From: Halobacteriales archaeon YIM A00013
GTDB lineage: Archaea > Halobacteriota > Halobacteria > Halobacteriales > Haloarculaceae
Assembly (NCBI GenBank): GCA_025041195.1
Contig: JAKCFM010000001.1
Span: 682,001 to 746,000 of the forward strand
Length of the DNA stretch: 64,000 bases
Reading direction: 5' to 3'
This document shows, piece after piece, positions 1 through 64,000 of this stretch (the first letter of the stretch is position 1; the number at the start of each line of letters is the position of its first letter). The position numbers were made by a program, and so were the translations under genes. The notes under the pieces were generated by a model. The model had not been told where the DNA came from, made no database searches, and saw only the letters and a program-made list of their open reading frames with translations.

Positions 1-1326
1 GCTTTCGTCCCCGAAGAGCTGGCCGGAATGATTCTCAGAAAGCTCCGTCAGGATGCAGAATCAGCGCTCGATCAGTCTATCAATCGGGCGGTGCTCACCG
101 TGCCAGCGTACTTCAACGACCGGCAACGGCAGGCCACAAAACACGCTGGTGAGATTGCGGGGTTATCGGTCGAACGCGTGCTCAACGAACCGACTGCTGC
201 GTGTCTCGCCTATGGACTCCGGACGGGAGCCGATCGGTTGATACTGGTGTATGATCTCGGCGGCGGGACGTTCGACAGTTCGCTAATAGAAATGGGTGAC
301 GGCGTGTTCGAGGTTATCGCAACGAACGGCGATACCTCGCTCGGTGGTGATGACTGGGATGCGCGAATCGTCGACTGGCTAGAGGAACCGCTCCGCGAGG
401 AGTATGGCTGTGAGCTCACGGACCCGGTGTCCATTGAGCGGGCATTCGATGCCTCCCGGACGGCCAAACACGAGTTAACGTCCCGGAAAAAAACGACGAT
501 CAGACTGCCGTTTCTCGAACTCGATACCGAGACGGTCGACATCGAACGAACGTTGACTCAGTCAACGTTCGAATCGATCACGCGAGATCTCACCGAGGAG
601 ACGATCCAACTCTGTGAGCAGTTGCTCGCGGAAAGTCCGTACACAAAATCATCGATCGATGAGGTGTTGCTCGTTGGAGGATCGACGCGGATGAAGCAGG
701 TGCGTTCGCGCGTTGCAACGGCGTTCGACAGTGAGCCCTCAACGCAGATCAATCCTGACGAAGCGGTTGCCCTGGGTGCTGGTGTACAGGCCGCAATCCT
801 TGATGATACCCTCCCAGTTCCGAGCGAGGACACAGATAGCGAGTTGGATACCATCAGTGCCAGCTCTGTGGGTGGAGATCTCGAACTCAGGAATCCCGAC
901 GATATCGTCGTTCTCACGGTAACGCCACAGTCGGTGGGGACGACGGTTATGACTGATTTACAGACGAAAGCAACTGAGTACAGCGTCCTCATTCCGCGCA
1001 ATACGCCCGTGCCCGCACACGAAACTGGACTGTACACCACGGTGGCTGACAATCAGCGCTACGTTCGAATTGAGGTGTTACAGGGTGATGGTCCGCTTGC
1101 GGAGAACGAACTCCTTGATGCGTTTGATCTCGGCCCGTTGCCGCCGCGGCCAGCCGGCGACCCGGATCTTGCGGTAGAGTTTACGATCGATCAGGACGGC
1201 CTGTTACAGGTTCGGGCCACAGACATGGACAATGAAATCGAGTCTGGAGTCACGATTGAGTCGGTGTTTGGCCGTACTGCCGACGAAATCCAGGCGATGG
1301 CGACCAATCTTCCGGAGGTGCGCTAA
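1..1326 (+). CDS. Hsp70/DnaK-like ATPase, lidless, 5' end outside window
   Basis: The frame is open from base 1, so about 80 N-terminal residues (including phosphate-1) lie upstream. Visible Hsp70 motifs are [17 protein letters not shown], the phosphate-2 motif [11 protein letters not shown] near visible residue 90, the adenosine motif [13 protein letters not shown] near 230, and a beta-sandwich substrate-binding domain that ends at NLPEVR. The helical lid of DnaK (roughly 100 C-terminal residues) is absent. The J-domain membrane protein starts 12 nt downstream and very probably shares its transcript. The closest relative in the window is the 522-aa protein at 30717-32285, which has the same order of partners. 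Role inferred: an ATP-driven chaperone working with the membrane J protein rather than the general DnaK. Confidence 0.9.
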
Positions 1327-1337
1327 CCACACGGCGA

Positions 1338-2726
1338 ATGACCCGTTCAGTGGAATCGGCAGCCAGGGTTCTCGGCGTTCCACCAGATGCATCGCCGGAA
1401 GAGATCACGGCCGCCTATCGTGAGCAGGTCAAGGCCCACCATCCCGATCACAGCGACGATCCAGACGCACAGGAAACGTTGATGGCGATCAGAGAGGCCA
1501 AGGAAACGCTGTTGAACGCCACGTCCAGCGATCGGGTGGACGAGGGAAGCGACCGGCAGAGTACGTCACGCAATCAGACGGACACCGACGGTGATCAAGC
1601 AGCCACCTCCGAAGGGGGTGGCAGTGCTACAGGAGGTTCCCGGACCAATCGCACACAGCGTGGACGGGCAACGTCGCAGGATCACGCAGCAGCGGATCAG
1701 TCACGCACGGAGCGTTCTCGATCGGGGAGACGGTCTCGAACCACCACTGGGCGCACGCAGCGCGAGCAGCAGACCCAACGGAATCGACGCCCATCGGAGC
1801 GGCGCACGCGGACTCGTCAACGCCGGCTCTCCGAAGAGAACAGTGCGGAGTGGACCCGCAGTTCTCTCGTCACGGGTCCGACCGCGATCCGGCTCGTCGC
1901 TGGGATACTGTTGTATCTGGCCGTCCTCGCTCTCTGGAGTGGCCTGGCCGGCACCCTCCCAGCAGCACCACACCAGTATGGTATTTTTATTGTATCGATT
2001 GTCGGGAGCTATCTCGCCTACGAGGGGATGCTCGTTTCGAGTGTGGGTCCAGAGCGGACCGTTCCCCGGTTTCAACCGGCCGGTGTACCGGAGATCTGGC
2101 CGTCGATCGGTGCCCATCTCGGGGGGCTTGCTCTGATGATTCTCATTCACATTCGGGCCCCGGCGTGGGGTGTCATGATGATTGGTGCGGTGGGTGCGGG
2201 CTGGGTGCTCGTGGGTGTGGTCTCGGTCGGGATCGTGCTGTTTGGTCGCCTTCGCGGGATGATTATCGGAGCCATCGGCGGGCTGCTCGGACTAGGCGTG
2301 CTCTTTACGGAGTACGGTGGGTCGAATTCTGTCAGGGCCTGGCAGCTCGAAACGTTTGGTTCGGTCGGGCCGTTGCTCCCGCAGCTTTCGCTTGGCCCCA
2401 TTCATCTCGGCGCGTTGTTCAACGTCGCCCTCGTTTCGGTCGCGATCGGTGGCGTGCTCTATGGGACGTATCGATTGGTGGTGATCCTCACCGTGTTTCC
2501 GTGGATCGATCGCTATCAGCACGGCTTTTCGATTCGCCCAGCGGGCTGGAATCTGACCGTCGCGCTCCCGCTGGCGACGCTCGTCTGGCTTTTGTTCACG
2601 AGTACGATCTTGAACAGTGGAGTTGGCGTGTCGGTCGCGCTGGTGCTCATATTTTTGTTTGTGGCACCCACGCCGTTGCTCGGGCTCTATCTCCTCCGGC
2701 GGAAGCTTGAGCACAACCTTTTTTAG
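1338..2726 (+). CDS. Polytopic membrane protein with N-terminal J domain
   Basis: Residues about 5-60 form a J domain with the HPD tripeptide (KAHHPDHSDDPD), which in this family stimulates Hsp70 ATPase. Residues about 65-175 are a Ser/Arg/Gln/Thr-rich linker. The remainder holds about seven or eight hydrophobic segments. Two short blocks are shared with the protein at 29244-30668: PAG.P..WP..GA.L.GL, and DRY.HG...RP..WN before the last two helices. The gene follows the Hsp70-like gene by 12 nt. Its last codons and stop (AACCTTTTTTAG) run into the hairpin repeat at 2715. Inferred role: a membrane anchor recruiting the lidless Hsp70 to the membrane. It is not canonical DnaJ, because no G/F region or CxxCxGxG zinc domain is present. 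Confidence 0.88.
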   Translation: MTRSVESAARVLGVPPDASPEEITAAYREQVKAHHPDHSDDPDAQETLMAIREAKETLLNATSSDRVDEGSDRQSTSRNQTDTDGDQAATSEGGGSATGGSRTNRTQRGRATSQDHAAADQSRTERSRSGRRSRTTTGRTQREQQTQRNRRPSERRTRTRQRRLSEENSAEWTRSSLVTGPTAIRLVAGILLYLAVLALWSGLAGTLPAAPHQYGIFIVSIVGSYLAYEGMLVSSVGPERTVPRFQPAGVPEIWPSIGAHLGGLALMILIHIRAPAWGVMMIGAVGAGWVLVGVVSVGIVLFGRLRGMIIGAIGGLLGLGVLFTEYGGSNSVRAWQLETFGSVGPLLPQLSLGPIHLGALFNVALVSVAIGGVLYGTYRLVVILTVFPWIDRYQHGFSIRPAGWNLTVALPLATLVWLLFTSTILNSGVGVSVALVLIFLFVAPTPLLGLYLLRRKLEHNLF

Positions 2727-3030
2727 ACTCGGGTTGCCTTCGGCAACCACTCGTCCAAAAAACGTTGATGAAAAAAGGCCGCGAGCTTCGCTCGCGGTGG
2801 GTGATTCTAGCCACATGCGGTTTTGAAAAATTCCGTCGTAGAGGTTAGTCGCAGTGCGCTGGAGAGACCAACAACTTGAGAAGCGCTGGTAGTTCCTCCG
2901 TTGAACGAGCCTCACAGAACGGAACCACTGCCTCTAGCAAACAGCTCGCGGCAGACACAGCCTCATCCTGTGTCTGCGCCCGTGCAGGACCCTTCGGACG
3001 ATCGGGAGAAAACGCCAACAGCGTCAGCCT
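2715..3030. repeat. Shared-tail repeat unit, copy 1
   Basis: This is one of three similar units (others at 3176-3500 and 5260-5530). It begins with a hairpin element at 2715-2801. That element has an outer CCTTTTTT/AAAAAAGG pair, a GGTTGCC-TTC-GGCAACC stem and a perfect CCGCGAGC-TTC-GCTCGCGG stem. Then come about 40 nt of AT-rich 3' UTR and the minus-strand coding end (LLVSPAH tail). Similarity covers both the hairpin and the coding end, so it is a DNA-level duplication. Confidence 0.85.
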
Positions 3031-3033
3031 TCA
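2845..3033 (-). pseudogene. Remnant of shared-tail protein (C-terminal 60 codons only)
   Basis: Read on the minus strand, this is a stop-bounded fragment whose sequence (TLLAFSPDRP..., ARAQTQDEAVSAASC, ...KLLVSPAHCD, stop at 2845-2847) matches the last 60 residues of the gene at 3306-3830 almost exactly. Its upstream end is cut at about 3033, where a second hairpin element begins. No start codon or N-terminal domain is present. It is best read as a truncated duplicate. Alternatively it is a silent 3' cassette that could recombine with the two intact genes. Confidence 0.75.
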
Positions 3034-3170
3034 ACCTTTTTTAATCTCGGGTTGCCTTCGCCAACCGCTCGACCTTGGCGAGACGGTCGCTCACTCCGTT
3101 CGCGCGCGACTCGCTGGCTCTCATTCGCTGCGCTCGCGAGAACAAAAAATGTTGATGAAAAAAGGCCGCG
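3033..3170. repeat. Hairpin element, expanded copy
   Basis: This copy of the intergenic hairpin element starts AACCTTTTTTAATCTCGGG and ends TTGATGAAAAAAGGCCGCG. The middle is replaced by a longer GC-rich stretch with nested TCGCTG/CGCTCGCGAG arms. It directly abuts the truncated coding remnant on one side and copy 2 of the repeat unit on the other. No gene is seen in it. Confidence 0.7.
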
Positions 3171-3175
3171 TCACC

Positions 3176-3500
3176 CACCTTTTTTGATTTCGGGTGCACT
3201 CCGTGCACCACTCAAGCAAAAAATCTGGACCAAAAAAGGCCGCGAGCTTCGCTCGCGGTGGGTAATTCTGACAGCATGTAGTTTCGAAAAATTCCGCAGA
3301 TAGGGTTACTCGTCGTGCGCTGGAGAGACCAACAGCTGGAGGATCACGGGAAGTTCCTCGGTCGACCGAGCCTCACAGAACGGAACAACAGCCTCTAGCA
3401 AACAGCTTGCAGCAGACACAGCTTCATCCTGCGTTTGCGCTCGTGCAGGATTCTCCGGACGATCTGGAGAAAACGCCAATAAAGTAACGTCACCGCTCCG
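3176..3500. repeat. Shared-tail repeat unit, copy 2
   Basis: The unit starts with a hairpin element (3176-3262) whose left stem has changed to GGGTGCAC-TCC-GTGCACC while the right CCGCGAGC/GCTCGCGG stem is kept. A change on both arms of the left stem is compensatory and suggests that the structure matters. It continues through the 3' UTR into the C-terminal codons of the gene at 3306-3830. Confidence 0.8.
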
Positions 3501-3830
3501 TTGCTCATGCGCACGCAGTCTGGCATCGTTTTCGAACCAGGCGGTGTAGATGGTCTCGCCCTGCGAGCGAAATCGTGTGATTCGGTCGAGGGACGGAAGC
3601 TGGTCGGGGCCGCCACTCGAACGTTCGCTCAGATCAGCAATCGCCAGCACCTCCTCAACCTGGCGGCTGTGGCGACATTCCGTTGATTGACAGGGCCGGC
3701 ACCAGCAGTTCTCGGCGATATCCACAACGTGGTGCAACTCAGCACTCGACAGATCCTCACGATTGTCAATCCCTTCAAGCGTGCTGACCTGCCCATCTAT
3801 CGTTCGAAAGCTAAACTGTGGAAGACTCAT
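3306..3830 (-). CDS. Shared-tail protein with Cys/His-rich N-terminal part
   Basis: 174 aa, family not recognised. The start at 3830 (MSLPQFSFRTIDGQ) is chosen because GGAGG lies 8 nt upstream and the ATGA overlaps the stop of the small gene upstream. Residues about 40-60 contain C-x-C-x2-C-x4-C-x-H (CWCRPCQSTECRH), a possible metal site. The middle looks like a compact alpha/beta domain. The last 60 residues (from about TLLAFSPDRP) are nearly identical to the remnant at 2845-3033, and the last 46 (ARAQTQ... to the end) are shared with the otherwise unrelated coiled-coil protein at 5389-5943. No signal peptide or membrane segment is seen. The hairpin unit downstream probably acts as terminator. 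Confidence 0.7.
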   Translation of the reverse strand: MSLPQFSFRTIDGQVSTLEGIDNREDLSSAELHHVVDIAENCWCRPCQSTECRHSRQVEEVLAIADLSERSSGGPDQLPSLDRITRFRSQGETIYTAWFENDARLRAHEQRSGDVTLLAFSPDRPENPARAQTQDEAVSAASCLLEAVVPFCEARSTEELPVILQLLVSPAHDE

Positions 3831-3919
3831 GAGCCGACCCTCCACGATGGGCACCCAGTCGCATGTGCGCGTGGCCGAGCCACTGGCTGGCCACAGCGCG
3901 CACACTGTGTGCTAGTCAT
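3827..3919 (-). CDS. Possible 30-aa Cys-containing small protein
   Basis: The frame begins MTSTQCARCGQPVARP, contains C-x2-C and a third Cys 13 residues later (ATGCPSW), and ends in a TGA that overlaps the ATG of the 3306-3830 gene (ATGA). The overlap and the CxxC pair support translation coupling. The tiny size and the lack of a clear ribosome site argue caution. An in-frame upstream ATG at 3964 would give 45 aa. Confidence 0.35.
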   Translation of the reverse strand: MTSTQCARCGQPVARPRAHATGCPSWRVGS

Positions 3920-3935
3920 TGACGATACGACAGGA

Positions 3936-4076
3936 TTACAGTACCGCAGTGTTATTCCCTTCATGGGTTTCTGTCTGCATGGGAACCCCAGCGTCGGGTG
4001 CCTTGAACACCCGGCGCGTTTCAGTACACGCGCGAATCTCACCGGCTGGCGTTCCCAGTTGGTTGTGCCAACCCAC
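3936..4076 (-). CDS. Possible 46-aa small protein ahead of shared-tail gene
   Basis: A GTG-started frame (MGWHNQLGTPAGEIRACTET...) ends in TAA 16 nt before the 30-aa frame. Residue composition (E, T, A, G, R, few K/I) looks like haloarchaeal coding sequence rather than the AT-rich DNA beyond 4080. A TTTATAA box lies immediately upstream (about 4081-4087), which is too close for a normal leaderless start, so the true start may differ. No family recognised. Confidence 0.3.
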   Translation of the reverse strand: MGWHNQLGTPAGEIRACTETRRVFKAPDAGVPMQTETHEGNNTAVL

Positions 4077-4472
4077 TGGGTTATAAACTTTCGTATGTGT
4101 TGGATTTCCATAGCGTTATGTGATCAAATGAAGCTGTTTGAATGATCGTTCTCACTATCGATTTCTACGTTTGGGATGAGTCATGCGGTACAGCGTATTC
4201 CTGTTCACAAACATCAACAGCTCCTCGAAATCTTCCGCCCTCACGGAGAAACAAATTGGCCTGTAGCAAACAGTTCCTGTATCATCGCGCACTCAGTCTG
4301 TACAGCCATAGAAATTGTCAAATATAGTTGTTATAGTCGTCATTTGAATATTCATTGTTGTCCCAATTGAACCGTAATTCACCCATTTCGAGGGAAATTG
4401 TCGCCATTTTTCGATGCGGTCGCCGCAATTGTTTTCTATGTCAACGGTGTAGTGGGTATACGGTGGTAAAAA
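4077..4472. other. AT-rich gap without a recognised gene
   Basis: About 400 nt of AT-rich DNA between the shared-tail gene cluster and the toxin-antitoxin pair. Short open frames exist but have codon and residue use unlike haloarchaeal proteins. The right end holds the promoter region of the AbrB-type gene (AT-rich GGTAAAAAATG at its start). No tRNA, repeat or strong hairpin is seen. Confidence 0.5.
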
Positions 4473-4742
4473 ATGGGAAAGCCGTCATTTGGGGCGAATC
4501 CTAGAGAGGAGCTTACGCTCACCGTGGACGATAGGGGACGAGTAACCCTTCCAAAATCGGTTCGCGATCAATTGGGAATCGATTCTAACGATGAGATACC
4601 TGCAACACTCGTCGGATCCGTCTTGGAAGTTAATCCAAAACCAAGCACAAAGCTGAAGACAGCAACAGCAAGTCGCAACGACTGGGAGGACACCACACCA
4701 ACGGATGCCGGAGAAACACTCTTTGGTCAGATGGAACGCTAA
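4473..4742 (+). CDS. AbrB/SpoVT-family antitoxin
   Basis: 89 aa. The swapped-hairpin AbrB signature is clear: LTVDDRGRVTLPKSVRDQLG at residues 14-33, followed by a short beta segment and a disordered, acidic C-terminal tail that would bind the toxin. It stops 2 nt before the GTG of the PIN-domain gene, the usual antitoxin-toxin order. Family knowledge predicts autorepression of the operon by binding its promoter. The pair lies between copies of the shared-tail repeat units, consistent with an accessory patch. Confidence 0.85.
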   Translation: MGKPSFGANPREELTLTVDDRGRVTLPKSVRDQLGIDSNDEIPATLVGSVLEVNPKPSTKLKTATASRNDWEDTTPTDAGETLFGQMER

Positions 4743-4744
4743 GA

Positions 4745-5233
4745 GTGACTCAAATGAACGAATCTCTTCCGACGGAGGTGACTGTTCTTACCGACGTTAA
4801 CGTTCTCGCGATTGCCCTCACAGATGATCACCCCGCACACACTGATGTCTATCCGTGGATTCAGGACGCACTCGATGGACCAAATGCGTTGCTGATATTT
4901 GATTATTATCCGTTTCGAGTGCAATATCTTATGACGAGCAATTTTGGCGTGGATGCTGTAGCCGCTCGAAACGCTATCCAGTCGCTCGTTCGCAGCCCTG
5001 CACGAATCGTGAGTGCTACAGAATCAGTAATCCTCTCGGCATATGAGATCAGCGCCGAGAAAAACCACGACGTGTACGATTCATTCATCGTTGCACTTGC
5101 ACGGTCTTATGACGCCGATTATCTTATTACGACTGACAGTGATTTTGATGACCTCTGTGCCAATGAAGATACTACATACCTCAATCCTATCCCGGATGAC
5201 AAACGCGAGAAGCTAACGTTCATCGAGGGATAA
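4745..5233 (+). CDS. PIN-domain toxin (VapC-like ribonuclease)
   Basis: 162 aa. PIN-fold acidic residues are visible: Asp in LTDVNVLAIAL near residue 17, Asp in YDSFIVALARS near 115, and the TTDSDFDDL block near 136. These would bind Mg2+ in an RNA-cleaving site. The listed start is GTG at 4745. An ATG at 4754 three codons on is equally possible. It is cotranscribed with the AbrB antitoxin 2 nt upstream. The 3' end lies 27 nt before repeat unit copy 3. The cellular RNA target cannot be told from sequence. Confidence 0.85.
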   Translation: MTQMNESLPTEVTVLTDVNVLAIALTDDHPAHTDVYPWIQDALDGPNALLIFDYYPFRVQYLMTSNFGVDAVAARNAIQSLVRSPARIVSATESVILSAYEISAEKNHDVYDSFIVALARSYDADYLITTDSDFDDLCANEDTTYLNPIPDDKREKLTFIEG

Positions 5234-5259
5234 TCCGATTACTCCACCGGATTCACCCC

Positions 5260-5530
5260 AACCTTTTTTAATCTCGGGTTGCCTTCGGCAACCGCTCGAT
5301 CAAAAAACGTTGATGAAAAAAGGCCGCTCGCTCCGCTCGCGGTGGGAAATCCTTGACATATACAGTTAAAAAGATTCCTCTGGAGAGGTTAATTTTCGTG
5401 CGCTGGAGAGACCAACAACTTGAGAAGCACTGGTAGTTCCTCCGTTGATCGTGCCTCACAAAACGGAACCACAGCCTCTAGCAAACAGCTTGCAGCAGAC
5501 ACAGCCTCAACTTGCGTTTGCGCTCGTGCA
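5260..5530. repeat. Shared-tail repeat unit, copy 3
   Basis: The hairpin element (5260-5346) has the original GGTTGCC/GGCAACC left stem and a right stem CCGCTCGC..GCTCGCGG that is only partly self-complementary. Then come the 3' UTR and the 46-codon tail of the coiled-coil gene. Similarity to copies 1 and 2 stops at the ARAQTQ boundary, where the gene heads diverge. Confidence 0.8.
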
Positions 5531-5943
5531 CGACGCTGATTGGCGGTTAGTTGCGCCCTGTGGAGAATCTCATCGGGCAACCGAACGATCTGCTCTAACG
5601 GCGTCCGCTCTTCGCTGCCATCACAGCGCTCAAGCCTCCGTGCAACGGCCTCGGTGTGTGCCTCGTTCTGTTCCGTCGCCCGCTTGGTTTCGGTCACGTC
5701 CTGTCTGATTTCGGCCTTATCGCGCTCGTTTGTCTCGCGGTAGTCCGTGTGTGCGTCCTCTAGCGTCGAAATCTGTTCGGACTGGGCCTCAACCGTCTTG
5801 ACCAGCTTTTCGACCGTTGCTCGAAGGTCGGTGATCTCCCGACGTTGCTGCTGGATTATTTCTGTTAGCTGATCGTCACGATCGCTGCTTTCAGAAGAAC
5901 TAACTATGCTCCGTCCGTCGCCCTCGTTGGGTTTGTAATTCAT
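5389..5943 (-). CDS. Coiled-coil protein with shared C-terminal tail
   Basis: 184 aa, family not recognised. Residues about 22-115 are a long amphipathic coiled coil (QQQRREITDLRATVEKLVKT, EQISTLEDA..., RDKAEIRQDVTETKRATEQN) rich in E, Q, R and T. Residues about 139-184 are the tail ARAQTQVEAVSAASC...LLVSPAHEN, nearly identical to the tail of the gene at 3306-3830 although the rest of the two proteins is unrelated. The ATG at 5943 is used, with no strong ribosome site. A perfect hairpin at 5988-6005 lies in the presumed leader. No signal or membrane segment. Tail function unknown; it could be a multimerisation or partner-binding module. Confidence 0.75.
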   Translation of the reverse strand: MNYKPNEGDGRSIVSSSESSDRDDQLTEIIQQQRREITDLRATVEKLVKTVEAQSEQISTLEDAHTDYRETNERDKAEIRQDVTETKRATEQNEAHTEAVARRLERCDGSEERTPLEQIVRLPDEILHRAQLTANQRRARAQTQVEAVSAASCLLEAVVPFCEARSTEELPVLLKLLVSPAHEN

Positions 5944-5987
5944 TTGTGTTCACAACCCACCCTCGGGCGTGCTTCTACACGTTCGGG

Positions 5988-6005
5988 GAACCGGGCAACC
6001 GGTTC
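5988..6005 (-). promoter_or_regulatory. GNRA-capped hairpin in leader of coiled-coil gene
   Basis: GAACCGG-GCAA-CCGGTTC is a perfect 7-bp stem with a four-base loop, 45 nt upstream of the ATG at 5943 inside an otherwise AT-rich stretch (5944-6254, no gene seen). It could be an operator palindrome or an RNA leader structure. Read on the minus strand the loop is TTGC, so the GNRA fold would apply only to plus-strand RNA. Confidence 0.35.
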
Positions 6006-6225
6006 TATCCAATCGGATGAATATACATACCACATCAAAGTACCACTATTAATACCTAACGATATATAGAGAATACCTGAGACATGATATAGAATTGTTT
6101 TGACTTCGTTCAGATGATATCTCAGCGTAGAAGACTCACAGTCCGGATATACTCCCATCCAAAGATAACCACAACGCCATTCCACCGAAAATCACATCTC
6201 TCAGATATCATTTCTCCATTAGAAT

Positions 6226-6232
6226 TTTTATT
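6226..6232 (+). promoter_or_regulatory. TATA box, leaderless promoter
   Basis: TTTTTAT lies 23-29 nt before the ATG at 6255, the spacing expected for a leaderless haloarchaeal transcript. Confidence 0.5.
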
Positions 6233-6254
6233 GCTGCGGGAATAAATCCACATA

Positions 6255-7202
6255 ATGGCAGCTCCCTCCGTTGCCTCCATTCTGGTAGTGGTGCTGATAG
6301 TCCAGCTCATCCTCGCAGTGGGGGTGCTGATAGACGCCAATCGACGCGAGCTCACCCATCCACTGGGATACGCCTACGGTGTGTCCGTTCCACTCGCTGG
6401 TTATCTCGTGTTCGCAGCGTATCTCACACGCCGAAGAGAGCTGCCACCCAACGCTGCGCACCCTCAAACTCATTCCGAACCAGAGTCGGAGTTTGTCTGG
6501 ACGATCGAAAACCGTGGGCTCCGTCGCCTCCCCTGGCGACTCGCCTACGCCATCCAGGACGGAACCACGCTGTGGCGCGTGGCAAAAACTACTCCACTGC
6601 TGCTGTTGGTCTGCACCATCCTCGTGGACCCACGGATCGCGAACTTTCTGATCCTGTTCTGCTTGCTGTTCTGGCTGACGTATCTGACTACCGCTCGGCT
6701 GTTCATTGACACGACAGTGCGACTGCAGCCCTCAGACGACACGATCCAGGTGACCGGACGCGGCAGCGACCATCCACTCTCACCGGGCAGATACGATCAC
6801 GAGATCGATCTCTCGGAGCTCACCCGCGTTGAGCTTCGCCGCGTGGGAACGCAGCCGCTTGCCATTCTCCGATATACAAAGCGGTTTTCTAACAGTCCTC
6901 GCTCGCTAGTGGTTCCCGACGAACAGCTCGCAGAACTCAGACATCTGCTGGACGCGAATGACGTCCCGATTCATGACCGCATTCGGGATGGTTCGAGCCG
7001 TGGCGCAGTCCAACGGCGGTGTACCGAAGGAGTCGTCTCACTGCTCGTCCTCCCGCTCGCCACTGGCGTAGTTTGGCCACAACACAGCCTCTCGGGCCCG
7101 GTGGTTGCATTTTCGCTGTTTTGTCTCCTCTGGCTTGCAGTGAAAGGTGTGAACGACGTGATCGAGTACGCCAGCACACAGCTGCGAACGGCCTTGCGAT
7201 GA
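6255..7202 (+). CDS. Hypothetical membrane protein, about six TM segments
   Basis: 315 aa, not recognised. Hydrophobic segments occur near residues 8-26, 40-58, 112-125, 127-148, 262-278 and 281-300. Between TM4 and TM5 lies a soluble region of about 110 residues with a PH-like pattern (LRRVGTQPLAILRYTKRF, SLVVPDEQLAELRHLLD), the sort of domain seen in bacterial-type bPH/YdbT-like membrane proteins, though this is only a resemblance. The start is supported by the TATA box at 6226. The gene on the right runs convergently. Confidence 0.7.
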   Translation: MAAPSVASILVVVLIVQLILAVGVLIDANRRELTHPLGYAYGVSVPLAGYLVFAAYLTRRRELPPNAAHPQTHSEPESEFVWTIENRGLRRLPWRLAYAIQDGTTLWRVAKTTPLLLLVCTILVDPRIANFLILFCLLFWLTYLTTARLFIDTTVRLQPSDDTIQVTGRGSDHPLSPGRYDHEIDLSELTRVELRRVGTQPLAILRYTKRFSNSPRSLVVPDEQLAELRHLLDANDVPIHDRIRDGSSRGAVQRRCTEGVVSLLVLPLATGVVWPQHSLSGPVVAFSLFCLLWLAVKGVNDVIEYASTQLRTALR

Positions 7203-7205
7203 ACG

Positions 7206-7574
7206 TCACGACGCGGCGCGATCAGCCAACAATCGGTCGTGACGAGCGCGAGAGAGTAGCTCCGACAGCGCTGAAACGAACTCCCTGACAACCGCGTCGT
7301 CCGTACCGAACCGCACCTGAATAATGTCACCGTCAGATGACGGATCGATTTGATAGTCGGTCCACGAGCAACAGTGCGATTCGTTCCAGACGAGCTCGGA
7401 GACAACGTCGTACGCCACTACGTCCAAGATGCCGTCAACCACCTCGGCCGCGATGCCAATTACCACAACTGTAAAGACATTCGCTCTGCCCTGAAACTGT
7501 TGCTGGTAAACTCGAATATTGCCGTCTCGTTGCCTGTCGCAGCCTATTTCGGCTATTGTCGTGGTTTTCTGCAT
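7206..7574 (-). CDS. Hypothetical protein
   Basis: 122 aa from ATG 7574 (MQKTTTIAEIGCDRQRDG); another ATG at 7589 would add five residues. A mixed alpha/beta pattern is visible, with a hydrophobic core (VVVIGIAAEVVDGILDVVAY) and a C-terminal amphipathic helix (VREFVSALSELLSRARHDRL). Residue use resembles haloarchaeal proteins. No membrane span or motif is recognised. It converges on the membrane protein at 6255 and diverges from the carboxylase gene. Confidence 0.55.
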   Translation of the reverse strand: MQKTTTIAEIGCDRQRDGNIRVYQQQFQGRANVFTVVVIGIAAEVVDGILDVVAYDVVSELVWNESHCCSWTDYQIDPSSDGDIIQVRFGTDDAVVREFVSALSELLSRARHDRLLADRAAS

Positions 7575-7640
7575 TTGATAGCGTTCCACGCATTTGGAGT
7601 ATCACGGCAGTAGCGGGCTCGACAATCGGATACCTGTAGT

Positions 7641-7648
7641 TTTTTATC
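7641..7648 (+). promoter_or_regulatory. TATA box of biotin carboxylase gene
   Basis: TTTTTATC lies 23-30 nt before the ATG at 7671 and fits a leaderless transcript. Confidence 0.55.
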
Positions 7649-7670
7649 CAGACTCCTGATAGAGACAGGC

Positions 7671-9479
7671 ATGTTCGAGAAGGTGTTGATTGCGAACCGA
7701 GGGGAGATTGCCGTCCGAGTCATGCGCGCCTGTGCGGAGCTCGACATCGAGACGGTCGCAATCTACAGCGAGGCAGACAAAGACGCCGGACACGTCCGAT
7801 ACGCAGACGAGGCCTACAACGTTGGGCCGGCCCGCGCGGCCGACTCGTATCTCGACCAGGAGACGATCGTCGATGTTGCAACGCGTGCGGACGCGGACGC
7901 GATCCATCCTGGATACGGCTTTCTCGCGGAGAACGCCGAATTCGCGGCGCTCGTCGAAGCAACCGATGGCATCACCTGGATCGGTCCATCAAGCGAATCG
8001 ATGGAACAGCTGGGTGAAAAGACCAAAGCCCGGACGGTGATGGACGCCGCTGACGTGCCGATCGTCCCCGGCACCACCGATCCAGTGACCGATCCCGCAG
8101 AAATCGAGGCGTTCGGTGAGGAACACGGCTATCCGATCGCGATCAAGGCCGAAGGCGGCGGCGGTGGCCGTGGAATGAAGGTCGTTCGAAGCGCCGACGA
8201 AATCGAAGACCAGTTCGAGAGCGCCCAGCGCGAGGGTGAGGCCTACTTCGACAACGATTCGGTGTATATCGAGCGCTATCTCGAACACCCGCGCCACATC
8301 GAAGTCCAGATCATCGCCGACCAGTTCGGCAACGTTCGCCACCTTGGCGAGCGCGACTGCTCACTCCAGCGTCGCCACCAGAAGATCATCGAGGAAGCCC
8401 CATCGCCCGCCCTCGACGACCAGCTCCGCGCAGAGATCGGCGAGGCCGCCCGTCGCGGCGTCAAAGAATCCGAGTACACCAACGCTGGCACCGTCGAATT
8501 CCTCGTCGAGGACGGCCAGTTCTACTTCCTTGAGGTGAACACGAGAATCCAGGTCGAACACACCGTCACCGAAGAGATCACTGGGATCGATATCGTGAAG
8601 ACCCAGCTTCGGGTTGCGGCCGGCGACGAAATCGACTTCGAGCAGAATGAAGTGGAGATCGAAGGCCACGGCATGGAGTTCAGAATCAATGCCGAGAACG
8701 CTGCCGAGGAGTTCGCTCCACAGACCGGTACGCTCACGACGTACGATCCACCGGGTGGCATCGGCGTTCGTATGGACGACGCCCTCCGCGAAGGTGATGA
8801 GATCAGCGGCGATTACGATTCGATGATCGCCAAACTGATCGTCTACGGGAGCGATCGCCAGGAGTGTCTCGCCAGATCACGCCGCGCGCTCGCCGAGTTC
8901 GACATCGAAGGACTCGTCACCGTGATTCCGTTCCACCGACAGATGCTCCACGACGAGCAGTTCGTTGCGGGCACACACACGACGAAGTATCTCGACGAAG
9001 AGCTGGATCAGACAGTGATAGCAGAGGCGCAAGAACAGTGGGGTCCTGCGTCGGTCGATGCAACGGATGCGGACGAAGAAACCGTCGAGCGCGAGTTCAC
9101 GGTCGAGGTCAACGGCAAGCGCTTTGAGGTGAATCTCGAAGAGCGCGGTGCACCGCCGCTTCCAGCAAACGGCGGCGCGAACAATCAGTCGCGGCCAAAC
9201 CCCAGCGCACCGTCTGCGAGCAGCTCTTCCAGCAACGACAGTGGTGGAACGGTCACCACGGCCGAGGGTGAACAGGTCACCGCAGAGATGCAGGGTACCC
9301 TCCTCGAAGTCCCGATCGAAGAAGGCGATGAGGTCGCCGCCGGAGACATCCTCTGTGTCCTCGAAGCGATGAAGATGGAAAATGACATCGTCGCTAGCCA
9401 CGGCGGAACTGTCGTCGAAATCCCGGTTGCAGAGGGGGAAAGCGTGGATATGGGTGATCCGCTCGTCATCATCGACTGA
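7671..9479 (+). CDS. pccA: Acetyl/propionyl-CoA carboxylase, biotin carboxylase-BCCP subunit
   Basis: 602 aa. Residues about 1-450 are a biotin carboxylase: the N-terminal domain starts [20 protein letters not shown], the ATP-grasp glycine loop is [14 protein letters not shown], and the catalytic block is [17 protein letters not shown] Pro/Ser/Asn-rich linker (about 500-525) leads to a biotinyl domain whose EAMKMEND motif places the biotinylated lysine at Lys568. It makes carboxybiotin from ATP and bicarbonate. The partner carboxyltransferase and small subunit are encoded 37 kb away (44456-46245), not next to it. In haloarchaea such complexes act mainly on propionyl-CoA in the methylmalonyl and 3-hydroxypropionate-type routes. 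Substrate is inferred, not shown. Confidence 0.93.
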
Positions 9480-9528
9480 AATATTCTTTTGTATTGTAAC
9501 GTCGAACCGATAATAACGAATCGACGCG

Positions 9529-9535
9529 TTTTATC
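9529..9535 (+). promoter_or_regulatory. TATA-like box
   Basis: TTTTATC lies 29-35 nt before the ATG at 9564. It supports that start over the upstream in-frame ATG at 9489. Confidence 0.45.
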
Positions 9536-9563
9536 AGTAACAGCTCACATACCTACCAGACGG

Positions 9564-10475
9564 ATGGGAACTACCACAGAATCGAACGTAACGGGTGAAC
9601 GACGGGAATCGACCACGGGGCTGTGGTCGCAGCTTCTCTCACAGCCTGTGCTGGCGGTGGTCGCTGGGACGGTCGGTCTTGGTGGGGGTGTCGGCCTGCT
9701 CGTAGTGGCGTACATCACAGTGCTCCATCAGCTTCGGATTGCCCCACGACAGGATGCAGTGATCGTAGCGGGTGTGCTGTCCGTGTTGGTGGTGGCAGCG
9801 GGACTGTTGGTCACCCAGCTTCGGATTGGCCGCTCGCTTGCTCGCCTGACGGACGCCATTCAGCAATCAAACGAACGGGACGAGGCAGACCTCTCAGCGT
9901 TGCGAGCCCAGACCGAGCGCTTAGAGCGAGCGACGGTTGGCCTCCAGAAACAACAGCAGACCCAACACGGGCTGTTTAAACCGGCCATTGAGATCGATGG
10001 AATCTCGACTGACGAGCAGCTGGCTGAATCGGACACGCTCATGCTGTTCGTCTCGAATCGGTCGTTCGGTCCGGCACTGGGTCTCTCGGTGACCTCCTCG
10101 ATTTCGCTTTCTGGCACGCCACGGGGGTACGACGTGAGTGGAGCCACCGCAGACTGTCCCACGAGCAACCGATCCACAACGAGTACGAATACACGAGTTC
10201 CACCGTACGCTGACGGCGTTGCGCTCGCCGTTGACGTGCGTGTTGGCGTCGAAACAAAAGCAGAGACGGATGCGACGCCAGTTACCTGTCATTTTAGTGA
10301 CGCTGCCCGAGTGTGTCACGCAGATGGCGTCGAATCGATGTCAGTTGCCTTCGAGATCAGCTACGAAGACGTGTTCGGTGCAACGTACACCGAACGGGTC
10401 GAAATCCCTGCAGTCGAGCTCTCTGCGGAGCATACGCTCACAGCACCAGACGCAGAGGCCACCGCACGACAGTAA
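9564..10475 (+). CDS. Membrane protein with two TM segments and short coiled coil
   Basis: 303 aa, not recognised. Two helices lie near residues 30-55 (VLAVVAGTVGLGGGVGLLVV) and 70-90 (AVIVAGVLSVLVVAAGLLVT). A coiled-coil stretch (ARLTDAIQQSNERDEADLSA...ERLERATVGLQKQQQ) follows at about 95-140. The rest is a beta-rich domain (FKPAIEIDGISTDEQLAESD onwards) resembling an immunoglobulin-like or DUF-type sandwich. The upstream in-frame ATG at 9489 is rejected because the extra residues are non-hydrophobic and promoter-like. No operon partner: ileS follows with its own promoter. Confidence 0.65.
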   Translation: MGTTTESNVTGERRESTTGLWSQLLSQPVLAVVAGTVGLGGGVGLLVVAYITVLHQLRIAPRQDAVIVAGVLSVLVVAAGLLVTQLRIGRSLARLTDAIQQSNERDEADLSALRAQTERLERATVGLQKQQQTQHGLFKPAIEIDGISTDEQLAESDTLMLFVSNRSFGPALGLSVTSSISLSGTPRGYDVSGATADCPTSNRSTTSTNTRVPPYADGVALAVDVRVGVETKAETDATPVTCHFSDAARVCHADGVESMSVAFEISYEDVFGATYTERVEIPAVELSAEHTLTAPDAEATARQ

Positions 10476-10513
10476 CCGATCGGAGGCAGACGCGACTGCA
10501 AGACCGATTCTCC

Positions 10514-10519
10514 TTTAAT
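10514..10519 (+). promoter_or_regulatory. TATA box of ileS
   Basis: TTTAAT lies 23-28 nt before the ATG at 10542. This selects 10542 over the in-frame ATG at 10518, which overlaps the box itself. Confidence 0.55.
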
Positions 10520-10541
10520 GATTCGGACGATTACCTCCTCT

Positions 10542-13500
10542 ATGAGTCGGTTCGCCGCGATTGATGACCGCTATGACCCTCACGCCATCGAAGCGGAGAT
10601 GATGGACTACTGGGATGCGGTCGATGCCTACGAGCAGACGAAAGCACACCGGGAGGGCAACGAGCGGTTTTTCTTCGTCGATGGCCCGCCGTACACCTCA
10701 GGGTCGGCCCACATGGGAACGACCTGGAACAAGACGCTCAAAGACTGCTATCTCCGCTATCTCCGGATGTCGGGCTACGACGTGACGGATCGGCCCGGCT
10801 ATGATATGCACGGGCTTCCGATCGAGACGCGCGTCGAAGAGCGCCTTGGCTTCGAGAACAAAAAGGACATCAAGGAGTTTGGTGAAGAGCGGTTCATCGA
10901 GGAGTGTAAGGCCTACGCCAACGAGCAACTCGAAGGGCTCCAATCGGACTTTCAGTCGTTTGGCGTCTGGATGGACTGGGAGAACCCGTACAAGTCGGTC
11001 GATCCCACGTACATGGAAGCCGCCTGGTGGGCGTTCTCACGGGCGTATGATCGCGGGCTTGTCGATCAGGGCGGGCGTTCGATCAGCCAGTGTCCACGCT
11101 GTGAGACGGCCATCGCGAAAAACGAAGTCGAGTACGAGGTCGTTTCCGATCCCTCGATCTACGTGAAATTCCCGCTCACCGACCGCGAGGGGTCGGTCGT
11201 CATCTGGACGACGACACCGTGGACGCTCCCGGCCAACACGTTCGTGGCAATCGACGAGTCGGCGACCTATCAGGCCGTTCGTGTCGAATCGAACGCCACC
11301 AGCGAGCTCATCTACGTCGAAGAACACTGCGTCGAGGATGTCGTCGAGAAGGGAGATTACGACGAGTACACCGTCGAGGAGAGCTTCGATGGAACGGAGC
11401 TCGTGGGCTGGACCTACGAGCATCCGCTCGCCAACGCCGTTCCAGACCATCCCTCGGGAGCCGGTACCCAACAGCTCTACGACGCTGATTACGTCGAGAT
11501 CGACCGGACCGGCCTCGTCCACAGTGCCCCCGGTCACGGTCCTGAGGACTTCCAGCGCGCGCAGGAGCTCGGACTCGATATCGTCTGTCCGGTGGGGCCT
11601 GATGGCTCCTTTACCGAGCGCGCCGGTCGGTACGAAGGCCAGTTTGTCAAAGACGCAGACGAGGAGATCATGGCCCAATTGGACGACGCGGGCTTGCTGC
11701 TCAATGCGGACACCGTCTCGCACGACTATGGCCACTGTTGGCGCTGTGATACCGGCATTATCCAGATCGTCACTGACCAATGGTTTATCACCACGTCGGA
11801 GATCACCGACGAGATGCTCGAAAACGTCGCCGGGACCGACTGGTATCCCGAGGAAGCCCGTGACAACCGGTTCGCCGACTTCATCGATGATTCACCGGAT
11901 TGGAACGTCTCCCGACAGCGTTACTGGGACATTCCGATCCCGATCTGGACGCCAGCCGATTGGGACGGCGATCTCAAGTCGGCGATCGTGATCGGCGATC
12001 GCACGGAGCTTGCCCAGCGCGTCGATCAGGAAATCGATCCGGAAACGGTTGATATCCACAAAGATACGGTCGATGCACTGACGATCACCGAAGACGGCCG
12101 GACCTACACCCGTGTGTCAGACGTGTTCGATGTCTGGCTTGATTCATCCGTTGCCTCCTGGGGAACGCTGAACTACCCGAGCGAAGAGGGCGAACTCGAC
12201 GAGCTCTGGCCGGCCGATCTCATCATCGAGGCGCACGATCAGACCCGTGGCTGGTTCTGGTCACAGCTGGCAATGGGAAGTGCTGCCGTCGGCGAGGCTC
12301 CTTACGAGCGCGTTCTGATGCACGGCTGGGCACTGATGCCCGATGGTCGTGCAATGTCAAAATCGAAGGACATCCTCGTCGACCCACACGACGTGATCGA
12401 AGAGTACGGCACGGATCCAATGCGTGCGTTCTTGCTCTCATACACCGCCCGTGGTGACGACATGAAGTTCTCCTTCGATGGCGTCGCGGAGATGAACAGC
12501 CGGCTCAACATCCTCTGGAACGTCTATCGGTTCTCGATGGGCTATATGCGACCGGATGAGTTCGATCCATCGGCTGTAACCCTCGACGATGTCGAGCTTG
12601 CAATCGAAGACGAGTGGATCCTCTCGCGCTTGCAGAGCACCAAACAAGCGATTGACGACCATTTCGAGGCGTTCGAACAGGACAAAGCCCTGAACACGCT
12701 CCTTGAATTTTTCGTCGAGGACGTGTCGCGATACTACGTGCAGTTGATCCGCGATCGCGTCTGGCCGGTCGAACAGACCGATTCGAAACAGGCGGCCTAC
12801 GCCACGCTCTACACCGTGCTCGAAGAGACGGTCGCGTTGTTCGCGCCGTTCACGCCGTTCGTCGCCGAGACGCTCTATCAGCATCTCACGGGCGACACCG
12901 GGTATGACACCGTGCACATGTGTGACTACCCAGTGGCCGACGAAACCTGGCTCGACACCGAACTCGAAGGTGATATCGAAATCTGTCGGTCGATCGAAGA
13001 GGCAGGAGCAAACGCCCGCGAACAGGCCGGACGCAGCCTTCGATGGCCGGTCGATCGCGTCGTCGTCGATGCCGAGTCCGACCGAGCAGTCGGGGCGGTC
13101 GAGCGCCGTCGTGACCTGTTGGCCGAGCGGCTCAATGCCTACGAAATCGAGCTCCTGGATCCAGATCGATCGTTCGAGGAGCTCACCTTCGCAGCGACGG
13201 CCGATATGAGCATTCTCGGCCCAACATTTGGCGAGGACGCGGGTCGGATCATGAACGCCCTCAACAACGCGAACGTGGCCGAGCCAACGGTCGAGGCGCT
13301 CGAAGCCGCCGTTGAGGATGAGATCGGCACTCCTGTCGAACTCACCGAGGAGATGATCGAGATCGAAACCCGCACCGAAACGACGATCGGGAGCGCGGAT
13401 TTCGATGCAGGCATCGTCTATGTCGATTCGACGCTCACGGACGAGATTCGCGCGGAGGGATACGCCAAGGAAGTCGTTCGCCGGGCGAACAACATGCGTG

Positions 13501-13742
13501 GCGACTTAGAGCTCCAGAACACCCAGGAGGTCAGACTGGACATACAGCTTGAGGACGAAACGATCGCCGAGTACGTTTCCGAACGCGAGGATATCGTCCG
13601 CGAGCAGGTCCGGGTCACAGCCATCGAACCGGTCAGCGACGGTCATACCGACAGCTGGGAGCTGACAAACGTCGATACGGACGAGCCAGTCGAACTCGAA
13701 CTGACGATCGATCCGCTCGTGGCACCGAAAGCGACGGAGTGA
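10542..13742 (+). CDS. ileS: Isoleucyl-tRNA synthetase
   Basis: 1066 aa, the usual archaeal/eukaryal-type length. It charges tRNA-Ile with isoleucine. The class I HIGH-type site is HMGT at residues 57-60 within PPYTSGSAHMGTTWN, and the KMSKS-type loop is AMSKSKD near residue 604. The insertion between them contains the editing domain (GSVVIWTTTPWTLPANTF), a zinc-binding pair CPRC, and the hallmark block RGWFWSQL near residue 568. A long C-terminal tail with an anticodon-binding helical domain follows. Start at 10542 (MSRFAAIDDRYDPH) fits the TATA box. It is monocistronic. The downstream gap contains a short C-rich/G-rich hairpin. Confidence 0.96.
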   Translation: MSRFAAIDDRYDPHAIEAEMMDYWDAVDAYEQTKAHREGNERFFFVDGPPYTSGSAHMGTTWNKTLKDCYLRYLRMSGYDVTDRPGYDMHGLPIETRVEERLGFENKKDIKEFGEERFIEECKAYANEQLEGLQSDFQSFGVWMDWENPYKSVDPTYMEAAWWAFSRAYDRGLVDQGGRSISQCPRCETAIAKNEVEYEVVSDPSIYVKFPLTDREGSVVIWTTTPWTLPANTFVAIDESATYQAVRVESNATSELIYVEEHCVEDVVEKGDYDEYTVEESFDGTELVGWTYEHPLANAVPDHPSGAGTQQLYDADYVEIDRTGLVHSAPGHGPEDFQRAQELGLDIVCPVGPDGSFTERAGRYEGQFVKDADEEIMAQLDDAGLLLNADTVSHDYGHCWRCDTGIIQIVTDQWFITTSEITDEMLENVAGTDWYPEEARDNRFADFIDDSPDWNVSRQRYWDIPIPIWTPADWDGDLKSAIVIGDRTELAQRVDQEIDPETVDIHKDTVDALTITEDGRTYTRVSDVFDVWLDSSVASWGTLNYPSEEGELDELWPADLIIEAHDQTRGWFWSQLAMGSAAVGEAPYERVLMHGWALMPDGRAMSKSKDILVDPHDVIEEYGTDPMRAFLLSYTARGDDMKFSFDGVAEMNSRLNILWNVYRFSMGYMRPDEFDPSAVTLDDVELAIEDEWILSRLQSTKQAIDDHFEAFEQDKALNTLLEFFVEDVSRYYVQLIRDRVWPVEQTDSKQAAYATLYTVLEETVALFAPFTPFVAETLYQHLTGDTGYDTVHMCDYPVADETWLDTELEGDIEICRSIEEAGANAREQAGRSLRWPVDRVVVDAESDRAVGAVERRRDLLAERLNAYEIELLDPDRSFEELTFAATADMSILGPTFGEDAGRIMNALNNANVAEPTVEALEAAVEDEIGTPVELTEEMIEIETRTETTIGSADFDAGIVYVDSTLTDEIRAEGYAKEVVRRANNMRGDLELQNTQEVRLDIQLEDETIAEYVSEREDIVREQVRVTAIEPVSDGHTDSWELTNVDTDEPVELELTIDPLVAPKATE

Positions 13743-13813
13743 ACAACCCCACCCTACTCGCTTGCTTCGCTCGCTCGTTGAGGAAGGGGCCTTAGCGCAT
13801 CAATTCAGAAAAT

Positions 13814-15793
<1,980 letters not shown>

Positions 15794-15904
15794 GGTTAGC
15801 TGCACCTCACAATCGGTCGACCATAAACGTGCCGGACGTTTATCAAGAAGAACCAGGTTGCTGTCAGTTGTGCTTCGGTGGTGTAGCTGTTGCAGTGACC
15901 CGAC

Positions 15905-16876
15905 TCACGGAGATCGTGTCGTCGGTTTGTGTTCGAAAACGAGGGCAGACACCGAGGCGCGCTGAAGCCAGACAAAGCCAGCCAGGACGAGCACAAATCC
16001 CACGCCCGTGAGCGGATCGATCAGCTCATCCAGAATCAGCCAGGAAAGAACCGTCGCCATGATTGGTTCGAGATAGCTAATCAGATTGATCTGGGCCGAT
16101 CCAAGCTCTCCCAACAGCGTAAAGTACAGCAGAAACGCCACTGCGCCGGGAATGAGTCCGAGATACACGAGTGCACCAATTCCCGTCTGTGACCACTGAA
16201 TCGCCGCGATCGATTCCCCGGACAGCAGCCCTGCGATCAACAGCTCGGTTGCGCCGATGAGCATCGCCCACGCCTGTATCGTCCGGGCCGGCAATCCAGT
16301 TTCGAACGGCTCGGTGAGAACGGCGCCAATCGCGAAACTGGCTGCAGCAACGAACACCGTGAGAACGCCAACTCCGTCACCGGCCAACAGTGCAAACGGA
16401 TCGAGTGCGCTTGCTCTCGTAAAAATATCTGCGCCTGCGCGCTCGGTGACGCCGGGCTGGGCGACGAGAAAGACACCCAAAAATCCCAACAGAAAGCCAA
16501 CGGTGTCACCGACCTGAAGCTGCTTTCCGAGCAAACTGACGCCAAACAGCGCTGTCAACACCGGAATCAAACTCACGATCACCGCCGCAACGGCTGGTTG
16601 GACCGAAAGCTGTCCGATGTACAACAGTGCGTGGTGGCCGCCGATGAGAAAGGTCCCAGCAATACCCACCACGAGCCAACCACGACGACTCGTTGGCCGC
16701 CAGTCGGCCGTGGTGAACAGCGCATAGCCCAGGACCACGACGCCCGCCAGCAGATACCGAAGGCCAGCGTAGGTCAACGGTGGAAACCACTCCAGCCCAA
16801 CATCGATGGCGACAAACGAGCTTCCCCACAAGGTCCCAAGCAGCAAAAATGCCCCAGCGAGCAACGTCCGATTCAT
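15905..16876 (-). CDS. EamA/DMT-family transporter
   Basis: 323 aa with ten hydrophobic segments in two EamA repeats (first repeat starts LLAGAFLLLGTLWGSSFVAI; the second around ALTEPFETG...). Pro and Gly positions typical of drug/metabolite exporters are present (LWGSSF, PGAVAFLLYFTLLGELGSA). Such proteins export amino acids or metabolites; no substrate can be inferred. It lies between the Lrp regulator (convergent end upstream) and acs. An Lrp-type regulator next to an EamA exporter is common for amino-acid export, but the two are separately promoted here. Confidence 0.88.
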   Translation of the reverse strand: MNRTLLAGAFLLLGTLWGSSFVAIDVGLEWFPPLTYAGLRYLLAGVVVLGYALFTTADWRPTSRRGWLVVGIAGTFLIGGHHALLYIGQLSVQPAVAAVIVSLIPVLTALFGVSLLGKQLQVGDTVGFLLGFLGVFLVAQPGVTERAGADIFTRASALDPFALLAGDGVGVLTVFVAAASFAIGAVLTEPFETGLPARTIQAWAMLIGATELLIAGLLSGESIAAIQWSQTGIGALVYLGLIPGAVAFLLYFTLLGELGSAQINLISYLEPIMATVLSWLILDELIDPLTGVGFVLVLAGFVWLQRASVSALVFEHKPTTRSP

Positions 16877-17027
16877 TGATCACGCTCCCTGGTTTGCAAC
16901 ACAGAACGGCAACGCTCTGAACGACTGATCGTTCGGTTCATAAATAAGTTAGAGAGCTGTTCATTATATATCCATTGATTGAACTAGAATAGGCCCCAAA
17001 GCAGAATTTTGAAATTATAATCCAAGA

Positions 17028-17516
17028 CTACTCCAACAACTGGGAGTACAATGTCTCCCGGGATATCTGCTGGAGTGGTTCGTGTCCGTCATAGAGTGTA
17101 CTGATTGTGTACGTTGATATCGTCCGGCCGACACCGTCGATGCGTTCGAGGGTGTTAATGAGATCTTCAACCATCTCTGGACCAGTGAGCTGTGCGATGA
17201 CGAGATAATCGGTTTCACCGGCGGTGAAATACACCTGTGTGATGCCATCGATCTCGGCAAGCCGCTGTCCAAGATCGGAGTGATCTTCGTCGTAGTCCGC
17301 GAATATCTGAATGACGAACGTAATCTCGAAGCCGAGTGCCGCGAGATCAATGTCGTAATGGTCGTTTCTGATGACGCCGGCCTCGCGGAGCTGTTTCACC
17401 CGGTAGTTGACGGTCGAGAGCGGAATGTCAGTCCTTTCCGAGATGTGATCCGGGCTTCGGGTCTCCTCGTCCGCGATCGTTTTGAGGATGTCAATATCTT
17501 TCTCATCGATCTCCAT
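17028..17516 (-). CDS. Lrp/AsnC-family transcriptional regulator
   Basis: 162 aa. The N-terminal winged helix-turn-helix is EIDEKDIDILKTIADEETRS through STVNYRVKQLREAGVI (residues 2-52). The C-terminal RAM effector domain spans about 65-145 (DYLVIAQLTGPEMVEDLINT). The family binds amino acids and regulates their metabolism and transport. The same-strand EamA gene lies downstream. The closest good TATA box is at 17741-17747, giving a leader of about 200 nt with hairpins. The RAM domain appears intact. Confidence 0.9.
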   Translation of the reverse strand: MEIDEKDIDILKTIADEETRSPDHISERTDIPLSTVNYRVKQLREAGVIRNDHYDIDLAALGFEITFVIQIFADYDEDHSDLGQRLAEIDGITQVYFTAGETDYLVIAQLTGPEMVEDLINTLERIDGVGRTISTYTISTLYDGHEPLQQISRETLYSQLLE

Positions 17517-17725
17517 GGATGGATCTGCGGGCGCATTCGTTCAAAGCTTTCGTCACCACAAGTTTGCGCCGCTGGGAGCGGTGTTGGATGGCTTCACAAA
17601 TGAAATGGGTGAGTGATGGAGGGGGGAGAGCCACGTTGGTCGTGATCTACCGGAACGGTACGACGGAGATCAGTACCGTCGGGACGGGGACCGTCGGGCT
17701 AGTATGCCATGGTCCGGCGTATGGC
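17517..17725 (-). promoter_or_regulatory. Long, structured 5' leader of the Lrp gene (candidate)
   Basis: About 200 nt separate the predicted start point (near 17717) from the Lrp ATG. On the plus strand the region has GCCAT..ATGGC (17706-17725), ACCG-GAA-CGGT, GATCT..AGATC, and two ACCGTCGGG direct repeats (17670-17700). No convincing reading frame is found on either strand. It could be an attenuator-like leader or a separate small RNA. Confidence 0.35.
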
Positions 17726-17740
17726 TGTACAACCCAGTCC

Positions 17741-17747
17741 TATAAAC
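17741..17747 (-). promoter_or_regulatory. TATA box, minus strand
   Basis: On the minus strand this reads GTTTATAGG with flanking BRE-like purines. It is the strongest promoter signal upstream of the Lrp gene. Confidence 0.45.
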
Positions 17748-18109
17748 ACCCTTCCGAGGATATAATGACTATTTGACCGTATTGCATACGTGTTAAATTT
17801 GTTACTGGTAATACAGGATGCGATTATAATGTTAGATATCTATGGCTTCATCGACTAATTGCTGATTCGTGTGCAACACAGCACGTATATAGTCGTTATA
17901 GAGAACAACCACCGTCAAAAACATTCTCTCATATCCACTATATTTGTTAGTTATTTGTCTTTGTCCAGTGTAAACAGTAAGAGTTATAATATGTGTGTTT
18001 CAATAGATGAGTACTGGGAAGCCACGCAGGAATCGCCTGGACACAGTTGATCAGAAGCAGGGATCCGAAAACGGTGAAACGTGAGTGGTTCGCCCAGTGA
18101 TTGAAACCC
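17748..18109. other. AT-rich gap with promoter of small secreted protein
   Basis: About 360 nt without a recognisable gene. A TTATAATA box at about 17984-17991 points rightward to the secreted protein at 18110, implying a leader of about 95 nt. No repeats or RNA genes are identified. Confidence 0.45.
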
Positions 18110-18355
18110 ATGAAACGAGCATTCCACATCACGTTGGTCGCATTCACGCTTGTGAGCGTGATTGCAGGTGCAGCAGTTCCAGCTGCTGCAGGCGGAACAG
18201 ATGTAACGTACGACGACGACAACAACGGAGTTGACAACGACGGATACGATATCGACGATTCAAACAACATCCTCATCGATAACTCCGAGGACAACGACTT
18301 CCTCGACCTCGGTCTCAGCCTGCTGAACGACCTCAGTCTGTTGAGCTTGCTCTGA
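18110..18355 (+). CDS. Small acidic secreted protein
   Basis: 81 aa. Residues 1-28 are a Sec signal peptide (MKRAFHITLVAFTLVSVIAG, cleavage after AAAG). The mature part is Asp/Asn-rich (YDDDNNGVDNDGYDIDDSNN), then a short amphipathic Leu-rich tail (LDLGLSLLNDLSLLSLL). ATG 18110 is preferred to the TTG at 18101. The N-terminus resembles the signal of the Cys-rich protein at 20299. Family not recognised. A calcium-binding role for the Asp run is speculation. Confidence 0.6.
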   Translation: MKRAFHITLVAFTLVSVIAGAAVPAAAGGTDVTYDDDNNGVDNDGYDIDDSNNILIDNSEDNDFLDLGLSLLNDLSLLSLL

Positions 18356-18450
18356 GGTCAAACTTCACGTCCATATTTTTGCCGTCAGCCGCGATAGACT
18401 GCTCCGGATAGATCGACTACTAGGGCTCACTTATAGCCATCGAGTCGGTT

Positions 18451-19413
18451 TCAGCAATGGTTCATTTCGATGAGTCGTGCAGCAATCCGTTGGGCACCAC
18501 GCGCACCCGCGGTTTCGGGGTGGCCGGGCACTATGAGTGAGACATCGCGTCGGAGTTCAGTACCGAGTGCCTCCTGAAGTGCCCCACGGAGGCCCGGAAT
18601 CGCTGCCATCGTGCCAGCACAGACAATTGGCCGATCGAGCACCTGTTTATACAGCGTAATTGATTGGCGCGCAAGTTGTGGAAGAAATTCGTTGGCGATC
18701 GACGCTACCACGTCGGAAATGTACTCCATGAGTGGGGCCCTCCCGCCCCACATCAGTCGATTACGCCGCCCAGGTCCAGTGTGTGTGCCCTCGGAACCAG
18801 TCCGCCGAGCGAACGGGGTGCCAGACACCGACATCGTCGAAAACGGCACAACACGCTCCCCCCGCCGATATACGCAGACGTCAAGGGCGGTCGAACCAAG
18901 CTCAACGGTCATATAGAGCTCGGAAAGCGCTTCGAGAGCGTCTCCGACCGCCGGAATCGAACCGCAGAACGAAGACGGAAACACTCGAAGCAGTTGTCCA
19001 CTCCCGTGATCTTCGAGCATCGGTTCAAGGATGCTGGCGTAGTCATCGCTGCGTGTCGAAGCCGCATACACCACCCCAGCGTTCGGCGGGATTGCCTCTG
19101 CATCGATAAACGAACTTACAATTGACCGCACGCAATCTGATCGGCCGTTTTCGGTCGCACTTTCGGATGGTATCTCGATCTGCACCCGATTCGAGGAGTC
19201 GGTGGGTCGTGTGTTCGCACCCAGTGGGTGTGTCTCATCCCCTACACCGTCATGTGTGGTGGCCACACACGTGGGCACGACCGAACTATCGAGTGAGCCC
19301 TCGCCCGGCCGAGCGGCCACCGTCCGGTCGCGTCCGAACTGTAACCCGACCGGTGTCGGCCGATCAGTCGTCACCTGTCTGGACCCACCGGTGGCCGTGT
19401 TCTCCTCGAACAT
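18451..19413 (-). CDS. Divergent actin/Hsp70-fold ATPase
   Basis: 320 aa. The three nucleotide-site motifs of the actin/Hsp70/hexokinase fold can be traced: phosphate-1 VGLQFGRDRTVAARPG near residue 27, phosphate-2 MTVELGSTALDVCVYRRGE near 170, and adenosine motif PIVCAGTMAAIPGLRGAL near 275. The usual acidic residue before the phosphate-1 glycine is Gln here, so catalysis may be altered. Start at 19413 is chosen for AAGGA 7 nt upstream; a GTG at 19458 would add 15 residues. It is shorter than Hsp70 and lacks a substrate domain, so it resembles archaeal actin homologues or plasmid-type ParM. Function unknown. It is the third actin-fold protein in the window. Confidence 0.65.
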   Translation of the reverse strand: MFEENTATGGSRQVTTDRPTPVGLQFGRDRTVAARPGEGSLDSSVVPTCVATTHDGVGDETHPLGANTRPTDSSNRVQIEIPSESATENGRSDCVRSIVSSFIDAEAIPPNAGVVYAASTRSDDYASILEPMLEDHGSGQLLRVFPSSFCGSIPAVGDALEALSELYMTVELGSTALDVCVYRRGERVVPFSTMSVSGTPFARRTGSEGTHTGPGRRNRLMWGGRAPLMEYISDVVASIANEFLPQLARQSITLYKQVLDRPIVCAGTMAAIPGLRGALQEALGTELRRDVSLIVPGHPETAGARGAQRIAARLIEMNHC

Positions 19414-19491
19414 ATTGGGTCCTTGTTTTTGCTGCTGGCTATTTCGCTCTTTTGTCACATAAATGATTAGATTGATGATTTGGAACTCCCT

Positions 19492-19923
19492 TCAATCGAT
19501 TGCGATGAGTAAGTATAGTGATCCAAGAAGCATGGCAACGTCACCACGCCACGCATGAAGAAATCCCCAGACTCCATACCGTTCGACATCCGGTACTGGA
19601 AACACCCAGATGGGATGGCCAACTAGAATCGGTAGTTTTGTCGTCACAATTGCGCCGATGGCGATGATAAACAGGAAGATTGCGGCCAATCGGGTGGCGA
19701 GGCCGACCAGGACGGCACCCCCAGCGACGATTTCGATAACGCCGACAGCGGTGGCAGTCACGCGTGGAATTGGAAATCCCAGCTTCTGAAACTGTGCTGC
19801 ACCCATAAGACCGGGAAAGAGCAGTTTTTGCAATCCTTCTGTTAAGAACACGCCACCGACCAGTAACCGTATCAGAATCAACGAGGCCGGTCCTTGCGTT
19901 CCCAGGTTTGAATTCACTCCCAT
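19492..19923 (-). CDS. DoxX-family membrane protein
   Basis: 143 aa with four transmembrane helices. The DoxX signature is ILIRLLVGGVFLTEGLQKL at residues 16-34, followed by a Gly/Ala-rich helix (AVGVIEIVAGGAVLVGLATR). The family includes subunits of thiosulfate:quinone oxidoreductase and oxidoreductase-associated membrane proteins; no specific role is evident. It sits upstream of the actin-like gene on the same strand with a 78-nt gap and is probably separately transcribed. Confidence 0.85.
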   Translation of the reverse strand: MGVNSNLGTQGPASLILIRLLVGGVFLTEGLQKLLFPGLMGAAQFQKLGFPIPRVTATAVGVIEIVAGGAVLVGLATRLAAIFLFIIAIGAIVTTKLPILVGHPIWVFPVPDVERYGVWGFLHAWRGDVAMLLGSLYLLIAID

Positions 19924-20298
19924 GGTTCACCTGGCTCTGTCGCCAGATTAAACGTTTCCCATACCACTTGCCCACCAGTTATTCCCCCGAATTGACGACT
20001 CCGACGGAGACTTGCCACCTGTTCTCGGTCGTACGTGACTGGATATCCGACGAAAATTGTTCAAATCGCTCGGACTAACGTATTGCCAAGCTGACTATGT
20101 AATCTCAAAAACTGAAGAATCACGTGTATCAGGCCTGTTGCTTGCTAATTAGGGAATGTATCTGATCATACGACTTCTTTAAACAGTTCCATTTCAGCAA
20201 ATATTTATTGCAATCCTTGCTAAATATATGTCTGCTGCAGGGCACTACCAGCCTCGTAGAATCGGTTGGCGATGGTGCTCGCAGAGAATCTACCAATA
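19924..20298. other. Intergenic gap
   Basis: About 375 nt between the DoxX gene (leftward) and the Cys-rich secreted gene (rightward). The right end is AT-rich with TATA-like ATATTTAT at 20201-20208, about 90 nt before the ATG. No gene or RNA is recognised in the rest. Confidence 0.45.
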
Positions 20299-20688
20299 AT
20301 GAAACGAGGAATTCGTGTTGTGCTGGTCACCGCCGTGCTGTTCAGTATGGTCGTCGGTGCCACTGCAACTCCGGTTGCTGCGTCGTGTGGAAACCATGAT
20401 GGTGGTCACAACTGTGATAGCTGCTCCAGCTGTGACGTTTCTCACTGTGATAGCTGTCATGATACTGACGTTGATGTCGATGTTGACGTTGATGTAGACG
20501 TTGATGTCGATGTTGACAAGGATTGCTGCGCGGAAGAGTGCCCAAATAAATGTCACCAGTGCCCGGACACTACCTGTGACAAGCAGGTCCACTGCGATTG
20601 CACGGTAGAGGAACCAGATGAGGACGAGAAATGTACATCAGACTGCTCGTGCTCATACGATATGCACTCAGCGGTCGCTCTCGTCTGA
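20299..20688 (+). CDS. Secreted cysteine-rich protein with Asp-Val repeat
   Basis: 129 aa. A Sec signal peptide (MKRGIRVVLVTAVLFSMVVG, cleavage near PVAA-S) precedes a mature protein with 17 cysteines. Six lie in a first cluster (CDSCSSC, CDSC) and eleven in a second (CC, CPNKCHQCPDTTCD, CDC, CSC), separated by an uninterrupted Asp-Val run of about nine repeats. The start is chosen because the preceding in-frame residues are not signal-like. Cys this dense is rare in haloarchaeal secreted proteins. Possible roles are metal binding or a disulfide-stabilised surface protein. Family not recognised. Confidence 0.65.
   Translation: MKRGIRVVLVTAVLFSMVVGATATPVAASCGNHDGGHNCDSCSSCDVSHCDSCHDTDVDVDVDVDVDVDVDVDKDCCAEECPNKCHQCPDTTCDKQVHCDCTVEEPDEDEKCTSDCSCSYDMHSAVALV
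20467..20517 (+). repeat. Hexanucleotide repeat encoding Asp-Val
   Basis: About nine imperfect copies of GA(C/T)GT(T/C/A) encode a Val-Asp run inside the Cys-rich secreted gene. In-frame six-base units allow slippage without frameshift, so the linker length could vary between strains. Confidence 0.8.
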
Positions 20689-20790
20689 GCTGGAACAGTA
20701 GGCAATTTCATTTTTTGATGCCATATAACTGATGATCTGTTGGTGTACGCTCGTCTTCAGGTGCCATTCATAACTGTTAATGATCTGCAT

Positions 20791-20797
20791 TTTATAG
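20791..20797 (+). promoter_or_regulatory. TATA box before structured intergenic RNA
   Basis: TTTATAG lies about 25 nt upstream of the start of a region with two strong hairpins (20843-20901 and 20928-20964). It is not placed for any protein gene. Confidence 0.4.
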
Positions 20798-20819
20798 ATC
20801 GATTCCGATACGTTTTTAC

Positions 20820-20968
20820 TGGCTCGGACAGACCCGACGAGTGGACTGTCCGGCATCGAATACACGAGACGGCATACGAACGAGAACCCCTCGGACAGTC
20901 CGTCGATCTGTGATTGGCTATCGCTTGGCAGGGCAGACCCGCTCGACCAACCCTCCTGCCCTGCTGTC
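20820..20968 (+). ncRNA. Candidate structured small RNA
   Basis: Two stems occur in tandem downstream of a TATA box. GGACTGTCCG (20843-20852) pairs perfectly with CGGACAGTCC (20892-20901), and GCAGGGCAG (20928-20936) pairs with CTGCCCTGC (20956-20964), followed by a T-rich stretch. No frame looks protein-coding. The second stem ends 4 nt before the stop of the leftward gene at 20969, so it could instead be a bidirectional terminator. No known RNA family is recognised. Confidence 0.4.
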
Positions 20969-21253
20969 TTATTTCGGTCCAGATTCTGTCACCACTGCCG
21001 AGTATACAGCGATCAGTGCGAGCACGAATCCTGGGAACAGTGGCAGTACCAGATACGCATCCCGAAACGTCAGCCCTAGCGATTCGATCACCGGGCCGGC
21101 GTGTGGGAGATAGAGTATTATTGCCGGTACGAAGAAAAAGGCGATGAACAGCGCACCAACGAGCAGCCAGCTGGCTCTGTGTATCGATTCTGGTGATTCA
21201 CTATCTGCTGTACCGTCGGGCTGGTGGACGTATCGATCCTCCTCAGGCGTCAT
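20969..21253 (-). CDS. Small membrane protein, two TM segments
   Basis: 94 aa from ATG 21253 (MTPEEDRYVHQPDGTADS), with two hydrophobic helices at about 34-55 (WLLVGALFIAFFFVPAIILY) and 67-88 (LVLPLFPGFVLALIAVYSAV). Its start overlaps the last codons of the dehydrogenase gene by 11 nt, so translation is likely coupled. The acidic N-terminus is probably cytoplasmic. This is typical of small haloarchaeal membrane proteins of unknown function. Confidence 0.65.
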   Translation of the reverse strand: MTPEEDRYVHQPDGTADSESPESIHRASWLLVGALFIAFFFVPAIILYLPHAGPVIESLGLTFRDAYLVLPLFPGFVLALIAVYSAVVTESGPK

Positions 21254-22289
21254 ACTCACTATCGGGAACAACGACGACCTTTCCAAATCCAGTTCGGTCT
21301 TCAAGGAGTTGGTGGGCCCGCTGGATCTCGCTCATTGCAAGCACTTCCCGGTGGTGGACCGAGAAGGTCCCGTCCCACACCAGATCGAGCACGTCATCGG
21401 CTTCTCCGGGTGTTGCCATCGTTGAGCCAACGATTTCGAGCTGGTTCCAGAACAGCCGGTTGATGTTCGTTTTTGCTATCGGTCCGGTCGTCGCTCCACA
21501 GGTGACGAGTGTCCCACCCTTGGTGAGTGATTTGAGCGATGCTTCCCATGTTGCAGGCCCGATGTGATCGACAACCACGTCAACACCACGGCCATCCGTG
21601 AGCTGGTAAATCTCCTCATCGAACGACTGTTCGTCGTAGTTGATCGCGTGCTCGGCGCCGTACGTCCGCGCGTGGTCGAGCTTTGCTTCCGTCGAGCCGG
21701 TCGCATAGACGGTTGCCCCGGCGTGGGCTGCAATCTGGACGGCTGCGTGCCCAACACCCCCACTCGCGCCATGAACGAGGACGTGATCGCCAGCGCCGAT
21801 ACCCGCACGGGTGTGGAGCATTCGCCACGCCGTCTGAAAGACAAGCGCCACAGAGCCGGCCGTCTCCCACCCGACATGGTCGGGAACCGGAATGAGACAC
21901 TCTGCCGGAACGGCCGCGCGCTCGGCATGGACGCCGTCGACGTGTTCACCGATCAGGTGGTAGGAGTCACACATTGAGTGTTCGCCATGGCGACAGAATT
22001 CGCACTGTCCACACCAGCGGCCGGGCGAGACCGCAACGCGGTCGCCACGCTCGAATCTGGTGACAGTGTCTCCCACCTCGGTGACGACGCCCGCGCCGTC
22101 GCTGCCAGCGATATGCGGAAACGATAGCTCAATACCGGGAACGCCGCGGCGCGTGTGCATGTCGAGATGATTCAGTGCTGCTGCTTTAATGTCGACCATC
22201 ACGTCTCCATCGCCCACGGACGGCTCGGGATGGTCATCGTAGGTGAGGACGCTCCGATCACCGTGCTGAGAAAACTGGACAGCCTTCAT
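21243..22289 (-). CDS. Zinc-containing alcohol dehydrogenase family oxidoreductase
   Basis: 348 aa, MDR superfamily. The GroES-like half contains the structural-zinc Cys cluster CGQCEFCRHGEHSMC near residues 94-108. The Rossmann half has the nucleotide loop VHGASGGVGHAAVQIAA near 170. Catalytic-zinc ligands appear incomplete: the usual Cys around residue 38 is replaced (NHLDMHTRRG). This resembles the quinone-oxidoreductase-like branch that keeps the structural zinc lobe. It probably reduces or oxidises small carbonyls with NAD(P)H; substrate unknown. The small membrane protein gene follows with overlap. Confidence 0.88.
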   Translation of the reverse strand: MKAVQFSQHGDRSVLTYDDHPEPSVGDGDVMVDIKAAALNHLDMHTRRGVPGIELSFPHIAGSDGAGVVTEVGDTVTRFERGDRVAVSPGRWCGQCEFCRHGEHSMCDSYHLIGEHVDGVHAERAAVPAECLIPVPDHVGWETAGSVALVFQTAWRMLHTRAGIGAGDHVLVHGASGGVGHAAVQIAAHAGATVYATGSTEAKLDHARTYGAEHAINYDEQSFDEEIYQLTDGRGVDVVVDHIGPATWEASLKSLTKGGTLVTCGATTGPIAKTNINRLFWNQLEIVGSTMATPGEADDVLDLVWDGTFSVHHREVLAMSEIQRAHQLLEDRTGFGKVVVVPDSEYDA

Positions 22290-22384
22290 GACGAGTAGCT
22301 CACTGGGCAGACAAAAAACGCTGTTGGATAGGCGGATCGTTAGAAGGAGTCACACCCAAGGCGCTTGATTCGGTAGCAGTTCGT

Positions 22385-22882
22385 ATGGGACATCACTCTC
22401 ACGACCGCATGGAACCAACTGTGGCCATCTGTACGATTTCGAGCTCACGGACCCACACTGACGACCCCTCGGGCGACGCCATCGAATCGATCCTCGGTGA
22501 GGCCGATTTCTCGATTGGCCCCCGTGAGCTGCTCGACGATTCAGTTCCGGCGATTCGCTCGACGGTCGAGTCGCTGGCCACCGACCCGGACATCGATGGC
22601 ATCGTCACCACTGGCGGTACTGGTGTCACCCCCGATGACTGCACGATCGAAGCGCTCGAACCGCTGTTCGAAAAACGGTTGCCAGGCTTCGGCGAACTGT
22701 TCCGTCAGCGGTCGATCGAGGAGATTGGCTCTCGCGTGGTAGCCACCCGGGCAACCGCCGGCATACTCGATGCGACGGTCGTCTGTTGTCTCCCTGGCAG
22801 CGAAAACGCCGCCCGTCTGGGAGCCGCCGAAATCATCGCCCCTGAACTTGGCCATCTTGCCGGTCTCGCACAACGGTCCTAA
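22385..22882 (+). CDS. moaB: Molybdopterin adenylyltransferase-like protein MoaB
   Basis: 165 aa, MoaB/MogA family, which adenylates molybdopterin during molybdenum cofactor synthesis. Visible motifs: VAICTISSSRTHTDDPSGD near residue 13, the TTGGTGVTPDD loop near 78-88, and the C-terminal CLPGSENAARLGAAEIIAPE. The ATG at 22385 precedes a His-rich stretch (MGHHSHD); a second ATG at 22409 is possible. A formyl-THF cyclo-ligase-like gene starts 28 nt downstream on the same strand and may be cotranscribed. Confidence 0.88.
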   Translation: MGHHSHDRMEPTVAICTISSSRTHTDDPSGDAIESILGEADFSIGPRELLDDSVPAIRSTVESLATDPDIDGIVTTGGTGVTPDDCTIEALEPLFEKRLPGFGELFRQRSIEEIGSRVVATRATAGILDATVVCCLPGSENAARLGAAEIIAPELGHLAGLAQRS

Positions 22883-22910
22883 CTGGACGGACTACCAACG
22901 CCCCACGAGC

Positions 22911-23624
22911 ATGGACAAAACAACGGTTCGAACGCGCGTGTGGGATGCGCTCGAACGGACTGGCAACGCCAGGTTTCCGTATCCACCGCACGGTCGAATT
23001 CCCAATTTCGCGAATGCAGCCGAGGCCGCAGATCGGCTCGCTCAAACGACAGCCTGGAACGAAGCATCGACGATCAAATGTAATCCTGACGCGCCACAGC
23101 GTCCCGTCCGGCGCCGTGCGCTGCTAGAGGGGAAGGTGGTGTACATGGCCGTTCCACGCCTTCGTGAGGCTGCGTGCTTTCTCAGGCTCGATCCAGCAAC
23201 GATCGACGACATCGATTCGGCGACCACGATCGCCGGCTCGGCGGCAGCAGGAACGCAGTGTCGACCGGAAGCCGTTGAACCGATCGATCTCGTCGTCAGT
23301 GGGAGCGTCGCAGTCGACACCGCTGGCAACCGCATCGGGAAAGGTGAAGGATACAGCGACCTTGAGTTCGCCGTGCTCCGAGCGTTCGGCCTCGTGGACG
23401 ATACGACACCGACGGCGACGACGATCCATGCGCTCCAGCGTATCGATGCAACGCCCGAGCGGGCTCCCCACGACGTTCCAATGGAGTTCGTCGTCACCCC
23501 CGAACGCGTCGAGCATCGATCTCACGGGGAAAAACCAGACGGCATCCGCTGGGGGCTGCTGGACGAAACTGACATCGAGGAGATGCCAGTGCTCAAAGAC
23601 CTGGCCGAAAACCGCACCACTTAG
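22911..23624 (+). CDS. 5-formyltetrahydrofolate cyclo-ligase family protein
   Basis: 237 aa from ATG 22911 (MDKTTVRTRVWDAL). The family signature GKGEGYSDLEFAVLRAFGLV is present near residues 144-163, and SGSVAVDTAGNRIG immediately before it is the usual ligase loop. Cyclo-ligases convert 5-formyl-THF to methenyl-THF; the related MTHFSD-like archaeal proteins may act differently, so the reaction is inferred. It overlaps the convergent epimerase gene at the stop codons (23621-23624). A likely operon with moaB. Confidence 0.82.
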   Translation: MDKTTVRTRVWDALERTGNARFPYPPHGRIPNFANAAEAADRLAQTTAWNEASTIKCNPDAPQRPVRRRALLEGKVVYMAVPRLREAACFLRLDPATIDDIDSATTIAGSAAAGTQCRPEAVEPIDLVVSGSVAVDTAGNRIGKGEGYSDLEFAVLRAFGLVDDTTPTATTIHALQRIDATPERAPHDVPMEFVVTPERVEHRSHGEKPDGIRWGLLDETDIEEMPVLKDLAENRTT

Positions 23625-24493
23625 AGACGGTCCTGTTCCAGATACTCCGCGAGCGAGCGGAGCTCCCCTGGCTCAACGCCAAACGACGAGACATCGTTCG
23701 AGTCCACGACATTGTCGAACGCGAGCGAGCGATACTGATCGATTCCCATCGGGACGAACGAAAGCTGTTCGGCGATTATGAGTCCAATTTTTGCCAGTGC
23801 CATCGGAACGGGGAGGACGACCACCGTATCGTAGATGAGTTCGGTGACCTCGGCAAGAGTGATGAGTTCTGGACCACCGAGCTCATACTCCGCATCCGCG
23901 TGGGCTGGATCAGCGACAACGTCTGCCAGCATAGGAACCAGATCACCGACCCAGATCGGCTGGAATCTGGTGTGGCCCCCGCCAGGGAGGCCAGTCACGT
24001 ACGGCGTCGTCAGCAGCCTCGTAAAATCGACGAACTCGCCACCGTCACCGAACACGACCGACGGTCGAACAATGCCGGATTCGATCGAGGATTCTCGAAC
24101 GAGCTGCTCCGCCCGGCCCTTCGCACGAATGTACGCCGTCGGTCCGTCCGGGTCGCTACCGAGCGCGCTCAACTGGATGAATCGATCAACTCCGTGTGCT
24201 TCGGCGAGTTCGAGCGCCGTTTCTGTTCCACCACGATGGACCGCGTCGTGCGTTACACCGGCAGGTGGATCGAATAGCGGAGAGAGCGCGATGAGATTCA
24301 CGACTACGTCGATCCCCTCGAACGCCGACCGAATCGTCGAGGGCTGTGTGATATCGCCAGCAACTGGCGACGCTGCAACGGGCTCAGCCGGTGGGTTTCG
24401 GGCAACAACTGTTACGGTGTGCGATCGATCATCGAGTGTCTGTGCCAACGCCGTGCCGATGAATCCAGTACCGCCAAGCAACAGTACGTTCAT
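23621..24493 (-). CDS. NAD(P)-binding epimerase-like protein (NDUFA9-type)
   Basis: 290 aa. The atypical short-chain fold begins MNVLLLGGTGFIGTALAQ with the GxxGxxG dinucleotide loop, then Asp at the end of the second motif (VAGDITQ). The middle has FIQLSALGSDPDGPTAYIRA, where the YxxxK motif appears as YIRAKG, and the C-terminal half matches the NDUFA9/complex I-associated branch. Members bind NAD(P)H and may act as quinone- or complex-associated structural proteins. The specific role is not determinable here. Confidence 0.82.
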   Translation of the reverse strand: MNVLLLGGTGFIGTALAQTLDDRSHTVTVVARNPPAEPVAASPVAGDITQPSTIRSAFEGIDVVVNLIALSPLFDPPAGVTHDAVHRGGTETALELAEAHGVDRFIQLSALGSDPDGPTAYIRAKGRAEQLVRESSIESGIVRPSVVFGDGGEFVDFTRLLTTPYVTGLPGGGHTRFQPIWVGDLVPMLADVVADPAHADAEYELGGPELITLAEVTELIYDTVVVLPVPMALAKIGLIIAEQLSFVPMGIDQYRSLAFDNVVDSNDVSSFGVEPGELRSLAEYLEQDRL

Positions 24494-24523
24494 GGTCGAA
24501 TTCGGAGCCAGTGGGGCTATACG

Positions 24524-25351
24524 TCATCGGCCGTCCAGACCGACATCCCCTGTCGTGGGCGAAGCAACCGAATTCGGTGTGGTGATCTCGGAAGCTTGCG
24601 ATCGATAGTGGTCGAACAGTTCGCGTGCCCACGCTATCAGTGCCGAACTGGTGGCCTCAAGACAGGCCGTGAGCCGATCGTCGTCGTACGAACACACCAG
24701 CACTCGGTCGTCGCCGATCGTAATCCCAGCTTCGATCGGTCCTGGATGGCGAAACACCGTGAGCGGTGCCACCGAGACGAGGAGGTCGAACTCTCGCGGA
24801 TTGAGACGCCGTGCGCGCTCGCTCAGCTGCTCCGTAAGAATCAGCTCAGTGTGGGCCCCTCCCAATCCGAGTTCAGCGTGTGCGCCGTGGAGTGGCCTCG
24901 ACAGCACTGGCGAGAGCATCCGCACACGCTCGGTTTCGAATCGTTCGATCGCCTGGAGATACTGATGCAACGGTCCGTGGGGCTGCCCCGGCGTGACGGT
25001 CGTCACCGTAGCCGATGAGAGCGCGGTTGGCGGTGGTGCGTGATCGACGTCGGAAAACGCGTCAACTATCGGCGAAAATCGATCGATAGCAGCGAGCTCA
25101 TCGCTGTAGCGCTTGTGTGCCTCCACAACGAGAGCACCACTCGTTGTCACTCGATACGCCCCATCCACCTTCTCCACCCACCCCCGCCGGGTAAGCGCTG
25201 TGAGATTTCGCTGGACGCTGCGGCGAGACATCGAAACCGATGCAGCAATCGATGATGGACGACCGGGCGAGTCCCGAAGCTGACGCAACAATGCTGCACG
25301 CTCAGGAGATCGTGCGAGAAACTGGTTTGGATCCTGTGAGTGCCCAGTCAT
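24524..25351 (-). CDS. Winged-helix regulator with FilR1-like sensor domain
   Basis: 275 aa from ATG 25351 (MTGHSQDPNQFLARSPERAA); the long upstream open frame is promoter DNA. Residues about 12-75 are a winged helix (SSIAASVSMSRRSVQRNLTALTRRGWVEKVDGAYRVT). The C-terminal half (PHGPLHQYLQAIERFETERV onwards) matches the middle/C-terminal domain of the methanogen FilR1-type regulators widespread in haloarchaea, a likely ligand-sensing domain. It diverges from cdc6 across a 313-nt gap holding repeated 20-bp motifs. Those motifs could be its own operators. Confidence 0.82.
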   Translation of the reverse strand: MTGHSQDPNQFLARSPERAALLRQLRDSPGRPSSIAASVSMSRRSVQRNLTALTRRGWVEKVDGAYRVTTSGALVVEAHKRYSDELAAIDRFSPIVDAFSDVDHAPPPTALSSATVTTVTPGQPHGPLHQYLQAIERFETERVRMLSPVLSRPLHGAHAELGLGGAHTELILTEQLSERARRLNPREFDLLVSVAPLTVFRHPGPIEAGITIGDDRVLVCSYDDDRLTACLEATSSALIAWARELFDHYRSQASEITTPNSVASPTTGDVGLDGR

Positions 25352-25403
25352 AATTGCAGTTGGAAGTGGATGGTGAAAAGCACATCTCCCCAGGGGGACG
25401 GAC

Positions 25404-25424
25404 ACAGTACATTTCGTCTGTTCT
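25404..25424 (+). repeat. 20-bp motif, copy 1 (direct)
   Basis: ACAGTAC followed by ATTTCGTCTGTTCT. Identical to copy 2 over the full motif; the two starts are 54 bp apart. Confidence 0.85.
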
Positions 25425-25457
25425 TCACCAGAGGCGGGGTGCCATCGAGTGAGCGAG

Positions 25458-25478
25458 ACAGTACATTTCGTCTGTTCT
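25458..25478 (+). repeat. 20-bp motif, copy 2 (direct)
   Basis: Same motif and orientation as copy 1. Surrounding bases differ, so conservation is confined to the motif. Confidence 0.85.
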
Positions 25479-25552
25479 GATGGAACGGATTGCTGAATAG
25501 GATTAGTTCTTATGGTAGCGGCAATAGCTATTCGGTCTATCGAATCGAGGAC

Positions 25553-25572
25553 GAACAGACGAAATGTACTGT
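25553..25572 (-). repeat. 20-bp motif, copy 3 (inverted)
   Basis: GAACAGACGAAATGTACTGT is the exact reverse complement of 20 of the 21 bases of copies 1 and 2, facing them across the AT-rich spacer. Confidence 0.85.
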
Positions 25573-25593
25573 GACACCAACACTTAAATGACG

Positions 25594-25614
25594 AGAACAG
25601 ACGAAACAGACGAA
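25594..25614 (-). repeat. 20-bp motif, partial inverted copy plus half copy
   Basis: AGAACAGACGAAA (25594-25606) matches the conserved half of the motif in inverted orientation and is followed directly by a further CAGACGAA half copy (25607-25614), just upstream of the cdc6 TATA box. Confidence 0.7.
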
Positions 25615-25620
25615 CACAGC

Positions 25621-25630
25621 TATTATATAC
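25621..25630 (+). promoter_or_regulatory. TATA box of cdc6
   Basis: TATTATATAC lies 35-44 nt before the ATG at 25665, so a short leader is expected. The adjoining partial motif copies could allow autorepression. Confidence 0.5.
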
Positions 25631-25664
25631 ACTGTGGTTGAAATGATCTGGTATTGAATCGTAT

Positions 25665-26867
25665 ATGAAAGACCCATTTGAAGGTATCACTGAACAGCTA
25701 TTTGAGAATAAGCACGTTCTTGAGGAGGACTACGATCCCGATACGATTCTGGAACGAGAAGCGGAGATTGAGGCCTACCGGAACGCGTTGAAAGACATTC
25801 TGTTCGGCCGAACCCCCGCAAACATCTTCATCTATGGGAAGACGGGTGTGGGAAAGACGGCCGTAACTCGATTCATGATGGATGCGCTGCAAACCCAGGT
25901 CGAGGGGCGTACGGCAGCAGATCGGCTCACAGTGTTGTTTCACAACTGTAACAATGATTCGGCGTACGGCACCCTCCGCGCGTTTATTAACACGCTCAGA
26001 TCACCGTCCGGGCCTACCTTCCCGAAAAAGGGACTTTCGACCAGTGACGCACTTGAGGAGTTCTACGCACTCCTTGACGAGCGAGGGGGAACGTTTCTGC
26101 TGGTTCTCGATGAGATCGATCATCTCGCGAAAGTGAACTCACTGCTTTATGAGATCCCACGAGCACGCTCGAATGGAAATCTCGAACGAGCGAAAATTGG
26201 GGTGATCGGCATCTCCAACAACTATCGGTTTAGAGATAGTTTAAGCCCGAAAGTAAAGGGAACGCTGATGGAAAAAGAACTCTCGTTTTCGCCCTATGAT
26301 GCCGACGAACTCCGGAACATCCTCTCTCATCGTGCCGAAAAAGCATTCATCGAAGGCGGATACAAACAGAGTGCGATAGCCCTCTGTGCAGCAAAGGCCG
26401 CACAGGACACCGGAAGCGCAAGACAGGCGCTCGATCTGTTGAGTACTGGTGGCGATATCGCGGAAGATCGTGGTGAGGACATCGTGACGGATAAACACAT
26501 TCGAGCCGCTGAAACCCGCGTCCAGCGCGGGCGCGTCCGGAACAAAATTCAGGATCAAACACCCCACGGACAGCTCATTCTTGAGGCGATCGCCAGACTC
26601 GAAGCGAATGAAAAGACACCCGTTCGATCGAAAACCATTCAATCAACGTACGAACGGGTAGCAAACCGCTGGCAGACTGAACCGCTGTCGTCGCTGCGTA
26701 GCGTCCAGGACCACCTCTCAGAGCTGAAAATGCTTGGATTTCTCTCTCGGACGGAACGAAACGACGGCCGGGCTGGTGGTGCCTACTACGAGTATGAGCT
26801 CGCGATGGACGCAAACGCGGTCTTTACCGCACGCAAGGAGATCGAACACGAGGAACCCACTACCTGA
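25665..26867 (+). CDS. orc1/cdc6: Orc1/Cdc6-family replication initiator
   Basis: 400 aa. AAA+ ATPase of the archaeal origin-recognition family: Walker A IYGKTGVGKTAVTRFM near residue 52, Walker B LLVLDEIDHLAK near 145, sensor-1 VIGISNNYRFRDSL near 186, and a C-terminal winged helix (about 300-390: GQLILEAIARLEANEKTPVR through LSELKMLGFLSRTERND). It binds origin boxes and loads the replicative helicase. Length is typical for secondary haloarchaeal Cdc6 paralogues. Repeated motifs lie immediately upstream. The AT-rich region downstream (26868-27110) carries no gene. Confidence 0.93.
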   Translation: MKDPFEGITEQLFENKHVLEEDYDPDTILEREAEIEAYRNALKDILFGRTPANIFIYGKTGVGKTAVTRFMMDALQTQVEGRTAADRLTVLFHNCNNDSAYGTLRAFINTLRSPSGPTFPKKGLSTSDALEEFYALLDERGGTFLLVLDEIDHLAKVNSLLYEIPRARSNGNLERAKIGVIGISNNYRFRDSLSPKVKGTLMEKELSFSPYDADELRNILSHRAEKAFIEGGYKQSAIALCAAKAAQDTGSARQALDLLSTGGDIAEDRGEDIVTDKHIRAAETRVQRGRVRNKIQDQTPHGQLILEAIARLEANEKTPVRSKTIQSTYERVANRWQTEPLSSLRSVQDHLSELKMLGFLSRTERNDGRAGGAYYEYELAMDANAVFTARKEIEHEEPTT

Positions 26868-27194
26868 AATACCTATACAAAATCACATACAAACAGTTTT
26901 ACCAACTCTACATAATGGGGGGTTGATGTTTATTCTGCAGACTCCCCGTCTGCGGGATGATTGTTGCCGAACGTATCTTAGAACGACTTTCTAAATTTAA
27001 GAAAATTTCTCTAAAGTGAGTATAAATAACTGGAATATGATTTAGGAACATGCTTATAACTGTAACCTACGTTCGTGTATACAAGGAAACCGGACGGTAG
27101 ATGTGATAGGAGTTTGAAGGATTGATGATGGTACGTGACGTGGTGTTGGCGTTGATACGGTGTGTGTCCGTCCGGTCGCCACCAACGAGACGCC
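26868..27194. other. AT-rich gap downstream of cdc6
   Basis: About 330 nt, strongly AT-rich to about 27110, including AAATTTAAGAAAATTTC (26993-27009) and a TATAAATA box near 27022. No copy of the upstream 20-bp motif and no gene are seen. The AT-rich tract could be part of a duplex-unwinding region. Confidence 0.45.
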
Positions 27195-27341
27195 ATGGAA
27201 GAAGAGACTCACGCACGGACGGACGGTCGCTACGAGAACTACGGTCGCTTCGAAACACGTGAAGGCCTGCTCGTCGTGTACGAACACGACAATCCGAACG
27301 CGTGGATTCGCTCAGACGAGGTCTCCCAGTTAGAGGAGTAA
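27195..27341 (+). CDS. Small conserved haloarchaeal protein (48 aa)
   Basis: 48 aa (MEEETHARTDGRYENYGRFE...), acidic, no membrane segment or Cys. The pattern of a short Tyr-rich beta region (RYENYGRFE, LLVVYEHDNPNAWIRSD) resembles a family of small haloarchaeal proteins with a VYDxDNPxAWIxSD-like ending, annotated as a domain of unknown function (DUF7331-like, from memory). GC-rich coding DNA begins exactly here after an AT-rich gap, which supports it. Function unknown. Confidence 0.65.
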   Translation: MEEETHARTDGRYENYGRFETREGLLVVYEHDNPNAWIRSDEVSQLEE

Positions 27342-27432
27342 GCGGCGAACGCTCTGGGCGCGGGCGCTCACCAGAACCGACGATATGCGTTCGGTTTGTG
27401 GTCGAAGCAGCCGTACAAATCGAGAAAACACG

Positions 27433-28152
27433 CTACTTTTCGGGGGCGACGACCCTGTTGGACAGTGTGCCGATCCCGTCGTATCGAATTCGAACCTCAT
27501 TCGTCGGCTCTAGCACGCCCGGATTTGCTGGACTCCCAAACGATATAACATCTCCAGGAGTGAATGTAAATCTCTCTGATAGAAATTCGATAATCGTTCG
27601 TGGGTCGATGAACATGTTTTCGGTGGAGTCTGCCTGCCGCCGTTCATCATCGACGTGCGTTTCCATCTCGATGGAATCCGGATCGATCTCCGTTTCGAGC
27701 CAGGGGCCGATCGGTGCAGAGCCGTCGAACGCTTTTCGTGCAGTTCGTCGGGGCTGATCGAGTGCGTCCAGATCGTTGAGAATGGTGTAGCCACGAACGA
27801 CCGAATCGACCTCAGATCGAGAGACGTTCGAACAGGTGGTGTCGATCACGGCCGCAAGTTCGCCGGCGTAGGTCAGTTTGTCAGTGAACGACGGATAGAC
27901 GATTGGCTCGCCAGGTGCACAGACGGCCGTCGGCGGCTTGATGAAAAAATCAGGTTCGTCTGGAATGTCGTAGTCCATCTGCTCGACTTTCTCGCCAAAG
28001 TTTCGGCCGACGCAGTAGATCGCTTCGGGATCACACGGTGCGCGGAGACGATACGCCGACGGTTCGTACGCTTGATCGTCTGTAATGACGGTTCCGTCGT
28101 CGTACTCGCCCCAGTGGATTCCATCGTCCGTTTCGATGCGCGCGAGCTTCAT
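27433..28152 (-). CDS. Fumarylacetoacetate hydrolase family protein
   Basis: 239 aa from ATG 28152 (MKLARIETDDGIHWGEYDDG); an ATG at 28194 is possible but adds non-family residues. The FAH fold is seen in IYCVGRNFGEKVEQMDYDIP near 57, FFIKPPTAVCAPGEPI near 80, and the metal-site region LTYAGELAAVIDTT near 103, where the Glu of GELA is the likely Mg2+ ligand. Members hydrolyse or decarboxylate beta-keto acids in aromatic or dicarboxylate catabolism. The substrate is unknown; the neighbours give no pathway. Confidence 0.85.
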   Translation of the reverse strand: MKLARIETDDGIHWGEYDDGTVITDDQAYEPSAYRLRAPCDPEAIYCVGRNFGEKVEQMDYDIPDEPDFFIKPPTAVCAPGEPIVYPSFTDKLTYAGELAAVIDTTCSNVSRSEVDSVVRGYTILNDLDALDQPRRTARKAFDGSAPIGPWLETEIDPDSIEMETHVDDERRQADSTENMFIDPRTIIEFLSERFTFTPGDVISFGSPANPGVLEPTNEVRIRYDGIGTLSNRVVAPEK

Positions 28153-28293
28153 ACCCGGTCGTTCGGCGACCGTCGGAAAACAGTTGTCATTCATTTTCAC
28201 AGTCAACCTAGTCACCCGGTCCTGTAACGCAGTTAGAGTTCCTTCTCCGGCTGAAAAACGCCTATTCCAGATTCGGTCGTGGGTTCACCAGAG

Positions 28294-29037
28294 ATGTCTC
28301 GCCGAATCTACACCCGACGGCGGCTGTTATCGACAGTGGCCGCTGGAGTCATCGGACTGCAATCGATACCGCAGACGGCTGCAAAAGCAGGGTCATCGCC
28401 GGGGATACAGCGGGTCTCTCAGGGCGCACCCACGGAGCTGTTGAACAGCCCGATTGGCTGGGCGACCGGGACCGCAGACGCGACTGGGATAACGATCGAA
28501 CAGACGGCCGACAGCCAGGCGAATCGAGCAACCATCGATACGGTCGCGCCGGTGGAGTGCAGTGGTACGTTCACGCAGATGGCGCTCGTAGGCGGTCAGT
28601 TTTCCGTTGGGGACTGTCAGTCCGCGACGGTGTCGGTATCGATAACCGGAGCGATTGCCGGGGTCGCACAGGCTGGGAAAGCATCCCCAACAGAAGTTAC
28701 TGTCCGGTACGGCGTGGGCCCTCGTGACGATATCCGGGCTGCGCTCATGTCGCTCGAAACTGCTGCTGCGTTTGAGGCGGTGGCGACAGAACGAACGTTC
28801 CAGAAATTACACGTCACGGACAGTACACTGCGCGTCGTATCTGAGCAAATGGAGCTACCGCTTTCGAGTTCGGTGTCCTGTGAGACACCACAGCTGGCCT
28901 ACGTTCGACTTGTGGTGTCTGGAACGGTTGATGCAACTAACACAGTGGGTATTGATTTTGGCCCAAGCGATCCAACTCTTTCGACGGAAACCACCGGGCT
29001 CACGCTCGATAGCGTGACGCTAACCGTAGAGAACTAG
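28294..29037 (+). CDS. Tat-exported hypothetical protein
   Basis: 247 aa from ATG 28294. A twin-arginine signal (TRRRLLSTVAAGVIGLQSI) is followed by an Ala-rich cleavage region (QTAAKAG). The exported part is beta-rich, Ser/Thr/Val-rich, with two cysteines in the first half (VECSGT, GDCQSATV) and one in the second (SVSCETPQ). There is no lipobox, so it should be free or surface-associated rather than lipid-anchored. Family not recognised. It converges on the J-domain gene through a hairpin at about 29193-29220. Confidence 0.65.
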   Translation: MSRRIYTRRRLLSTVAAGVIGLQSIPQTAAKAGSSPGIQRVSQGAPTELLNSPIGWATGTADATGITIEQTADSQANRATIDTVAPVECSGTFTQMALVGGQFSVGDCQSATVSVSITGAIAGVAQAGKASPTEVTVRYGVGPRDDIRAALMSLETAAAFEAVATERTFQKLHVTDSTLRVVSEQMELPLSSSVSCETPQLAYVRLVVSGTVDATNTVGIDFGPSDPTLSTETTGLTLDSVTLTVEN

Positions 29038-29192
29038 TCATACAGAAGCTGTCGCCCGAGACACTAACGACCGGCCTCATCCTCTGGCTGTGTGCCACGT
29101 CGGCCGGGAAACCCTCGTGTCGGGCGTCTGTCGCGTGCCTGGGTTCGCCGCGCTGTCATCGCATCCCAATGGGATTCACTCGGGCGGGGACT

Positions 29193-29220
29193 AATGGCAC
29201 GCAAACTCCCATAGGAGTGC
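29193..29220. terminator. Hairpin between convergent genes
   Basis: TGGCAC..ACTCC-CATA-GGAGT-GCCA forms a bulged stem between the ends of the Tat-exported gene and the J-domain gene. Candidate terminator or insulator; no T-run is obvious. Confidence 0.35.
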
Positions 29221-29243
29221 CACAGGTTAGACGGTTTCGAACG

Positions 29244-30668
29244 TCAGAACTGATCATACATCCGGTCACGGAGTGTCGGTTCGGCCTGTCGTCGCACCAG
29301 ATACAGACCCGTAAGTACCGACGGAAGCACGAATATCCGAACGAGGAGATCACCTTGAGTGACCACGTGTTCAACGATGGGGAGGACCACCTGATGGTGG
29401 TCGAAAACCACCATCCAGCCCAGCAGGGCGAACGGAACGACGACGAGAACGTTCCAAATTCCTGGTCGAACGCGGTATCCGTGTTCGTATCGATCACGCC
29501 ACGGTGCCGTCGTGAGTCGGTATGCCATCGACCCAACGCTCCAGAGGAGACAACAGCTCACGACGAGTCCGATGAGAAAGTTCCCCAGCAGCCCGAGCCG
29601 TAGCGGACCAACTACGAAGGGTGCAATCCACGGCGTTGCCGAGAGTGTTCCCCATCCGATGATTGCGGCGATTGCTTCGGTGATTCCCGTGAGCGTTATC
29701 CAGCCCGCGGTCGTGAACAGAAGGCCACCCGCCAATAGGGCCCCCATAGCGACTCCAACACCGGTTGTATGCGTTGCAACGGAGTCAGTCCCACCAACGA
29801 CCGTACGGAGACCGTTTGCGAACGCTGCAGGCACTAGCACGAAAAACACCAGTGCAATTGCAACCGTCAGGACTGCAAACTCGAGGCCACCATCCGTTGG
29901 TCCCACGTATGGATCGGCTCCAAGCAAACAGAGTCCAACGAGATTCGCACCGACGATTGGCCAGAGTCGTGGGCGGCCAGCTGGCTTGTAGCGTTCACGG
30001 TGGCGAGCCCCAACACGGAATAACGGCGAAAACAGCTCGTAACCGATGTAGCTGCTCACAAACGCGCCAACCAGCAGCCATAGCTCAGTCGAGCTATCGA
30101 GTGACGACCCGTTCAGCAGGGGAAACAGCACGATCCCACCGACAAATACGATCGTTGCAACGGCAATCCGGACGACAGTTGGGGACTGGCGATCCGATCT
30201 GTCCGTCCAATCAACCCACTCGAACGCGGTTGCTGGATGGGTGATCGTTCGTGCAAACCCACTCGCACCGGCTTTGAGTCGACCAGCTGCCCATTCGAGC
30301 TGCTCTCGAACGGTCGGATCGACCCGTTCAGTGCTTGCCGTCTGTTCTCGCTCGTGGCGCTCAGTTTTGGTCCACCGATTGGCTCGCGTTCGTGTCCACC
30401 ACCGCCGCTGGGAGCGACGGTGTGAGCCAACGTCCGAATCCGGGCTCGCGCTGGCTTGCTGGTCGCGACTGGCCCCAGAGTTCGACGACGGTGATCGATC
30501 GAGCAGCGCCTCCTTTGCCTCTTGAATCCGAATGAGCTTCTCTCGTGCATCCGGTGCGTCGCTCACATCCGGATGGTGTCGTTTGACCTGCTGTCGGTAC
30601 GCCTGACGAATCTCCGTCGGAGTGGCGTCCTGGCTTACACCGAGCAGATCGTGATACGACTCAGACAT
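29244..30668 (-). CDS. Polytopic membrane protein with N-terminal J domain, second copy
   Basis: 474 aa. J domain at residues 4-60 (YHDLLGVSQDATPTEIRQAY, then KRHHPDVSD with the HPD tripeptide), a Ser/Arg/Gln-rich linker to about 160, then about eight transmembrane segments. It shares with 1338-2726 the blocks YKPAGRPRLWPIVGANLVGL and PWRDRYEHGYRVRPGIWN, and a C-terminal helix ending LYLVRRQAE. The lidless Hsp70 gene lies 48 nt upstream on the same strand. Inferred role: a membrane-bound cochaperone specific for that Hsp70. The low identity of the linkers suggests an old duplication. Confidence 0.88.
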   Translation of the reverse strand: MSESYHDLLGVSQDATPTEIRQAYRQQVKRHHPDVSDAPDAREKLIRIQEAKEALLDRSPSSNSGASRDQQASASPDSDVGSHRRSQRRWWTRTRANRWTKTERHEREQTASTERVDPTVREQLEWAAGRLKAGASGFARTITHPATAFEWVDWTDRSDRQSPTVVRIAVATIVFVGGIVLFPLLNGSSLDSSTELWLLVGAFVSSYIGYELFSPLFRVGARHRERYKPAGRPRLWPIVGANLVGLCLLGADPYVGPTDGGLEFAVLTVAIALVFFVLVPAAFANGLRTVVGGTDSVATHTTGVGVAMGALLAGGLLFTTAGWITLTGITEAIAAIIGWGTLSATPWIAPFVVGPLRLGLLGNFLIGLVVSCCLLWSVGSMAYRLTTAPWRDRYEHGYRVRPGIWNVLVVVPFALLGWMVVFDHHQVVLPIVEHVVTQGDLLVRIFVLPSVLTGLYLVRRQAEPTLRDRMYDQF

Positions 30669-30716
30669 ATGCTTTCGTGTCGTGGTAGTGGTCGGCTTCG
30701 AAACACAGCCCCCACA

Positions 30717-32285
30717 TCATCGGATTGGTGGCAGGTTCTGTTGCATGACCGTGAGTTCGTCGTCGGTAAATCCGAAGACGGGCTGTATTTCGATCGCATC
30801 GCCGACATCGTGGTCAACGTCCCGGGCGTGTACGTTCAAGATTCCATTCTCATCCAGTATAAATGTGACTTCGATGGTCGGTTCTCCGGCCGGCCGTTCG
30901 AGTAACGGTCCGAGCTCAAACGAGTCAAGCAGTTCGTTCTCCTCGATACGGGCGTTGTCTCCCTGATACACCTGAATTTCGATTTCGGACTGATACGCTT
31001 GCGCGGTCGTCGTAACGTACGACTCACGCGCCGGAATCGGCGTGTTTCGCTCGATTACGACGTGATAGTACGGTTCATACGTTTCCTGGTCGATCAACAC
31101 CACACCGAACGGCTGTGGTGTCACATCGAGCATCACGACCGTATCAGTTGGTGAGGGAAGCTGCTGGGCGTTCCGTTGTGGCTGGCGCTCACCGCCGTGT
31201 TCGAGTTCGCCGTCGAGAATTGCTGCCTGTGCCGCAGCACCGATTGCGACCGCCTCATCTGGATTGATCCGTTTCGACGGTGACACGCCAAATCGGTCAG
31301 TAAGTCGTCGTCGTATCTGTTCCATTCGTGTTGCGCCACCGACCAGCAGGATCTCATCGACGTTCTGTGGCCGATAGCCAGTCTCAACGAACAGTTGCTC
31401 AACCCGATCAATTGTCGTCTCCAGCAGATCGCTCGTCAGCTCGTCAAATCGGTCTCGATCGATCGGGATTTCTACATCTGTAGTTCCACCGTCATGTTCC
31501 AGAAACGGAATAGAGATCGTCGTCGATCGTCTGCTCGAAAGCTCGTGTTTTGCGGTTTTGACCGCGTCGAACAGTCTGGATTCGAGCTGTGGTGAGTCCG
31601 TTACTGACACGTCATACTCTCGTTCGATTCGTTCTTCGAGCCACTCGACAACCAGTGCGTCCCAGTCGTTCCCACCGAGTCGCGTGTCGCCATTCGTGGC
31701 GACGACTTCGAACAACCCGTCGGTGATCTCGATCAGGGAGCTGTCAAACGTTCCACCACCCAGATCATACACCAGCACGGTCGCATCGTCGGCTCGTTGT
31801 AGCCCGTAGGCGAGACATGCCGCGGTTGGCTCGCTGATGATCCGCTTGACGGTGAGTCCAGCCATCGCGCCGGCGTGCTTTGTGGCCTGTCGCTGTCGGT
31901 CGTTGAAATACGCCGGTACAGTGATGACCACATCGTCGATCGACTCCTGCAAATAGGCTTCGCCATCATGTTTGAGCTTCTTTAAGATCAGCCCGGCGAG
32001 CTCTTCAGGAGTGAAGGCACAGTCGCGTGGGCCGAGCAGAATGACTTCATCGGAGCCCATGAACCGTTTGATCGCAAACACCGTTCTATCAGGGTGTGAA
32101 ACGGCTTGCTTTTTGGCCTGTCGCCCGACGAGTGCTTGCTCTGCGGCTTCGTCAAACGCCACAACTGATGGTATTGTCCGATCGCCGGTGTCGCCGGGAA
32201 GGATTTCGATATCACCCGCCTCGGCGTGGGCGATCGCGCTATTCGTCGTCCCCAGATCGATCCCAATGGTTGGTGTCTCACTCAT
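30717..32285 (-). CDS. Hsp70/DnaK-like ATPase, lidless, full length
   Basis: 522 aa from ATG 32285 (MSETPTIGIDLGTTNSAIAH). Complete nucleotide-binding domain: phosphate-1 IGIDLGTTNSAIA at residue 7, [17 protein letters not shown] near 125, phosphate-2 [13 protein letters not shown] near 180, adenosine motif LLVGGATRMEQIR near 322. The substrate-binding beta-sandwich runs from about 385 to 510 (VTPQPFGV through RDVDHDVG), and the protein ends NLPPIR just where the DnaK helical lid would start. It heads an operon with the J-domain membrane protein. Without a lid, substrate release should be fast. This is a specialised Hsp70, since a normal DnaK is expected elsewhere in the genome. Confidence 0.92.
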   Translation of the reverse strand: MSETPTIGIDLGTTNSAIAHAEAGDIEILPGDTGDRTIPSVVAFDEAAEQALVGRQAKKQAVSHPDRTVFAIKRFMGSDEVILLGPRDCAFTPEELAGLILKKLKHDGEAYLQESIDDVVITVPAYFNDRQRQATKHAGAMAGLTVKRIISEPTAACLAYGLQRADDATVLVYDLGGGTFDSSLIEITDGLFEVVATNGDTRLGGNDWDALVVEWLEERIEREYDVSVTDSPQLESRLFDAVKTAKHELSSRRSTTISIPFLEHDGGTTDVEIPIDRDRFDELTSDLLETTIDRVEQLFVETGYRPQNVDEILLVGGATRMEQIRRRLTDRFGVSPSKRINPDEAVAIGAAAQAAILDGELEHGGERQPQRNAQQLPSPTDTVVMLDVTPQPFGVVLIDQETYEPYYHVVIERNTPIPARESYVTTTAQAYQSEIEIQVYQGDNARIEENELLDSFELGPLLERPAGEPTIEVTFILDENGILNVHARDVDHDVGDAIEIQPVFGFTDDELTVMQQNLPPIR

Positions 32286-32435
32286 GACCGCTGTGACCGC
32301 TGTGTTCGTCAGTAAACCGCTCACTTCGATACATCCCAGTTGCTCCTCGCGTTACTGTGGAATACCGGTGACTCCGTAATGAATGTTGGTTTATTTGAAT
32401 CCACCGATAGATGATGGATTGAGCGGTGTTCCGTT

Positions 32436-33329
32436 CTACGCTTCGAACGAATTGACGATCTCCCCGACACACCCCTGATCTGGCTTATAATAGACACAGT
32501 GGCCGTTCACGTCGTCCGCAACGTTGTGATCGGTGTAGTTCGCCGGCGTCGTCGCATCCGATGGAGCGCCGTAGGCACCAACTGCTTCGGTTCCAAACTC
32601 TCCGAGCTGGTAGATATAATCGAGAATGGCGTCGCCGTCGCTGAAGAAGTTGTCCACGCTTCGTGCGCCGTTCGTTATCGCCGCGGCGAACTCCCCGTCC
32701 GTGGTCACTGCATCGCGAGGAATTGCACCCCCAATCATTGCAAACGACTCGATCGGCTCATTTCCGTTTTTCACCACGAGTTCGTCCAGACAGCCCAGTC
32801 CAGTTCTTGCACCCAGAGAATGGCCGACCATTCGAATCGTAACGCCTGGATTGCGCAGTCGATAATCTTCTAGCCAGCTGGCGAACGCCCGCCCATCCGC
32901 TTCTGCGTCGCCTTTCACGCCCCACCAGTTGATGTTGTTCGAAGGATACGCATACGTGAGCGTCGGATGGTCGTACGCCTGCTGTCTGAGTGCCGTTTCG
33001 AGCGTGTATCCCTGCCCTGGTCCACGACCGGTGAACAGCTCTAACCAGCCATGAATGTAGATCACGACTTCGTCGGGGGAGTCCGGAAACGCACCGTGTT
33101 GGACGAACCCCGCTCCTGTACCGAACAGCCCTTCGTCTTTCTCGACGACTGGATACGAATCGGGCGGCGATTCTGCTGAGAGACACTCAAGCTCGCCGAG
33201 ATTTCCAGCCATCAACGAACTGGTTCCCGACACCCCTGACAACGCGGTTGAGCCGACTGCCATACTTCGCAACACTGAGCGGCGGTTAGCCGTGGTCTCA
33301 TCCCCGTGGTTCTCGTCATTCCGTCCCAT
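32436..33329 (-). CDS. Tat-exported alpha/beta hydrolase (lipase-like)
   Basis: 297 aa. A Tat signal (TTANRRSVLRSMAVGSTAL) with a hydrophobic core and a Ser/Gly-rich exit precedes the hydrolase core: oxyanion region EVVIYIHGWLELF near residue 92 and nucleophile elbow VGHSLGARTG near 168 (GxSxG with Ser). An Asp and a His (SDATTPANYTDHNVADDVNG near 262) are candidate triad partners. Domain order fits lipases/carboxylesterases secreted folded by halophiles. Three or more cysteines may form disulfides. Substrate unknown. It is monocistronic. Confidence 0.83.
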   Translation of the reverse strand: MGRNDENHGDETTANRRSVLRSMAVGSTALSGVSGTSSLMAGNLGELECLSAESPPDSYPVVEKDEGLFGTGAGFVQHGAFPDSPDEVVIYIHGWLELFTGRGPGQGYTLETALRQQAYDHPTLTYAYPSNNINWWGVKGDAEADGRAFASWLEDYRLRNPGVTIRMVGHSLGARTGLGCLDELVVKNGNEPIESFAMIGGAIPRDAVTTDGEFAAAITNGARSVDNFFSDGDAILDYIYQLGEFGTEAVGAYGAPSDATTPANYTDHNVADDVNGHCVYYKPDQGCVGEIVNSFEA

Positions 33330-33440
33330 GACAATACGTGACTAGGTTGATACTATATTGGTCGTTACTCAGCGCATTTCCTGTTATTTATAGTTAGCTT
33401 TGAAGGTAGGAAGCCAATTCCAGTCAGCACGACCGCCTCC

Positions 33441-34793
33441 TCAAACTTGATATTGGTCTTCAGAGAGCTGGACGTATCTGGGGGGCCGATTATTGAATTT
33501 CAGGTACTGATAGCCGCCAAGCAGTCGGATGCCGTTCATTCCCGCGACGATCGCATCGCGTTTTTCGTACGCGCCGTTAGTCATCATTCGATCGACGGTG
33601 CCGATCGTTCGGTCCCAGTCGTGGGGGCCATACTCGTGGACCAGTTCGGCAAGCGAGACGTTGCGTCTGATTTCGTCGCCGATGGCCGCCTTCCACTCGT
33701 TGTTGTACGCCCTGAGCGTGCCGAGTCCGGCCAGCCGCCCGGCGATTGCGCCAGTTCGAACCGCGACGTGATCGCCACCTTCGTGGAACGCTGACGTCGT
33801 TCCCATTGCGCCGCCAACGACGGCAATGTTCGCTGCGGTCGGTGAGTCGATAGGCTTCGTCGAGGAGATGGGATACGTTTCGGTGCCGCCCCGTTTTCCC
33901 CGGTCTTCGACGAGTGGGAATTCGGTCTCAATATCGTACTGGTCGCCGTATTCGCGTTCGAGGAGTCGTCTGATGTATGTCTTTCCTGCAGGAACGGTGT
34001 CGTCGCTCGGTTTGAGCAGTCCGTAGTCGTCTCTGTTCTCGATCGCGTCCAGATCGAGGCCGATCGGCATTGTCAGCCCGACTCGTGCCACGCGGCCGTC
34101 GTTGGGAAACACCCATGGATAGGCGGTGTGGCCAGGGATCACTCCCCACCAGAACTCCAGTAGGTCCTCGGTGAACAACTCCTCGGGGAACTGTCTGTGC
34201 TCCTGGTAGGCGATGTGGTTCGCTGTCGGCGGTGCGAGCCGGTCGATTTCATCGTCGGGGAGCAATGAATCGAGTACCGGGTTCGTCACGGTTCGCTGTG
34301 GCCCATCAGCGAGGATAACATACTCTGCAGTGAGTTCGCTGCCGTCGTGGAGGGTCACCGTGTGGCCGTTCTGCGGGTCGACATCGACCGCTCTGACGCC
34401 GGTCCCGACACGATACGTTGCGCCGGCGTCCTCTGCCCGCTCGCGCAGCCAGTCGTCGAATCGCGCGCGGTTGAAGGTGAATCCGAAGTTCGGATAGCTG
34501 CTGCTGATGCCAGTCGAGCGCAGGGTCGTCGATTCGTTCGGACCATAGAAGACGGTGCCGTTGAGCTCACGACATTTGACCCACTCGGGAAACGGTTCGC
34601 CGAGATCCATAATTTCGGTCCAGTAATCGAGCATCCCTGCCGCGTCAGTCGAATCTGGGCCGGGTTCCTCTCGGTCAGCGCGAGGAACGCCCTTCTCGAT
34701 GACGACGACCTCGGCGCCCTCGTTCGCTGCCGCCGTCCCTGCTGCGGTGCCGGCCGGACCACCACCAACGACGGCCACATCCACTCGTTGCAT
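33441..34793 (-). CDS. Geranylgeranyl reductase family FAD-dependent oxidoreductase
   Basis: 450 aa. N-terminal Rossmann FAD motif VDVAVVGGGPAGTAAGTAAA at residues 4-23 followed by the acidic end VVIEKG. The internal block VILADGPQRT near 160 and the second FAD-contact block NIAVVGGAMGTTSAFHEGGD near 320 are as in geranylgeranyl/digeranylgeranylglycerophospholipid reductases. These saturate isoprenoid chains of archaeal lipids, menaquinone or carotenoid-like substrates. Which substrate is used cannot be read from sequence, and other paralogues probably exist in the genome. Confidence 0.82.
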   Translation of the reverse strand: MQRVDVAVVGGGPAGTAAGTAAANEGAEVVVIEKGVPRADREEPGPDSTDAAGMLDYWTEIMDLGEPFPEWVKCRELNGTVFYGPNESTTLRSTGISSSYPNFGFTFNRARFDDWLRERAEDAGATYRVGTGVRAVDVDPQNGHTVTLHDGSELTAEYVILADGPQRTVTNPVLDSLLPDDEIDRLAPPTANHIAYQEHRQFPEELFTEDLLEFWWGVIPGHTAYPWVFPNDGRVARVGLTMPIGLDLDAIENRDDYGLLKPSDDTVPAGKTYIRRLLEREYGDQYDIETEFPLVEDRGKRGGTETYPISSTKPIDSPTAANIAVVGGAMGTTSAFHEGGDHVAVRTGAIAGRLAGLGTLRAYNNEWKAAIGDEIRRNVSLAELVHEYGPHDWDRTIGTVDRMMTNGAYEKRDAIVAGMNGIRLLGGYQYLKFNNRPPRYVQLSEDQYQV

Positions 34794-34840
34794 AGGTTTA
34801 GTTGCTCACACCGAACGAGAAAACGCCTTCGCTCTGTGAC

Positions 34841-35512
34841 TCACTCCTGGTGGTGCGAGCCGGGTGTGGAAATCCACGCTCGAATGATGGGAAAGAGACG
34901 GACCTGGATCGTCGTCAATCCGATAATTGCCGTCCAGCCGGTGAGTCCGATGTACATACAGGCGAACAACGATGCCACGACAACGTTCGGCCCGTCGAGA
35001 TAGAAGTTGGTATTGAATACGGAGTCGATACTGAACAGGAGGACACTGATGCAGTAGGCAATTCCGGCGACCCCCATGATGCGTGTCGCCCAGCGAAGTC
35101 GACGCGATGGTGTGAGCTGTTGTCTCGTTTCGCTTTGAATTTCAGCGTTCGTTCTGAGGTCGGTGGCCCCTGCTGACCAGCAGTGGCGTTCCGGTTGCGT
35201 AGCCGCTCTCTGTTGCGCCGTTTCGAGTAGTGCTGTTCTATCAATTTCCTGAAGGACTCTAAGCCGCTCGATCGTTAGCTGTGCATCTGCTAGAATAGCG
35301 GTTGTCTCCGCCGTTGAGCAATCGCTCAATACGCGTGTGAGCTCGCGGTCTGGATAGGTCGCAAGCAACTGAAAATCGTCCATCCCGGACTCGATTCGGT
35401 CACGGATTCGCTTTCGATCGCGTTGACGTTGTGCCTCGGACTGGTCATCGAAGTCGTTGCGTATGCGACGCCGCTGAGTCTTCGTTAACAGCGCAGCAGA
35501 TCGTCTCGCCAT
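34841..35512 (-). CDS. Haloarchaeal membrane protein of unknown function
   Basis: 223 aa. The N-terminal half is charged and helical (LTKTQRRRIRNDFDDQSEAQ, QRQRDRKRIRDRIESGMDDF) and resembles a segment seen in several haloarchaeal membrane proteins. The C-terminal half has two or three hydrophobic segments (IMGVAGIAYCISVLLFSIDS, VVVASLFACMYIGLTGWTAI). It diverges from the ABC exporter genes. Function not recognised. Confidence 0.65.
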   Translation of the reverse strand: MARRSAALLTKTQRRRIRNDFDDQSEAQRQRDRKRIRDRIESGMDDFQLLATYPDRELTRVLSDCSTAETTAILADAQLTIERLRVLQEIDRTALLETAQQRAATQPERHCWSAGATDLRTNAEIQSETRQQLTPSRRLRWATRIMGVAGIAYCISVLLFSIDSVFNTNFYLDGPNVVVASLFACMYIGLTGWTAIIGLTTIQVRLFPIIRAWISTPGSHHQE

Positions 35513-35682
35513 ATCCGAGGAGGGGCATCCGTGCCTGTCAATGGTGGTGATTGATCGGACCGTTGCGAGTGGTGTAACGATGTATCGCCCTGTAATCGTC
35601 TCTATCGATGGATTACGAAGATCGGTTGGTAGCGGCCATACAACGCGTGTACTGATCTATCACGACCACAACGGTCGTCGGG

Positions 35683-35690
35683 TATTAAAG
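35683..35690 (+). promoter_or_regulatory. TATA box of ABC exporter operon
   Basis: TATTAAAG lies 26-33 nt before the ATG at 35716 and fits a leaderless transcript. Confidence 0.55.
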
Positions 35691-35715
35691 AAATGCTACC
35701 CCAGCGAACCGACAC

Positions 35716-36429
35716 ATGACGGCTATCCAGACGAATGGATTGACAAAGCGTTTCAAAAACCACGTCGCAGTAGACGAAATCGATCTGACGGTCCCTTCGG
35801 GATCGATCTACGGTCTTGTTGGGCCAAACGGTGCGGGGAAATCGACGCTTCTCGAACTCCTCTCCGGCTTTCGGTCACCAACGGCAGGATCTGCCACGGT
35901 GCTGGGGATGGACCCGGTTACCGAGCGGTCGCAGCTTCATCTCGGGATACTGTTCACGCAACGAACCATGTATCGCCGATTGAGCGCGCTGGAACACGTT
36001 CGCTCGGCCATCGCGCTGCATGACTCCCAACTCGATGCAGTCGAGCTTTGCGACCGGGTTGGGCTGCGAGCAGACACCGTTTCACGGCGTGTTGGGTCGT
36101 TCTCTACGGGGCAACTACAACGGACGAAACTGGCAATCGCTCTGGCTGGATCTCCACCACTGTTGCTTCTCGACGAGCCGACGGCTGGGCTCGATCCAGA
36201 TGGCGTCAAACGGTTCGAACGCATTGTTCACGCAGAACGCGACCGCGGGGCGACGGTGGTTCTGAGCTCGCATCGAGTTCATTTGCTGGAATCACTCTGC
36301 ACGCATGTTGCTGTTGTTCGCGATGGCACGATCACCAGCTCTGGACCAATCGATTCAATGGAATCGTTCGCTCACGCAGTCGAACCTGCACCAGCACCGG
36401 TGTATTCGCCTTCCGGAGGGGCGGAATGA
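35716..36429 (+). CDS. ABC transporter ATP-binding protein
   Basis: 237 aa. Walker A GLVGPNGAGKSTLLELLSG near residue 37, Walker B LLLLDEPTAGLDPDG near 155, and the H-loop histidine in VVLSSHRVHLLE near 188. The signature motif reads FSTGQLQR instead of LSGGQ, which may weaken but need not abolish ATP hydrolysis. It powers the permease encoded immediately downstream. The stop overlaps the permease start (ATGA). Subfamily: ABC-2-type exporter (drug, polysaccharide or antibiotic peptide type); substrate unknown. Confidence 0.9.
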   Translation: MTAIQTNGLTKRFKNHVAVDEIDLTVPSGSIYGLVGPNGAGKSTLLELLSGFRSPTAGSATVLGMDPVTERSQLHLGILFTQRTMYRRLSALEHVRSAIALHDSQLDAVELCDRVGLRADTVSRRVGSFSTGQLQRTKLAIALAGSPPLLLLDEPTAGLDPDGVKRFERIVHAERDRGATVVLSSHRVHLLESLCTHVAVVRDGTITSSGPIDSMESFAHAVEPAPAPVYSPSGGAE

Positions 36430-37274
36430 TGAGCGTCGTAATCGTGTTTCGCAATGAGTTCGAAGACACCATCAGATCCCTGCACGCCGGGGGAATCGTA
36501 GTCGCTCTGTGGCTCCTCGTCGCCGCAATTGTTGTGTTCGATCGAGCGGTCTATGCAGCGCCCTTGCGTGCGTTCTGGGACGTTCAGCTGGGGCTGATCA
36601 TTCTGGCACCCGTGGTGGTCAGTTCGCTGTGCTACGGCGCGATTGTGGACGCTCGGACGTCTCGTCGACTCTGTTTTCATCTGGGGAATGGAGTCACACG
36701 GCTGGAGTATCTTTGTGGAGCGTTCCTCGCGCGATGGGCTGTTGTAATCATAGCGACGGAGAGTGCGATCCTCCTCGGATACATCATTGCGGCTTTACAG
36801 TATCCCACACCCCCCTCGTTCATCGCCGTTGTTGGCTTTTCAGTGGCGTCAACGGGCTTCGTCCTTGCGTTTGCCGGGGTGTACGTAGCGATTTCGGTGG
36901 TGGCTCAGCAGCAATCGACAGCAATGGTGGGTGTCGTTCTGGTGTACGTCGCCCTCATTCCGTTCGTCATTGGGATTTCAGACTTTTCTCTCTCGCTGCT
37001 CGTCCGAACGATCGGCGAGCAACTCGGGGCTGGCGTAACGGATTCCACCGTGCAGTTCGTTTCCAATCTCACGCCGTATCCTGCCTATGCTGGAATCGCA
37101 AAGCCCGTCTTCGAGCCGATCGCAGCACAGTATCCGCGTCTTCCGGAGCAGTCTTCCGGTGCTCCACAGACGCTGACTGCACACTGGTGGTTCGACGTGC
37201 TCGTCCTGTCTGCGTGGATGGTTCTCCCGTTAGCGATCGCGTACTGGCGATTCTCTCGCGACGACCTCCTTTGA
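36426..37274 (+). CDS. ABC-2 type transporter permease
   Basis: 282 aa starting at ATG 36426 (MMSVVIVFRNEFEDTIRSLH); the open frame upstream of it is a shadow of the ATPase gene. Six hydrophobic segments near residues 20-45, 60-80, 108-130, 138-165, 172-195 and 258-278 with an intervening extracytoplasmic loop. An N-terminal amphipathic segment typical of ABC-2 permeases is present. It is translationally coupled to the ATPase by the ATGA overlap. The following lipoprotein and regulator genes suggest a four-gene envelope cluster, though with separate promoters. Confidence 0.85.
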   Translation: MMSVVIVFRNEFEDTIRSLHAGGIVVALWLLVAAIVVFDRAVYAAPLRAFWDVQLGLIILAPVVVSSLCYGAIVDARTSRRLCFHLGNGVTRLEYLCGAFLARWAVVIIATESAILLGYIIAALQYPTPPSFIAVVGFSVASTGFVLAFAGVYVAISVVAQQQSTAMVGVVLVYVALIPFVIGISDFSLSLLVRTIGEQLGAGVTDSTVQFVSNLTPYPAYAGIAKPVFEPIAAQYPRLPEQSSGAPQTLTAHWWFDVLVLSAWMVLPLAIAYWRFSRDDLL

Positions 37275-37338
37275 TCATACGTCAAACTGGATTTTTCGCT
37301 TGGAGAATCGCTTTTACTAGCCGTTCCAACGTTCGAGT

Positions 37339-37869
37339 ATGGAACGACGACAAGTGTTGTATGGACTCACATTAGTCCTCGGTGGAGCGAGCACGAGTGG
37401 CTGTCTTGAGACGACCATTCCCTGTGGAGATCCAGCCACGACGTGTATGCCGCCCGTTGCGTCATCGTCAGCCCCTGACAGTGTGTCGCTTGAAGGACCG
37501 TCGGGCGTTTTGGAGCTGGGCGCCACCAGCACCGAGATTCCGATCAAACTCAGCAATCGCTCCGAGCAGCCGGTCACGCAGACCGCTCCCTGGCGACTGC
37601 TACACCAGGTCGATGACGAGTGGATTGAGATGTCTGCCGGCGATCCACCCGCCGCTCCCCGGCAGTTCGGTTCCGACACGCACCACGTTTTCTTGCTCCA
37701 GAGTACCGCTCACCCATCACCCAGACGCACACGAACGTCGAAGCACGTGGTTTCTCTCGAACCGGGAACGTTTGCGTTCGAACTCCCGGTGGCAACCGCC
37801 GATTCTGATGATGAGACCCACCGCACGCTTCGCACCGTCTTCGAATGCATTAATAAAACAACAACATAA
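37339..37869 (+). CDS. Putative lipoprotein
   Basis: 176 aa. The N-terminus MERRQVLYGLTLVLGGASTSGC has a twin-Arg, a hydrophobic core and a lipobox (TSGC), so the mature protein is likely lipid-anchored outside the cell. The mature part is a beta-rich domain of about 120 residues (VLELGATSTEIPIKLSNRSE, LEPGTFAFELPVATADSDDE) reminiscent of immunoglobulin-like sandwiches. It lies 64 nt after the ABC permease and 10 nt before the regulator. Family not recognised. Confidence 0.7.
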   Translation: MERRQVLYGLTLVLGGASTSGCLETTIPCGDPATTCMPPVASSSAPDSVSLEGPSGVLELGATSTEIPIKLSNRSEQPVTQTAPWRLLHQVDDEWIEMSAGDPPAAPRQFGSDTHHVFLLQSTAHPSPRRTRTSKHVVSLEPGTFAFELPVATADSDDETHRTLRTVFECINKTTT

Positions 37870-37879
37870 GTGGTGACAG

Positions 37880-38560
37880 ATGGCAGACGACGACGGTCGG
37901 ATTCTCCCGTTTCGACCCACGGTAGGCAGATCCGATCTCGACCCACGGGTTGTGGGACTCGTCGATTCTGCTGGCAATCAGCTGTTCGATGCGCTCTCCT
38001 CTGAGACGGCACGAGCGATCCTTGCGCAGCTCCACGAGGAACCGGCGACGCCTTCGGAGCTGGCGGAAGCACTCGATTGCTCCCGGCAGGTCGTCCACTA
38101 TCATCTCGATACACTGCTGAGCACGGAGCTGATCAGGGCTGCTGACACCGGCTACTCCGAGAAGGGGGTGGAGATGACGATCTACGCGCCGGTGGCCGAT
38201 CCATTGGTGATAAAACACGAGCCAACTGATGCAGAGCGTCGCCGGTGGCAGCAGGCTCCGAAACTGCTCGGTGGAGCAGCAGTGGTGGTCGGAGCTCTGG
38301 CAACGTATTTCATAACGCGACCGGTCACGCAGACACTGGTTGGGAGTGGCCCACCGGAGTCGAGCGGCTCTGCTCCCTCCTCGCAACCGGCTCCCGTTTC
38401 GACGGAAGCGACGGCAACACCGAATGGAACGGTCAGTTCGACGCCGGTGACCGAACTCACGTCGGCTGTCCTGTCGCCAGATTTGGTGGCGCTACTCGCA
38501 CTTCTGGGACTTCTATTCACCGGCTGGTGGGTGTTTCAGAGCGTTTGGGGAGGACGCTGA
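37880..38560 (+). CDS. ArsR-type winged-helix regulator with C-terminal membrane segments
   Basis: 226 aa. Residues about 30-110 are a winged helix (NQLFDALSSETARAILAQLH, ATPSELAEALDCSRQVVHYH, STELIRAADTGYSEKGVEM). The C-terminal half has two hydrophobic segments (LLGGAAVVVGALATYFITRP near 140 and LVALLALLGLLFTGWWVFQS near 200) separated by a Pro/Ser/Thr-rich extracellular-like linker. Such membrane-anchored one-component regulators are common in haloarchaea. It starts 10 nt after the lipoprotein gene, suggesting the two are linked. A degraded relative is found at 39384-39665. Confidence 0.8.
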   Translation: MADDDGRILPFRPTVGRSDLDPRVVGLVDSAGNQLFDALSSETARAILAQLHEEPATPSELAEALDCSRQVVHYHLDTLLSTELIRAADTGYSEKGVEMTIYAPVADPLVIKHEPTDAERRRWQQAPKLLGGAAVVVGALATYFITRPVTQTLVGSGPPESSGSAPSSQPAPVSTEATATPNGTVSSTPVTELTSAVLSPDLVALLALLGLLFTGWWVFQSVWGGR

Positions 38561-38826
38561 TCAGCTGACTCGTTTCCAGCAGGAGGTCGTGGATATCCTG
38601 GGATGCCTGATTTTGAGGAAGAAGGTAATCAATATAGAATAAAATTGATAATTGGTCAGTATCAGTATCTGGGAGTTCTGTATCTACTGTCTTTCAAAAT
38701 CGTCGACGTAAACAACCGCGGGTCGGGTGACCCGGGGAACTCTCGCTGCTCTTTCTTTAGAATTATACACTCACTCTGATGTGCATAATAACCAATATTT
38801 TTAACCTCACTTGAATAAACGTGAGT

Positions 38827-39369
38827 ATGAATTCAATTCACGATCCAGCAACGCTCATCGAACGGGAGGACATTCAATTCGAAGAGAAAACGCGATCGTT
38901 CGACCAAGAGAAATTTGAAGCACTGCGTGATCGCTATGATTCGATCGCGGGTGTTGTCCAGGTTGGTGTCGTCAACGAAAATGATGACGTTCTCTTACTG
39001 GGGCCTGATGAGTGGGTTCCGCCCGGTGGCGATGTAGAAGTCAATGAGGACTGGGTCACTGCTGCTCGTCGCGCAATCGATGAGTGGGCAGGTATCGCAG
39101 TCGACATTGACGAAGTAAAGCTCGTTGAACTGACCAATTTTCACGCCAATGGCGACGATGAAACACAATTTTCCGCCTATGTTGTGACTTTTCAGGCCAC
39201 TCTCGCCAATGACAATCAAGAATTTCTTGATGAGCCAACTACTGCTGAGGACCTCAACCACAAGTACGTTAGCGACGGTGAGGCGGTGGAGCTCGCGTGG
39301 TTCGGAGAAATGCCCAAAGATGTGCACGAGAATCACGAACGACACGTTCGAATTTTCATCGAAGAGTAA
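38827..39369 (+). CDS. Nudix-fold protein with degenerate Nudix box
   Basis: 180 aa from ATG 38827; a GTG at 38821 adds two residues. The Nudix box is recognisable as GDVEVNEDWVTAARRAIDEW followed by AGI, fitting G-x5-E-x7-R but with Ala where the first Glu of REUxEE stands and Trp where the second adjacent Glu stands. The metal site is therefore probably impaired or changed. The flanking beta strands (VVQVGVVNENDDVLLLGPDE, SAYVVTFQATLAN) fit the fold. It could bind rather than hydrolyse nucleotides. Regulated by a TTTTTAA-type box near 38800. Confidence 0.75.
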   Translation: MNSIHDPATLIEREDIQFEEKTRSFDQEKFEALRDRYDSIAGVVQVGVVNENDDVLLLGPDEWVPPGGDVEVNEDWVTAARRAIDEWAGIAVDIDEVKLVELTNFHANGDDETQFSAYVVTFQATLANDNQEFLDEPTTAEDLNHKYVSDGEAVELAWFGEMPKDVHENHERHVRIFIEE

Positions 39370-39383
39370 TCACCGATACGGAG

Positions 39384-39665
39384 CCGTCGGCCGACGTGGT
39401 TTCTCTCAACTGCGAGCGTGGCGACGCCATATTCGACGGATTGCGCTCGAAACCCGCTTATCGGATCTTCGAGAGCGTTCCAGTACAACTGGCGACACCA
39501 CCAGAATTGGCCGACCGAACTCGTTCTGAATAGCACACATTCAGACGGGCTAACTCCAGCGTCGGCCCTGCCCACTGCATCGAAGCTCCCACAGATTCCA
39601 GTGGAGCTTGTTCTACCGGTTAGCGGACTTGTACTCCTCTATATATTCGTCTCTCGCCGTCAACG
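39384..39665 (+). pseudogene. Remnant of a winged-helix/membrane regulator
   Basis: Frame 1 reads [20 protein letters not shown] then SKPAYRIF and [13 protein letters not shown], ending in TAG at 39531. It matches the first helix-turn-helix part of the regulator at 37880-38560 (VVGLVDSAGNQLFDALSSET and ATPSELAEAL). Another frame shortly after (about 39589-39663) encodes [20 protein letters not shown], a single membrane helix as at the end of that regulator. The middle is missing and the frame is shifted. It looks like a decayed duplicate ahead of pyrB. The remaining DNA to 39759 carries a TATATATT-like box near 39640 and no gene. Confidence 0.5.
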
Positions 39666-39759
39666 ACTGCAATCCATTTCCCCCGGCGATTCGTCAACGC
39701 ACCGCAGAGCACCACCGCATGCGGGAGATTCAAGGCGGCTGATCACCCCCGTTCGAATA

Positions 39760-40674
39760 ATGCACCGCGAGCACGTTCTCAGCACGAAAGAGCTGTCGCG
39801 GGATGATATCGAGACGGTGCTCGATCGAGCCGCCGATATCGCCCACAGTGGGACGGATCGATCCCGGTATGCGGATACGATTCTCGCACTGCTCTTTTTC
39901 GAGCCGAGCACGCGAACGAAGATGAGTTTCGACACGGCAATGAAACGCCTGGGAGGAACGACGATCGACATGGGATCGGTCCAATCCTCAAGCGTTACGA
40001 AAGGTGAAAGCTTAGCCGACACCATTCGGGTCATCGAAGGCTACGCCGATGCAATCGTCCTCCGGCACCCGAGCGAGGGCGCAGCGAAAATGGCGAGCGA
40101 GTTTGCCGACGTCCCGATCATTAACGCCGGCGACGGCGCTGGCCAGCACCCAACCCAGACGCTGCTGGACCTCCATACGATCCGAGAGAACGTTGGCTTC
40201 GATGATCTCTCGATCGGCATCATGGGCGATCTGAAATACGGCCGCACTGTCCACTCACTCGCACACGCGTTGACAAAAATCGACGCCAGACAGCATTTCA
40301 TCAGCCCGGAATCGCTCAGACTCCCCCGATCCGTCCGCTTTGACCTCCACGAAGCCGGTGCAAACGTTCGCGAACACACCGATCTCGAAGACGTGCTCTC
40401 GACGCTTGATGTCCTCTACGTGACGCGCATCCAGCGCGAACGATTCCCCGACGAGAACGAATACCGCGAAGTTGCCGGGCAGTACAGGATTACCGAAGCC
40501 GCGCTCGAAGCCGCGAACGATGATCTCATCGTCATGCATCCGCTTCCGCGCGTCGACGAAATCGCGCCAGGCGTTGATACGACGACACACGCTCGCTACT
40601 TCGAACAGGCACACAACGGTGTGCCCGTCAGAATGGCGCTGCTTGATCTCCTCCTTCAGGGTGAAGCACAATGA
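39760..40674 (+). CDS. pyrB: Aspartate carbamoyltransferase catalytic subunit
   Basis: 304 aa from ATG 39760 ([20 protein letters not shown]); the longer open frame upstream has no family similarity. It joins carbamoyl phosphate and aspartate in pyrimidine synthesis. The carbamoyl-phosphate loop [20 protein letters not shown] is at residues 47-66, the HPTQTLLDL block near 130, and the [15 protein letters not shown] segment near 157. pyrI overlaps the stop (ATGA), so the regulatory subunit is made in step. Assembly should be the classic c6r6 enzyme. Confidence 0.96.
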
Positions 40675-41132
40675 CTGACCAGGAACTCCGCGTCAGCAAA
40701 ATCGAAAGCGGAACCGTCATCGACCACGTTCCTGGCGGCCACGCACTCAAAGTGCTTGCCATCCTTGATATCGACGGCTCCGACGGCGAAACCGTGAGCA
40801 TCGGCATGAACGTTCCGAGTGATAAACTCGGGCGCAAAGACGTGGTGAAAGTCGAAGGCCACGAACTCAGCCAGAACGAGGTGGACGTGATCTCACTGAT
40901 CGCCTCCGACGCGTCGATCAACATCATTCGTGATTTCGATGTCGTCGAAAAAAGCAGGGTCGACCGCCCAACCACCGTTACCGATGTGATCGCCTGTCCG
41001 AATCGTAACTGCATCACCACCGAAGACGAACCCGTCCAATCGAAGTTTGACGTGCTCGAAAACGGCGTCCGATGTGTCTACTGCGACACCATCATCCGCG
41101 AGGATCTCACAGACCACATCGACACTGCGTAG
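40671..41132 (+). CDS. pyrI: Aspartate carbamoyltransferase regulatory subunit
   Basis: 153 aa. The N-terminal allosteric nucleotide-binding domain ([20 protein letters not shown], then [19 protein letters not shown]) is followed by a C-terminal zinc domain with four cysteines in CPNRNC and CVYC (residues about 105-140). The zinc domain contacts PyrB. It overlaps the end of pyrB by 4 nt. The convergent zinc-finger gene starts right after its stop. Confidence 0.95.
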
Positions 41133-41136
41133 GCCG

Positions 41137-41388
41137 TCAGTCGCGGAGGATATACTTCACCTGGGCCATCCGGCGACCACACTGAGGACACGTGCTCCAG
41201 GCGCCAGGATACGGCCGCGTGCTCTCTGAAAGGAGCTCACACGGAACACAGCCGTACAGCCGTGGGGAATCCGACCGTATTCGCTCCCATCTGGCCGAAG
41301 AAAGCGTCCGACGCATTTCTTCGTCGACGTACGTTTTGACACGCACCGGAACACCACCGCCCACATTCTGTGCGCTATCTGTCGCCAT
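41137..41388 (-). CDS. Small zinc-finger protein
   Basis: 83 aa. C-terminal half has C-x2-C (GCVPCELL) and C-x2-C (TCPQCGRRM), a classic zinc-ribbon pair separated by 18 residues; the N-terminal half is charged and helical (VDEEMRRTLSSARWERIRSD). It ends 4 nt after pyrI, convergent with it. One of several small zinc-finger proteins in the window, a class common in haloarchaea and mostly uncharacterised. A GATATAG box near 41425 could serve it. Confidence 0.65.
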   Translation of the reverse strand: MATDSAQNVGGGVPVRVKTYVDEEMRRTLSSARWERIRSDSPRLYGCVPCELLSESTRPYPGAWSTCPQCGRRMAQVKYILRD

Positions 41389-41490
41389 CTGTTGGCTGAA
41401 CGTACTCGCGGATTGTATGTTACTATATCGAATAGTGTAATTATATCAAATTGTTTCTCCCAGCAGTGTTCCACGTGGGATGATTCGAAC

Positions 41491-41619
41491 TCACCCGTGC
41501 CATTTTGGAATGAGCATTCCACAGTCATCACACACCAAACAGCCGTCCTCATACCGATTTCCACTGTAGTTCGTCACGTTCCCGCTCCCACACTCAAAAC
41601 ACTGTTTGAAATCTGTCAC
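41491..41619 (-). CDS. 42-aa zinc-ribbon microprotein
   Basis: 42 aa from GTG 41619: starts MTDFKQCFECGSGNVTNYSG, with CFEC then CLVCDDCGM, giving C-x2-C plus C-x2-C-x2-C. The frame ends in TGA at 41491-41493. A TATAAAT box on the minus strand (41642-41648) stands 23-29 nt from the GTG, exactly the leaderless spacing, which supports translation. Such small zinc-finger proteins in haloarchaea have been linked to swarming and biofilm phenotypes in a few cases; the role here is unknown. Confidence 0.6.
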   Translation of the reverse strand: MTDFKQCFECGSGNVTNYSGNRYEDGCLVCDDCGMLIPKWHG

Positions 41620-41641
41620 TACCAGTATATGGCTGTTCACC

Positions 41642-41648
41642 TATAAAT
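41642..41648 (-). promoter_or_regulatory. TATA box of zinc-ribbon microprotein
   Basis: On the minus strand this reads ATTTATAGG, 23-29 nt before the GTG at 41619. Confidence 0.5.
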
Positions 41649-41721
41649 CATTTCCTACCTGTGACAATTGGTATCATAATACTTGTTGGTGAGGCGATAT
41701 TGCTGAATGAATTTTCGTTAA

Positions 41722-43182
<1,461 letters not shown>

Positions 43183-43229
43183 TCGACACGTAGAAACACA
43201 TTTGGTGGCGCAGAAACAACCCTCAGGCG

Positions 43230-43301
43230 ATGTCCAAGAAAGTACTCGTTGCGTTCGCTTTGATCGCAGTCATTATCGGCGCAGTCGTTCTCAAAAAGTA
43301 G
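43230..43301 (+). CDS. 23-aa single-span membrane peptide
   Basis: ATG 43230 opens MSKKVLVAFALIAVIIGAVV followed by LKK and TAG at 43299-43301. The peptide has basic residues at both ends and one uninterrupted hydrophobic span of about 17 residues, an arrangement of small membrane regulators. The preceding CAGGCG is not a strong ribosome site. The start lies 47 nt after thiC, so it could ride on the thiC transcript. Confidence 0.45.
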   Translation: MSKKVLVAFALIAVIIGAVVLKK

Positions 43302-43387
43302 CGAGACGGGACTCGCAACTCACGAACGCTGGTCGCACCAATGGGGCGAACGAACGACTTACCCCATCGCTCCTCCAATCCGTCAGT

Positions 43388-44212
43388 ATGTACGGTGTCG
43401 TCACCCGTAACGAGGGCGAACTCCACTGGCCGGCGTTCGATACCGCGTTCTTCGAGGCCAAATCCGTCAGCGGCCGCGCCGAACAGCCCCAGCCGGATGT
43501 CGTCAACATGGTGTCGTGTTTCGCGGACAACGCCACGGCTCGTGACTCTCCAGCGCTCGTCCCAGTGAGCGAAACGGGCGAGCGGGCCACACGAGAGCAG
43601 CCGTATTTCGACTGGGCACACATCTGTCCAACGCACGACCGGTACCGTGAGGGAGTGTTAGCGACGATCGAAGAGTGTGTTGCCGTCAGTCCCGATCTTC
43701 GACTCGATGACGTGGGCTTTCCACGACCGGAGTACTGCCACTGCGATCGGTGTAATCAGAAATTTGGCGACAGCGACTACACGGACAGATTCGCCTGGCG
43801 ACAGTCAGTGATTAAATCGTTCCTCCAGGACGTTCGCGATATCGTCCCTGGGCGGCTGTATCTCACGCTCTATCCGGATCCGTATCCGGGCCACCTCCAG
43901 AAACGAACCGGGATTGATCCGACAGCACTCGACATGATCGATGAGTTCGTTGTTCCGATCTACGACATGGCCTATTCGACCACCTACTGGCTCGAATCAC
44001 TCGCCAAAGGGTTCGTCTCTCGGCTAAAGACACCGTTTAGCATCGAACTGTACGCCGTTGACGTCGATGTGGATGCACTCGGTCACGCGACGACCGTCGC
44101 ACAGGCGTACGCAAAAGACGTGCTGTTTGGCTACGATGCCAGCAATGCCCAGGCAACGATTCGACGGCTTGATGCCGACGCCCGGGACGGAAAGTCATTC
44201 TCTCACACATAG
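43388..44212 (+). CDS. Conserved hypothetical protein, TIM-barrel hydrolase-like
   Basis: 274 aa from ATG 43388 (MYGVVTRNEGELHWPAFDTA). A metal- or redox-type cluster YCHCDRCNQKFGDSDYTDRF near residues 118-137 follows PDLRLDDVGFPRPE, a pattern reminiscent of glycoside-hydrolase-like barrels in which ...DxxxFP..xYCxCxxC occurs after strand 4. Later segments (VPGRLYLTLYPDPYPGHLQK, IYDMAYSTTYWLESLAKGFV) fit barrel strands. No signal peptide, so cytoplasmic. Enzymatic role is uncertain; naming it a glycosidase would overreach. Confidence 0.6.
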   Translation: MYGVVTRNEGELHWPAFDTAFFEAKSVSGRAEQPQPDVVNMVSCFADNATARDSPALVPVSETGERATREQPYFDWAHICPTHDRYREGVLATIEECVAVSPDLRLDDVGFPRPEYCHCDRCNQKFGDSDYTDRFAWRQSVIKSFLQDVRDIVPGRLYLTLYPDPYPGHLQKRTGIDPTALDMIDEFVVPIYDMAYSTTYWLESLAKGFVSRLKTPFSIELYAVDVDVDALGHATTVAQAYAKDVLFGYDASNAQATIRRLDADARDGKSFSHT

Positions 44213-44252
44213 CCAGACGGCGTCCACGTCGTTTTGTTTTAGCCACAAAACA

Positions 44253-44260
44253 CTTATAGG
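44253..44260 (+). promoter_or_regulatory. TATA box before candidate ncRNA
   Basis: CTTATAGG about 25 nt upstream of 44280, with no protein gene starting downstream on the plus strand. Confidence 0.4.
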
Positions 44261-44279
44261 AATACGTTAGTTCTCTAAT

Positions 44280-44457
44280 TGGATCGGGCGTAGTTGGACA
44301 CAATCCCCCCCAAGACTGACATCCCTAGGCCTTGTTGCCGACTGGTCCGGCAAACAAGCCTCTCATCTCCGTGTCCGACGTTCCGATTCCTCCCCCCTCT
44401 CTCACCGTGGTTTTACTCTCATCTTTCGGTGGATGCTGTCCACCGTTCTGCTTTCTT
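44280..44457 (+). ncRNA. Candidate structured small RNA
   Basis: A TATA box (44253) is followed by a bulged hairpin (GGCCTTGTTGCCG at 44328-44340 with CCGGCAAACAAGCC at 44347-44360), a C/T-rich tract, and a terminator-like stem CGGTGGA-TGCTG-TCCACCG (44427-44445) with a T-rich tail TTCTGCTTTCTT. Frames across it do not look coding. The promoter, structure and terminator together suggest an RNA of about 170 nt ending at the 3' end of the small carboxylase-subunit gene. No known family recognised; SRP and RNase P RNA signatures are absent. Confidence 0.4.
44427..44457 (+). terminator. Intrinsic-type terminator hairpin
   Basis: Perfect 7-bp stem CGGTGGA/TCCACCG with a 5-nt loop followed by a pyrimidine tail TTCTGCTTTCTT on the plus strand. 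It is oriented for plus-strand transcripts, not for the leftward carboxylase operon. Confidence 0.5.
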
Positions 44458-44698
44458 AAAACCGACTGGCTGCCGTCCAACTGTCAGCCGGTGCAGATTG
44501 TGGCACTCGACGCCCACGCACACCGGTCGCTTCGAGTCGCCCAACGAACTGCCACGGATCGTTCGCCCAGTCAGCCCGCGCTTTGTCCCCATCGGACTCG
44601 GTGGCTCGCATCGATTGAACGTGCTGAAGGATTGCGGCCGTGATCACCGCGCCTTCGGAGTCGCTGACCGTCGCCGGGCGGTTGATGGAGACGTTCAT
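44456..44698 (-). CDS. pccX: Acyl-CoA carboxylase small (epsilon-type) subunit
   Basis: 80 aa. Short protein at the end of the carboxyltransferase operon, overlapping it by 4 nt (ATGA). Features of the small subunit are an N-terminal beta strand (NVSINRPATVSDSEG), an amphipathic helix (EGAVITAAILQHVQSM) and a C-terminal Trp-containing part (WANDPWQFVGRLEATGVRG, ending WTAASRF). In haloarchaea a small third subunit (PccX) has been shown to be required for propionyl-CoA carboxylase activity. Position and pattern support the assignment here; sequence similarity is weak. Confidence 0.7.
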   Translation of the reverse strand: MNVSINRPATVSDSEGAVITAAILQHVQSMRATESDGDKARADWANDPWQFVGRLEATGVRGRRVPQSAPADSWTAASRF

Positions 44699-46245
44699 AG
44701 TGGGATGTTGCCGTGCTTTCTGGATGGCTGCTCTTTGCGCTTCGATCGCAGCATCTTCAGATCAGCTATCAATCGCTGGCGTGTCGCTGGTGGTTCGAGC
44801 ACGTCATCGACGAATCCACGGTCGGCTGCGGTGTATGGGTTCGCAAACGCGTCACGATACTCATCAATGAGCTCCTGGCGACGAGCTTCAACGTTCTCAG
44901 CCGCCGCAAGCTCGTCGTCGTAGAGGATGTTCACCGCGCCTTGCGGGCCCATCACGGCGATCTCTGCGGTTGGCCAGGCGTAGTTAACGTCCGCGCCGAT
45001 GTGTTTCGAGGCCATCACGTCATACGCGCCGCCGTATGCCTTCCGGGTGATCACCGTCAACAGTGGGACGGTCGCCTCAGAGAAGGCATAGAGAAGCTTT
45101 GCCCCGTGTTTGATGATTCCGTTGTGTTCCTGGTCGGTACCTGGCATGAATCCTGGCACGTCCACGAGCGTCACGATCGGGATGTTGAACGCGTCACAGA
45201 ACCGGACGAACCGTGCACCCTTCAGACTCGCGTCGATATCGAGCGTCCCGGCGTTCGCTCGTGGCTGATTGGCCACAACACCGACGCTGTGACCGTCAAG
45301 TCGACCAAACCCGGTGATGAGATTCCGAGCATACTCCGATGCCACCTCAAAAAAGGAGTCGGTATCAACGATGTTGTCGATCACCGCGGTCATGTCGTAT
45401 GGCTTCTGTGGCTCGTCGGGGACCAGCTCCAGCAGCTCTTCGGACTGGCGGTTCGGATCGTCCCACGGTTCGACGCGTGGTGGATCCTCGACGTTGTTTT
45501 GTGGAAGATACGAGAGCAACAGCCGAATCTCATCGAGCGCCTGCTGTTCTGCATCGGCGGAAAACTGCGCGACACCGCTCTCGCTGGCGTGCGTTTGTGC
45601 TCCACCGAGCGCTTCGAATCCGACCTCTTCGCCGGTGACCGTCTCGATCACGTCGGGGCCGGTGATGAACATGTGGCTCGTCTCTTTGACCATGAAGATG
45701 AAATCCGTGATTGCGGGTGAGTAGACCGCCCCGCCCGCACACGGTCCCATGATCGCAGAAATCTGTGGCACGACACCGCTCGCTTGTTGATTCCGGTGGA
45801 AGATGTCGGCGTATCCCGCGAGGGATTCGACGCCCTCCTGAATTCTTGCTCCAGCAGAATCGTTGAGCCCGATAATTGGTGCGCCCACCTCCATCGCCCG
45901 GTCCATCACCTTACAGACCTTCTCGGCGAACACCTTTCCGAGCGATCCTCCGAAGACCGTGAAATCGTGCGCAAAGACGAACACCGTCCGGCCATCCACC
46001 TCGCCGTAGCCCGTCACCACGCCATCGCCCGGAATCTTCATCTCATCCAGGTCGAAATTGTCGGAATCGTGCGTCCGGAGCTGGTCGAACTCCTCGAACG
46101 TTCCATCGTCCAGGAAATACTCGACCCGTTCGCGGGCGGTCATCTTCCCTTTCTCGTGCTGTGCTTCAATTCGATCTTCGCCCCCGCCCATGCGTGCGCG
46201 TTCTTTTCGCTCACGTACGTCCTCAATCTTATCGTCCATGGTCAT
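44695..46245 (-). CDS. pccB: Acetyl/propionyl-CoA carboxylase, carboxyltransferase subunit
   Basis: 516 aa from ATG 46245; a second ATG at 46239 is equally plausible. Two crotonase-like carboxyltransferase halves: the N-terminal half has GGSLGKVFAEKVCKVMDRAM and the oxyanion block GPCAGGAVYSPAITDFIFMV; the C-terminal half has VDVPGFMPGTDQEHNGIIKH and ITRKAYGGAYDVM. It transfers CO2 from biotin on PccA (encoded at 7671-9479) to acyl-CoA, using acetyl- or propionyl-CoA. The small subunit gene overlaps its end. It diverges from the UDG-like gene across a 112-nt promoter region. Confidence 0.94.
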   Translation of the reverse strand: MTMDDKIEDVRERKERARMGGGEDRIEAQHEKGKMTARERVEYFLDDGTFEEFDQLRTHDSDNFDLDEMKIPGDGVVTGYGEVDGRTVFVFAHDFTVFGGSLGKVFAEKVCKVMDRAMEVGAPIIGLNDSAGARIQEGVESLAGYADIFHRNQQASGVVPQISAIMGPCAGGAVYSPAITDFIFMVKETSHMFITGPDVIETVTGEEVGFEALGGAQTHASESGVAQFSADAEQQALDEIRLLLSYLPQNNVEDPPRVEPWDDPNRQSEELLELVPDEPQKPYDMTAVIDNIVDTDSFFEVASEYARNLITGFGRLDGHSVGVVANQPRANAGTLDIDASLKGARFVRFCDAFNIPIVTLVDVPGFMPGTDQEHNGIIKHGAKLLYAFSEATVPLLTVITRKAYGGAYDVMASKHIGADVNYAWPTAEIAVMGPQGAVNILYDDELAAAENVEARRQELIDEYRDAFANPYTAADRGFVDDVLEPPATRQRLIADLKMLRSKRKEQPSRKHGNIPL

Positions 46246-46357
46246 AGCTGATTGATGGAGTTTTCGCCAGGATCCGCAAAAGGATACCGAACCGGAAAGC
46301 TTCTCAGAACACTGTCCGAATCGAGTGAAATTTAGCGGTCCTCCACTAGGAGGAGCT

Positions 46358-46981
46358 GTGGAAAACGTAACTGATCGAACGAGCAATCCATTCGGCATGT
46401 CTCCGCCGTGTGGGTCGTTCGTGCCGGGCTATGGCGACGCAAATGCGGATTTTCACGTTATCGGCGACCATCCGGGGGTTCACGGCGGCACAGAGTCGGG
46501 CGTGCCGTTCACCAACGAGGTGGGGCGTACACTCCAGGAGGCGCTTTTCGAGGCCGGTATCGTCGATGCGCCCGGCGTGCGTCCGACGCTCACACAGACG
46601 TTCTTCTCGTACCTTCATTTCTGTGTCGCCGATGGAACGCCAACAGCTGCGTCCTACACCGATCTGGAGCGGTTTTTCGACGCCGAACTCCGCGCTATTG
46701 CTGCGCACGTCCTGTTACCCGTCGGCGAGCGACCCACACGCCACGTGCTTGAGACGTTCACTCCCCGTTCGTTTGCAACAACGTCGATGTCGGAGCTCCA
46801 CGCCACAGAAATCCGTGGCAGTGGCTTTCTCGTCTATCCAATCCGCGAACCGGCTGCGTGGTCCACCGAGGACCGAACAACACTCATCACTGCACTGGAG
46901 TCACTGCAACAAAATCAGTACGAACAGCAGGCGGATCTTGGTCGGTTTCTCCCAACCGAAACCGCCTATCACGTCAGATAG
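46358..46981 (+). CDS. Uracil-DNA glycosylase superfamily protein
   Basis: 207 aa from GTG 46358, with GGAGG 4 nt upstream. The UDG fold is suggested by FHVIGDHPGVHGGTESGVPF near residue 29 (motif A like GEAPG..G.PF) and FTPRSFATTSMSELHATEIR in the second half. The usual motif B HPS/HPA is not seen: the corresponding segment reads FLVYPIREP, so uracil-excision chemistry is uncertain. It could be a non-canonical UDG-like protein. Convergent with the NSS transporter gene after a short gap. Confidence 0.7.
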   Translation: MENVTDRTSNPFGMSPPCGSFVPGYGDANADFHVIGDHPGVHGGTESGVPFTNEVGRTLQEALFEAGIVDAPGVRPTLTQTFFSYLHFCVADGTPTAASYTDLERFFDAELRAIAAHVLLPVGERPTRHVLETFTPRSFATTSMSELHATEIRGSGFLVYPIREPAAWSTEDRTTLITALESLQQNQYEQQADLGRFLPTETAYHVR

Positions 46982-46991
46982 CGCACACCGC

Positions 46992-48347
46992 TCACTGCAG
47001 CGGCGGTGGAACGTAGTACGTTCCGGTCTCAGCCGTGATAAACAGATCGTGGAGATTCAACAACACCACGACGATGACGGCGAACAGCACGAACGTTCGC
47101 AGTCCCCAGAGCCACGTTTTCGCGAGTGCAGGACTCGCAAGGCCCTTTTGCAGCTCTTCGACCGCGGTGTCCCCGATAATCCATCCAACGAAGATCACCA
47201 CGAACAGCACTGCCAGTGGGAGCAGCAACGAGACGCCAATGTTGTCAAACCAGGTGAGCCAGGCAGTGTCCCAGGCCGAGAGCGTTCCAAGGAGGAACGC
47301 GACCCCACCAATTCCGAGCGTCGCGTACAGTCGTGGAATATCGAACTCATCAACGACGTAGGCAACCGGCGCTTCGAGCAAACTGATCGCCGAAGAGAGC
47401 GCTGCGATCAGCACGACGAAAAAGAAGATCACACCGAGGAGCTGTCCAAGCCCTCCAAATTTCGAGAGTGCGATCGGAATTGCAACGAACACCGCGCCTG
47501 GTCCTCCACCTGCGCCGGTCGCAAACGTATTCCCGACGAACAACAGCGGGAGCACAACCACGCCAGCGAGAATTCCAACGAACGTGTTCGTGATGGCAAT
47601 CGAGATTCCATCGGTGGCGAGATCGTCGTCCTCACCCAGATAGGACGCGTAGGTGATCATCACACTGAAACCAACCGAGAGTGAGAACAGCGCCTGTCCC
47701 ACAGCGGCCGGAATTATTGTCGTCGGTTGGGCAGCGATTGTCGAGAAGTCTGGATTGAAGAGGAACTGATAGCCCTCCATTGCGCCCGGCTGGAAGAACG
47801 TGTACACCGCCAGGCCGAGCAAAAAGAGCACGATTGATGGAACCATCAGCTTGGTTGCCATCTCGATCCCGCGCTCGACGCCCATTGCGACGATCCCGAT
47901 CGTGATGAGCATGAACACCACGTGCAGGACGATTGCCTCCTGTCCCATCGAGACAGCAGAGAAGTACTCTCCGGTGTTCTCAAACGCCGATCCGGTTGCG
48001 CTCCCGAAGATGTATCGGATCACCCAGCCACCGATCACGCTGTAGTACGACAGCGTCCAGAAACTCGCCAGGACACCAATGGCGCCGATAAAGCGCCACG
48101 ATCCACGGCCGAGTTCTCGAAACGCCCCGATAGCATCCACCTGTGCCCGTCGACCGATCACGAACTCCGCGAGCAACGCCGGGAGCCCGATCACGACGAT
48201 TGCGATCAGGTAGATAACCAAAAATGCCCCACCACCTGAGTCGGCGGCGAGAAACGGGAATCGCCAAATATTACCTAAACCAACAGCACTCCCCACAGCT
48301 GCCAGGATGAATCCAAGTCGTGTCGTCCAGGTCTCTCGTTCAGCCAT
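46992..48347 (-). CDS. Sodium-dependent transporter, NSS/SNF family
   Basis: 451 aa from ATG 48347; an ATG at 48353 adds two residues. The family opening WTTRLGFILAAVGSAVGLGN and IWRFPFLAADSGGGAF places the unwound first helix with the Na+ and substrate sites at residues about 10-40. Twelve transmembrane helices are predictable; GVERGIEMATKLMVPSIVLF marks the TM5 region, and SVGFSVMITYASYLGEDDDL the TM6-7 area. Bacterial and archaeal NSS members take up amino acids such as tyrosine, tryptophan or Leu with Na+. A TTTAAA box lies about 30 nt upstream. Confidence 0.9.
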   Translation of the reverse strand: MAERETWTTRLGFILAAVGSAVGLGNIWRFPFLAADSGGGAFLVIYLIAIVVIGLPALLAEFVIGRRAQVDAIGAFRELGRGSWRFIGAIGVLASFWTLSYYSVIGGWVIRYIFGSATGSAFENTGEYFSAVSMGQEAIVLHVVFMLITIGIVAMGVERGIEMATKLMVPSIVLFLLGLAVYTFFQPGAMEGYQFLFNPDFSTIAAQPTTIIPAAVGQALFSLSVGFSVMITYASYLGEDDDLATDGISIAITNTFVGILAGVVVLPLLFVGNTFATGAGGGPGAVFVAIPIALSKFGGLGQLLGVIFFFVVLIAALSSAISLLEAPVAYVVDEFDIPRLYATLGIGGVAFLLGTLSAWDTAWLTWFDNIGVSLLLPLAVLFVVIFVGWIIGDTAVEELQKGLASPALAKTWLWGLRTFVLFAVIVVVLLNLHDLFITAETGTYYVPPPLQ

Positions 48348-48550
48348 TAACATTTGCCCGAACAAATGAGTCTATTTAAACTCCACGATACGACACGTGG
48401 CAACCTGTCCCACAGTGCCAGTGGAGTAATAATTTAAAACCGCAGTATGTAGGCCATGATATGCTGAATCAATCACCCAACCATCAATATAATATTGACA
48501 GGTTTGATCGAACACGTGTCTAGATATAGTTGTTAGATATATTTGTACTA

Positions 48551-48566
48551 ATTACCGATCGGTAAT
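48551..48566. promoter_or_regulatory. Perfect 16-bp palindrome, possible operator
   Basis: ATTACCGATCGGTAAT is perfectly self-complementary and lies in the 273-nt AT-rich gap (48348-48620) between the NSS gene (leftward start) and the end of the SDR gene. It stands about 200 nt upstream of the NSS start. Palindromes of this size typically bind dimeric TetR/HTH regulators, but no regulator gene is adjacent. Confidence 0.4.
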
Positions 48567-48620
48567 CGGGGTTCATGCAATATTTGTTTGTATTTTCGAT
48601 ATAAAAGGGTCGAAATAGCC

Positions 48621-49328
48621 CTACGCCTCGCCGTACACTGGGATTGCTGCGCCGCTTGTCACGGCGGTTGCTGGAGAACAGAGCATGGCGATCGTCTCTG
48701 CAATATCTGCTGGGTCAACCCACGTTTCATGATCGGCATCTTCCATTGCGTTTCGGTTGGCTGGGGTATCGATCACGCTTGGCATGACGGCGTTCGCCCT
48801 GAGCGTGCCGGACTGTTCTTCGGCGATCGTTTCGATGATTCGTCGAACGCCGGCCTTGGCGGCCCGATACGGGCCATCGCCCGCTCCACCCTCCAGCGAG
48901 GCGCGCGCAGAGACGGCAACGATCGACCCGTTCGTCCGTCGCAAGCTTGGAATAGCGTGTTTTGCCGCCAGAAACAGCGTTTTCAGATTGACGGCGAACA
49001 GCTGCTCGAACGTGTCGACGCTGGTTTCCTGGATAGGTGTTCCGCCCCGCCACATGCCGGCAATCGAACAAAGGGCATCGAACTCGCCGTGGTCATCGTT
49101 CATTGATTCGTACGCCTGCACGACGGACGATTCGTCGGTGAAATCGGCCTGGTAGAACTGCGCGCCCCTAGGAAGATCATCGACCTCATTCTCCTCGACG
49201 ATGTCGGTGGCACAGACCGTCGCGCCAGCAGCCGTGAACTGCTCAACAACGGCCGTTCCGAGGGTGCCAGCTGCTCCTGTGACGACAACCACCTCGTCGG
49301 TGAAATCCAATTCGACGGATCGCGTCAT
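48621..49328 (-). CDS. Short-chain dehydrogenase/reductase
   Basis: 235 aa. NAD(P)-binding TGAAGTLGTAVVEQF near residue 17 (TGxxGxxG-like), an Asp after the second beta strand (VCATDIVEEN), NAG-equivalent CSIAGMWRGG, and the active-site region SIVAVSARASLEGGAGDGPY followed by RAAKAGV, fitting Ser..Tyr-x3-Lys (YRAAK). Substrate unknown. It lies immediately downstream of the MFS transporter gene on the same strand with a 30-nt gap, so it may be cotranscribed. Confidence 0.87.
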   Translation of the reverse strand: MTRSVELDFTDEVVVVTGAAGTLGTAVVEQFTAAGATVCATDIVEENEVDDLPRGAQFYQADFTDESSVVQAYESMNDDHGEFDALCSIAGMWRGGTPIQETSVDTFEQLFAVNLKTLFLAAKHAIPSLRRTNGSIVAVSARASLEGGAGDGPYRAAKAGVRRIIETIAEEQSGTLRANAVMPSVIDTPANRNAMEDADHETWVDPADIAETIAMLCSPATAVTSGAAIPVYGEA

Positions 49329-49358
49329 ATGTTTCTCTCAATCCATCGCAGAATAAAT

Positions 49359-50609
49359 CTAGGGCGAGGATGAGCTGCTTGTGAGTCCACAGCGCTGTGG
49401 ATCGAGCGCTTCGACCGGCCCGAGCGTTCGCAGCCGCGGGTATCCCGCCCAGAGCACTGCGAGTGCGACCATTGCGATTCCCCCGCCCGCGACGACTGTT
49501 TGGACACCCCAGAGGTCGCCGAGAAGGCCCCCAATAAGCGATCCGATCGGCATCGCTATCACAGAGGCCGATCCCATGATCGAGCTCACGCGACCGACCA
49601 ACGGTTCGGGGACGTGCGTCTGGACGATAGCGCTGAGAAGCACGTTGGTGAGTCCGGCGGGCACCAGCGAACAACAAAAGAGCACTACCGTTGCTGGCAG
49701 CCAGTGGATCGCGACGCCGGCCAGCCAGCAACCGCCACCAAAGGTGAATCCGACGATGATCAGACGCGAGAGCGAGAACCGTTTTGCCGGTTCAGCGGAC
49801 AGCGCACCGAGCAACAGCCCACTGGTGAGCCCAGCGAGCAACAGTCCGTACGCGCTCGATCCGCCAACGCCGTCGGCGAACGCTGGCAGGACGGCCATCG
49901 CGGCCGCTAACAGGCCGTTGACGAAGGCTGCAACCCCTATGAACGCAACGAGCACCGTTCCACGCACGTAGTTCAACCCGTCCAACAGGCGAGTCCGATA
50001 CGACGGCTGCTCGCCGGTGCTCGAAGGGGCCTCGGCCGCGGGTGGGATCGAAAGCGAGCCGAACAGCAGGCCAGTTCCGAGAAACGAGAGCACGTCGAAG
50101 ACGAACGCCGTGATCGGTGAAAAAATCGCGATCAGCACACCGCCAAGCGCCGAGAACGCTGCGTCCGTCCCCTGGTAGGCCGTCGAAAACGCCGAATTAG
50201 CGCTGACGAGCTCATCTTCGGCGACAATCCGGGGAACTGCCGCACTCTGTGCGGGATAGACGAACTGGCTCGCCATCGCCACGATCGGCATCACCACCAG
50301 CACCACCGTGATCGTCAGCTGGCCGGTCCAGTACGCGATCGGAATTATCAGCACGACGAGCCCCTGGAACAGCTGGCTCACAATGAGCACCCGACGAAGC
50401 GACCACCGATCCACCAGCGGCCCGGTCAGAAATTGCAGTGCCTGTGGAAACAGCGTCAAAAACCCTGCCAGGCCGGTGTACACCACAGAGCCGCCGAGAT
50501 CATACACCAACGCCATCGCTCCAATGTAGTAGAGACTATCGCCCGCGTTCGATAGCAGTCGACCGATGAACAGCCGCCGGAACGTCACGTTCTGAAACAG
50601 AACTCGCAT
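49359..50609 (-). CDS. Major facilitator superfamily transporter (MFS)
   Basis: 416 aa with about twelve hydrophobic helices and a central loop near residue 200 (PPAAEAPSSTGEQPSYRTRL). The opening MRVLFQNVTFRRLFIGRLLS with NAGDSLYYIGAMALVYDLGG, and the signature-like LTFLLPLVDRWSLRR equivalent (TGPLVDRWSLRRVLIVSQLF), match the enterobactin/multidrug exporter branch (DHA3-type). It probably exports hydrophobic compounds. The SDR gene follows 30 nt downstream. Confidence 0.87.
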   Translation of the reverse strand: MRVLFQNVTFRRLFIGRLLSNAGDSLYYIGAMALVYDLGGSVVYTGLAGFLTLFPQALQFLTGPLVDRWSLRRVLIVSQLFQGLVVLIIPIAYWTGQLTITVVLVVMPIVAMASQFVYPAQSAAVPRIVAEDELVSANSAFSTAYQGTDAAFSALGGVLIAIFSPITAFVFDVLSFLGTGLLFGSLSIPPAAEAPSSTGEQPSYRTRLLDGLNYVRGTVLVAFIGVAAFVNGLLAAAMAVLPAFADGVGGSSAYGLLLAGLTSGLLLGALSAEPAKRFSLSRLIIVGFTFGGGCWLAGVAIHWLPATVVLFCCSLVPAGLTNVLLSAIVQTHVPEPLVGRVSSIMGSASVIAMPIGSLIGGLLGDLWGVQTVVAGGGIAMVALAVLWAGYPRLRTLGPVEALDPQRCGLTSSSSSP

Positions 50610-50717
50610 ATGCCGACGGTCAGTCCATAGCGCAAAAGATATTAGCAGAATATCATTTCTGTAACTGATTGGACCGAACCACGCTTCTGTTAGATTCGTG
50701 GGGCTTTCTGTGAGCCC

Positions 50718-51569
50718 TCACTCGATATGAGTCGTCCCGTCATCCTCAATCGTGACGTCGAGTTGCTCGTCTGCGATGGCAAATCGAGTACGGGCAGTCA
50801 GCGGATCCGTCTCGACGACCGTCGTGGTGGTGTTACAGACGAGCGGGAGCTCAATCAGTGGCATTCGAACGAGATCGACCCCGTGGTTGTGAAACAATCC
50901 AATGACGGCGGGTTCGAACACGAGATATTCGCTGATCGACGTGAGGAGCGTCCGCCCACACCGGTCACAGCGACACTCCACGAACGGCCCCTCGAAATCG
51001 ACGAGGGTGGTGTCGTTCGTGAGTGAAACGGTGAGCGTTCCCGCACAGTTCAGACAGAGCGAGCCCACGGCCGCACGGAGCTGTGCACGCAGCCAGGCGT
51101 CGATGCCGTCGAGCAGTTCGTCATCATCGCGTACGCGCAACATTCCCGGCGGAAGTGGGAACGTGATCTCTGCCGTGAACGACTCACACTCCGGGCAGCC
51201 GATCGAGAGCTGCTCGTCGTCGTAGATAACTGGAATTGAGCCGCCACAGTTAGGACACGGCGCGTCGAGCGTGAACTCGCGGTGCTCGCCCTGATCGTGA
51301 TAGACGCCACGCAAAACCGCACCGACCAACCGATTGCCGGCGGTTGTGAGTGAGTACGTGCCCCCGTTGGACTTTCTGATGAAGGTGCCGACGAGCCGAT
51401 TCAGGTGGTAGTTGAACTGGCCGCTGTCGGCAACGTCCACCCGTGCCCTGAGATCGCCGAAGCTGAGCCCATCACTATCTGTGTCAGTGAGTGCCCGGAG
51501 GATCGAAAGACGGGTTCCGTCACTCACCAGCGCGAACGCCTCGTCCGCATCGATGGCCGTCCGACTCAT
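50718..51569 (-). CDS. Winged-helix regulator with zinc-ribbon C-terminal domain
   Basis: 283 aa from ATG 51569 (MSRTAIDADEAFALVSDGTR). Residues 10-90 are an ArsR-type winged helix (LSILRALTDTDSDGLSFGDL, DVADSGQFNYHLNRLVGTFI). The C-terminal two thirds contain paired cysteines CPNCGGSIPV and GCPECESF near 110-140, a single pair CLNCAGT near 185, and CRCDRCGRT near 210. Similar haloarchaeal proteins carry DUF7347/DUF7351-type domains (from memory). It starts 2 nt downstream of the quinone-reductase-like gene and probably controls that operon. Confidence 0.8.
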   Translation of the reverse strand: MSRTAIDADEAFALVSDGTRLSILRALTDTDSDGLSFGDLRARVDVADSGQFNYHLNRLVGTFIRKSNGGTYSLTTAGNRLVGAVLRGVYHDQGEHREFTLDAPCPNCGGSIPVIYDDEQLSIGCPECESFTAEITFPLPPGMLRVRDDDELLDGIDAWLRAQLRAAVGSLCLNCAGTLTVSLTNDTTLVDFEGPFVECRCDRCGRTLLTSISEYLVFEPAVIGLFHNHGVDLVRMPLIELPLVCNTTTTVVETDPLTARTRFAIADEQLDVTIEDDGTTHIE

Positions 51570-51570
51570 A

Positions 51571-52527
51571 TCACGGGATGAGTACGAGCTTGCCGAGGAA
51601 ACTTTCTTCGAGCACGTCTCGCTGTGCATCGTCAGCATCCTCGAAGGTGTAGGTGCGCTCGATCTGGGGAACCACGTCACTACTGTCGAGCAGGGCCGCC
51701 ACCCGTTCGAGAATCGCGCTCAGATCGGGCGCGTTGAACAGCGTCATGAACTGATATCGAACGTCCTTGTTCTTTGCCGTGTTAACCGCTGTGAGCGAGG
51801 CTTCGTTGGTAGCATTGCCGATGCAGACCACGCGAACGCCGTTTGCACCTACGTCGGCATCAAACTGGAGATACTCGTCGACGAACGTCTCTAGAATCAC
51901 ATCTGGCGCGCCCACGTTGGTGATCGCGCCGGCGAGATCGTCGCGGTCGTAACTGAACACGTGATCGGCTCCGAGCGATTCGAGTCGATCGTGATATGGT
52001 TCACGCGCAGTCGCGAGCACGCGAGCGCCCATCGACGCCGCAAGCTGCACCGCAACATGACCAACGCCACCGTTTGCTCCCTGGATCAACACCGTTTCAG
52101 TCGCCGTGAGTGCCGCGTGATCGACGAGCGCTCGCCAGGCTGTTCCGACGACAACGCCGGCAGCGGCCCCCGTCTCGAAGGAGATGCCATCCGGCAACGT
52201 TGCCACCTGATCGACTGGCACAACGACTTCCTCGGCGTAGCTTCCGGAGCCATCGCCGCCGAGGCCGGTGAGGAAAACACGATCACCTGGCTCGAACGCC
52301 GTTACCCCCGAACCGACTGCGACAATCTCGCCGGCGCCGTCGGTACCGGGAATCGCCGGCAACGCCGGCACCGCGTACTCCCCGCTCCGAAAGTAGGTGT
52401 CGACCGGATTGACGCCGGCCGCACGAACCGACACCAGCACCGTTCCGGCCGTAGGCGTCGGTGACTCGATAGACTCACACTGTAACACCGATGGACTGCC
52501 GTGCTCGTGAAATCGAACTGCACGCAT
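51571..52527 (-). CDS. Zinc-free MDR oxidoreductase, quinone reductase type
   Basis: 318 aa from ATG 52527 (MRAVRFHEHGSPSVLQCESI). Zeta-crystallin/QOR-type: it lacks the structural zinc Cys cluster, has the NADPH loop ETVLIQGANGGVGHVAVQLA near 150, and the family blocks AAGVNPVDTYFRSGEYAVPA near 38 and PGTDGAGEIVAVGSGVTAFE near 60. It should reduce quinones or enones with NADPH. The regulator gene starts 1 nt after its stop, so the two form an operon. Confidence 0.88.
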   Translation of the reverse strand: MRAVRFHEHGSPSVLQCESIESPTPTAGTVLVSVRAAGVNPVDTYFRSGEYAVPALPAIPGTDGAGEIVAVGSGVTAFEPGDRVFLTGLGGDGSGSYAEEVVVPVDQVATLPDGISFETGAAAGVVVGTAWRALVDHAALTATETVLIQGANGGVGHVAVQLAASMGARVLATAREPYHDRLESLGADHVFSYDRDDLAGAITNVGAPDVILETFVDEYLQFDADVGANGVRVVCIGNATNEASLTAVNTAKNKDVRYQFMTLFNAPDLSAILERVAALLDSSDVVPQIERTYTFEDADDAQRDVLEESFLGKLVLIP

Positions 52528-52682
52528 ACTCGGATAATCGGCTGCTACGATAAAACAAATTGGGACAGATCGAACTGCAAACGCAGCCAACAAACCGACG
52601 AACGACCGGGGAGCGAGTTCCTTCCCAGGAAGGCGTCGAATCCTTCATGAAAAAACACCATGTCCAACGACAAATGGACTGG

Positions 52683-52690
52683 ATTTATGC
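52683..52690 (+). promoter_or_regulatory. TATA box of sucCD
   Basis: ATTTATGC lies 22-29 nt before the ATG at 52712 and fits a leaderless transcript. Confidence 0.55.
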
Positions 52691-52711
52691 ACACGACGAC
52701 CGACCCAGTAT

Positions 52712-53854
52712 ATGATGAAGCTTCATGAGCATCAGGCGAAGGGAGTGTTCGCAGATGCGGGCATTCCGACGCCGTCCTCACAGCTCGCAACGAGCGTCGA
52801 GGAAGCCGTCGATGCGGCCGATTCGATCGGATATCCCGTCGCCATCAAAGCGCAGGTCCACGTCGGTGGACGCGGCAAAGCTGGCGGGATCAAACTCGTA
52901 GAAGACGAAGCCGAAGCCCGCTCGGCGGCAGATGCGATTCTCGGAATGGATCTGAAGGGACTCACTGTCGACTCTGTACTCGTCGAAGAAGCCGTTGATT
53001 TCACCGACGAGCTGTATGTCGGCGTGACGATGGACCGATCGGCAGGCAAACCCGTAGCGATGGTGTCGGCCCGTGGTGGTGTCGATATCGAGGAGGTCGC
53101 CGCAGAAGCCCCCGAGGCAATCGTTCGTGAACACATCGATCCAGCGTTTGGCATGCATCCGTATCAAGCACGTCAGGCGGCGTTCGATGCCGGCCTCGGC
53201 GAGGTCGCAACCGACGTTGCGCGCGTCCTTTCCACGCTGTACGATCTCTGGGCTGCAAAGGACGCAACCTCGATCGAGGTCAACCCGCTGATGGTCACGG
53301 CGGATAACGAGATTATCGCTGCAGACGCCGTGATGAATGTTGACGACGACGCGCTCTTCCGACACGACGATCTCGAAGCGATGGAGGACGAGGCGGCTGA
53401 CGACGATCTCGAACGGAAGGCCAACCAGTACGGCTTCGATTACGTTCGACTGTCGGGCAACGTGGGCATCATCGGCAACGGTGCCGGCCTCGTGATGACC
53501 ACGCTTGATATCGTGGATTACTACGGTGGCGCGCCGGCAAACTTCCTCGACATTGGCGGTGGCGCAAAAGCAGAACGGGTCGCCAACGCACTCGACATGG
53601 TGTTCTCCGATGAGAACGTTGATTCCATCGTCTTCAACATTTTCGGGGGCATCACCCGCGGTGACGAGGTGGCCAAAGGAATCAACGAAGCGCTCGGTCA
53701 GTTTGAGACGATTCCAAAGCCGGTTACCGTACGACTCGCAGGTACCAACGCTAGCGAAGGCAGAGAAATCCTGAACACGGAGCTGGTCACAGTCGAAGAA
53801 ACGCTCGAATCGGCCGTCCAGGACGCCGTCGAAAACGCAGAGGGGACAAACTAA
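52712..53854 (+). CDS. sucC: Succinate-CoA ligase (ADP-forming), beta subunit
   Basis: 380 aa, [17 protein letters not shown] start (ATGATG; 52715 also possible). ATP-grasp: [20 protein letters not shown] near 46 carries the nucleotide-binding lysines, and the C-terminal flavodoxin-like domain contains [16 protein letters not shown] near 309. With SucD it makes succinate and ATP from succinyl-CoA in the TCA cycle. sucD overlaps its stop by one base (TAATG). The leaderless promoter is at 52683. Confidence 0.96.
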
Positions 53855-54723
53855 TGAGTGTACTCGTAGACGATGACACGCGCGTCGTAGTACAGGGAAT
53901 CACCGGTGGGGAAGGCAGCTTCCACGCCCAACAGATGATTGAGTACGGCACGAACGTCGTGGCCGGTGCGGTTCCTGGCCGCGGCGGTGAAACCGTCCAC
54001 GACGTGCCCGTGTACGACACGCTCGCAACCGCAACGACCGAACACGACGCCAACGCTGTCGTCGTGTTCGTTCCGCCAGCATTCGCTGGCGATGCGATGT
54101 TCGAAGCGCTCGATACTGACGTCGATCTCGTCGTCTCCATCACTGAAGGTGTACCACAGCAGGACATGGCACGGGTGTACCGACGACTTGGCGAGACTGA
54201 CACCCGACTCATCGGCCCGAACTGTCCAGGAATCATTACGCCCGGACAGGCCAAACTCGGCATTCTCCCGGGCAACATCTTCGAATCGGGCAACGTGGGG
54301 CTCGTTTCGCGCTCGGGAACGCTCACATACCAGGTTGTCGACAACCTTACCCAGCGTGGGATCGGCCAGTCGACCGCCATTGGGATTGGTGGCGACCCGA
54401 TCATCGGCACGGATTTCATTGATGCGCTGGAGTTGTTCGAGAACGACCCCGCCACGGACGCCATCGTGATGTGTGGCGAAATCGGCGGCGAAGACGAGGA
54501 AGCAGCCGCTTCGTACATCGATCAAAACGTTTCCACCCCGGTTGTCGGCTTCATTGCCGGTCGGACTGCACCGCCAGGCAAGCGGATGGGCCACGCCGGA
54601 GCGATCGTCAGCGGCTCTGGAACGGGTACAGCAGAAAGCAAAATTGCGGCACTCGACGACGCGGGCGTTCCCGTTGGCGATACACCGTCCGCTGTGGCTG
54701 ATTTCGTGGAAGAAACGCTCTGA
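53854..54723 (+). CDS. sucD: Succinate-CoA ligase (ADP-forming), alpha subunit
   Basis: 289 aa. Rossmann CoA-binding domain opens [20 protein letters not shown] near residue 14; the ligase domain contains the phosphohistidine loop [13 protein letters not shown] with His247 as the likely phosphorylated residue, and [20 protein letters not shown] near 151. Assembles with SucC encoded just upstream. A 6-bp inverted repeat GTCGCC..GGCGAC (54793-54815) 70 nt downstream may help terminate the transcript. Confidence 0.96.
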
Positions 54724-54792
54724 GCCGGCGCTATTATTTTGTCTGTCGCACTGTTGGTGTGCGTTTTACGTAGCAAGAATCATCGATAGCAA

Positions 54793-54815
54793 GTCGCCCC
54801 TCCCCGACAGGCGAC
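54793..54815. terminator. Possible terminator between sucD and acidic-protein gene
   Basis: GTCGCC and GGCGAC pair over an 11-nt loop in the short gap between the convergent genes. No T-run follows. Confidence 0.35.
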
Positions 54816-54836
54816 CGTATCGACCAGCACAGATGC

Positions 54837-55289
54837 CTACGTGCTCGTTGGCCGATGGATAATGTGTGGCTCGGTAACGGTTTCCGGTGCAGGGTCGTCC
54901 GCACCAATGACAATCGCAACGTCGACTTCGGTGGAGACCTCCCGGTCAGTATCGACGTGCTCTGCGTGGCAAGTGAGATACACCTCCGCAATCTCACCGT
55001 CGTCGATTTCCGTCTCCCAATCGAGATCGTACTCACCGCTCCCATCAATGAACTGGTCTGGGGACAGCGTCTCGTGGAAGTCACTGATATCATCGATGTC
55101 GGCGAGGTTGTCGACGTGAACGTGGTCGACCACCGTCGATCCAACAACCTGGTTGAGACAGGTCTCGGCTAGATCGTCGACCGTTTCGAGAAATCCGGTC
55201 ACCCGATCTTCCCAGAGCCATTCTGCCGACTCTTTGTCGTCCGATTCCTGCTCGTCAGTATCATACCCGTCTGCCTCCGTCGTTTGCAT
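54837..55289 (-). CDS. Acidic hypothetical protein
   Basis: 150 aa from ATG 55289 (MQTTEADGYDTDEQESDDKE). Very acidic (Asp/Glu over a quarter), with a compact alpha/beta domain (WLWEDRVTGFLETVDDLAET, EIAEVYLTCHAEHVDTDREV, VDVAIVIGADDPAPETVTEP). An ATG at 55379 in the same frame is rejected because a TATA-type box (TATTTATG, minus strand) overlaps it. No membrane segment, Cys pair or known motif. Function unknown. Confidence 0.6.
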   Translation of the reverse strand: MQTTEADGYDTDEQESDDKESAEWLWEDRVTGFLETVDDLAETCLNQVVGSTVVDHVHVDNLADIDDISDFHETLSPDQFIDGSGEYDLDWETEIDDGEIAEVYLTCHAEHVDTDREVSTEVDVAIVIGADDPAPETVTEPHIIHRPTST

Positions 55290-55520
55290 GCGTACACTCA
55301 CCCCGAGAGCCGTGCTCGATTCGCAGTCGAGATAGCTAACACTCGTGTGTGACTCTCGTAGTATATTCCATGAACCCATAGCATAAATACCTGCCTTTCT
55401 GAACAAAATAATCGTATACTCGAAAATGATGTCCAGAATCGACGGATGGCAACGGTTTCTTACTAGTTAATTAGTTGATATTTGGGGGTGGGTACCATGG
55501 TTTTGCCCGGATGATGTGAG

Positions 55521-56612
55521 TTAGCTCTCTTCGAAGGGTGAGCGGACGGCGTCCGGTTCGTTGCCAGCGAGACTGATGATGTTCTCCCGGCCCACCCGGA
55601 GTTTGCTGATAATATCGTCCTCGTCCATATCGGAGAGGACCATACTCACTTTAGATTTCGACCAGTTAGTTGCTTCAACAATCTGCACCTGTTTCATTCT
55701 GCCACCGTTTTCTTTGAGCAGCGCCACGACCCGATCCTCATCGGTCATGAGATCGGCGTCGCTGATCGATGGTCTGGACTCGTGGTGGGTGGCCGGTGAC
55801 GGTTCGCGATCGGTGTTAGGCTGGCGTCCCTGGAGCAGCCCTGTGCGACGGACAACGAACGCTGCTCCCAGCAGGAGCAGGCCTACCCCACCAACGATGA
55901 GCTTCCATGGAAGCCCATCGTTTGCGCTGCCTTTCACGTACTGGTTTTCCGTTCCAGCACGCACGAAGACGATCTTTGGCCGTTTATCGTAGAACACACG
56001 GCCGCCACTCGTTCCCGTGAACGTGATGGTGTCTGTCGACCGCTCGTCCGGTTTTGGGGTGACGGAGCTGACAGTGAGATTCTCACTCCAGGTGAGCTCG
56101 AATCGCTGGTCTTGACCGAGAAACAGCCCACTATCGAACACATCGCTAACGGTGTGTTCGTTTCCCTGTTGGTTGGTGAAGTTCGTCCAGACGAACGATA
56201 GCTCGACGACACCAGAGTTATTGAGACGACCGAGATGAGCGTCATACTGAAATTCCGTCGCGTTCATCGACCGTCCGGTCAGATTGCTGTTCGATCGCGT
56301 CAAATCCTGTGCGTTGGTCGTGAACTGCTGCTTCAGTTCGTTGTTTGGTGCGTTGTTAAACTGCTCTGCGAAGGCTAGAAACTGCCTGCGCTCGTTCCCA
56401 GCCGGTAGATCGCGTCGGTACAGGTGTGTCCAGCGGGCGGATCCGTTCTCATAGACGTGCACGGAGAACGCTTTTCGACCGAACTCTTCGTCTTCGAGAA
56501 GCGAGGGATCGTCGAAACTCGGCGACTGGTGAGCGACCGGTCGGGTGTCGGCGACCGGTGACACACCCATCGCAGTGATCACGAGGGCCACTGCGGCGAC
56601 CAACCGTAGCAT
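55521..56612 (-). CDS. Membrane-anchored winged-helix regulator with extracellular domain
   Basis: 363 aa. A Sec-type signal (LRLVAAVALVITAMGVSP) precedes an extracellular beta-rich domain (about 40-215: AFSVHVYENGSARWTHLYRR through KIVFVRAGTENQY), one transmembrane helix (LIVGGVGLLLLGAAFVVRR near 240), a Pro/Ser linker and a C-terminal winged helix (about 292-350: VVALLKENGGRMKQVQIVEA, SKSKVSMVLSDMDEDDIISK). This arrangement matches the haloarchaeal DUF7345-DUF7343-type surface-sensing regulators (names from memory). It may transmit an external signal directly to DNA-bound transcription. Confidence 0.78.
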   Translation of the reverse strand: MLRLVAAVALVITAMGVSPVADTRPVAHQSPSFDDPSLLEDEEFGRKAFSVHVYENGSARWTHLYRRDLPAGNERRQFLAFAEQFNNAPNNELKQQFTTNAQDLTRSNSNLTGRSMNATEFQYDAHLGRLNNSGVVELSFVWTNFTNQQGNEHTVSDVFDSGLFLGQDQRFELTWSENLTVSSVTPKPDERSTDTITFTGTSGGRVFYDKRPKIVFVRAGTENQYVKGSANDGLPWKLIVGGVGLLLLGAAFVVRRTGLLQGRQPNTDREPSPATHHESRPSISDADLMTDEDRVVALLKENGGRMKQVQIVEATNWSKSKVSMVLSDMDEDDIISKLRVGRENIISLAGNEPDAVRSPFEES

Positions 56613-56740
56613 CGTTCGTTACTCTTCACGTGGGGATATAAAACAGGTGTGACTTGTCGATGGCCTGCGCTCAGTACTATTCGGGAAACAAACATATTCG
56701 CCTGCATAAATGGGTGCGTTCGAACGCCAGTGTGGGGTGC

Positions 56741-57484
56741 TCACGGAGCCAGTCTGTTTTTCCGTCCTTTCATTTCTGACTTGTAATGCTCGAACGTGAT
56801 TGGACACCACTCGGCGGCGAGATCAAGCACCTGTTCGGTGAGTTCTCGGATCTCCCACTGGCTGTCGGCTGCTGCCCGCATATCCGCGACGTGCATGAGC
56901 ATGCGTGCGTTCATCGTCATCACTACGTTGACCTTGCTCCCGATCGGTAAGACGAATCTGGCGTCCTCGGGTGGGAGGCCGAGATCGAGCAGTCGCTGGT
57001 ATGATTCGACGGCGCTCGAAACCGTCTCTTTGAACACCGCCGTTCGCTCGTCGATGGTTTCTGTATCCGTCGAGCCACCCTGCTGATTTCGGCCGATCCA
57101 GTCGGGGTCGCTGACGGACGGTGGCATCACCACCAGCTCACCATCACGAACGTCCGCTGGGTCGACATCGTCGAACGACACGTAGCGTTGGCTCTGGACG
57201 TCAAACGACACATGACGGTGGCGGGTGAGCTGTGCCATACACGACCGGCTGATCCCCTTGACGGCAAACGTCGCGTGAGCGTGCTCGAAGGGGCCAAAAT
57301 GACCGTGTTTGAGCAATCGGCTAATCAACGACCGTTGTTTATCCTCGATCGTTTCGCCGTCAATCGGTTCCATCGTCGTCGCAAACGACTGCGCTCCCAC
57401 AAATGCACTCGAATAATCGTTTCGTGCAGCCGTGCAGATAACCCGTTCCGGCTCGGGTGTAGCCTCGAGAAGCTGAACATCCAT
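56741..57484 (-). CDS. thyX: Flavin-dependent thymidylate synthase
   Basis: 247 aa. Makes dTMP from dUMP with FAD and methylene-THF. The ThyX motif RHRHVSFDVQSQRY (RHRxxS..Q.Y type) lies near residues 83-96. The FAD/dUMP-site block LPIGSKVNVVMTMNARMLMH near 181 and the C-terminal LDLAAEWCPITFEHYKSEMK complete the family. Its neighbours are unrelated, and the gene is monocistronic with a promoter on the right. Confidence 0.95.
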   Translation of the reverse strand: MDVQLLEATPEPERVICTAARNDYSSAFVGAQSFATTMEPIDGETIEDKQRSLISRLLKHGHFGPFEHAHATFAVKGISRSCMAQLTRHRHVSFDVQSQRYVSFDDVDPADVRDGELVVMPPSVSDPDWIGRNQQGGSTDTETIDERTAVFKETVSSAVESYQRLLDLGLPPEDARFVLPIGSKVNVVMTMNARMLMHVADMRAAADSQWEIRELTEQVLDLAAEWCPITFEHYKSEMKGRKNRLAP

Positions 57485-57549
57485 TGGTGAGCGTTCGTTT
57501 GCGATACGTCGTTAAGTGTGGTTTGGGTCGTTCTTATCGACTGCGGTAC

Positions 57550-58845
57550 TCAGATTGAATCAACGAATTTTGACGGTGAAACAACCTCCACATCTGCGTT
57601 TTCGACGTGATTAACCACCTGTTTGAACCCGTCCATCGAGGTGGGTGCGTCCGGGCCGATGTGATGATACTGGATGATCACGAGCTGATTGTGTTTTGCA
57701 GCAATGTCAACCAGATCAGTGACCTCCGCCGCCGATTTCCCCATCACTCGGGGAATCGTATACATGTTGGATGGTCGCTTTGCATTCGCCGGGCAGCCAC
57801 CGAACATGTAGTTTGCCAGATGGTTATCGGAAATCTGTTCGATCGTCGTCTCATCAACCCGTCCGTTCGGTGCGACAAAGTGGCGTGCACCCTTCTCGAA
57901 GCCGTTCTTGGAGAGATACTGCTTCGATCCTTCGATCGCTGATTGTTGTTCTTCTTCCGGCCGGGTTGGGAGTTTATCGATACTCGTATGACTCATCATG
58001 TCCCAGCCGGCATCGGCCATCTCTTGCATATTTTCCAGCGAGAGTCGTTTGTCTTTGCCCGTGACTTCGGGCATGACAGCGACGCCACCGGACCAGCCAC
58101 GCTTTTTGAACTCCGGAAATGCCTTCTCGTACGCAGCTGCCACGGAATCGTCGAACTGGAACATAACTTTGCCAGTGTCCGCTTTTGGAATCTTCCGCAG
58201 TTCGTCGATGCCAACCGTGATCGACTGGCCTGCCTCTGCGTGAACCGCGACGACGATCTCGGTAACCGAATCGAGCGATGGGTCCCCGGATTCGCTCGTG
58301 TATCCGAAATCTAGCTGCGTCCAGCCGTCCAGTTCTTTCGGGAGAAATCGCTTGGCGACGATCTCGGCGCCGTCGATCGACCGGGCGTGTATCTGAACCT
58401 TTCCGCGGGTTGGCTCCTCAAACCTGACCGCCATCGAAAGATCGTGAGTAGAGAGATCGACCCCGCTATCTGATTCATCATCTGAGAAAAATGATTGTGT
58501 GAGCTGTACCTGTTCAGTTCCTTCGAGGACCAGTGCCTGTGAACCGTTCATCGGCGAATCGCTGTCGATACGCATGGACCCTGCATCCGCTTCCCATCGG
58601 TCGGAGACCGACTCCTCGAAATCATCGATCACATCGCCGACCGGACCATCAGGAATCGGGGTTTGTGTCTCAGTCCCCGAAGGGTTGGCGGCGTTTGACG
58701 ACCCGTCTTCGTTCGATTCAGTTCGATCTGCCGCGTTGTTCGAATCCGGGCCCGTATTGAGGACCCCCGAACATCCGGCGACCGAAAACGTTCCAGCAGC
58801 TCCTATCGTCGCAAGTAACCGCCGACGACTGAGTGGGCGACTCAT
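57550..58845 (-). CDS. Lipoprotein polysaccharide deacetylase
   Basis: 431 aa from ATG 58845. Tat-type N-terminus RRRLLATIGAAGTFSVAGCS with a lipobox Cys, then a Ser/Glu/Asn-rich linker. A beta-rich domain (about 90-210: EDFEESVSDRWEADAGSMRI, ...WTQLDFGYTSESGDPSL) looks like a concanavalin-type carbohydrate-binding module. The C-terminal domain is NodB-like: FQFDDSVAAAYEKAFPEFKK near 225 keeps the DD pair, and SHTSIDKLP near 280 keeps the HxxxD/H zinc region. It would deacetylate surface polysaccharide at the cell exterior. It diverges from a beta-propeller lipoprotein, part of the polysaccharide region. Confidence 0.78.
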   Translation of the reverse strand: MSRPLSRRRLLATIGAAGTFSVAGCSGVLNTGPDSNNAADRTESNEDGSSNAANPSGTETQTPIPDGPVGDVIDDFEESVSDRWEADAGSMRIDSDSPMNGSQALVLEGTEQVQLTQSFFSDDESDSGVDLSTHDLSMAVRFEEPTRGKVQIHARSIDGAEIVAKRFLPKELDGWTQLDFGYTSESGDPSLDSVTEIVVAVHAEAGQSITVGIDELRKIPKADTGKVMFQFDDSVAAAYEKAFPEFKKRGWSGGVAVMPEVTGKDKRLSLENMQEMADAGWDMMSHTSIDKLPTRPEEEQQSAIEGSKQYLSKNGFEKGARHFVAPNGRVDETTIEQISDNHLANYMFGGCPANAKRPSNMYTIPRVMGKSAAEVTDLVDIAAKHNQLVIIQYHHIGPDAPTSMDGFKQVVNHVENADVEVVSPSKFVDSI

Positions 58846-59047
58846 CGATCGTACACTCTCCCAACAGGGACAAAACACTTTATAATCCAACTGCTGGGTG
58901 CTGGTTCCGTTCTACATCTTCCCATGATTATGAAATTGAAATATTTCGTCACCAAGACGAAAACGGGGGATATTGGTAGTGGATAACATGTATCAAAACA
59001 AAATTAGAACATAAACTTAATTTTCGACTGGCAGGTTCAACAGGCAC

Positions 59048-60256
59048 ATGGATTGGACCCGTCGGAAGTTTCTCGCGAGCACTGCTGTCCTGTCTGCACT
59101 CACTGGCTGTCAATCGATCTACTCTGATGCTGCTTCGGATGGCACTCGGGCGCCGACCACAGCGCTTCAGACCGATACACCGACGGAAGCAACCGGTACT
59201 GCGTTCCAGAAGGGGGAAGGCACCGCCACGGCGACTGAAACGGCAGTACCGGTTGATACGGAAACGGCCAGACCGACTGCAACTGATTCGACGACCGAGA
59301 CGGCCACAGCCACGGAGCCGGGTGAGAATCCCCACCCATCAGCGTCGCTCTATCGCGGCCGAACGATTCCACAGACGCCGCATGTACCCGGATCAGTGAC
59401 ACCGCCAACCGGCGTTCGATTTTCGCCCGCAGATGCGACACCAGTACTAACGGCAGGCGACGTCACGGATTACGGCGACGTTGACTACGTGGCCGATCCG
59501 TTTCTGTTCGTCGAGGATGGTACCTGGCACATGTTTTTCGAGATCCTCAATTCCAGCCGGTATAAGGACGCGCCGATCGGTCACGCAACGAGTCCGGACG
59601 GCCTTGAGTGGACGTACGATCAGGTCGTGCTGTCGAACCGAAAGCACCTGTCGTTTCCTCTCATGTGGAAACACCGCGGAAACTACTACACCTGTCCGCC
59701 CAACGGCAAGCGTGTCGAGCTGTATCGAGCAACGGACTTTCCGACCGACTGGGACCATCTCGGCACGGCGATCGACGTGGAGTACTACCCACACGACCCC
59801 ACCTTCGTCAACTACCGCGGACGCTGGTGGCTGTTCACCGACCGGGGCAACGACGCCGTGATGGTGTATTACAACGACTCACTCAGCGTGGATGGCTGGA
59901 CGCCACACCCGCAAAATCCGGTCGTGACCGATCGGGTTCAGGCTGCTCGTCAGGGCGGCCGGCCGATCGTTGCGGGTGGGCGGCTGTTTCTCTACTTCCA
60001 GGACCTTGCGGCTCATTACGGGGATAAGATCCGCTGTTATGAGGTGACTCGGCTGACGACCCGTTCATACGCCGACCAGGAGGTCAGGGGATCGCCAACG
60101 CTCGAAGAGTTCTCCGCGTCCTGGGCAAACCGCGGGATGCACACGTTCGATCCGTGGTGGCTTGGTCCCAACAAGGGCTGGCGCTGTGCCGTCGACGGTA
60201 GTAACAGCGAAACAGAAAACTGGACAATCGGAATAGTAGACGTTCCACCCCAGTAG
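59048..60256 (+). CDS. Lipoprotein with five-bladed beta-propeller (GINT1/GH-like)
   Basis: 402 aa. Tat lipoprotein N-terminus WTRRKFLASTAVLSALTGCQ with the lipobox Cys, then a Thr/Ala-rich stalk. The main domain (about 135-390) has repeated WxLFFE/WWLFTD-type blades: VADPFLFVEDGTWHMFFEIL, GHATSPDGLEWTYDQVVLSN, YPHDPTFVNYRGRWWLFTDR, IVAGGRLFLYFQDLAAHYGD. This resembles the N-terminal propeller of glucosamine inositolphosphorylceramide transferase-like proteins and GH43-type propellers. It probably binds or modifies surface glycans. Convergent with the GT4 gene. Confidence 0.72.
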   Translation: MDWTRRKFLASTAVLSALTGCQSIYSDAASDGTRAPTTALQTDTPTEATGTAFQKGEGTATATETAVPVDTETARPTATDSTTETATATEPGENPHPSASLYRGRTIPQTPHVPGSVTPPTGVRFSPADATPVLTAGDVTDYGDVDYVADPFLFVEDGTWHMFFEILNSSRYKDAPIGHATSPDGLEWTYDQVVLSNRKHLSFPLMWKHRGNYYTCPPNGKRVELYRATDFPTDWDHLGTAIDVEYYPHDPTFVNYRGRWWLFTDRGNDAVMVYYNDSLSVDGWTPHPQNPVVTDRVQAARQGGRPIVAGGRLFLYFQDLAAHYGDKIRCYEVTRLTTRSYADQEVRGSPTLEEFSASWANRGMHTFDPWWLGPNKGWRCAVDGSNSETENWTIGIVDVPPQ

Positions 60257-60257
60257 C

Positions 60258-61544
60258 TCAGCCGCTGGACTCGGCAACGTCGAGATACCGATCCAGGAAC
60301 GATTGTTCTACGGTTTCTGGTGCGAACGTTTCCAGCTGGCCGGGAATCGCCGCATAATGGTCCGTATACTCGCTGATGAGCCGTTCAAAGGCGTCTGCCA
60401 GGGACCGACCCGAGCCTGGATCGAACCGCTGGCCAGCATCGCCAATGATGTACTCTGTGCTCCCAACGTCGCTCGCGAGGATCGGCGTGCGCGTCGACAA
60501 CGCTTCAAGCAGTACGCGACCGAACGGTTCGTCAAGCAACCCGGGGTAGACGAACACGTCGGCCTCGTCGTACACGTCGGGGAGCTCGTCGTGATCGACG
60601 TAGCCGTGCCATTTCACGGCACCATCTGCAGCGAGTTCGAGGTCGTCGGCAAGTTCGTGCAACCGGGTTTCGAGCGGTCCCGTTCCGGCGACCTCAAGGC
60701 GAACGTCGTGGCCACGATCGAGGAGGGTGCGGACCCCACGAAGCAGCCCATCGACGCCCTTGATATCCTGGAGTGCGCCCACGTACAACAGCCGAATTGG
60801 GTCGTTCCGTTCGGCCGGATTGGGGACGCTGGTGGGCTGAGTATCAATGGTCGCGAACGATTCATCGTAAAAGTGGGGAATCACCTCGATTCGATCCCGA
60901 GGAAACGAAAGCGAGCCGTAATCTGCAACCATGTGCGGTGACAGCGCGTGATACGCATCGACATCGTCAGCATGCGCGATCGAATCGCGAACGAAGCTGA
61001 TCTGTCCGAATGAGACGTAACTTGAGCGCAGCTCTGCGTCGAGCCCCTGCCGTCGCTTGAGTGCCGTTATTGGGATACAGCTCGCGCATTTTCCGAGCGC
61101 TGGTCCGGAGCATTTCCGTTCACCGTGATACATCATATCTGCCTTCGGACACACTGGGAGATACGAGTTGAGCGTCGAGAGCGTGGGCGTCTCAAGCTGG
61201 GCAAGAATCGGAATAAAAGCCGATGAGTACGAATGCACGAGATCGTGACGTTCCATTGCGTCAAGCTCCGTCTGCAGGGTGTCAATCTTCTCGTGGAGCG
61301 GATGCGGAAGCCTACTGAGCGAGTCGTGAACGACGTACTCGACCCGGTCAGTTGCGGGCAGGTCCGCGTCGCTGGCGTCCATCTGACTCGAAATGTAGAC
61401 GGTGAGATCGTGATACGAAGAGAGGCGCTGAATGAGCAGGCGTGACGTGCGGACTGCGCCCGTTCCGGAGGCCCCCGGAACCTCCGCAGGAACGAACCCC
61501 ACATCGAGTCGTCGCGCGCAAGCCGTCCGGTCGTCAGGTGCCAT
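60258..61544 (-). CDS. Glycosyltransferase family 4
   Basis: 428 aa from ATG 61544. GT-B fold: the C-terminal domain has IRLLYVGALQDIKGVDGLLR near 255 and the nucleotide-sugar site EPFGRVLLEALSTRTPILAS near 348 (E-x7-E). A cysteine cluster PKADMMYHGERKCSGPALGK with CASC near 140-165 may bind zinc. The N-terminal domain begins RRLDVGFVPAEVPGASGTGA. Cytoplasmic glycosyl transfer to a lipid-linked or nascent glycan is inferred. It lies between the propeller lipoprotein and the GT2 gene in the polysaccharide region. Confidence 0.85.
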   Translation of the reverse strand: MAPDDRTACARRLDVGFVPAEVPGASGTGAVRTSRLLIQRLSSYHDLTVYISSQMDASDADLPATDRVEYVVHDSLSRLPHPLHEKIDTLQTELDAMERHDLVHSYSSAFIPILAQLETPTLSTLNSYLPVCPKADMMYHGERKCSGPALGKCASCIPITALKRRQGLDAELRSSYVSFGQISFVRDSIAHADDVDAYHALSPHMVADYGSLSFPRDRIEVIPHFYDESFATIDTQPTSVPNPAERNDPIRLLYVGALQDIKGVDGLLRGVRTLLDRGHDVRLEVAGTGPLETRLHELADDLELAADGAVKWHGYVDHDELPDVYDEADVFVYPGLLDEPFGRVLLEALSTRTPILASDVGSTEYIIGDAGQRFDPGSGRSLADAFERLISEYTDHYAAIPGQLETFAPETVEQSFLDRYLDVAESSG

Positions 61545-61882
61545 AGCTGGGCTCACCGCTCGGTGGTCTTGACACCTTTGGGTTCGATATCATCATGAAT
61601 TGAGACAGATACCAGCAGCTTGTGTGGTAATAGATGCCATTCTTGGGGTGGATGGCACGTGCGACCATAAAGCATGTACGTATTGCTGTGGTACGGGCAA
61701 ATCGAAGGGTTTCACGGCTCCACTCCCGGAAGATGTCCGATACGCGTTTGTCGTTCGAACTAGAAACGATAATAAGACTGTAGCAGACTACGCATCTAGT
61801 AAGACCGGGTCTCCGGGTTTAGGGGGTGGAGTTGACTATCCCTTCTCATCACACAGGAGACGAGAGAGTAGACACGCGATAT
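61545..61882. other. Gap between divergent glycosyltransferase genes
   Basis: About 340 nt with no recognised gene. It contains a 6-bp inverted repeat TGCCAT..ATGGCA over an 11-nt loop near 61635-61660 and promoter-like AT-rich DNA before 61883. An open frame across it has residue use unlike the neighbours and is not called. Confidence 0.45.
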
Positions 61883-62944
61883 ATGTACCACGAACACACG
61901 ATCGGCGTCGTCATACCGGCGTACAACGAAGAAGGCTATGTAGGTGAGGTGATTGAGACGTTACCCTCATTTGTAGATCGAGCGTATGTCATCGACGACG
62001 GTTCGACTGACGACACGTGGCTTGAGATAACCGAGTATGCAAAGCAGTACAACGCTGAGCACTCGGCGACAAACGGTTACGATGCCCGCGTCGTTCCGAT
62101 TCAGCACACGGTGAATCGGGGCGTCGGAGGAGCAATTAAAACCGGCTACCTCCAGGCGCTGGAGGACGGTATCGACGTGACGGCCGTCATGGGGGGTGAC
62201 GGTCAGATGGATCCGGACGTGCTGACGAAGTTCATCGATCCAGTGGTCGAAGGGAAAGCCCACTACGCAAAGGGCAATCGGTTTATGAAATTCGAAACGC
62301 TTGATGCGATGCCGCGCCTGCGGCTGGTCGGCAACACCATCCTTTCGTTACTCACGAAAATTTCCAGTGGCTACTGGAACATTTCCGATCCACAGAACGG
62401 TTACACGGCCATCTCGCAGGAGGCGCTCCAGCGAGTGGACATCGATGGCATGTACGAGTATTACGGCTACTGCAACGATCTGCTAGTCCGACTCAATCTG
62501 GCAGACTGTCGCGTTGCTGATGTCGTCCACTCGGCCGAAACGGTCTACGATGACGACTGGAAGAGCCATATCAATTACACGGAGTACGTGCCCAAGGTAT
62601 CGTTCATGCTGTTGCACCGATTCCTGTGGCGAGTGAACCAGAAATACATCCTCAAAGACTTCCGGCCGTTCGCAGCGGCGTACTACCTCGGTGCGGGCGT
62701 TATGGGACTTGGAGCGGGGAAACTCGTTTCGAGAATTGCCCGCCGGCGTGAGGAGTCCAACAACTGGTTTTTCACTGTGCTGTCGGGGATCGTCTTGCTT
62801 CTCTCGGCGATGGTGCTTGACCGCAACGAGAACGAAGACAAAGGGGTCCAGGTCCGAGAGTCCCCTACCTCCCTACCGACAACCGCTACGGTGTCGAAAA
62901 ACGGTCGGACCGAGTCGAAAGCCATTCCTGCCGACGACGATTGA
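61883..62944 (+). CDS. Glycosyltransferase family 2 with two C-terminal TM segments
   Basis: 353 aa from ATG 61883 (MYHEHTIGVVIPAYNEEGYV). GT-A fold like dolichol-phosphate mannose synthases: the opening IPAYNEEG, the DDGSTDDTWLEI motif near 38-49, and the catalytic acidic block DVTAVMGGDGQMDPDVLTKF near 103. Two hydrophobic segments follow near 278 and 303 (AAAYYLGAGVMGLGAGKLVS, WFFTVLSGIVLLLSAMVLDR). It would attach a sugar to a polyprenyl-phosphate carrier. A GT-C-like gene starts 10 nt downstream, probably in the same operon. Confidence 0.85.
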   Translation: MYHEHTIGVVIPAYNEEGYVGEVIETLPSFVDRAYVIDDGSTDDTWLEITEYAKQYNAEHSATNGYDARVVPIQHTVNRGVGGAIKTGYLQALEDGIDVTAVMGGDGQMDPDVLTKFIDPVVEGKAHYAKGNRFMKFETLDAMPRLRLVGNTILSLLTKISSGYWNISDPQNGYTAISQEALQRVDIDGMYEYYGYCNDLLVRLNLADCRVADVVHSAETVYDDDWKSHINYTEYVPKVSFMLLHRFLWRVNQKYILKDFRPFAAAYYLGAGVMGLGAGKLVSRIARRREESNNWFFTVLSGIVLLLSAMVLDRNENEDKGVQVRESPTSLPTTATVSKNGRTESKAIPADDD

Positions 62945-62954
62945 TCGGTAATCG

Positions 62955-64000
62955 ATGAGTACTCGACCAGGTCTCATCGGGATGGCTCGGAACGGCCGTC
63001 TCGATATCATCGCCGGTTTGCTTGGACTGCTGGCAGCGCTTGCTCTGTTGCCAGTGCAGTTGTTCCTCGACGATGTGTACGTCCGGACCCTTCCGGTCGT
63101 GCTCCTCGTCGCGTCGCTGTTGTATCTGATTGCAGCACGGTCTGAGTTCCCTGGCGAGCTTCCCGTGCTCTCAGCACGGATGTCTCGGCTGTTGCCATCG
63201 TTGATTGTCGTCGGCTGTGCAGTGTTGCTCGCGCTCGCTGGCCTGATGGGCAGCCGTGGAATGGTTTTCTACTACATCGCCACCGTGGTCGGTGCGGGCC
63301 TGTTAGTGTTGATACTGTTCGTCGATGAGGAGTATTTCTCACCAACGCTGTTGTTATTCCTGATCATCCTGTTCGGTGTCGTCATTCGGTTCAGTGCGCT
63401 CTACACCACGCCAGGATACATCGGAATCGACATCTGGTCACACGCGGCCGACTGGTCGACCGCCATACGCGATGCGGGATCGCTTGCGCCCATCGAAGGC
63501 CGAAAGTATTTCGCTGCACCCCTCTATCACCTGCTCGTTGTCGGTTCGAGCCTTTTGCTCGACGTGCCGGTCAAAACGGCGCTCTATCTCGTCCTTGGGA
63601 TTGCAATGCCGCTGTCGGTGGTGTTGATCTACTCGACGGCGACGTTTTTCGTTGAAAAACGCTGGGCAGTGTTCGCCACCGCGGTGTATGCGATGAGTGC
63701 AACGGTGATCGAGTGGGGGATTCACATCATCCCAACGAGTCTCGGGCTGGTGTTTTTCCTGGCGATCTTCTACGCACTCGATCGAATGCTGCGGATCGAT
63801 TATCGGCCACGCGATTTCCTGCTCGTCGTGTTCTTCAGCGTGGCGGTCATTCTCACACACCAGATCTCTTCGTTCATAATGGTGGTGTTCACCGGCTCTG
63901 GATTGATCGCGTATTTCCTCATCAGCCTCGGTGTCTTTGACATCGGGCAAGGCACCTGGAAACGCTCGTCGACGCGTGAGTCAGTAAACCTCACCGGGTT
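62955..64000 (+). CDS. Polytopic membrane protein, GT-C glycosyltransferase-like (3' end outside window)
   Basis: The frame from ATG 62955 stays open to the window end (348 codons visible). It encodes about nine hydrophobic segments, beginning IIAGLLGLLAALALLPVQLF. A first large loop GIDIWSHAADWSTAIRDAG near residue 168 has an acidic pair after the third helix pair, the place of the catalytic DxD/ExD in GT-C enzymes. The next loop (APIEGRKYFAAPLYH) fits this family. It follows the GT2 gene by 10 nt, likely using its lipid-linked sugar. The 3' end and C-terminal domain are outside the window. Confidence 0.7.
   Translation, partial: MSTRPGLIGMARNGRLDIIAGLLGLLAALALLPVQLFLDDVYVRTLPVVLLVASLLYLIAARSEFPGELPVLSARMSRLLPSLIVVGCAVLLALAGLMGSRGMVFYYIATVVGAGLLVLILFVDEEYFSPTLLLFLIILFGVVIRFSALYTTPGYIGIDIWSHAADWSTAIRDAGSLAPIEGRKYFAAPLYHLLVVGSSLLLDVPVKTALYLVLGIAMPLSVVLIYSTATFFVEKRWAVFATAVYAMSATVIEWGIHIIPTSLGLVFFLAIFYALDRMLRIDYRPRDFLLVVFFSVAVILTHQISSFIMVVFTGSGLIAYFLISLGVFDIGQGTWKRSSTRESVNLTG

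Follow-up and report, generated by a model that had tools for sequence, protein, structure and literature searches.

Introduction

Haloarchaea have several replication origins per cell, each with its own initiator, and the control of each of them is largely open. The orc/cdc6-ORB module as a kind is well established. The haloarchaeal origins adjacent to orc/cdc6 genes were described as having ORB-like inverted repeats immediately upstream of an intact orc1/cdc6 gene and box sequences specific to the initiator subfamily, with several such origins per genome, and their ORBs were described with a G-string (Wu et al. 2012, PMC3528665). The locus reported here, found in a window of 64,000 nucleotides from the Halobacteriales archaeon YIM A00013, shared the upstream inverted repeats and the subfamily-specific box sequence. 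Its boxes carried a GA tract at the end instead of the G-string, which set them apart from the origins as described in that paper. A secondary origin of the main chromosome with its own Cdc6, as predicted for the window, is represented by oriC2-cdc6E of Haloarcula hispanica (PMC3936714). That origin also has downstream ORB arrays, which were present in several orthologues of the window locus, whereas no boxes were found downstream of cdc6 at the window locus itself. The plasmid pHME132 of Haloferax mediterranei (WP_004060577, NZ_CP039142.1) encodes an initiator 52% identical to that of the window and resembles the window locus in its arrangement, with two direct boxes, a spacer, an inverted box and tandem half-boxes next to the TATA box, but it differs in the box variant, TTTCGAGTGTT, and in being plasmid-borne. 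The differences of the window locus from the known kind are a box class without the G-string and a promoter tandem that co-varies with the boxes.

Results

The box array lies between an orc1/cdc6 gene and a divergent regulator gene

The gap between the two divergent genes (25352-25664) and its flanks contained the following features.

24524-25351, minus strand: divergent FilR1_middle/HVO_A0261_N regulator gene, from domain matches; a neighbour outside the module
25401-25424, plus strand: predicted ORB copy 1, GACACAGTACATTTCGTCTGTTCT, from repeat comparison, genome search and orthologue flanks
25455-25478, plus strand: predicted ORB copy 2, GAGACAGTACATTTCGTCTGTTCT, from the same three sources
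25479-25549, no strand: spacer between the convergent ORBs, putative unwinding region; AT content, with the role inferred
25550-25573, minus strand: predicted ORB copy 3, inverted, from the same three sources as copies 1 and 2
25595-25615, minus strand: tandem half-ORBs with a 9-bp period, GAACAGACGAAACAGACGAAC; predicted autoregulatory site, from conservation and variant match
25623-25629, plus strand: probable cdc6 TATA box, TTATATA, from its sequence and its constant distance of 6-8 bp to the tandem in most orthologues
25665-26867, plus strand: orc1/cdc6 initiator gene, 400 aa, with AAA+, lid and winged-helix domains

Repeat comparison and genome search confirmed the two direct and one perfect inverted 20-bp copies of the original prediction. 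The direct 24-mers at 25401-25424 and 25455-25478 were 96% identical, and copies 2 and 3 formed a perfect 20-bp inverted repeat. The 16-bp core TACATTTCGTCTGTTC occurred in exactly three copies, two direct and one inverted, and no other copy with up to two mismatches was found in the 3.73-Mb, three-contig genome. No 16-mer in triplicate appeared in 2000 Markov shuffles of the gap or elsewhere within the window; a chance repeat was ruled out by the shuffles and by the uniqueness in the genome. The boxes included inverted copies around an AT-richer spacer, as expected of an origin with at least two inverted ORBs. The spacer had been called AT-rich, and it was indeed richer than the window, but the enrichment was moderate (55% for 25479-25552 against 43%). 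The "partial copies" reported earlier were also present, but they formed one tandem unit, a separate conserved element beside the cdc6 TATA box.

Both flanking genes were as the original prediction had them. The array was directly upstream of an intact orc1/cdc6 gene starting at 25665, and the gene on the other side of the gap was a divergent FilR1/HVO_A0261-type gene. The orc1/cdc6 product contained the motifs GKTGVGKT (Walker A) and LVLDEID (Walker B), matched TIGR02928 at 405 bits, and had the Pfam lid and C-terminal winged-helix domains. An intact adjoining Orc1/Cdc6 with AAA+ and winged-helix domains is expected of an archaeal orc1/cdc6-adjacent origin. Among phage relatives, only a 27% match, in Halorubrum virus BJ1, was found.

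The oriC1 of the same chromosome was located on the same contig at about 2.36 Mb, and its boxes were of the classic CAGTGGAAAC...GGGG type. Its distance to the window locus is about 1.07 Mb by the short way if contig 1 is circular. Like the window locus, it had inverted ORBs upstream of an orc1/cdc6 gene, but with the CAGTGGAAAC core and the G-string. The window locus had neither the CAGTGGAAAC-type core nor the conserved Cdc6A of an oriC1 and was rejected as such. The presence of a separate classic oriC1 supported the reading as a secondary origin with its own Cdc6, which had been proposed from the unlikeness of the motif to the main-chromosome box. The GC skew, strand bias and third-codon-position skew showed no inflection within 400 kb around the window locus or oriC1; since the oriC1 control also lacked an inflection, the skew test had no power.

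The boxes follow the initiator and not the regulator

The motif had also been considered as a possible operator of the regulator, and a comparison of the orthologues of both genes had been proposed to decide. The sequence TACRTTTCGTCTGTT was searched in 59 relative genomes, and eight of them gave matches. The motif tracked cdc6, with 33 of the 35 matches, spread over seven genomes, adjoining orthologous cdc6 genes. The eighth genome (G008) contained two matches in a small repeat cluster, and a cdc6 was lacking from the 10 kb examined. Boxes of a similar kind, GACGAAATGTACTC / GACGAACTGTACTC, some of them in tandem units of ~117 bp, were clustered at about 556.6-557.1 kb of G008:C4 and possibly represent orphan boxes or a remnant origin.

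The genome of the window was close to Halocatena and Actinarchaeum halophilum. Five of six congeners had a cdc6 orthologue with 83-98% identity, and the sixth (G002) had neither the orthologue nor the motif, although it possessed a regulator 50% identical to that of the window. Chromosomal synteny was maintained in G001, G003, G004 and G005. In G003 and G004, where the local order was ADH, moaB-like, cdc6, FAH, DnaJ and DnaK, the array was intact, and the cyclo-ligase-like, epimerase and regulator genes were absent from the syntenic place. The plasmids of Halocatena marina carried the cdc6 with its boxes and none of the chromosomal neighbours. Copy 1 is placed about 50 bp ahead of the regulator start codon, within a shared divergent promoter region, a position that would fit operators of the FilR1-type regulator. 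However, the array persisted without the regulator in G003, G004 and the H. marina plasmids, and the regulator of G002 was kept without the motif. The motif therefore belongs with the initiator; it did not follow the regulator orthologues, and the operator reading is hardly credible. As judged from these sequence comparisons, the motif is genuine, occurs nowhere else in the genome, and is conserved together with the initiator and independently of the regulator.

The box family is specific to one initiator subfamily

Of 392 genomes of the order, 70 had an orthologue of cdc6 at E up to 1e-115. The flanks (600 bp on either side of the gene) of 73 orthologues, 87 kb in all, contained 109 exact copies of the TTTCGTCTGTTC core, or 196 when up to one mismatch was allowed, whereas the 24 kb of flanks of 20 paralogous cdc6 genes contained none, exact or at up to one mismatch. 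The orthologous cdc6 genes themselves contained no such cores, and boxes frequently occurred on both sides of the gene. A profile of 366 sites from 76 loci gave the consensus (GA)nGAGAGTAC(A/G)TTTCGT(C/G)TG(T/C)TYT, in which a G-string at the box end was not conserved and a GA tract was found on that side. On the opposite strand the core reads ACAGACGAAA, which by eye resembles the CAGTGGAAAC core of oriC1. No relevant mention of the box sequence was found in the literature searched. The box sequence was linked to the initiator subfamily, as in known origins. Since the boxes followed the cdc6 orthologues and not the paralogues or the regulator, we interpret them as an initiator-specific ORB array and the locus as a predicted secondary origin.

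The module also occurred on circular plasmids of H. marina of about 360 kb, which carried the cdc6 and 12-13 boxes, mostly with an exact 56-bp spacing. The statement on plasmids was based on the complete H. marina records because G006 was a contaminated assembly that had coordinates in common with G002. In plasmid NZ_CP109981.1, twelve boxes with exact 56-bp spacing were located upstream of cdc6 (about 6925-7550 of the piece examined), and the plasmid of a sister strain had one 56-bp unit fewer, so the unit number differs between strains. Each H. marina plasmid contained a second cdc6, and the plasmids are thus not decisive for this cdc6 as the sole initiator. On plasmid NZ_CP119792.1 of Haladaptatus sp. 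QDMS2, two copies of this cdc6 with its upstream and downstream boxes were found at about 3.9 kb and 573 kb; this pair is a duplicated origin module. On the 256-kb replicon G000:C3, about ten GAAACAGTAGAAG-like repeats flanked another cdc6 at 188.6 kb and are probably the origin of that replicon itself.

The ORBs could be genuine and the origin nevertheless dormant in the wild type, firing only once the primary origins are lost. Dormant orc/cdc6-ORB origins of normal architecture have been documented in Haloferax mediterranei (PMC4595724), and one was suspected in Haloarcula hispanica by the description in PMC3528665. The absence of the module from one congener and its location on a plasmid in another are as expected for a mobile origin. 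Against dormancy, the four genomes named above retained the chromosomal synteny, and the boxes are still well conserved throughout the genus. We regard a dormant origin as possible but rather unlikely.

The box dinucleotide varies with residue 369 of the initiator

At its last two positions, the 11-bp core varied among the orthologues, with TT, CT or TC. Residue 369, in the winged-helix region, was the protein column most associated with this dinucleotide: R or Q was found with TT, L with CT (21 of 23) and E with TC (10 of 10). On the tree, at least six changes of box class had occurred, and the three well-supported switches all agreed with residue 369. Just three independent contrasts were available, with which a sign test is unable to reach significance, and the support is therefore suggestive. 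The covariation would be consistent with direct recognition of the boxes by the initiator.

Tandem half-boxes are located beside the cdc6 TATA box

The tandem, made up of two half-boxes, was conserved in position and strand. It was located 6-8 bp upstream of a TATA-like sequence in 63 of the 65 orthologues measured (s.d. 1.5 bp), whereas its distance to the start codon was much looser in the 65 orthologues (s.d. 10.7), and its strand was fixed among orthologues. At up to one mismatch, it was present in 68 of the 76 orthologous promoters and in 3 of the 20 paralogous ones, and it did not occur in any of 4000 random pieces. In 60 of 73 loci, where 28 would be expected, the first two bases of the tandem agreed with the ORB variant of the locus itself. 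When one locus was taken per genus and variant, the agreement was 29 of 34 against 12 expected, and none of 10,000 permutations was as high. The tandem sequence thus follows the ORB variant, which suggests autoregulation.

A motif-blind analysis of paralogous cdc6 promoters revealed a 9-bp periodicity, with a mean of 12.5 of 18 compared with 8.3 for 158 control genes (p 3e-11) and no signal at the other lags. Many paralogous haloarchaeal cdc6 promoters displayed a 9-bp tandem half-box pattern upstream of TATA, e.g. ACAGCGGACACTCCGGACACTGCGGACAGGGGTGGTTTTAT. No 9-bp tandem was visible near the TATA of oriC1's own cdc6.

The regulatory look of the TATA-adjacent tandem would also fit boxes that serve only the transcriptional autoregulation or titration of Orc1/Cdc6, with no replication start at the locus. 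Orc1-2 of Sulfolobus is described as a non-initiator regulator (PMC9738581), and downstream ORB clusters reduce the activity of the H. hispanica oriC2, likely by titration (PMC3936714). However, convergent full boxes were hundreds of bases away from the promoter and in many cases flanked the gene on both sides, and the module was carried on circular plasmids, though these have a second cdc6. A purely regulatory role of the boxes is therefore improbable.

Discussion

We propose that the array represents the ORBs of the adjoining Orc1/Cdc6 and that the locus and gene form a self-contained replicator-initiator module, a predicted secondary origin of the main chromosome, to which we assign a probability of about 0.87 from sequence comparison. 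The modest AT content of the spacer, the missing G-string in the family consensus and the two G008 matches lacking a cdc6 in the 10 kb examined speak against this reading. The convergent boxes (25401-25478 and 25550-25573) would serve as binding sites of the initiator, with the spacer between them unwound for MCM loading. A further binding site may be the tandem half-boxes (25595-25615) directly ahead of the TATA box, where the bound initiator would limit its own transcription by negative autoregulation.

DnaA represses at its own promoter. The tandem half-boxes beside the TATA box suggest that the initiator of the window locus also controls its own gene, and in the simplest reading, it would sit beside its own TATA box and block transcription. 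No report of such self-repression of cdc6 was found in the open-access papers searched. It is an even question whether the same holds for most haloarchaeal orc1/cdc6 genes outside the oriC1 type, which would then have an autoregulatory box of two to three half-ORBs at 9 bp directly upstream of TATA. The sequence of this box would co-evolve with the ORBs of the same gene, so that self-repression by each initiator would be independent.

The locus yields a predicted initiator-box code, in which residue 369 is set against the last two bases of the box, and a predicted site of self-repression next to the TATA box of cdc6. If the proposal for the wider group is true, haloarchaea would have a feedback per origin, like the autoregulation of DnaA.
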